Source: a virus. From it: 23,066 nt of DNA. The notes below the pieces were generated by a model, which saw nothing but the letters and a program-made list of their open reading frames with translations, did no database searches and was not told where the DNA came from. Position numbers and translations under genes: made by a program. Shown piece by piece: positions 1 to 23,066 of the stretch. Where the stretch lies: the IMG/VR virus record IMGVR_UViG_3300044941_000466, positions 1 to 23,066 of that record; one strand, written 5' to 3'. The stretch's first letter is position 1, and each line of letters starts with the position of its first letter.

Positions 1-648
1 CGGGTCGTCCTGCCACCAGATGACCTGCTCACAGGAAGGAACATCCGGCGCGCCGATGTTGTTGAGGAGCCGCGTTTCGAGGTTGCAGAAGGCGATCGCC
101 TCGGCCGAGGAGCAGGACCAGCGCGTGCCCATGAAGTATACGTAGGCCGTGTCGGTGAGGGCCGGCGTGGGCTTGCCGACGAGCAACTCGTCGAGCGTGG
201 TGGCGTCGCGGTCGCGGAGCGAGAAGCCGAAGGAGCCGGGAGCGTAGTCTCCCGCGACTACTGCCGCGTGGTGCATCAGCGGGACTTCGTAGATATCTCC
301 GGCTCCGGTGGTGATGGTGAGCTTGTCCCATCCAACCGAGGCGTAGCGCACGCAGTCCGGCCGGACGTTGCCCTCCTCACCGTTGACCGGCAGGATCTCC
401 ATGTCGTAGTGGAGCGTCAACCCGGAGAGGTCCGTCACCGGGAGCGGCTTCACGCGCAGGTGATTGAAGTAGTCATAGGCCGAGAAGAGCTGCACGTTGG
501 CGAAGTCCTCGGCCGCCTGAAAGATGCCGGAGATCTGGAAGCCGGTCTCAGTAGCGTCGTGGAGCGTGGTGGTCGCGGCGCGGCCGGAGAATCCCTGAAG
601 CTGGATGGTGCGGCGGGGATCGAAGAGAAGAAGCGGGTCAGACTGCAT
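1..648 (-). CDS. Partial phage tail-associated protein, 3' end off the window
   Basis: The minus-strand frame is open without a stop from an ATG at 648-646 to the window edge, giving at least 216 residues; the C-terminus is missing. The N-terminus begins MQSDPLLLFDPRRT. The visible part is mixed hydrophobic and polar, looks beta-rich, and has no signal peptide or membrane segment. I do not recognise a family. It lies downstream of the tail-tip gene on the same strand, with only the HicBA cassette between, so a late tail or host-recognition role is inferred from position alone. No Shine-Dalgarno sequence is evident upstream of the ATG. A plus-strand frame over 268-756 is judged a shadow of this gene. 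Confidence 0.6.
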   Translation of the reverse strand, partial: MQSDPLLLFDPRRTIQLQGFSGRAATTTLHDATETGFQISGIFQAAEDFANVQLFSAYDYFNHLRVKPLPVTDLSGLTLHYDMEILPVNGEEGNVRPDCVRYASVGWDKLTITTGAGDIYEVPLMHHAAVVAGDYAPGSFGFSLRDRDATTLDELLVGKPTPALTDTAYVYFMGTRWSCSSAEAIAFCNLETRLLNNIGAPDVPSCEQVIWWQDDP

Positions 649-679
649 GAACCATTACCAGGGAGACTTTGGCTAACGG

Positions 680-685
680 TACACT
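680..685 (+). promoter_or_regulatory. Candidate -10 box for hicBA (possible leaderless transcript)
   Basis: TACACT matches TATAAT at four of six positions and lies six bases before the hicB ATG at 692. No clear Shine-Dalgarno sequence precedes that ATG, so a transcript starting at or next to the ATG is possible. No good -35 box is seen at the usual spacing. This is a weak call. Confidence 0.25.
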
Positions 686-691
686 TGAGTC

Positions 692-913
692 ATGGCGCGA
701 AAAGCCAGCGTGGTCATCGAAAAAGACGAGCATGGCTACTATGCCTGGTGCCCTGAACTGAAGGGCTGCCAGTCCCAAGGCGCTTCTCTGGAGGAAGCCT
801 TGACCAACATCCGTGAGGCGATTGAGCTTTACCTCGAGACGCTGCCGTCCGAGGAGCGTGACGTTTTGCTGAGCCAGGAGATTCTCACGACCGCCATCGA
901 GGTCAATGCCTAA
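692..913 (+). CDS. hicB: HicB-family antitoxin
   Basis: This 73-aa protein matches the HicB N-terminal domain: an initial strand, then a GYYAWCPELKGC segment (the family's GY.a.vPdlpGc signature, about residues 15-26), then a G-x-S-hydrophobic-EEAL helix that leads into a helical end. HicB neutralises the HicA mRNA interferase by direct binding, usually in the cytoplasm. The protein ends soon after this domain, so the C-terminal ribbon-helix-helix or HTH domain that many HicB proteins use for autorepression is absent. It is the first gene of a plus-strand pair and its last 8 bases overlap hicA. It sits between minus-strand tail genes, so it is most likely accessory cargo of the phage. The family call is strong; activity is inferred. 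Confidence 0.88.
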   Translation: MARKASVVIEKDEHGYYAWCPELKGCQSQGASLEEALTNIREAIELYLETLPSEERDVLLSQEILTTAIEVNA

Positions 914-1109
914 GCTCCCTCGCTGGACGGCTGCGGAGGCCGAACGCGCCCTCCAAGAGGCCGGCTTCCTGCTGTTGCGATCAAAAGGAAGTCACCGCAT
1001 CTTTCTGAAGGGGGCGCGCCGGGTTGTCGTCCCGTACCATTCCGGCGTCGTGCTCCATCCGAAGATTATTAAGCAAGTGCTCGAAGCCATCGAAGAGACC
1101 AGAGACTGA
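906..1109 (+). CDS. hicA: HicA-family mRNA interferase toxin
   Basis: This 67-aa protein has the dsRBD-like HicA layout: an N-terminal helix (about residues 8-20, EAERALQEAGF), a strand with the catalytic GSH motif (His30 in KGSHRIF), a strand VVVPYHSG and a C-terminal helix after LHPKIIKQVLEAI. HicA toxins cleave mRNA and stop growth when their antitoxin is lost. The ATG lies within the last codons of hicB (8-base overlap), implying translational coupling. Here the antitoxin gene comes first, the reverse of the E. coli hicAB order but common elsewhere. The stop lies only 7 bases from the stop of the convergent tail-tip gene, so the pair is packed tightly into the tail operon. All key residues look intact. 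Confidence 0.9.
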   Translation: MPKLPRWTAAEAERALQEAGFLLLRSKGSHRIFLKGARRVVVPYHSGVVLHPKIIKQVLEAIEETRD

Positions 1110-1116
1110 AGCACCT

Positions 1117-4100
1117 TCAAGTCTGGATTACGACCGTCAGATCCGATCCCGCATCTGGCGAAGCCACGGCCAGGATGTCGAAGGCCAAGTCGTCTCCTTC
1201 GTAGAGCACCGGCGTCGGCCAGATGGTTGGGCGGATGCGCTCGCCGACGGCGTGGTCCTTGGTCACGATTGCCTGGAATGACTGATTCTCAGGATCTGCG
1301 CTGATCACGCGGACGTACTCTTCGTTCGTACCGCCGGGATCGAGGAAGACGAAGCCGCCAGCCACAAGGCCGAGCCCGTTCGCCCCGTAGGAAGCCGTTT
1401 GCAGCGTTTGCGGATCGGGCCCGGCGGTTACCGCCGAGACCAGTACCAGGCCGTAGTCGGCGTAGGGCAGCCGGCGCGTGGCTGGCAGGCCGTAGCCTTC
1501 GTTGTCGACCAGGAAGTCGTAGGTGTTCTTGTAAGCGTCCGGCAACGCTTGGGCGATGCCCATGTATTCGAGCGGTTCCCACGTAGTGCCGCCGTCCCGG
1601 CTGATCTTCACCAGGAACGCCGACTGGCCGTCCGTCGTGCCCCGTTGGAGGTAGGCGTAGACGCAGCGGATCGAGGCGGCATCCTGCACCTTCATCGGGA
1701 TGACGACATTCTCTTGCACCGTAAGCGGGCCGGGCACCTGGAAGGTGTAGGCGCCGCCGTTGCAGGTGCGCAGGCCGGGCATGAAAGGCTCGTTGTGCCG
1801 CGAGAGCGGGAAGACGGTGAAGGGCCCGTAGCCGAAGTGATTCGCCACGCTGGCCAGGGCGGCGACAATGCAGGCGCTCGGCAGCTTCGCTTCGACCCGC
1901 GCGGGCAGCCCGGGCGTGCGGAAGAAGCCCTTGCGGACGCTGAAGGTGAAGGTTTTCTTGTCGAGCTTGTAGAAGCGAATGCCGGCCAGGTGGGAGCAGC
2001 GCAGGGTGCCGAAAGTGGCTTGCCCTTCGGACACGCCCGGGTAGGCGCGCTGGAGGACGAAGGTCCCCGACGGCACGACTACGCCCTCGGCGCCGGGGCC
2101 GATGATCTGGGCGCACTCATAGGAGCGGCGGCCTGGGTTGTTCGGATCGGCAGATTCATCGTTGAAGACGACGAAATCGCCGACACGGAAGACGCGCGCA
2201 GTGTCGGGGTTGACCGTGCATGTGAGGGTGGCTGGGTCGGTCGAATCGTCAAGGTCAGAGTCGATGGACGCCCAGAGGTCGGTGGTCAGCTCGTCCACGT
2301 AGTAGAGAGCCAGCGTGATTTCGTGCGCACCGACAATGTTAGAGTTGCCCGAGGCATCGGGCGCGACCGACATGTCGTCGATGGCGAAGGTGCCGTAGTC
2401 GCCCAGGTGTGGCGTGCCGCTCAGCACTCCGGGTACACCCGTGTCGATGAGCACCTCCTCAGCGGGCGGCTCTGGCACGACATCGGCGGGCTTCGGACCC
2501 GTGATCAGGTCATACATCGAGTCCGTCGTCGTGCGGCCCTGGATGTCGATCGAGTAGTCGCGGTTCAGCCGCCAGCCGGTCACGCGGAATTCGCCCGTGC
2601 CACCGGGCATGTCCGGATGGGTCATCGAGCAGACCATGCCGGGTTCGGTGTTCAGAGCAAGGACCGTTGTTCGGAAACTGATCTGGCGCGCCCGCTTCCA
2701 TTCCTCCGGGGTGATGCCGCCCAACTCCTCGCGCAAGCGGACTGTGATGATCCGCGCCGCTTGGGATTTCGACGCCGTGCCGGAGAGGTTCACCGTAGAC
2801 TTCAGGAACAGCGGCCCGCCCGCGCCGCCAAGCAGCGTCGCGTGGTCAATGTCGTAGAGCGAGATCGAGTTGGCAACAAAGTCGAAGTCCTCGTCGGCGA
2901 AGTTGGCCGTCAGGTGATTGAAGCCGGGCTTCTGTGGCGCAAGCTGGAGGCTCCGGAACAGGATGTTGCCCTCGGTGAACGCCTCGACGGCAGAGGAGTT
3001 CATGCGGACGCCAAGTTTGAGCTTGCCATTGGCGAAGGTATAGTAGCCCAGGCAGTTCACGAGGACTTCCTGGAGCCAGTCGCGCAACGGCTTCTCTTCC
3101 TGGAGCACGCCGCGAAATTTGAATTGGGTCTCCGTACCTGAGCCCACAAGCTTCGTGACCTGCTCATTGCAGATCCCTGCCGCCGCGATCGCTGCCTCCA
3201 CGTCGAACAAGGTCTCGGCGAAATCTAGTTGCTGTGTCGTGGCGCCCGCGCCCAGGCGCAGGCCGCGGGCACGCAGGAGCATGTTGACTGCGATCCAGAC
3301 CGGGTTGGTCAGTGGCGGCCCGAAGACGCGCACGCCGGGTGAGGTCCACACCCAGCCGCTCAGTCCCTGGGCGACGACCGCCTCCATTGCGTGCTCGCTC
3401 AGTCGCGACAGTTGAAGGCCCTTAGCGTCCGAGCGTCGGATCATGAGAAACGCCGTGCCGGCGGCGCGCTCCGGGCCGGCATCGGTATCGAACCCAAACG
3501 TGGTCGGATTCGGATCAGGCCCAAGGCTCTCCATCAGGCCCAGCGGCCCGGGATAGCCGTGATGGTACTGCCCGTCGAGCTTGTGGCCGACTCCGTAAGC
3601 GCCGAGCGGTCCTTCCCCCACGATGCCGACGGCGGCATAGAAGTCGCTTTCGTCGCGGCCCGAGGCGATCTTCGCATTCACGGGCATGGGCGAATCGGTG
3701 TAGATCTCAGGCAGAACCTGGTCGTAGATCGAGTCGGCGACCAGCGAGACGGAGGTGAGCGTCGAGCGGCCGAAGCCCCAGACGCCGGTCGAGTTGTCCT
3801 TGATGCGCACGCCCTGCGGCTTGGCCATGATGCCGCCGTAGTAGTTGTTCATGCCGTGGGCGCGGCAGCCGTTCGGGGTGTCGAAACCCTTGTCGCAGCG
3901 CGTGGGATGGGCCTCGGGGAAATTGACGAGATCGAGCGCGCCTTGCGAGGCGAACGGGCACGCCGCCGAGTTGAATGGCTTCCAGCAGGTGCGCGAGATC
4001 TTACGTGTCGGGTAGGGCAGATTCAGCTCGTAGAGGCCATCAGCCGCAGTGACGCGGAACTCGGGGCCGGCATCGCAGGACCAGTTGACGATGTTGCCCT

Positions 4101-4869
4101 TCCAGAAGTCGAGCTTGATCCCGGTGGTGGCGTGGAACAAGCTGAAGGCGATCTCGGCACGGAAGAGATCGACGTCGTTCGCCAGATCGCGCATCACGCG
4201 GTCGGCGTTGCCGAAGGTGAACTGGGCCTCGTCGGACTCGTTGCCCATGGATTGCGAGATACCGTCGAACTCGACGAGGCGCGCCTGGTAAAGCTGGACG
4301 TCGATCGTACACCGGCGATCACTGAGATGGATGGCCGGATAACCAGGCTGAAGAGGTTGGATGCGAACGAGCGGAATGATCTCCTGCACCTGGGATAGCA
4401 ACGCCGTCTGGAGTGCGGCGGGTGGGAAGCGATTGACGCTCTGATTCAGCGGATACGAAGGGCTGGTCTGCGGGATTTCAATGAGCGTCACGCCGAGCGT
4501 GCAGGCCCAGTCGGCGACCATCTCCCAGGAAAGCGGCTCGTTGGCGAAGCGGCAGGTGACCGGCGTGGTCCCGATGCCGTTATCGTTTGGCGCATTGTAG
4601 GTGAAGGCGCCGTAGGGGCCATACTTCAACTCCCAGAAGTTGCGGAGCGCGATCCGCTCGGAATCGCGGAGCCATTGCTTGCGAATCGTGAAGCGGCGGG
4701 CGCCGGTACCGAGGAGGAAACGCTGCTCGATCTTGGCATTGCCGCTGCCGAACTGGTGCACCACGACCTCATGGTCGCGGCGCACCTCGAGCGGGTAATC
4801 GGGTGTGAATGGAAACACCCCGCTCGGCGCGATCTCAGGGACCGCGATGTTACCGATGAAGTCTGGCAT
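1117..4869 (-). CDS. Giant tail-tip protein: M-like, L-like (four-Cys) and J-like hub fusion
   Basis: This 1250-aa protein is the largest in the window. Residues about 1-130 resemble DUF2460/gpM-like minor tail proteins (RRFTIRKQWL ... LRNFW) and the separate protein at 5534-5935. Residues about 185-345 resemble the DUF2163/BR0599 or gpL-like family and carry Cys295, Cys304, Cys325 and Cys335 followed by NNYYGG; the lambda gpL C-terminal domain uses four cysteines to hold a 4Fe-4S cluster. Residues about 520-790 resemble the hub part of gpJ-like proteins (AAGICNEQ, a PLRDWLQEVL helix, GKLKLGV). Residues 800-1250 are beta-rich and unassigned, with an Asp-box-like SRDGGTTW at 1090-1097. It probably forms the tip at the distal end of the tail tube. 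No Shine-Dalgarno sequence precedes the ATG at 4869. The structural role is fairly sure; the domain borders are approximate. Confidence 0.85.
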   Translation of the reverse strand: MPDFIGNIAVPEIAPSGVFPFTPDYPLEVRRDHEVVVHQFGSGNAKIEQRFLLGTGARRFTIRKQWLRDSERIALRNFWELKYGPYGAFTYNAPNDNGIGTTPVTCRFANEPLSWEMVADWACTLGVTLIEIPQTSPSYPLNQSVNRFPPAALQTALLSQVQEIIPLVRIQPLQPGYPAIHLSDRRCTIDVQLYQARLVEFDGISQSMGNESDEAQFTFGNADRVMRDLANDVDLFRAEIAFSLFHATTGIKLDFWKGNIVNWSCDAGPEFRVTAADGLYELNLPYPTRKISRTCWKPFNSAACPFASQGALDLVNFPEAHPTRCDKGFDTPNGCRAHGMNNYYGGIMAKPQGVRIKDNSTGVWGFGRSTLTSVSLVADSIYDQVLPEIYTDSPMPVNAKIASGRDESDFYAAVGIVGEGPLGAYGVGHKLDGQYHHGYPGPLGLMESLGPDPNPTTFGFDTDAGPERAAGTAFLMIRRSDAKGLQLSRLSEHAMEAVVAQGLSGWVWTSPGVRVFGPPLTNPVWIAVNMLLRARGLRLGAGATTQQLDFAETLFDVEAAIAAAGICNEQVTKLVGSGTETQFKFRGVLQEEKPLRDWLQEVLVNCLGYYTFANGKLKLGVRMNSSAVEAFTEGNILFRSLQLAPQKPGFNHLTANFADEDFDFVANSISLYDIDHATLLGGAGGPLFLKSTVNLSGTASKSQAARIITVRLREELGGITPEEWKRARQISFRTTVLALNTEPGMVCSMTHPDMPGGTGEFRVTGWRLNRDYSIDIQGRTTTDSMYDLITGPKPADVVPEPPAEEVLIDTGVPGVLSGTPHLGDYGTFAIDDMSVAPDASGNSNIVGAHEITLALYYVDELTTDLWASIDSDLDDSTDPATLTCTVNPDTARVFRVGDFVVFNDESADPNNPGRRSYECAQIIGPGAEGVVVPSGTFVLQRAYPGVSEGQATFGTLRCSHLAGIRFYKLDKKTFTFSVRKGFFRTPGLPARVEAKLPSACIVAALASVANHFGYGPFTVFPLSRHNEPFMPGLRTCNGGAYTFQVPGPLTVQENVVIPMKVQDAASIRCVYAYLQRGTTDGQSAFLVKISRDGGTTWEPLEYMGIAQALPDAYKNTYDFLVDNEGYGLPATRRLPYADYGLVLVSAVTAGPDPQTLQTASYGANGLGLVAGGFVFLDPGGTNEEYVRVISADPENQSFQAIVTKDHAVGERIRPTIWPTPVLYEGDDLAFDILAVASPDAGSDLTVVIQT

Positions 4870-5079
4870 TCGTTCTGGAACTTCGGATCAGCTCTGTCGG
4901 AATGCGGCCGGTTGGCGTGAACCATTCTGATGGGCGAAATCCCCGTGCCCGATCAGCTCACGGCTTCGATTCCAAGTCCACTGTGGACTGTGCGGCGGTT
5001 CGCTCACAGCCCAAGAAACAAGACGAGGGTCCAGGCGACGAGTTGGTGCCTGCTCGTTTGCACATCGGCCGGGATGTGG
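4870..5079. other. Intergenic region with small dyads
   Basis: No convincing gene is seen in these 210 bases between the tail-tip gene and the ABM-like gene. They hold an odd perfect dyad at 4975-4989 (AGTCCAC, T, GTGGACT) and a six-base-pair hairpin at 5061-5078 (CACATC/GATGTG) just past the stop of the ABM-like gene. The hairpin has no T-run on either strand, so it is at best a weak terminator. Confidence 0.4.
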
Positions 5080-5349
5080 TTACCGGCAAATGAGTGTGTG
5101 CAGCTCTTGGACGTGGCGATGGGGCTTGATCTCAGCAGGCAAGTTTGGCCGCACGTGGTTCGCGAACCACTCAGCCGCGTCCTTCGCTGACTCCCACACT
5201 TCGACAATGCGCCATCCTCCCTCGATCGGATGACCGTAGTGCATGATGAACCCAGGTGCGCCTTTGAGGAGGCCGCCCAGGAGCTGGATAGTCTGCTCGT
5301 AGCCTTCCCTCGTCTGTCCAGGGACATCTCCCGTAATCGCGACAGCCAT
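5080..5349 (-). CDS. ABM-domain-like (antibiotic biosynthesis monooxygenase fold) small protein
   Basis: This 89-aa protein looks like a dimeric alpha+beta barrel protein of the ABM type: an N-terminal strand, a helix (about residues 15-30), a GFIMHYGHP strand, a GGWRIVEVWES strand (typical of the family) and a helix around DAAEWFANHV. ABM proteins include cofactor-free monooxygenases, haem-degrading enzymes and many of unknown role; no substrate can be named. GGGAGGA lies about 8 bases before the ATG at 5349, a good ribosome binding site. It is flanked by noncoding gaps of about 184 and 210 bases in an otherwise gapless operon. With no phage structural resemblance, it looks like metabolic cargo. 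The family call is moderate. Confidence 0.7.
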   Translation of the reverse strand: MAVAITGDVPGQTREGYEQTIQLLGGLLKGAPGFIMHYGHPIEGGWRIVEVWESAKDAAEWFANHVRPNLPAEIKPHRHVQELHTLICR

Positions 5350-5533
5350 TTCTGTGGTCCTCCCAGTTCACAACCGTGGCCTTTGGGCTGATGACATCTC
5401 CGCGATGGAGCAATGACCCCATAACGACCTCGCCGTGTCAGCCGCGGAGTTGCCCATGACGCCCACTCTGCTTGCTTGCCAGGAATTTACCACGCGCGCA
5501 AAGACCGCTGCAACGAGTGCCTGGAAAGACGTC
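5350..5533. other. Intergenic gap upstream of the ABM-like gene
   Basis: No gene is supported here on either strand. On the minus strand a TTGCAG box is followed after 17 bases by GTAAAT, a poor match to a sigma-70 promoter that could serve the ABM-like gene. Together with the gap on its other side, this suggests that the ABM-like gene is an inserted unit with its own control. Confidence 0.35.
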
Positions 5534-5935
5534 TCATGCCAGTTCGATCAGTTCCAAGGTGACCTCTGTGCAGCCGAGGCCTACCGACTGATTCCACTCG
5601 CTGCTGAACCGAACCGTGTAGCGACCAGCAACCGCCTGGCCTGTGGGATCATGCGAAAACTTCGGGTTGGTGTCATACGGGTCATAGAAGTAGAACGGTT
5701 CGGTCGGTCCCCTGCGGGCGTCATAGAAATCGCGGAGTGCCGAGAGTTGCGCCGGCGTCAGCCGCTTCGCCAGCCGCCAGCGCTTGCGGCTGTTGGTCGC
5801 CTGCACAGACCGCTGCGATTCGCCGTTGGGGTATTCGTTGTCGAGGACGGGATACTCGCGCTCGTGGACGAAGGCGCGCGAGAGGCTCGTCGGCAGGACT
5901 GTGAGCGGCGCAGCGTTCTGAACCGAGCCGGGCAT
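5534..5935 (-). CDS. Minor tail protein, DUF2460/gpM-like
   Basis: This 133-aa protein fits small distal-tail proteins of the DUF2460/gpM type: an N-terminal beta-rich half, then a KRWRLAKRLTPAQLSALRDF segment (about residues 50-70), a PFYFYDPYD turn and a C-terminal beta domain ending EVTLELIEL. Such proteins join the tube end to the tip complex. Its ATG shares one base with the stop of the lysozyme-like gene (TGATG), so the two are probably translationally coupled. The middle segment aligns by eye with residues 58-98 of the 1250-aa tail-tip protein, suggesting duplication of one tail module. The family call rests on pattern and position, not on a search. Confidence 0.72.
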   Translation of the reverse strand: MPGSVQNAAPLTVLPTSLSRAFVHEREYPVLDNEYPNGESQRSVQATNSRKRWRLAKRLTPAQLSALRDFYDARRGPTEPFYFYDPYDTNPKFSHDPTGQAVAGRYTVRFSSEWNQSVGLGCTEVTLELIELA

Positions 5936-6381
5936 CAGGCGGTCACCAGGTCGAGCAGGCGTTGATCCGGCCGCGCACCGATTTTACTGGCGACGAAGCG
6001 GGCATACTTCGCCGGATGATTGCCATCCGCCGACGGCGCATAGACACGGAACATCTCCTCCGCAGTCGGCGGCTTGCCCTGCGTATACCGCCCGTCGAGG
6101 TACTGGCCGACCAGGACGCGCAGGACGCGCCAGCCTTCGTTAAGAGCGCGGCGGCTCAGCTCTTCTCGCGAGAGACCCGGAAATCGCTCCGAGGCCCAGG
6201 CGACGAAGTCCACATAATCGCGATGAGTGGGATACGGTCGGCCACGTTTATCCCGCCACTGGCGGATGTTTCCCGGATTCGCGTTCCGCTGGGCAAGGGT
6301 CGGCTTCGCGGCGGTGGCGTAGAAACCCTCCATCTCCGCGATCGCCCGCGCGATCTTCTCGATCAGTCCGGCGCGCGTCAT
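5935..6381 (-). CDS. Tail-associated lysozyme or transglycosylase-like protein
   Basis: This 148-aa protein has the pattern of small phage muramidase-like proteins: an N-terminal helix IARAIAEMEGF with a likely catalytic glutamate (Glu16 or Glu18), then RNANPGNIR at residues 32-40, the NPGN signature seen in many such virion hydrolases, and a C-terminal helical part ending in YARFVASKIG. It probably opens peptidoglycan locally during DNA entry. It occupies the place where lambda-like tails carry the NlpC/P60 protein gpK. The ATG overlaps the tape-measure stop by four bases (ATGA). No signal peptide is seen, which fits a virion protein better than an endolysin, although lysis use is not excluded. 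Confidence 0.65.
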   Translation of the reverse strand: MTRAGLIEKIARAIAEMEGFYATAAKPTLAQRNANPGNIRQWRDKRGRPYPTHRDYVDFVAWASERFPGLSREELSRRALNEGWRVLRVLVGQYLDGRYTQGKPPTAEEMFRVYAPSADGNHPAKYARFVASKIGARPDQRLLDLVTA

Positions 6382-9300
6382 GACAGGATCAATCCCGGAC
6401 TCAGTTGCAACCCCGTCATCTCGCGGCGTCCGGCGCTGGCTTTGGTCGCCGTCATCGCCGCCGATTGCACTGCGCGCGGGTTTTCGACCACCACGCGCAC
6501 CGTTTCCTTCTCGAAGAACTCCTTCGCTCCAGGCACGGTGATGTTGATCACCGTGGGTCCGGCCGCGGACGACGGCGCGCCGCCACCGATGCGATCCAGC
6601 GCCAAGCCGCCGGGGCTCGACTGGAACAGGCTGCCGCCTTGTTGAAGCAACGAGACGGGACGTACGGTGGCGGGAAGCCCAGAGGTGCTCTGGCCTGTGG
6701 AGAGCGCATACAATTCGACCAGATCTCTCACCTGCTGGCTGCGGATGGCCATGTCAAGGTTGCCGCCGAAACCCTGCTTGGCGATGTTCACAATCTCGGT
6801 GAGAATGTTCTTCTCGCGGATATCGACCCCGTAGGTGGCCTTGATCTTCTCTCGCGCTTTCTCCTGCGCGCCTTTGACGAACAGCCGCACCAGCCCGGCC
6901 ACCGCACCGACCCCGGCGCCAATGGCTGCGCCGAGAGGACCACCGTACTTGAAGCCGATCAATGCGCCGCCAGCGGTTGTCATGGCAAGGCCGGAGACGC
7001 CGCCGCGCTGCAGGCCCATGAGGGCGAGTGTCGCGCCTCCGAGAAGTGCGGCATTGGACCGCCCGAGCGCCGAGAGCTTCTGGCCCATCGTGGCGGCTTC
7101 CCAGGTCACCGCCTTGCCAGGGGCGTACTGGACGCCGCCGCCGAAGCCGAGGAAGTCTTTCCACCCGCCGAGCAGTCCGCTCCAGCCGCCGCCACTCGAA
7201 GGGACGAAGGGAGGAGTACCCCACCCTCCGGCCGCGCCGCCGGGAATGGGACCACCGCCGCTGCCTCCTGAGAAGACCGGCACCGCCCCGACGCCGAGGA
7301 TTCCGCCGAGCCTTCCGAGCGTGCCCCCGCCGGACGCGCCTCCACCAGCCAAGGACACTCGCGTGCCGGTGAACAACTGCATCAGCATGGCGGCGACGCG
7401 AGAAGTGACGACATCCTTGATGGCAGTCAGCAGAGCGGTCTTGAGCGAATTCCCGATGGCCGACCAGATGGACTGCGACTTGGTGAGCAGCGCATCGAAG
7501 ATACCCTCGGCCTGCCGCTTGAAGGATTCGAAGATGCGCTGGTTGTGGTCGCGCACCAACTGCGCCTGGCGGATCGCCACCGTCTCGCGCGCGCCCTGGA
7601 TCGCGGCGTCGGTGGCCTCCTGCTGGAACCGCCGGATCTCATCCCGCTGCGCGGTGAGTTCGGCGATCCGTGCCTGGATTTCATCAGCCCGGTAGCCGAG
7701 CCGCTTGAGCTGCGCCTCTTCCTCGATCACCATCCGCGAGGTTTCCAGGTCAAACAGCCGCATGCGGATCTCGTGCACCCGGGTGAGGTACTCGACCTCG
7801 ATGGTCGCCTTGTGCTGCTCGACCGCCACCTTCTGCTCCAGCGTCTGTGCATTCGTAGCCTCTAGGGCCCGCAGTTGTGCGTCACGCGTGATCCCGGCTC
7901 GCGTCTCCTCGATTCCGAGCATCTGCTCGAGGTGATCGAGGTTCCGCTTCGCAATCTCCTCGGTGTAGGCCAGCCGCTGGCTGAAGAGGTGCGACTCAAT
8001 CTCCAGCCGCCGCCGCGCGGCCTCTTCTTCCGCGGCCAGATACTCGGCGAGGTTCTTGCGGTTGGTTTCCTGGACTTCCTTCTGCCAGTTCGCGAGGCGC
8101 TCGCGGAGCTCGCCGATGACGTTCTCCCATGCCTTGCGCGTGAGAGCGATCCGCTGCTCGTTGCCACGCTCGTCCACGAAGGTAGTCCACTTACGTATCT
8201 GTTCCTGGACCTCGGCCACATCCCGCGCGAATCCCACGAGTCCACGCCGGCGCGATTCTTCGAGCGCACGCGCGCTCTCGCGCTCCACCTCCAACTGGCG
8301 CTTTCGGGTCTCGGCCGCGTGCTTCAGTGCATCGAGGTCCGGCTCCGGGGACGTCTTGACAGTCAGCTTGGGCCCTTCATACTCGAACGATTGTCCGCCC
8401 GGGAGCCACTGCTTGCCCATGACGAGTTCGCGGATCTGGTCGTCGTTCATGCCCTGCTTGCGAAGGGCATCGACGTTCGTCCGCCCGCTCAACAAATCCT
8501 CGCGCAGCGCCTTCCGCTGCATCTCGTCGAAACGGGCCTGAAGCTGCTCCTGGGTGTCCTTCCACTGCGAGTAGATGGCAAAGCCCGCGCCCACCACGAG
8601 AAGTGCGTATGGGTTGATGCTCGCAAGCTGGAGCGCGGCGATGGACTTCGCGAGCGCCATGATCTTGTCGGCGAGAGCATAGGTGGCGAGGATGCCAGAC
8701 ACCCACAGCGCTACCTCGCCGAACTTCTTGAGCAGGTCGGTATTCTCCCGGAGCCAGCCGACCAAGCCGCGCAGGTTGCCGATCAGTGCCTTGAAGTCGT
8801 CCTGGAATTTGGCACCGATGTCCTCGCGCAGGTTGTTGAACTCACGCCGCAGCGCGCCGAGTTGGCCTTCGACCGTCTGCGAGGCGGCCGCGTGGGCGCC
8901 CTGGATCTTAGCGCCTTCCCGAATGACCGCGTTGTAGCGGAGCTGCCTCTCCTCGGTCTCGGTCAGGGCGCGTCCGAGTTGAAGCTGGGCGATCTGAGAT
9001 TCCTTCTGGAAGTCGACGAACAGCCCCAGCGTGCGAAGGCCGCGCGAGGCGCCTGACTCGATGGCCATCACGATGGATTCGAGGGCCTCGCCAGAGGCGA
9101 TGTTCTGGACCGCCGCCGCGTCCTTGGCGAGTTTTGCCAGGCCCGGGGCCTTAGCCAGCTCCAGGTCCGCAACGATCAACCTCTGCACCGCGTGCGCGGC
9201 TTCGGTGTACTCGAAGCCGATCTCTTCGATCGCGGAAACCTGCTTGGCCGCCGCGGCCGCTCCCACGCCGTGGGCGTTGGCCAGCGCCTTGAGCGAGGCC

Positions 9301-9578
9301 TCGGCTTTGGCATTCTCGGCGGCCATCATGACCGAACCGACGGTGAACTCCTTGGCCCAGGTGAGCGCGCTCTTGATGGCCTCGGCCAGCAGGTTCCCCG
9401 CGGTGGCGCCTTTCACCATGGCGGCAGTCATTCCGTCGATTCCCTGCGCCGCGCCCCGGGCGGTCTTGACCGCCGAAGCCTCCATGCTGGACAGGCTCGC
9501 GTTGACGCTCTTGATGGACGCATTGGCCCGGTTGGTGTCAACTTCAACGACGAGTTCGAGCCTGTTATCGGCGGCCAT
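6378..9578 (-). CDS. Tail tape measure protein
   Basis: This 1066-aa protein is long, helical and Ala/Gln/Glu-rich, placed right after the tail chaperone genes as expected. It has an N-terminal coiled-coil part, hydrophobic segments near residues 288-308 and 322-338, a long charged coiled coil about 400-690, a Gly-rich stretch about 740-800, and a small-residue hydrophobic stretch with GGPLGAAIGAGVGAVAG towards the C-terminus. Tape measures set tail length and help DNA cross the membrane. By the usual rule of about 0.15 nm per residue the tail would be near 160 nm. The start at 9578 (MAADNRLELVVEV) has no Shine-Dalgarno sequence in front and lies next to the plus-strand DUF6883 gene. The role is very likely. 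Confidence 0.93.
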   Translation of the reverse strand: MAADNRLELVVEVDTNRANASIKSVNASLSSMEASAVKTARGAAQGIDGMTAAMVKGATAGNLLAEAIKSALTWAKEFTVGSVMMAAENAKAEASLKALANAHGVGAAAAAKQVSAIEEIGFEYTEAAHAVQRLIVADLELAKAPGLAKLAKDAAAVQNIASGEALESIVMAIESGASRGLRTLGLFVDFQKESQIAQLQLGRALTETEERQLRYNAVIREGAKIQGAHAAASQTVEGQLGALRREFNNLREDIGAKFQDDFKALIGNLRGLVGWLRENTDLLKKFGEVALWVSGILATYALADKIMALAKSIAALQLASINPYALLVVGAGFAIYSQWKDTQEQLQARFDEMQRKALREDLLSGRTNVDALRKQGMNDDQIRELVMGKQWLPGGQSFEYEGPKLTVKTSPEPDLDALKHAAETRKRQLEVERESARALEESRRRGLVGFARDVAEVQEQIRKWTTFVDERGNEQRIALTRKAWENVIGELRERLANWQKEVQETNRKNLAEYLAAEEEAARRRLEIESHLFSQRLAYTEEIAKRNLDHLEQMLGIEETRAGITRDAQLRALEATNAQTLEQKVAVEQHKATIEVEYLTRVHEIRMRLFDLETSRMVIEEEAQLKRLGYRADEIQARIAELTAQRDEIRRFQQEATDAAIQGARETVAIRQAQLVRDHNQRIFESFKRQAEGIFDALLTKSQSIWSAIGNSLKTALLTAIKDVVTSRVAAMLMQLFTGTRVSLAGGGASGGGTLGRLGGILGVGAVPVFSGGSGGGPIPGGAAGGWGTPPFVPSSGGGWSGLLGGWKDFLGFGGGVQYAPGKAVTWEAATMGQKLSALGRSNAALLGGATLALMGLQRGGVSGLAMTTAGGALIGFKYGGPLGAAIGAGVGAVAGLVRLFVKGAQEKAREKIKATYGVDIREKNILTEIVNIAKQGFGGNLDMAIRSQQVRDLVELYALSTGQSTSGLPATVRPVSLLQQGGSLFQSSPGGLALDRIGGGAPSSAAGPTVINITVPGAKEFFEKETVRVVVENPRAVQSAAMTATKASAGRREMTGLQLSPGLILS

Positions 9579-9612
9579 GCGGACGTACGGGAATTGCTAC
9601 GCTGAGCACTGG

Positions 9613-9942
9613 ATGAGGTTACCGAACGGGGAGCGGGCCATTGTCGATATTCAGAAGCTGACGGCCTACTGCCTAAACCTTCAACACACGCGAGGGCGTC
9701 ACAAGGCGCGCGTCTTCGCCTCGCTTGGCATCACGGAAGTAGACGCCGAAGCGTTGCGCGGGGCATTGATCGAAGCAGCCCGGAACGGTGATGCATTGCC
9801 CGGTCTGCCGACCCCTTATGGGCGTCGCTACACCATTGATTTCGAGTTTCAGTGGGGTGAACGAAAGGTGTTCATCCGCAGCGCCTGGATCGTTCGCAAC
9901 GGCGAGGACTTGCCCAGGCTGACGACTTGTTATGTACTGTAG
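9613..9942 (+). CDS. DUF6883-type protein (unknown function)
   Basis: This 109-aa protein starts MRLPNGERAIVDIQKL and continues with YCLN, then GRHKARVFASLGI, the pattern I know from DUF6883 proteins, and ends in a strand pair DFEFQWGERK ... RSAWIVRNGEDLPRLTTCYV. No biochemical function is known to me. The start at 9613 is chosen because it matches the family's N-terminus; an in-frame ATG at 9577 would add 12 residues and overlap the tape-measure start codon. It is followed after 13 bases by a DUF4926 gene on the same strand, a pairing typical of this family. It lies on the opposite strand to the tail operon, precisely between chaperone GT and tape measure, so it is probably accessory cargo such as a toxin-antitoxin or defence module. 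Confidence 0.75.
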   Translation: MRLPNGERAIVDIQKLTAYCLNLQHTRGRHKARVFASLGITEVDAEALRGALIEAARNGDALPGLPTPYGRRYTIDFEFQWGERKVFIRSAWIVRNGEDLPRLTTCYVL

Positions 9943-9955
9943 GGAGAGGCAGAGT

Positions 9956-10174
9956 ATGCCGGAAATCAATCTGCATTCCGTTGTTGCCCTTCTGGAGGAC
10001 CTCCCGGAACACGGCCTGATCCGCGGCCAGGTCGGGACCGTTGTGGAGAGTTGGGCGCCCGGAGTGTATGAAGTCGAGTTCAGTGATGATCAAGGGCGCA
10101 CATACGCGATGGTTGCCCTGAAGGCGGAACAGCTCATGCGCCTTCATCACGAACCGGTTCATCAGGCAGCTTAG
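9956..10174 (+). CDS. DUF4926-type small protein (unknown function)
   Basis: This 72-aa protein has the DUF4926 look: LLEDLPEHGLIRGQVGTVVE, then YEVEFSDDQGRTYA and a VALKAEQL end, a small SH3-like beta barrel. GGGAGAGG lies about 8 bases before the ATG at 9956; an upstream ATG at 9932 would overlap the DUF6883 gene and is less likely. The function is unknown. As the partner of DUF6883 it could be an antitoxin or immunity protein, which is inference. Its TAG stop (10172-10174) overlaps the TAA stop of the convergent tail chaperone GT frame (10171-10173), so the pair is fitted into the tail operon with no spare bases. Confidence 0.78.
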   Translation: MPEINLHSVVALLEDLPEHGLIRGQVGTVVESWAPGVYEVEFSDDQGRTYAMVALKAEQLMRLHHEPVHQAA

Positions 10175-11102
10175 AGCCGACTCGCGTCAAGCCTTTCCCT
10201 GTCGAGCGTTTCCTGCTCCTCTTCCAGCACCGCCACCGCCTGGAACTCATCGGCCCGGATCTCGTCGAGGCCGATTCGGACGCCCAGCTTCAGCGCCGCC
10301 CGAAGGTCGAGCGCGCGCCGCAACAGCAGACCCGCCTCGGAGGATTGCGCGGCATCCAGTCTGTCCAGCGGGCAGTGGTCGCAACGGCCGCCATCGTCGG
10401 GTGCGTCCGGACAAAGGCCCGGGTCGCAGAGTTCCTCTCGGCGCAGCGCCCAATGGATCAGAAACCGCAGAGAGGGCTGCTCCGGCCACTCCCCGGGCGT
10501 CAGTTTGGGTCGCAGGACTCCTGGAATGCGCCATCAAGGGCGTCGATGGCGGCCTTGACCGCGACGGCCTGGTGGATGATCGGGACATCGCCGGCGTAGC
10601 CCTCGGAAGACTCGATGAGCTTCTTGAAGAGCGCGGCCGCCGCCCCAAGGTTGATAATCAACTCCTGGCGGTTGTAGGGCAGATCGAGCACCCTCGCGAA
10701 GCCCCGCCGGTACTCGAACACGTCTTTCGCCGAAGGCATGCGCAGTACGTGGCTCACCGTGCCGCCCAAGACGCGCATCGTCACACGAAAGCCGTCGCCC
10801 ACCTGGACGACGTCATCCACCTCAGCCTGGCTCAACTGTTCGATGATGCGGCTGGCCTCAAAGGCATCGACCTCAGGCGCGTTCTCTTCGGCCACGCGGA
10901 TCTTGGCGAGCAGCGCGGCATCGGCTTCCGCCGAGTCAGGGATCGTCGTTTCGGACACCCCGCGTCCCAGTTGCTTCACGATGACCTTACGCTTCTTTTG
11001 GCGTTCGATCCACTCCTCATCGGTCGGGAAACGCAAGCGCACGGTCTTGAGGCCCTCCGGCGTGCGGAGGTTCATGGCGATGGTTTGGTTCGCGTCAAAC
11101 AT
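10171..11102 (-). CDS. Tail assembly chaperone GT fusion made by -1 frameshift
   Basis: A -1 slip on C CCA AAC at 10503-10509, directly before the G stop codon, joins the 200-aa G frame to a 110-aa open extension ending at TAA 10173-10171, giving about 310 residues. The extension contains no ATG at all, so it cannot easily be a free gene. It carries four cysteines (about residues 226, 231, 241 and 244; CDPGLCP and CDHCP), possibly a zinc site, then Leu/Arg-rich helices. In lambda, gpG and gpGT bind the tape measure and recruit tail tube protein, and their ratio is set by the same kind of slip. The gene order tube-G-GT-tape measure is identical here apart from the inserted DUF6883/DUF4926 pair. 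Confidence 0.85.
10500..11102 (-). CDS. Tail assembly chaperone, G-like
   Basis: The 200-aa product of normal termination at TGA 10502-10500. The start is placed at 11102 (MFDANQTIAMNL) because GAGAGGA stands six bases upstream, while the ATG at 11141 lies within the tail tube gene. The protein has a beta-rich N-terminus (LKTVRLRFPTDEEWIERQK) and a helical C-terminus (AAAALFKKLIESSEG, then AVKAAIDALDGAF). It lies between tail tube and tape measure, the constant site of tail chaperones, and ends at a perfect slippery heptamer. The role is to keep the tape measure soluble during tail assembly; it is not expected in the finished virion. Confidence 0.88.
   Translation of the reverse strand: MFDANQTIAMNLRTPEGLKTVRLRFPTDEEWIERQKKRKVIVKQLGRGVSETTIPDSAEADAALLAKIRVAEENAPEVDAFEASRIIEQLSQAEVDDVVQVGDGFRVTMRVLGGTVSHVLRMPSAKDVFEYRRGFARVLDLPYNRQELIINLGAAAALFKKLIESSEGYAGDVPIIHQAVAVKAAIDALDGAFQESCDPN
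10503..10509 (-). promoter_or_regulatory. Programmed -1 ribosomal frameshift site, C CCA AAC
   Basis: On the minus strand the frame reads GAC CCA AAC TGA. The heptamer C CCA AAC fits the X XXY YYZ rule, so both tRNAs can re-pair on CCC AAA and the ribosome goes on with CTG ACG CCC. The stop codon directly after the slip site is also typical. No downstream stimulatory hairpin is clear by eye. Confidence 0.85.
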
Positions 11103-11113
11103 GCAAGTCCTCT

Positions 11114-12154
11114 CTACTGGCAGATCCCGTCCACCTGGCACTTGGCCACCGCCGAGACGATGCCGTTGGTCTCATCCCACATGGGCAGGCATTCGACTGA
11201 GACGGTAACAATGCCGTCCGTCTCGCCGACTTCGGCGGTCGCGAAGGAGACTCTGTGCCAGGTGAGTTCCAGTGAGTTGTTCGAGTCGTAGGTGAGCGAG
11301 ATCACGGCCGTGCCCGTGGACTGGCTCTTGAGCTTCGCGAGTTCGGTTGAGCCGTTTTCGAAGCGGGCGACGAACCGGAGGGCGCCCTGGCGGTTGCCAA
11401 ACTCCAACCTGCCGCGGATGGCGCCGCTTGCGCCATCGCCGGGCGTCTGGAAGCCCGAACCAGGGAAGAAACCGCCGTCGAGGCGGACGTTGTTCTTCCA
11501 AGACGTTTCGAGCGAGACGATGTTCTTGTTCGAAACGTAGTTGACGCCGTTGATCGTCAGCGCGAGCGACGCCGAGGGAAGCAGCTTTTCGAGCGTCGCC
11601 GCTGGCATGGAGATGCCGGAGGGTTCGACATACTTGCCCGAGCCCACAAACTCGACCGTGATCTTCGAGTTTGCGCGGCCGGGCCCCGAGCCGATCGAGA
11701 TGGTCCAGCCTTCGACCACGCAGCCCACCGCCATCCGGTCCACCACGACGCCCGCGCCCGGGCGGATCTGCTCGACGAAGCTGAAGTACGGCAGTTCGGC
11801 CGCGTCGCCCGAGGCAGGGAAGAGCGGCGTGCAAGTGTAGGTGAAGTTCGGAGTCGTGCCCGACTTCACCACCTTGCCAAGGCCAAACGCCATGGCCCAC
11901 GCGCCGATCTCGGCGCCCAGGTACTTTTCGAGCGTTCCGCTCACGTCCCAGGAGGTCTGGAACGACTGCGTCGCAAACTCGTGACCCTTGCCGAACTCCT
12001 CGGCGTCGTTCTCGGTGTTGAGCTTCGGATTGGCGAGCGCGGCATTCAGCTTGCGCAACTGCCACATCTGGACGCCGGTGTTGGCGGTCGAGATGTCGGC
12101 CTGCTTCTGCTTACCGAAGCAGATCTGGATTTCCTGCATCCGCGCGACGGACAT
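11114..12154 (-). CDS. Major tail tube protein
   Basis: This 346-aa beta-rich protein begins with short N-terminal segments (MQEIQICFGKQKQ) and continues through typical tube-protein pieces such as EFGKGHEFATQSFQTSW and LGAEIGAWAMAFGLG, then a repeated beta domain. It lies just before the tail chaperone genes, as tube proteins do in long-tailed phages. Six-membered rings stacked around the tape measure would form the tail. GGGAGGT lies eight bases before the ATG at 12154, one of the better ribosome binding sites in the operon, as expected for an abundant product. No sheath gene follows, so a flexible non-contractile tail is most likely. It is longer than lambda gpV (246 aa), perhaps because of an extra C-terminal domain. 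Confidence 0.85.
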   Translation of the reverse strand: MSVARMQEIQICFGKQKQADISTANTGVQMWQLRKLNAALANPKLNTENDAEEFGKGHEFATQSFQTSWDVSGTLEKYLGAEIGAWAMAFGLGKVVKSGTTPNFTYTCTPLFPASGDAAELPYFSFVEQIRPGAGVVVDRMAVGCVVEGWTISIGSGPGRANSKITVEFVGSGKYVEPSGISMPAATLEKLLPSASLALTINGVNYVSNKNIVSLETSWKNNVRLDGGFFPGSGFQTPGDGASGAIRGRLEFGNRQGALRFVARFENGSTELAKLKSQSTGTAVISLTYDSNNSLELTWHRVSFATAEVGETDGIVTVSVECLPMWDETNGIVSAVAKCQVDGICQ

Positions 12155-12281
12155 CAGGCGTTACCTCCCTTTCTGTGACCTGCCGCCAACCGCGCACCAT
12201 CCGCGGCACGAGCGCGGCCGGCGTGGCCTCCACCTCTTCCACCTCGCCATCTGGCGAGCGCATGAGTACGGTCTCAGTCAT
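12111..12281 (-). CDS. Small phage protein upstream of the tail tube gene
   Basis: This 56-aa frame starts at ATG 12281-12279, overlapping the tail terminator stop by eight bases, and ends inside the first codons of the tail tube gene. The sequence MTETVLMRSPDGEVEEVEA then AALVPRMVRGWRQV has the pattern of very small phage proteins with a 'sPDG..v.v....v...v..GW..v' core often found at tail gene junctions. The function is unknown. A coupled start (ATGACTGA), good codon use up to the tube ribosome binding site and the recognisable pattern support it as real. The last 15 residues overlap the tube gene in another frame. Confidence 0.6.
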   Translation of the reverse strand: MTETVLMRSPDGEVEEVEATPAALVPRMVRGWRQVTEREVTPDVRRADAGNPDLLR

Positions 12282-12747
12282 CTCCCATCTCCGTAAAACT
12301 CAATGGCACCTCGAAATAGTCGAGTCCTTCGGCGTCGGTGTGCCTCTGGATCAGCGGAAGATCCATCGGGTAGCAGGACGGATGCACCGTAGCGTTGATC
12401 AGCGGCGCATCCACCGACGATGGCACTCCCTTCGTAATCAGCCGGAACAGCCGGTAGTAGGCAGTGGGCGGGTCGCCCAAGAAGGTCTCGCGCGCCCGCA
12501 GGTAGAGCGTGACCTGGTGCCGCCAAACATCGATGCCTCCGAAACTCCCTGGCTGCGTGCCCTGCCAGGCAGCCATAACGCCAGGCGCAGGCATGTCGTG
12601 GATCGCCGCCGCGAGGCTCGCCCGTTTCGGATACTGATCGTGATAGGCGAAGATTCGCTGCTCATCGCCCTCCATCTCGGCGACCAGTTCGGGGATGTCG
12701 CGCAGCAACGCGACCAGGTTGTCGACCAATTCCGCCGGGTTGATCAT
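12274..12747 (-). CDS. Tail terminator or minor tail protein
   Basis: This 157-aa protein (MINPAELVDNLVALLRDIPEL at the N-terminus) has an N-terminal helix, then strands around VWRHQVTLYLRAR and a C-terminal strand FEVPLSFTEM. Its size and place between the gp10-like protein and the tail tube match tail terminator proteins (lambda gpU type), which cap the tube and bind the head. The start overlaps the stop of the gp10-like gene by four bases. The assignment rests on gene order and general fold pattern, because terminators diverge strongly in sequence. A neutral name would be phage tail protein of unknown family. Confidence 0.65.
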   Translation of the reverse strand: MINPAELVDNLVALLRDIPELVAEMEGDEQRIFAYHDQYPKRASLAAAIHDMPAPGVMAAWQGTQPGSFGGIDVWRHQVTLYLRARETFLGDPPTAYYRLFRLITKGVPSSVDAPLINATVHPSCYPMDLPLIQRHTDAEGLDYFEVPLSFTEMGDD

Positions 12748-13199
12748 CGCTGCCTTCCACCCAGGCTGCGTTCGAGGAGCAAACGCGGCTTCATCGCATC
12801 GAGCACTCTTCGGGCGGCCTCAAGGACGGCGGCCTTGTTTTTCGGCGAGAACACCATCCAGACCTCGCGCTTCTGGTTGGCCCAGGCCTTGATCCGGTCC
12901 TTGCGGGTTGAGACGTTCGCCTTCGCCCGGTTCTCGCTTACCGTGCGGACCTGGAAGTTGCGCAGCAGGTCACCGGTGAAGGTGAGGTTCCGGCGATTGC
13001 CCTTGGCCTTACGCGTTTTCCAAATTGCGTAGCGCTTGGTGAGCGGCTTGGCCGCGGAATCCTCCGGACCCTGCGCCGCAGCGAGACGCGCCTTCACCGC
13101 TGCAACGCCGGCCGCGCCCAGCTCATACATCTGCCGCTGGCGGAAGTTGAGCAGGTCAAGCCGCAGTTGCTTTTTCTGGTAGACCCGGACGCTCGGCAT
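12744..13199 (-). CDS. HK97 gp10-like tail completion protein
   Basis: A basic 151-aa protein starting MPSVRVYQKKQL, with an N-terminal helix (AAGVAAVKARLAAA), a central basic stretch around TKRYAIWKTRK and RNLTFTGDLLRNF, and a C-terminal helix AAVLEAARRVLDAM. This is the pattern of gp10/neck proteins that join head and tail. The start at 13199 is chosen because GGGGGAG precedes it. The frame is open to an ATG at 13304 with an ATGA overlap to the gene before, but that would make the protein read through a dense set of palindromes (Cys- and Lys-rich, unlike the rest). If the upstream start were used, the palindromes would code 35 extra residues. Confidence 0.7.
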   Translation of the reverse strand: MPSVRVYQKKQLRLDLLNFRQRQMYELGAAGVAAVKARLAAAQGPEDSAAKPLTKRYAIWKTRKAKGNRRNLTFTGDLLRNFQVRTVSENRAKANVSTRKDRIKAWANQKREVWMVFSPKNKAAVLEAARRVLDAMKPRLLLERSLGGRQR

Positions 13200-13213
13200 C
13201 CGCTCCCCCACGA

Positions 13214-13300
13214 ACTTGTGCGCAATTGCGCACAAGTCCGACTTCCGAAAGATTTTCCGGAAGTGCGCTTTCTCGGACTTCCGCCCAATTGACCGGAAGT
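13214..13300. repeat. Palindrome cluster between head-tail genes
   Basis: A perfect 24-base palindrome lies at 13214-13237 (left arm ACTTGTGCGCAA). It is followed by four copies of a seven- or eight-base unit in alternating direction: ACTTCCG 13241-13247, CCGGAAGT 13257-13264, ACTTCCG 13277-13283, CCGGAAGT 13293-13300. The RNA could form two or three hairpins. It may be a REP/BIME-like or mobile miniature element, an mRNA processing site, or a protein-binding array. It is not followed by a T-run. Confidence 0.8.
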
Positions 13301-13603
13301 TCATCCGGCCTGGCGCAACCGCAAAATGGCGGCGCCTTCGGCATCGGTCTCGATGTCGAAGACCTTGTAACGCACGCCGCCGATTTCAACTTCATCCCCG
13401 CGTGTGGGCATCCCTGGCAAGTCCGCCAGCCGGACGAACAACACCGCATAGACTCCAGGCGAGGAATCCTCAGCCTCCCGCGTCGGCTGAAACACCGCGC
13501 GGATCGGGGCCTGCCCGCCAGCCTCAGGCAAGTAGAGGACCTCCCGCCCGAAGGCCCGCAGGCAGGCCTCGTCCGCCCGGCTGACGGAATCAGCGAACGA
13601 CAT
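13301..13603 (-). CDS. Head-tail joining protein, FII-like
   Basis: This 100-aa protein has a helical start (ADEACLRAFGREVLYLP), a strand IRAVFQP, and a beta domain VRLADLPGMPTRGDEVEIGGVRYKVFDIETD typical of small head-tail joining proteins (lambda gpFII-like fold: 'GD.v.v.g..y.V'). It would form part of the neck between portal/gpW and the tail. Its ATG shares one base with the stop of the decoration protein gene (TGATG). Gene order (decoration protein, joining protein, gp10-like, terminator, tube) agrees well with lambda-like heads. The family call is fairly good by pattern. Confidence 0.75.
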   Translation of the reverse strand: MSFADSVSRADEACLRAFGREVLYLPEAGGQAPIRAVFQPTREAEDSSPGVYAVLFVRLADLPGMPTRGDEVEIGGVRYKVFDIETDAEGAAILRLRQAG

Positions 13604-13944
13604 CAGGAGAGGAACGCCCCGTTCAGCCGCACCCGGCCCGTGGCGTCGCCGTCGGCCGCGGCCCTCACCGCAACCCCGATCAGCTTGTTGCTGGTCGCGG
13701 TTTTCGTGGCGCGCTTATTGGTGTTGTCCCAGTAGATGAGGTCGCCAGCCGACCAGGCCGTGCTGCCGCCGGTCTCTCGCGTCAGGTCAAAGACGCCCTC
13801 GACCTGGAACTCACCCTCGGCGCCGCTCGCGTAATCGGCGGCGGCAACGCCGAAGATCGATCCCATGAGCGCCCCGCCGCCCGAACTCACCGCATACGGC
13901 GCGGTGAGCGTCAGAGTCTCGCCCTTCTGCACGTAGTTCTTCAT
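13603..13944 (-). CDS. DUF2190 capsid decoration protein
   Basis: This 113-aa protein begins MKNYVQKGETLTLTAPYAV and contains GDLIYWDN, then a hydrophobic end LIGVAVRAAADGDATGRVRLNG, the unmistakable DUF2190 pattern (capsid cement or gpD-like decoration proteins). GAGGAGGA lies eight bases before the ATG at 13944, again a strong ribosome binding site fitting a protein needed in many copies. A longer frame reaching 14484 exists but runs backward through the capsid gene in another frame, so it is not used. It sits between major capsid and head-tail joining genes, where decoration proteins are usually found. Confidence 0.9.
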   Translation of the reverse strand: MKNYVQKGETLTLTAPYAVSSGGGALMGSIFGVAAADYASGAEGEFQVEGVFDLTRETGGSTAWSAGDLIYWDNTNKRATKTATSNKLIGVAVRAAADGDATGRVRLNGAFLS

Positions 13945-13961
13945 GTGTCCGTCCTCCTCGA

Positions 13962-15842
13962 TTAGGCGCCCGCGTTCTTCTGAAGCCCGCGCCAGTCGAT
14001 GGCCTTGGCTCCGAAGTCCAGGCGCGCCTTGATCTCTACGCCATCGACGTCGAAGCCCTGCCGCGTCTCGATGTACACGCCGTCCTGACCTTCGAGGTAG
14101 GCGTACTCGATCGTGTCGATCTGATCCGGCGAGGCGAACAGATACCAGGCCGTCGTGCTCGCCGCATCGAGCCGCGGCTCGGCGATCGGCGTCAGCGCGC
14201 GGATGTAATCGGGCACGAGGTCGGCCGATTTCGCCGGCGCGAGATTCGGCGCGATCATCTGGAACGCCGTGAGCTGCAACGCCACCGGCACCACCAGGTA
14301 GCGCGGCTGCACGTTCAGCACCGTGACGCCATCGAGACCCCTCTGTTTGGCCATCGCCGCCATGCCCGCCCCGAGGCCGGCCAAAGCGAGCGCGCTGCCC
14401 GCGCCGGTGTTGAGGTTCGCGTGGTTGGCGTGGAACAGCGTCACGCCGTCGCCCATCGCCGGGTTCAAAGTGATGATGCCCCACACGGTGTCGCTTTCAA
14501 GCGTCGCCGCCGCCACGCCAAACCCCGCCGGGATGCGCGTGAAGGCGCTCAGATCGTCGTTGATGATCGTCTGGCGCGTGATCGAGACGATGCGGCCGTA
14601 GGTGGCGAGCTTGTAGGTCTCCTTCGATTCGGCGATCGAGCCGTGGGTGAACTCACCCTTCTCGTTGACCTTCATCAAGCTCGGCGCTTCGCCCAACTGC
14701 ACGGCGTTGATGTTCTTGAAGTCGACCGCCGAGCGCCGGCGCGAGAACGGCAGGAACGTGCGCGGGTAGGCCTCGTAGGCCTGGCGCAGAGTCTTGTTGG
14801 CGACGTCGGCGAGGATCGCGGGGAAGTCCGAGGTCGAAAGCGCCAGCTTGGCGATTTCGTGGCGCGGCATCCGGCGCGTGCGCGTGCCGGAGGTTTCCAG
14901 GCACTCCTTCGCCAGATCGAGCAGCGTCTGCCCGGTCCAGTCACGCCCCATTTCGTCCTTCAGCGGGAAGACCGCCGGATCATAGCGGTGCAAGAGCGCC
15001 GCCGTGATCCCGGCGCGGCGGGTTTCGGTCTCGTCGCGCGTGACGGCAGCCGTCGCGCTGCGGATCGGCACGCGCTCGTCCTCTTCAGCCCGCTTGTCGA
15101 GCGCAAGCTTACGGAACTCTTCAATCGAGGTGCCCGCTTCGACATGCTGGGCGATGAGCCGCGCATCGAGGCCAAGCGTGCGGCCGACCTTCTCGATTTC
15201 CCGGATGCGCGCGCGTTCGGCCAGTGCCGCGGCCTGCCGCTCGGCATCGAGGTTGATCTTCAGTTCGTCACGGGCCTCTTCGCCCGTGGCGGTCGTGATG
15301 GTTTCGTCCATCTTCTGCTCCTGTGGGCCAGTTGCCCGTTCGAACTTGAATCCCGCGCCCGGGTCGGCGCCGACGGGTACGAGCGAGACTTCTTCCGGCT
15401 CCCAGTCGGTCACCAGCACCTGGCGCATCGCCGCGCCCTGCGGCGTCACATCCTCGATGGCGTGAATCGCCACACCCATCGAGGCGTTGCGCAGGATGCC
15501 GTCCTGGACGTCCTGCCAGATCGGATCGACGTCGGCGCGCTTCGAGAACCGCACGGCCGCCTTGCCGTGGCCGTTCTCGATCCACGCCCGCGTGATCACG
15601 CCGATGACGTCGTCGACCGTGAAGTCGCGGTGCGAGTTGAGCAGCGGCGCCGAGCCGCTCGCCAGGCGGCCCATGCGCACCGCGCCCGGCTCCATCGAGA
15701 AACGCATCTCGAAAGGTCCGCGCCCGTCGTAGCGGCGCACGGACGCGCCCGTGTACCAGGTGAGCGTCGCCGTGCGTTCGTCGCGCTCGGCCGCAGCCAG
15801 CGCCTCAAACCGGGCTTCCAGCCGTTCTCTCGTTGGGGTCAT
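13962..15842 (-). CDS. Prohead protease/major capsid protein fusion
   Basis: A 626-aa two-part protein. Residues about 25-170 are a prohead protease: His71 in LLNSHRDF and Ser121 in LRNASMGV fit the catalytic His and Ser of the HK97-type (U35) family, followed by EVSLVPVGADPGAG. Residues about 180-290 are a helical, charged scaffold-like linker. Residues about 330-626 are a capsid protein with the HK97 fold, containing TYGRIVSITRQTIINDD and ending with EIKARLDFGAKAIDWRG. The protease would cut the scaffold away after assembly. AGAAGGAG lies before the ATG at 15842. The gene overlaps the portal gene by 38 bases. Such fusions are known in phages, so this is unusual but not new. Confidence 0.92.
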   Translation of the reverse strand: MTPTRERLEARFEALAAAERDERTATLTWYTGASVRRYDGRGPFEMRFSMEPGAVRMGRLASGSAPLLNSHRDFTVDDVIGVITRAWIENGHGKAAVRFSKRADVDPIWQDVQDGILRNASMGVAIHAIEDVTPQGAAMRQVLVTDWEPEEVSLVPVGADPGAGFKFERATGPQEQKMDETITTATGEEARDELKINLDAERQAAALAERARIREIEKVGRTLGLDARLIAQHVEAGTSIEEFRKLALDKRAEEDERVPIRSATAAVTRDETETRRAGITAALLHRYDPAVFPLKDEMGRDWTGQTLLDLAKECLETSGTRTRRMPRHEIAKLALSTSDFPAILADVANKTLRQAYEAYPRTFLPFSRRRSAVDFKNINAVQLGEAPSLMKVNEKGEFTHGSIAESKETYKLATYGRIVSITRQTIINDDLSAFTRIPAGFGVAAATLESDTVWGIITLNPAMGDGVTLFHANHANLNTGAGSALALAGLGAGMAAMAKQRGLDGVTVLNVQPRYLVVPVALQLTAFQMIAPNLAPAKSADLVPDYIRALTPIAEPRLDAASTTAWYLFASPDQIDTIEYAYLEGQDGVYIETRQGFDVDGVEIKARLDFGAKAIDWRGLQKNAGA

Positions 15843-17325
15843 TTTGAAGCTCCTTCTGTTGCGCGCCGCTCTGCGTGACGCGGCGCGGGTCGCAGTCGAG
15901 CACGATGCCGCGCTCGTCGAGCAACCGGTTGATCTCGGCGATCTGCTCGAGCTGCGCGTCCGGGTCGTAGCCTTGCTCGGCGATCGCCTGGCGCAGCGTG
16001 AGCGTGCCCATGCGCAGCCGGTTCAGCGTGGCGACGGAGTCTTTGTACGGATCGACACTGCCGAAACCGGGCGGCGTCCACTCGGCGCGGAACGGCCCGG
16101 GCTCGGGGATCACGCCGACCGCGTAGGCCATCGTGAGAAACCGCTCCCAGACCGGCGCGCAAAGCATTGGAATGAAGGTCAGCCAGCGGAAGCCTTCAAT
16201 GCCGTTGCGAAAGCTGAGAAGCCCCGCGCGGTAGCTCGAGTAGTTCACGCGCGAGAGGTCGCCGGTCAACTGCTCGTAGGTGAGCTGCAAGCCCGTGGCG
16301 ATTTGCGCCTGCTTGGCCGCGACGTAATCCCGATAGCCCGCGGACGCCGACGGCGAAGCGAAGGTGATCTCCTCGCCGGGCTTCAGATACTCGATCATGC
16401 CCGGCTCGAAGCTCTCGACCCGCTTGCCGGTAGCTGCATCGGGAGCACTCGGTGCAATCGGCGGGCCGTCCGGTCCCTGTGGCTGTGTCACGAACGCCGC
16501 AAAGCAGGCTTCGATCTTCTTGCGGACCAGCTCGGCTTCCTCGTATTCGTCCAGATCACGTAGCGTCACTACCACCGGCGCGAGCCACGGCACGCCGCGC
16601 ACCTGGCCCGGGCGGTCTTTGCGGTAGATGTGCAGCACCTCGCTCGCCGGCACGCGAACGGATTGCAGCGACGCCCCGCCGCGCACGCCGGTCTGGACTA
16701 CGTCGCCGGGATGCTGCCCGTAGAGCCAGTAGAAGACCCGCCGGCCCACCAGGTCGAACTCGACGCCCTGGATGATGTAGCCCGTATCGGTCTTCTGCGT
16801 CTTCGTGTGGTCGAGGTAGTCGGGCTCGAGCACCTGAAGCTGCAACGGGACCGTAAGACCGTCGCTTTCGCGCCGCTGCCGGAAGCGGACCAGGCACTCG
16901 CCGCTTTCAAACACCGTGCGCGCGACGAGCGCCTGGAGCCCGTAGAAATCGAGCTGCCCGTCGGCATCGCACTCGTCGATCCATTCGGCCCACGCAGTGT
17001 TGATCAACCCGTCCAGGTCCGCCTCGGCCGTTCGCGCCTGCGCCGTGATACCCGTGCCGATTGCGGTGCCCACGACCTCGGCCACCGCGCGCGCCGCGTA
17101 GGCGTTGTTGCGAATCAGGTCGCGCGAGCGTTCGCGCAGCTTCGCGAGCGCCACGGAGATCTCGGCGTTGGCCGAGTTGCCGGTGGTAATCCACCCGCCC
17201 GTGCGCCGGTCGGTGCGTGCGCCTTCGTATGCCAGACGGATCAGATCTCCCGCGCGGCGTGCACGAAGCCGGCGCAAACCAGTCTCGGGCGACACCCAGG
17301 CGATTGCTTTGTCGAGCCAGTTCAT
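15805..17325 (-). CDS. Phage portal protein, lambda gpB-like
   Basis: This 506-aa protein has the lambda-type portal pattern: an N-terminal RRTGGWITTGNSANAEI region, then LRERSRDLIRNNAYAARAV and GTAIGTGI, a core with WAEWIDECDADGQLDFYGLQ, and the family block around YEQLTGDLSRVNYSSYRAG (about residues 358-376). Twelve copies would form the ring through which DNA enters and leaves the capsid. The length matches lambda gpB (533 aa). The ATG overlaps the gpW-like stop by four bases (ATGA). The 3' end overlaps the protease-capsid gene by 38 bases, which suggests coupled expression. Confidence 0.95.
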   Translation of the reverse strand: MNWLDKAIAWVSPETGLRRLRARRAGDLIRLAYEGARTDRRTGGWITTGNSANAEISVALAKLRERSRDLIRNNAYAARAVAEVVGTAIGTGITAQARTAEADLDGLINTAWAEWIDECDADGQLDFYGLQALVARTVFESGECLVRFRQRRESDGLTVPLQLQVLEPDYLDHTKTQKTDTGYIIQGVEFDLVGRRVFYWLYGQHPGDVVQTGVRGGASLQSVRVPASEVLHIYRKDRPGQVRGVPWLAPVVVTLRDLDEYEEAELVRKKIEACFAAFVTQPQGPDGPPIAPSAPDAATGKRVESFEPGMIEYLKPGEEITFASPSASAGYRDYVAAKQAQIATGLQLTYEQLTGDLSRVNYSSYRAGLLSFRNGIEGFRWLTFIPMLCAPVWERFLTMAYAVGVIPEPGPFRAEWTPPGFGSVDPYKDSVATLNRLRMGTLTLRQAIAEQGYDPDAQLEQIAEINRLLDERGIVLDCDPRRVTQSGAQQKELQNDPNERTAGSPV

Positions 17326-17525
17326 CCTTTTGAGGTCTGAGCAAACGAGAAACGGTCGGTCGCCGTGCCGGCTTCGGCGGCCAGCGCTTCCTTGATCACG
17401 GCCCGCGACTGGAGCAGTTCATCCATCGAGCGATAGGTCACGGTGCGGTCACCGAAGCGGACGGTCAGTTCGCCGCTGGCGATCGCCGCCTCGATAGCGT
17501 CGAGCTGTTGCTGGGTCCAGGGCAT
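17322..17525 (-). CDS. gpW-like head-tail connector
   Basis: This 67-aa protein reads MPWTQQQLDAIEAAIASGEL, then VRFGDRTVTYRSMDELL and a C-terminal helical end, the clear pattern of gpW-like head completion proteins (two helices flanking a beta hairpin). It would bind the portal after DNA packaging and help hold DNA inside. Its ATG follows directly on the stop of the DUF4177-like gene (TAGATG) and its stop overlaps the portal ATG. Length and position between large terminase and portal are exactly as in lambda. Confidence 0.88.
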   Translation of the reverse strand: MPWTQQQLDAIEAAIASGELTVRFGDRTVTYRSMDELLQSRAVIKEALAAEAGTATDRFSFAQTSKG

Positions 17526-17705
17526 CTAGCTTCTCCGGCGCTGGAAGTAGAACGTCGCTCGGGTCCCAAACTCGCGCACGACGGTAACGAGTTCCCACCC
17601 CTGCGCGCCATACTCGGCGAGCACGGCCGCCGACTCAGCTTCGCTTGTGATGACGAGGTACTCCCACGTGGGCCCAGAGGATTGCGCCTGACTTCTGACC
17701 TTCAT
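17526..17705 (-). CDS. DUF4177-like small protein
   Basis: This 59-aa protein (start MKVRSQAQSSGPTWEYLVI) contains TWEYLVI at its N-terminal half, then LAEYGAQGWELVTVV and FYFQRRR at the end, which is the DUF4177 pattern (WEY.vv ... LN..G.eGWElv.v ... .fKR). The function of this family is unknown. The chosen ATG at 17705 overlaps the large terminase stop by four bases (ATGA); an ATG at 17717 would give 63 residues. It lies between the large terminase and gpW-like genes, where lambda has no gene. Whether it is structural or an accessory protein is unknown. Confidence 0.72.
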   Translation of the reverse strand: MKVRSQAQSSGPTWEYLVITSEAESAAVLAEYGAQGWELVTVVREFGTRATFYFQRRRS

Positions 17706-19555
17706 CGCGCGAGCCACTTCCTTCCGCGGTCACCCAGCCACTTTGCTCGGTCCGTGTCATCCTCCGGCACGGGCCGCGGCCGGTTGGCCGCCAGGATCCG
17801 GTCGGCTTCGTTGTCGAGCGAGAGCCCCATCGACACGAGGGCCCGCAGCGCGGCGTATGCGTAAACGCGCGCATCGAGCGCTTCCTGCCGCACGCCCGGC
17901 TTCGGCCGCCACTCGCGCTTCGGCTGCCCCTTGGCATACGTCGTCACCAGCACTTCGCCCAGGAGCTGCTCGAAGTACGTCTCCTCGCGGTCCGCTGGAA
18001 AGTGCGAGTAGCCGGGCGTGCCCGGCGTCGGATTCCTGAGCCGCCCGTAGATCGTCTCCTTCGCTGTATCCGTGCCCACGATCCACGGCTTCTCGCCGCG
18101 AATGTTCTTCGCCGTCGGCTTGCGCTGCCAAACGGGCAGCGGTCCACCCTTGCCCTTCACCGCAAAGATGCGCCGGTGATAGCGTGTGCGGCAGAACTCA
18201 TATACCGCCTGCGACTCGTAACCCGAGTCGATCGCGCACGCGGCCACCGGCAGCGAGATCCCCGTCTCGTGCGGCCACCGGCGTTCAAGGTACGTGTCCA
18301 GCTCCTGCCAGACCAGCGCGCCCGAAGGATCGCCCGGCAGCACGCGGTACTCGATCGACCACGACTCCTCGCCGCGCCCCCAGCCCACGAGCTCCAGCTC
18401 GAGCCGGTCCTTCTGCACGTCGACGCCTGCGGTCAGTACCACCGCCCCATACGGCGCCGCCGCCCGGTAGTGCTCGCGCCGCGCCATCACCGCCGCCTGA
18501 TCGACCGTGGTTTCGGCGGCATCGTCCCACGGTTCGGCGAGCACCGTATTCACAAACTCGCGCAGCGTCTCGATCGACTTCTTGTCCGCGAGGAACTTCT
18601 TCGCCAATGCGCCCCACTTGCGCCAGGGCGAGTACAGGCCGTTGATCCAGAAGCCGGCGATGTCGCTGACCTCGGGCCGCGCCGCGCGCCACTCGCCGGC
18701 CTTGAGCATCTGGTGCTTCTGCCAGTCGGCGATCAGCTTCGAGCAGTGCGCGCAGCGGTACTCGGCCTTCTCCGGCGCATCCTTGGGCCAGACGAGGTTG
18801 CCCCAGGCGAGCACCTGGAATGCGCCGCAGTGCGGGCACGGCAGCCAGAAGCTCTGCTGGTTCGAGTTGAGCCAGGCCTGCTCGATGCGCGAGGCACCCT
18901 TGGTCGTCGGCGTCGAGCACAGCACGATCTTCCGGTTCCAGAAGTTCGCCGTGCGAGTGATGGCGAGGTTTACCGGATCGCCTTCACTGCCCGCGCTTGC
19001 CGGATACCGGTCCACCTCGTCGAGCAGGCAGTAGCGGATCGATCGCATCGCCAGGCCGGCCGGTGAGTTCGCCGCCGCGAGCGTGATCGAGCCGCCCAGA
19101 AACTTCTTGTGCAGGATCGTGTTGTTCGAATCGCGCGAGCGCGCATCCGCCACCTTGCCACGCAGGCACGGCGTGTCGCGCAGCATCGGCGCGAGACGGT
19201 CCTTCGAGAACGCTTCGGCATCCACCTCGCGCGGCTCGACCAGCAGCACCGGCCCGGGATCGAGTTCGATGATGTAGCCGAGGAAGTTCTCCAGAAGGCT
19301 GCTTTTGCCACTTTGAGCCGCCCACATCATCACGACCGTTTCGTACGGGCTCGACGGTCCCATGGCGTCCATCACCGCGCGTTGGTACGGGGCCCGGTCC
19401 GTGCGCCACTCACCCTTCTCCGCGGCCGACTCCGACGACAACCGCCGGTTCTGATCGGCCCACTGGGAAACCGTGAGGTCCGGCGGCGGCAACAGCACAT
19501 CGGCCGCCAGGATCTGGATCTCGTCAACGCGCATACTGAACTGCCCGGTGAGCAT
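17702..19555 (-). CDS. Terminase large subunit, GpA-like
   Basis: This 617-aa protein has the GpA pattern: Walker A-like AAQSGKSS (about residues 79-86), Walker B CLLDEVDR (about 176-183), a motif region LCSTPTTKGASRIE (about 212-225), a zinc-ribbon-like CPHC and CAHC pair (Cys240, Cys243, Cys268, Cys271), and a C-terminal nuclease region with GVDVQKDRLELE and IDSGYESQAVYEFC. It cuts concatemeric DNA and pumps it into the prohead through the portal. The GpA type usually goes with cos-type packaging. The start at 19555 overlaps the small subunit by 32 bases; an ATG at 19534 is an alternative. GGAGGTGA lies 14 bases before the first ATG, a long spacing. Confidence 0.95.
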   Translation of the reverse strand: MLTGQFSMRVDEIQILAADVLLPPPDLTVSQWADQNRRLSSESAAEKGEWRTDRAPYQRAVMDAMGPSSPYETVVMMWAAQSGKSSLLENFLGYIIELDPGPVLLVEPREVDAEAFSKDRLAPMLRDTPCLRGKVADARSRDSNNTILHKKFLGGSITLAAANSPAGLAMRSIRYCLLDEVDRYPASAGSEGDPVNLAITRTANFWNRKIVLCSTPTTKGASRIEQAWLNSNQQSFWLPCPHCGAFQVLAWGNLVWPKDAPEKAEYRCAHCSKLIADWQKHQMLKAGEWRAARPEVSDIAGFWINGLYSPWRKWGALAKKFLADKKSIETLREFVNTVLAEPWDDAAETTVDQAAVMARREHYRAAAPYGAVVLTAGVDVQKDRLELELVGWGRGEESWSIEYRVLPGDPSGALVWQELDTYLERRWPHETGISLPVAACAIDSGYESQAVYEFCRTRYHRRIFAVKGKGGPLPVWQRKPTAKNIRGEKPWIVGTDTAKETIYGRLRNPTPGTPGYSHFPADREETYFEQLLGEVLVTTYAKGQPKREWRPKPGVRQEALDARVYAYAALRALVSMGLSLDNEADRILAANRPRPVPEDDTDRAKWLGDRGRKWLAR

Positions 19556-20012
19556 CTTGCAAAGTCGATCTCACCTCCCGCATCAGTACTTCCCACACCT
19601 TGCGTTCATCGGTTAGAGCAGCAACCTCCGGCGCGACTCGATTGGGCAATGCCATCAGTGGTTCCTTGATCGCCACGAGGATCGCTTCGATCCGCTGCCG
19701 GAACAGGTCCGTCTCCATCAGCTTGCCCATCTTCTGGTCGTATTCGATCTTGCGCAGCCGGGCCTTGAAGACCATGTCGGCGGTCCTGGCCTGGGCGAAG
19801 GTGGTCCCGGTGGGCGCGGTCTCCATAGGCGCGGCGGCCACGCGTTCGGAGACCGGCTCGGGCCGGTCGTCAAGCACGGCGTCAGAGGCGGCCACGTCGA
19901 CCTTGCCGCCGCGCATGACCAGCACGCCGGCCTTGACCAGGCGGCTGATGTACTGGCGGCTCTTCGCGCGGTGCCGCGCGTACTCGGCCTGGGTCATCAG
20001 CTTATCCAACAT
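19524..20012 (-). CDS. Terminase small subunit, Nu1-like
   Basis: This 162-aa protein begins with a winged HTH-like piece (MTQAEYARHRAKSRQYISRLV, then VLVMRGGKVDVAAS, about residues 6-45) as in lambda gpNu1. A Pro/Ala-rich linker follows, then a helical part around RLRKIEYDQKMGKLMETDLF and a C-terminal end that would bind the large subunit. Small subunits recognise the packaging site, which in lambda lies just before the gene. AGAGG is found before the ATG at 20012. It is the first structural gene and faces a divergent plus-strand operon. Confident from pattern, and from overlap with the GpA-like gene. Confidence 0.9.
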   Translation of the reverse strand: MLDKLMTQAEYARHRAKSRQYISRLVKAGVLVMRGGKVDVAASDAVLDDRPEPVSERVAAAPMETAPTGTTFAQARTADMVFKARLRKIEYDQKMGKLMETDLFRQRIEAILVAIKEPLMALPNRVAPEVAALTDERKVWEVLMREVRSTLQDAHRAVQYAR

Positions 20013-20038
20013 AGCGGCCTCTATCTGTTTGAAACGTC

Positions 20039-20063
20039 GCGAAATTCAGATGTTCGATTTCGC
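20039..20063. promoter_or_regulatory. Inverted repeat in the divergent gap: operator or packaging-site candidate
   Basis: GCGAAAT at 20039-20045 and ATTTCGC at 20057-20063 form a seven-base dyad separated by 11 bases. The centre-to-centre spacing is 18 bases. It lies between the divergent start codons of terS (20012) and the plus-strand operon (20104). It could be a repressor operator for both, or a terminase binding site next to cos; the sequence alone does not decide. A TTGAAA box stands just before it (20029-20034) with a poor -10 18 bases on. Confidence 0.45.
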
Positions 20064-20103
20064 TTGATTGTTCGGCGCCCCCCGAGGAATGAATGGAGTC
20101 GCC

Positions 20104-20295
20104 ATGAGGAACACCAGCATGAAGAAAAAGACCACCAAGATGGACTTCTTCGTTCGCCGCGACTCGCACCGTTGGGCCATCCTCGACATCCATGGCCAGG
20201 TGCTAGACAGCGGATTCGAATCCGAGGCGGCCGCCGCGGATTTCATCGTCCGGTTCTGCCAAGACCACCGGATGCTGTACGCCATCCACTACTGA
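20104..20295 (+). CDS. Small unknown protein, first gene of the plus-strand operon
   Basis: A 63-aa protein with a very basic start (MRNTSMKKKTTKMDFFVRR) and a small alpha/beta body with WAILDIHGQVLDSGFES, then AADFIVRFCQDHR. It is not recognised. GGAG lies six bases before the ATG at 20104; the frame extends upstream with ATGs at 20089 and 20068, which lack a better ribosome binding site. It is followed after 19 bases by the zinc-ribbon-like gene. The operon faces away from terS, so these genes are probably expressed separately from the late structural genes. Confidence 0.6.
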   Translation: MRNTSMKKKTTKMDFFVRRDSHRWAILDIHGQVLDSGFESEAAAADFIVRFCQDHRMLYAIHY

Positions 20296-20314
20296 CCACT
20301 CGGGGAGACGAACC

Positions 20315-20506
20315 ATGACCGCAACACCCTACATCGAATGCTCGCTGTGCGATGAAGCCAAGCCGATCTACCGCGAGCTCGTGTTGACCAACCGCGAGGG
20401 GCTACTTCTCGACAAAGCCCAGTTCTGCCGCGACTGCTGGAACGACATCCGGCAGTCTGTCGAGGACGCCTCGGGCCTGATCGACCGCCGTCAGAAGGAG
20501 GACTGA
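20315..20506 (+). CDS. Small CxxC...CxxC zinc-ribbon-like protein
   Basis: A 63-aa protein with two CxxC pairs, Cys9/Cys12 (ECSLCDE) and Cys38/Cys41 (FCRDCW), fitting a zinc ribbon or knuckle. The C-terminus is acidic and helical (DIRQSVEDASGLID). GGGGAGA lies ten bases before the ATG. Function unknown; such proteins often bind nucleic acids or modify a partner. It has a four-base gap to the next gene, whose ribosome binding site AGGAGG lies in its last codons, so the two are probably translated together. Confidence 0.65.
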   Translation: MTATPYIECSLCDEAKPIYRELVLTNREGLLLDKAQFCRDCWNDIRQSVEDASGLIDRRQKED

Positions 20507-20510
20507 GGCC

Positions 20511-20744
20511 ATGCCCATCACTCGCGAAGAACTCAGCACCTGGGCCACCCGCAACGGCTGGAAGCTCGACCGTTGGGGCCACCTCAAGAAGGAATTCGAC
20601 AATGGCACGCACCGCTTGAAGCTCAGCCGCATCGCCGTCCGCCACGAGATCACAACCCCGTGGGGCTGGGCCAGGGTCGCCAGCGCCTACTACAAGAACC
20701 TCTCGATTACCGCCGGTGATCAACTCGCCGGCATGAACCGATAG
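20511..20744 (+). CDS. Small unknown protein
   Basis: A 77-aa protein (MPITREELSTWATRNGWKLD, then RWGHLKKEF) with several tryptophans and tyrosines and a C-terminal part ending in ASAYYKNLSITAGDQL. I do not recognise a family. The start has an excellent AGGAGG site about nine bases before it, inside the preceding gene. It lies third in the operon. The repeated W and basic residues in the N-terminal helix could suit nucleic acid or protein binding, but nothing firm can be said. Confidence 0.6.
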   Translation: MPITREELSTWATRNGWKLDRWGHLKKEFDNGTHRLKLSRIAVRHEITTPWGWARVASAYYKNLSITAGDQLAGMNR

Positions 20745-20758
20745 AAAGGAACCTCACC

Positions 20759-21304
20759 ATGACGACGTTTGCCATCGACACCGACAACACCATCACCGCC
20801 TATCTCGCCGGGGAAGCGATCCCCGAGGGTCAGGTTCGATTCTCGAGCGAGAAGGAACTCGCCAAACTCGCCGCCAGCTGGCCCACCGACCGCCTGGTTG
20901 AGATCTGGAACGGCTTTGCCGGCGTGCCGCCCTTCGGCGATTTGAAGCCGGTCAAGAAATTCGCCGACCGCAAGACCGCCGTCGCGCGGATCTGGCGCGC
21001 GGTCCAAGCCCTGACGCCTACCCCCGCGCCACAGGCGGCCCCTGCCGCGCCGAGGAAGGCCAAGTCGAGCAAGGAGGCCACCCCACCCAAGGACGCGCGC
21101 GAAGGCTCGAAGAAAGCCGTCGTGCTCGAACTCCTGCGCCGCCCCGAAGGCGCCACGCTCGCCGATATCCAATCCGCAACCGGCTGGCAAGCTCACAGCG
21201 TGAGGGGCTTTATCTCCGGCACGCTCGGTAAGAAGATGGGGCTCACGGTCGAATCCCTCAAGACGCCCGATGGGGCGCGTTCCTACCGCCTCAAGACCCA
21301 GTAG
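20759..21304 (+). CDS. DUF3489-domain protein (winged-helix-like)
   Basis: This 181-aa protein starts MTTFAIDTDNTITAYLAGEA. It has an N-terminal domain (about 1-85) with a DRLVEIWNGFAGV and PVKKFADRKTAVARIW pattern, a Pro/Ala/Lys-rich linker (about 88-115), and a C-terminal DUF3489 domain (about 118-178; VVLELLRRPEGATLADIQ, then TGWQAHSVRGFISG). That domain resembles a small helix-turn-helix, so DNA binding or regulation is likely though unproven. The function is not known; the family occurs in phages and mobile elements. AAAGGAA precedes the ATG at 20759. It ends the operon, 20 bases before the hairpin of a strong terminator. Confidence 0.85.
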   Translation: MTTFAIDTDNTITAYLAGEAIPEGQVRFSSEKELAKLAASWPTDRLVEIWNGFAGVPPFGDLKPVKKFADRKTAVARIWRAVQALTPTPAPQAAPAAPRKAKSSKEATPPKDAREGSKKAVVLELLRRPEGATLADIQSATGWQAHSVRGFISGTLGKKMGLTVESLKTPDGARSYRLKTQ

Positions 21305-21323
21305 CATCTGAGCTCCCACAACG

Positions 21324-21356
21324 CCGCCAGCCTCAGTCGCTGGCGGTTTCTCTCTT
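21324..21356 (+). terminator. Rho-independent terminator of the plus-strand operon
   Basis: CCGCCAGC at 21324-21331 pairs with GCTGGCGG at 21339-21346 around a seven-base loop, followed by TTTCTCTCTT. It works only in the plus direction; the other side of the stem has no T-run. The hairpin also holds the stop codon of the opposing minus-strand gene (TGA in the loop at 21335-21333). Confidence 0.88.
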
Positions 21357-21587
21357 CTGCCGCACGATTCCCTCGATCCGCTCCTCCAGCAGCGCGTTGT
21401 GTAACTCACATTCGGCCCGCCTGACGTACAGACCATTGAGGCGCAGAATGATCCGGCTCTCGAGCTCGGCCAGTTCCTTGCGAACCTCGGCAAGCAAGGC
21501 CCGGTTCTGGAGGCTGACATAGGTGGCGATCAACCCCGAGACCAACCCAATGGCCGGCACGATGGCCGTCAGGACCCGTTCATCCAT
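21333..21587 (-). CDS. Small one-TM coiled-coil protein (possible lysis or membrane protein)
   Basis: An 84-aa protein with a hydrophobic segment near residues 5-25 (LTAIVPAIGLVSGLIATYV), then a charged coiled coil (RALLAEVRKELAELESRI, and further Glu/Arg-rich helices to about residue 75). This is the layout of small phage membrane proteins such as DUF2730-like or spanin-like products, but no family is certain. GGGAG lies eight bases before the ATG. It overlaps the next gene upstream by 19 bases, and its 3' end overlaps the terminator of the facing operon. A lysis role is possible but no holin, endolysin or lipobox motif is seen. Confidence 0.6.
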   Translation of the reverse strand: MDERVLTAIVPAIGLVSGLIATYVSLQNRALLAEVRKELAELESRIILRLNGLYVRRAECELHNALLEERIEGIVRQKRETASD

Positions 21588-21775
21588 TGCTCACGCTCCC
21601 GCTGCAGGATCCGCAACTCCTGCGCCCAGTCGTGCAGCGCCAGGCACAGGCCGGCGACGTCTGGATGCCCGGCAAGGATCTGCCGTTCGATCTCCGCAAT
21701 CTCCTTCCGGCACCGCTCGAGCTCACGCTCGAGCGTGCACTCGTTCGTCGCGGACCTCATCGAAGCTGCGTCCAT
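21569..21775 (-). CDS. Small coiled-coil protein
   Basis: A 68-aa charged helical protein (RELERCRKEIAEIERQILAG, later LHDWAQELRILQREREQW) with no membrane segment. It is not recognised. It overlaps the methyltransferase 3' end by 53 bases with the ATG at 21775, or 38 with the ATG at 21760, and the downstream one-TM gene by 19 bases. These overlaps suggest a coupled unit, but a large overlap also lowers confidence. GGAAG lies close before the first start. It could form a complex with the one-TM coiled-coil protein encoded next. Confidence 0.5.
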   Translation of the reverse strand: MDAASMRSATNECTLERELERCRKEIAEIERQILAGHPDVAGLCLALHDWAQELRILQREREQWMNGS

Positions 21776-23066
21776 CGGCTTCCAGCGTCGCCGCCTTTCC
21801 GGCGTACTCCTGCCAGCGCCGGATGATGACGTCGCAGTAGGGTGGATCGATCTCCATCAGGCGCGCCCGGCGCCCGAGCTTCTCGCAGGCGATCAGCGTT
21901 GAGCCCGAACCACCGAATAGATCCAGCACCGTCTCGCCGGCTTTCGAGGAATACGTCAGCGCCCGCACGGCCAGCTCCACCGGTTTCTCGGTCAGATGCA
22001 CCATGGCGTTCGGACTGACCTTCTTCACGCTCCACACATCCGTCGCGTTCGTGATCTCCGGGTTGAACCAGTGCGCCGCGCCCTCGCGCCAGCCATAGAA
22101 ACACCATTCATGGTTGCCCATGAAATCCTTGCGGGTGAGCACTGGGTGTTCCTTCACCCAGATGATCGCCTGCGAGAAGTACAGGCCGCATTCGGCGAGC
22201 GCGGGCGGATAATTGGCGCAGTTGGCATAGCCGCCCCAGATGTAGAAGGCTCCACCCGGCTTGAGCGCCCCCGCCAGATTGCCGAACCACTTTCTGAGGA
22301 GGACGTCGTAATCGCCATCCTTCATGAAGTCATTGGCGAGCGCGCGGTCCTTCGGCCGCATCTTCTTCGTGGTGGCCTTGGCCTTGGATGCGCCCCGGTG
22401 AACGTCGAAGCTCTGATGATGTTGCAGGCCCGCGAACGACGACAACCCGGCAGCAATGGCGTTGTTGGAGCGCGGCTCGACCTTCACGTTGTAAGGCGGA
22501 TCGGTGTTGACCAGGTCGATGGGCGCGCCTTCCACCAGGCGCTTCACGTCTTCGCCGTTCGCCGAATCCCCGCACAACAGCCGGTGGTCGCCCAGAATCC
22601 ACAGGTCGCCGCGGCCAGTGACCGGCTCCTCGAGCGGCTCGGGCACGGCATCTTCCTCGGCGAGGCCCGCCTGCGAGTCGGGCTCCTGGGCCAACCAGGT
22701 GTTGAGTTCCTCGTCGGAGAACCCGAGTACGTCCAGGTTGAACTCGTCCTGGCGCAGATCGACGAGCAACCCGCGCAGTAGCTCTTCATCCCATCCCGTG
22801 CCCGCCAGGGCGAGCTGGTTATCAGCAATCACCAGCGCCCGCCGCTGGGCCTCGGTCAGGTGATCGAGCACGATCACCGGCACTTCGCTCATGCCCAGCT
22901 TGCGCGCCGCCTGAAGCCGCGCGTGCCCGGCGATGACCACGCCATCCGCGCCCACAAGGACTGGATTCGTCCAGCCGAACTCGACGATTGAGGCCGCAAT
23001 CTGCGCGACTTGTTCCTCGGTATGCGTGCGCGGATTGCGAGCGAAGGGAACCAGCCGCTCGATGGG
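21723..23066 (-). CDS. ParB-domain/DNA methyltransferase fusion, 5' end off the window
   Basis: 447 residues are visible, running in one open frame to the right edge, so the N-terminus is missing. The first about 100 residues match a ParB/Srx-type domain (NPRTHTEEQVAQIAASIVEF, GWTNPVLV, VIAGHARLQAARKLG). The rest is an N6-adenine or N4-cytosine methyltransferase with DPPY at visible residues 189-192 and FGGSGST at 384-390; DPPY before the SAM motif marks the beta class. HLTEKPVEL is a further family landmark. Phages use such enzymes to mask their DNA from restriction, and the ParB part may guide binding. No restriction enzyme is seen, so it looks like an orphan. Family call firm; target unknown. 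Confidence 0.93.
   Translation of the reverse strand, partial: PIERLVPFARNPRTHTEEQVAQIAASIVEFGWTNPVLVGADGVVIAGHARLQAARKLGMSEVPVIVLDHLTEAQRRALVIADNQLALAGTGWDEELLRGLLVDLRQDEFNLDVLGFSDEELNTWLAQEPDSQAGLAEEDAVPEPLEEPVTGRGDLWILGDHRLLCGDSANGEDVKRLVEGAPIDLVNTDPPYNVKVEPRSNNAIAAGLSSFAGLQHHQSFDVHRGASKAKATTKKMRPKDRALANDFMKDGDYDVLLRKWFGNLAGALKPGGAFYIWGGYANCANYPPALAECGLYFSQAIIWVKEHPVLTRKDFMGNHEWCFYGWREGAAHWFNPEITNATDVWSVKKVSPNAMVHLTEKPVELAVRALTYSSKAGETVLDLFGGSGSTLIACEKLGRRARLMEIDPPYCDVIIRRWQEYAGKAATLEADGRSFDEVRDERVHARA

What the first reader, a model, noticed from the sequence alone, without database searches (positions are those of the whole stretch)
9577..10174. DUF6883-DUF4926 pair set between tail chaperone and tape measure: candidate undescribed two-gene system
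Two small plus-strand genes with DUF6883- and DUF4926-like patterns lie as a tight pair (13-base gap, own ribosome binding site for the second) in the one junction that is almost always closed in long-tailed phages. Their stop overlaps the GT stop and their first possible ATG overlaps the tape-measure ATG. Such fixed pairing on the opposite strand looks like a toxin-antitoxin, immunity or superinfection-exclusion module. The function is not known to me and the module role is inference.
Basis: partly seen in the sequence, partly recalled or inferred. Interest (0 to 1): 0.7.

Follow-up and report, generated by a model that had tools for sequence, protein, structure and literature searches.

The report
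Toxin–antitoxin pair in phage cargo hotspot
Two small unnamed genes in a soil-phage tail operon are very probably a new toxin–antitoxin pair, one occupant of a spot where related phages swap such pairs in and out and often keep the antidote gene of a pair whose poison gene is gone.

Summary
In detail: a plus-strand pair, DUF6883 (9613-9942, alternative start 9577) and DUF4926 (9956-10174), sits between tail chaperone T and the tape measure (TMP). I infer a toxin–antitoxin (TA) module: DUF6883 toxin, DUF4926 antitoxin or immunity protein. Nothing was tested experimentally.

DUF4926 follows DUF6883 in all 99 loci found with DUF6883 queries, and in 70 of 75 full-length cyanobacterial copies. DUF6883 is also the C-terminal domain of MuF minor capsid proteins, a filamentous haemagglutinin and a polymorphic-toxin cassette.

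The junction is a cargo hotspot. Of 71 distinct sister-phage contigs, 30 are closed (T and TMP overlap) and 41 carry cargo. In 21 the cargo is TA genes, always antisense to the tail operon: DUF6883-DUF4926, HicA-HicB or HigB-HigA. Eight are stacks in which only the TMP-proximal module keeps its toxin and the others keep only the antitoxin; DUF4926 behaves there like HigA and HicB. Orphan HigA and orphan DUF4926 show purifying selection.

Both folds are predicted with high confidence (DUF6883 helices plus four-stranded sheet, compatible with BECR nucleases; DUF4926 SH3-like). No PDB match is significant, so the enzymatic activity stays inferred.

The parts
9613..9942 (+). DUF6883 protein (109 aa), proposed toxin; alternative start ATG 9577
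   Evidence: PF21814 E 5e-28; conserved start in six aligned phages; AF2 model pLDDT 91.3
9956..10174 (+). DUF4926 protein (72 aa), proposed antitoxin/immunity protein; RBS GGGAGAGG upstream
   Evidence: PF16277 E 8e-28; AF2 model pLDDT 93.5, SH3-like
9579..10170 (.). T-TMP junction: cargo hotspot (592 bases of cargo here; closed, with T overlapping TMP, in 30 of 71 distinct contigs)
6378..9578 (-). tape-measure protein (1066 aa), downstream flank of the site; its 5' end is duplicated around the cargo in three sister phages
   Evidence: position and homology across sister phages; no Pfam match over cut-off
10171..10509 (-). T part of the G/GT tail-assembly chaperone, reached by -1 frameshift at CCCAAAC (10503-10509 on the - strand)
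   Evidence: sequence
10500..11141 (-). G tail-assembly chaperone
   Evidence: position, frameshift motif, homologues in 80 fetched contigs
11114..12154 (-). tail tube protein, used as phylogenetic marker
   Evidence: PF18906 E 7.5e-12, phrog_290; tree

Best explanation
DUF6883-DUF4926 is a two-gene toxin-antitoxin (toxin-immunity) module carried as lysogeny cargo by temperate soil phages. It is transcribed against the late tail operon. DUF6883 would be an intracellular toxin, most likely a nucleic-acid-cleaving enzyme of BECR-like topology (the enzymatic step is inferred). DUF4926, a 72-residue SH3-like barrel without a DNA-binding domain, would neutralise it by direct binding (inferred). The module sits in a hotspot between T and the tape-measure start, where related phages carry alternative TA modules. 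New modules arrive at the TMP-proximal side and displace the older toxin. The older antitoxin stays and remains under purifying selection, plausibly because it protects the phage or lysogen from kin that still carry the old toxin (anti-addiction or counter-abortive infection; inferred). Shown: pairing, gene order, toxin-like domain contexts, the hotspot, antisense TA cargo, stacks with only the antitoxin kept, purifying selection. Inferred: toxicity, neutralisation, RNase activity, role in phage-phage competition.
For: (1) Near-obligate, ordered pairing. All 101 DUF6883 hits in 99 loci found with DUF6883 queries have DUF4926 directly downstream on the same strand (L048 and L059 give two hits each because their DUF6883 is interrupted, and L030 holds a second, weak copy). 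In a draw of 146 cyanobacterial genomes 70 of 75 full-length DUF6883 have DUF4926 downstream; in 149 genomes of the phylum of L023 (Acidobacteria) every full-length copy but one, by inspection. (2) Asymmetry: 43 of 129 cyanobacterial DUF4926 are solo against 5 of 75 full-length DUF6883 (Fisher p 6e-6). (3) DUF6883 as C-terminal toxin domain: MuF minor capsid proteins (PF04233+PF21814 in L100, L101 and an Anoxybacillus prophage; BFVD 'minor capsid protein' hits TM 0.75-0.84), a Rhizobium filamentous haemagglutinin, and a Subdoligranulum orphan cassette with a repeated linker, followed by DUF4926 and next to an Imm74 gene. (4) Same site, same strand as known TA: 21 of 41 cargos carry HicA-HicB, HigB(Gp49)-HigA(Xre) and/or DUF6883-DUF4926, all antisense to the tail operon. 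(5) Stacks: HicA-HicB+HigA (L129, L131, L163, L176), HigB-HigA+DUF4926 (L161, L174), HicA-HicB+HigA+DUF4926 (L145), DUF6883-DUF4926+truncated HicB (L096); no toxin without its antitoxin. (6) Selection: orphan HigA dN/dS 0.12-0.14 between L129, L163, L176 (p 1e-4 to 1e-10); orphan DUF4926 L161 vs L174 43 syn / 28 nonsyn (p 2e-10). (7) At least 9 changes of TA occupancy forced by well-supported branches. (8) Integrated relative on one contig with rpoB/rpoC and a large serine recombinase in an Acidobacteria MAG.
Against: No experiment. No significant PDB structure match for DUF6883 (best E 0.016) and no profile match to the Gp49/HigB toxins, so the BECR assignment rests on topology alone. DUF4926 has no DNA-binding domain, so autoregulation typical of type II TA is not evident. 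No sigma-70-like promoter was seen, although the host's promoters are unknown. The stacks trace to about three independent joins, so 'antitoxin always kept' has a small independent sample; one orphan HigA (L131) is interrupted by a ~1.9 kb insertion. Some cyanobacterial orphan DUF4926 lie beside ParE/RelE-like or HicB genes, so DUF4926 may also serve other toxins.
Confidence: 0.85

Rival explanations
1. A two-protein superinfection-exclusion or anti-phage defence unit in which both proteins act together and neither is a toxin by itself.
For: The same site carries a candidate single-gene defence protein in a sister phage (PDC-S02, E 2e-83 in L235), and phage cargo hotspots often hold defence genes (PMC9122126).
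Against: No PADLOC match for either protein. DUF4926 is maintained alone under selection. DUF6883 is used as a C-terminal toxin-like domain in MuF and haemagglutinin proteins.
Confidence: 0.08
2. Reverse polarity: DUF4926 is the toxin and DUF6883 the antitoxin.
For: Both are small proteins of unknown function, and SH3-like toxins exist (the CcdB/MazF fold, from general knowledge).
Against: DUF4926 is often solo and DUF6883 almost never. DUF4926 is kept without partner in stacks where known toxins were lost. DUF6883, not DUF4926, is the C-terminal domain of delivered proteins. DUF6883 copies with internal stops beside intact DUF4926 occur (e.g. G001:C5, G289, G229, G302).
Confidence: 0.03
3. 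A structural or tail-assembly accessory pair that belongs to the tail operon's function.
For: Located inside the tail gene cluster.
Against: Opposite strand; absent from 30 of 71 closely related phages whose T and TMP overlap; homologues lie on plasmids and chromosomes outside phage contexts.
Confidence: 0.02
4. Orphan antitoxins in the stacks are selectively neutral leftovers of recombination, with no immunity role; the pair itself is still TA.
For: The joins lie within the first codons of the antitoxin, and one orphan is interrupted by an insertion (L131).
Against: Excess of synonymous changes in orphan HigA and orphan DUF4926 (p 1e-4 to 1e-10).
Confidence: 0.3

Closest known systems
Type II toxin-antitoxin systems (HicAB, HigBA/RelE)
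   Same: Two small adjacent co-directional genes, near-obligate pairing, mobile, on plasmids and prophages, toxin gene first as in hicAB and higBA; HicAB and HigBA occupy the very same phage site and strand.
   Different: Different protein families (no significant sequence or PDB match); antitoxin is a bare SH3-like barrel without DNA-binding domain; no experiment.
MuF polymorphic toxins of temperate phages (Jamet et al. 2017, PMC5576092)
   Same: DUF6883 is the C-terminal domain of MuF minor capsid proteins with a small gene directly downstream, DUF4926 where recognisable.
   Different: In the window DUF6883 is free-standing, not fused to a packaged protein, and lies between T and TMP. The passages of the paper read here do not name this domain; supplements not seen.
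BECR-fold RNase toxins (Zhang et al. 2012, PMC3482391)
   Same: Predicted order: N-terminal helices, then a four-stranded meander, as in the BECR definition.
   Different: No significant structural or profile match to a known BECR member; active site unknown.
Phage and satellite cargo hotspots with defence and TA genes, e.g. P2/P4 (Rousset et al. 2022, PMC9122126)
   Same: A fixed phage locus with high turnover of non-essential lysogenic cargo, including TA-like systems.
   Different: There next to cos in E. coli phages; here inside the tail operon between T and TMP in phages of probable Acidobacteria hosts, dominated by TA modules, with stacked orphan antitoxins.
Anti-addiction modules / orphan antitoxins (reviewed in PMC12548467)
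   Same: TA-derived antitoxins proposed to neutralise toxins of competing elements.
   Different: Here a layered succession at one phage locus, with signs of selection on the orphans.

Membership tests
Type II toxin-antitoxin system | two adjacent co-directional genes that occur together | tested here: met
   101 of 101 hits in 99 loci; 70/75 full-length copies in Cyanobacteria
Type II toxin-antitoxin system | antitoxin may exist without toxin, toxin not without antitoxin | tested here: met
   43/129 solo DUF4926 vs 5/75 solo full-length DUF6883, p 6e-6; phage stacks. Acidobacteria: same direction, not significant alone (p 0.36)
Type II toxin-antitoxin system | toxin inhibits growth and the antitoxin protein neutralises it by binding | not testable with these tools
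   needs expression assays and complex structure
Type II toxin-antitoxin system | antitoxin with DNA-binding autoregulatory domain (common, not universal, so not decisive) | tested here: not met
   72-aa SH3-like model; Pfam gives DUF4926 only
Polymorphic toxin / MuF toxin domain (DUF6883 as a family) | exchangeable C-terminal domain on several delivery proteins, followed by an immunity gene | tested here: met
   MuF, haemagglutinin, orphan cassette
Polymorphic toxin (the window's protein) | fused to an N-terminal trafficking domain | tested here: not met
   stand-alone 109 aa
BECR-fold RNase | N-terminal helices followed by four-stranded meander | tested here: inconclusive
   order matches, but no significant PDB or profile match
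BECR-fold RNase | RNase activity | not testable with these tools
   invariant or nearly invariant K27, Y31, H37, H42, K43, W104 (P0003 numbering) are candidates only
Phage cargo hotspot | same locus alternately empty or filled with unrelated cargo in close relatives | tested here: met
   30 closed, 41 filled; at least 8-10 changes per state forced on the tube-protein tree

The most novel reading that the evidence does not exclude
The T-TMP junction is a phage 'antitoxin-stacking' locus. TA modules succeed one another at its TMP-proximal edge, and displaced modules lose the toxin but keep the antitoxin, which selection maintains as heritable immunity against the TA modules of kin phages. DUF6883-DUF4926 is a TA family not named in the papers and libraries searched, taking part in this succession.
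Probability: 0.5. Interest if true: 0.8.

Novelty: new variant of a known kind. Interest (0 to 1): 0.7.

Why it matters
It would give a function to two widespread unnamed Pfam families found from Cyanobacteria to Acidobacteria, and link stand-alone TA pairs with phage-delivered MuF toxins. The hotspot also makes a debated question testable: whether phages carry TA modules to compete with other phages, and whether orphan antitoxins are relics or working immunity. About seventy natural variants of one locus, with layered succession, form a ready experiment.

Tried and rejected
Foldseek of both models against PDB gave no significant hit; the BECR call stays a topology argument. Profile comparison of DUF6883 with Gp49/HigB found nothing. 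PADLOC and NCBIfam have no model for either protein, and PHROGs gave only a weak DUF4926 hit. tblastn in the INPHARED phages found no relative. A promoter/terminator scan found no site. No paper in the library names DUF6883 and only one names DUF4926, without function. L009 was a false relative (weak match inside a tail-tip-like protein). A check whether the second TA pair (HicBA, 692-1109) is at a variable site in sisters failed because the fetched contigs do not reach it. The long 'fused' ORFs of DUF6883 in L010 and L087 look like read-through of upstream non-coding frames and were not counted as fusions. The 9577 start was rejected in favour of 9613.

Full report
WHAT IS THERE. The window is one whole IMG/VR virus record of 23,066 bases with its structural genes on the minus strand: terminase, lambda-type portal, tail tube, G and GT chaperones (a CCCAAAC slippery site at 10503-10509 makes the -1 frameshift), tape measure and tail tip. 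Between the T stop and the tape-measure start lie two plus-strand genes, DUF6883 (PF21814, E 5e-28) and DUF4926 (PF16277, E 8e-28). The conserved start of the first gene is ATG 9613, not 9577: the sequence between the two ATGs is poorly conserved in sister phages, one of which (L006) has a +1 indel there, and the extra residues are disordered in the model. Six sister contigs carry the pair in place, with dN/dS mostly 0.05-0.25 (DUF6883) and about 0.1-0.3 (DUF4926).

THE PAIR ELSEWHERE. Searching with DUF6883 alone, so without bias towards pairing, gave 99 loci from many phyla, plasmids and viral contigs. All have DUF4926 immediately downstream on the same strand, mostly 20-45 bases after the domain end; in L099 and L100 the DUF4926 match is weak. 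The sample is biased to close relatives, since only the best 80 of 334 genome matches were kept. A draw of 146 genomes of one phylum (Cyanobacteria, the phylum of L041) gave 70 of 75 full-length DUF6883 with DUF4926 downstream, but 43 of 129 DUF4926 without a recognisable DUF6883 (Fisher p 6e-6). In 149 genomes of the phylum of L023 (Acidobacteria), read from the two tables, all but one full-length DUF6883 have the partner, and three full-length DUF6883 carry internal stops beside an intact DUF4926. Some orphan DUF4926 are next to other TA genes; in L103 the upstream gene is a ParE/RelE-like toxin.

DUF6883 IN TOXIN POSITIONS. In viral contigs L100 and L101 and in an Anoxybacillus plasmid prophage it is the C-terminal domain of a Mu-F minor capsid protein (PF04233 plus PF21814); L099 has the same build without a Pfam Mu-F hit. 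The next gene matches DUF4926 over the cut-off in L099 and L101, weakly in L100, and not detectably in Anoxybacillus. The only three significant structural matches among viral proteins include two minor capsid proteins (TM 0.75 and 0.84). It ends a Rhizobium filamentous haemagglutinin. In Subdoligranulum it is an orphan cassette behind a linker (DSQSPAGDNGGNASAE...) repeated in front of neighbouring modules, with DUF4926 directly downstream and an Imm74 immunity gene beside it. This is the architecture of MuF and other polymorphic toxins (PMC5576092, PMC3482391).

STRUCTURE. AlphaFold2 models are confident (pLDDT 91.3 and 93.5). DUF6883 is three helices followed by four strands, compatible with the BECR definition in PMC3482391, but no PDB match is significant and a profile comparison with the Gp49 toxins fails. 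DUF4926 is an SH3-like barrel (weak matches to SH3 and similar domains). The enzymatic activity is therefore an inference.

THE HOTSPOT. Sister phages were collected with the tail tube and G proteins. Of 71 distinct contigs with both flanks, 30 are closed, with T and TMP overlapping by 11-20 bases, and 41 carry 267-3,891 bases of cargo. Twenty-one cargos carry TA genes, all on the strand opposite to the tail operon: DUF6883-DUF4926 in eight, HicA-HicB (PF15919/PF05534; HicA match weak) in ten, HigB(Gp49, PF05973)-HigA(Xre) in three. The remaining twenty hold unrelated genes, among them a candidate defence protein (PDC-S02, E 2e-83, L235), an M48 peptidase, zinc-ribbon proteins and beta-barrel-like proteins. 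On a tube-protein tree the closed, TA and other states are scattered, with at least 10, 9 and 8 changes forced by well-supported branches. In L132, L140 and L235 the TMP 5' end is duplicated around the cargo, a scar of insertion at the TMP start.

THE STACKS. Eight junctions hold more than one module. HicA-HicB is followed by HigA without HigB (L129, L131, L163, L176). HigB-HigA is followed by DUF4926 without DUF6883 (L161, L174). L145 has HicA-HicB, orphan HigA and orphan DUF4926. L096 has DUF6883-DUF4926 followed by a HicB truncated before its C-terminal DNA-binding part. The toxin-bearing module is always at the TMP side, and homology to the older module resumes within the first codons of the retained antitoxin. 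From contiguous alignments across the joins I count about three independent events, so the sample is small; in each the antitoxin was kept. DUF4926 thus behaves like the known antitoxins. Orphan HigA (L129, L163, L176; dN/dS 0.12-0.14, p 1e-4 to 1e-10) and orphan DUF4926 (L161 vs L174, 43 synonymous to 28 nonsynonymous, p 2e-10) are under purifying selection. One orphan HigA (L131) is interrupted by a ~1.9 kb insertion, so orphans are dispensable at least sometimes.

HOST AND LIFESTYLE. A relative (tube 84% identical) lies in a 167-kb contig of an Acidobacteria MAG (the genome of L023) that also carries genes I recognise as rpoB and rpoC, with a large serine recombinase at 91-92.6 kb; its T-TMP junction holds 1.8 kb of other antisense cargo. 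The closest chromosomal DUF6883 are from Bryobacteraceae MAGs (60%). Temperate phages of Acidobacteriota are thus the likely carriers; for the window itself this is inference.

HOW IT MOST LIKELY WORKS. Expressed from the prophage against the late operon, the pair would act as a TA module: DUF6883 poisons when DUF4926 fails, stabilising the prophage or aborting infection by rivals. Displaced modules leave their antitoxin, which would protect the phage or its lysogen against kin that still carry the toxin. Toxicity, neutralisation and the competition role are not shown here.

NOVELTY. No paper in the library names DUF6883, one names DUF4926 without function, and PADLOC and NCBIfam lack both. 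TA systems, MuF toxins, phage hotspots and orphan antitoxins are each known (PMC5576092, PMC9122126, PMC12548467). New here, as far as these tools reach, are the TA assignment and polarity of this pair, the TA-dominated T-TMP hotspot, and the selected antitoxin stacks.

Noticed in passing
window 692-1109, + strand: A second TA-like pair, HicB-like (692-913) and HicA (906-1109), convergent with the tail-tip gene that ends at 1117 and again antisense to the structural operon; whether this site is also variable could not be checked.
   Followed up: partly
window 10503-10509, - strand: CCCAAAC slippery heptamer just before the G stop, giving the GT fusion by -1 frameshift.
   Followed up: yes
L235 (T-TMP junction): A sister phage carries a PADLOC candidate defence protein (PDC-S02, E 2e-83) at the same site, with the first 20 bases of the tape-measure gene duplicated on both sides of the cargo.
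   Followed up: partly
L132 and L140 (T-TMP junction): The tape-measure 5' end is duplicated around 3.6-3.9 kb of cargo encoding a 680-aa secreted repeat-like protein and a beta-barrel-like protein.
   Followed up: partly
L131, cargo-sense 1096-2986: About 1.9 kb inserted into an orphan HigA gene with a ~9-base overlap of the two ends, as from a transposition.
   Followed up: no
L103 1167-1782, - strand (cyanobacterial genome): A DUF4926 gene directly after a ParE/RelE-like toxin gene, which suggests that DUF4926 may also pair with other toxins.
   Followed up: partly
L015 1890-3900 (Subdoligranulum plasmid OY725847): Unannotated polymorphic-toxin array with a repeated linker and several orphan toxin/immunity cassettes, one of them DUF6883-DUF4926.
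   Followed up: partly
L096 cargo-sense 720-1022: Orphan HicB that keeps the N-terminal domain but has lost the C-terminal ribbon-helix-helix part.
   Followed up: no
L048 and L059: DUF6883 interrupted by a stop or frameshift next to an intact DUF4926; sequencing error not excluded.
   Followed up: no
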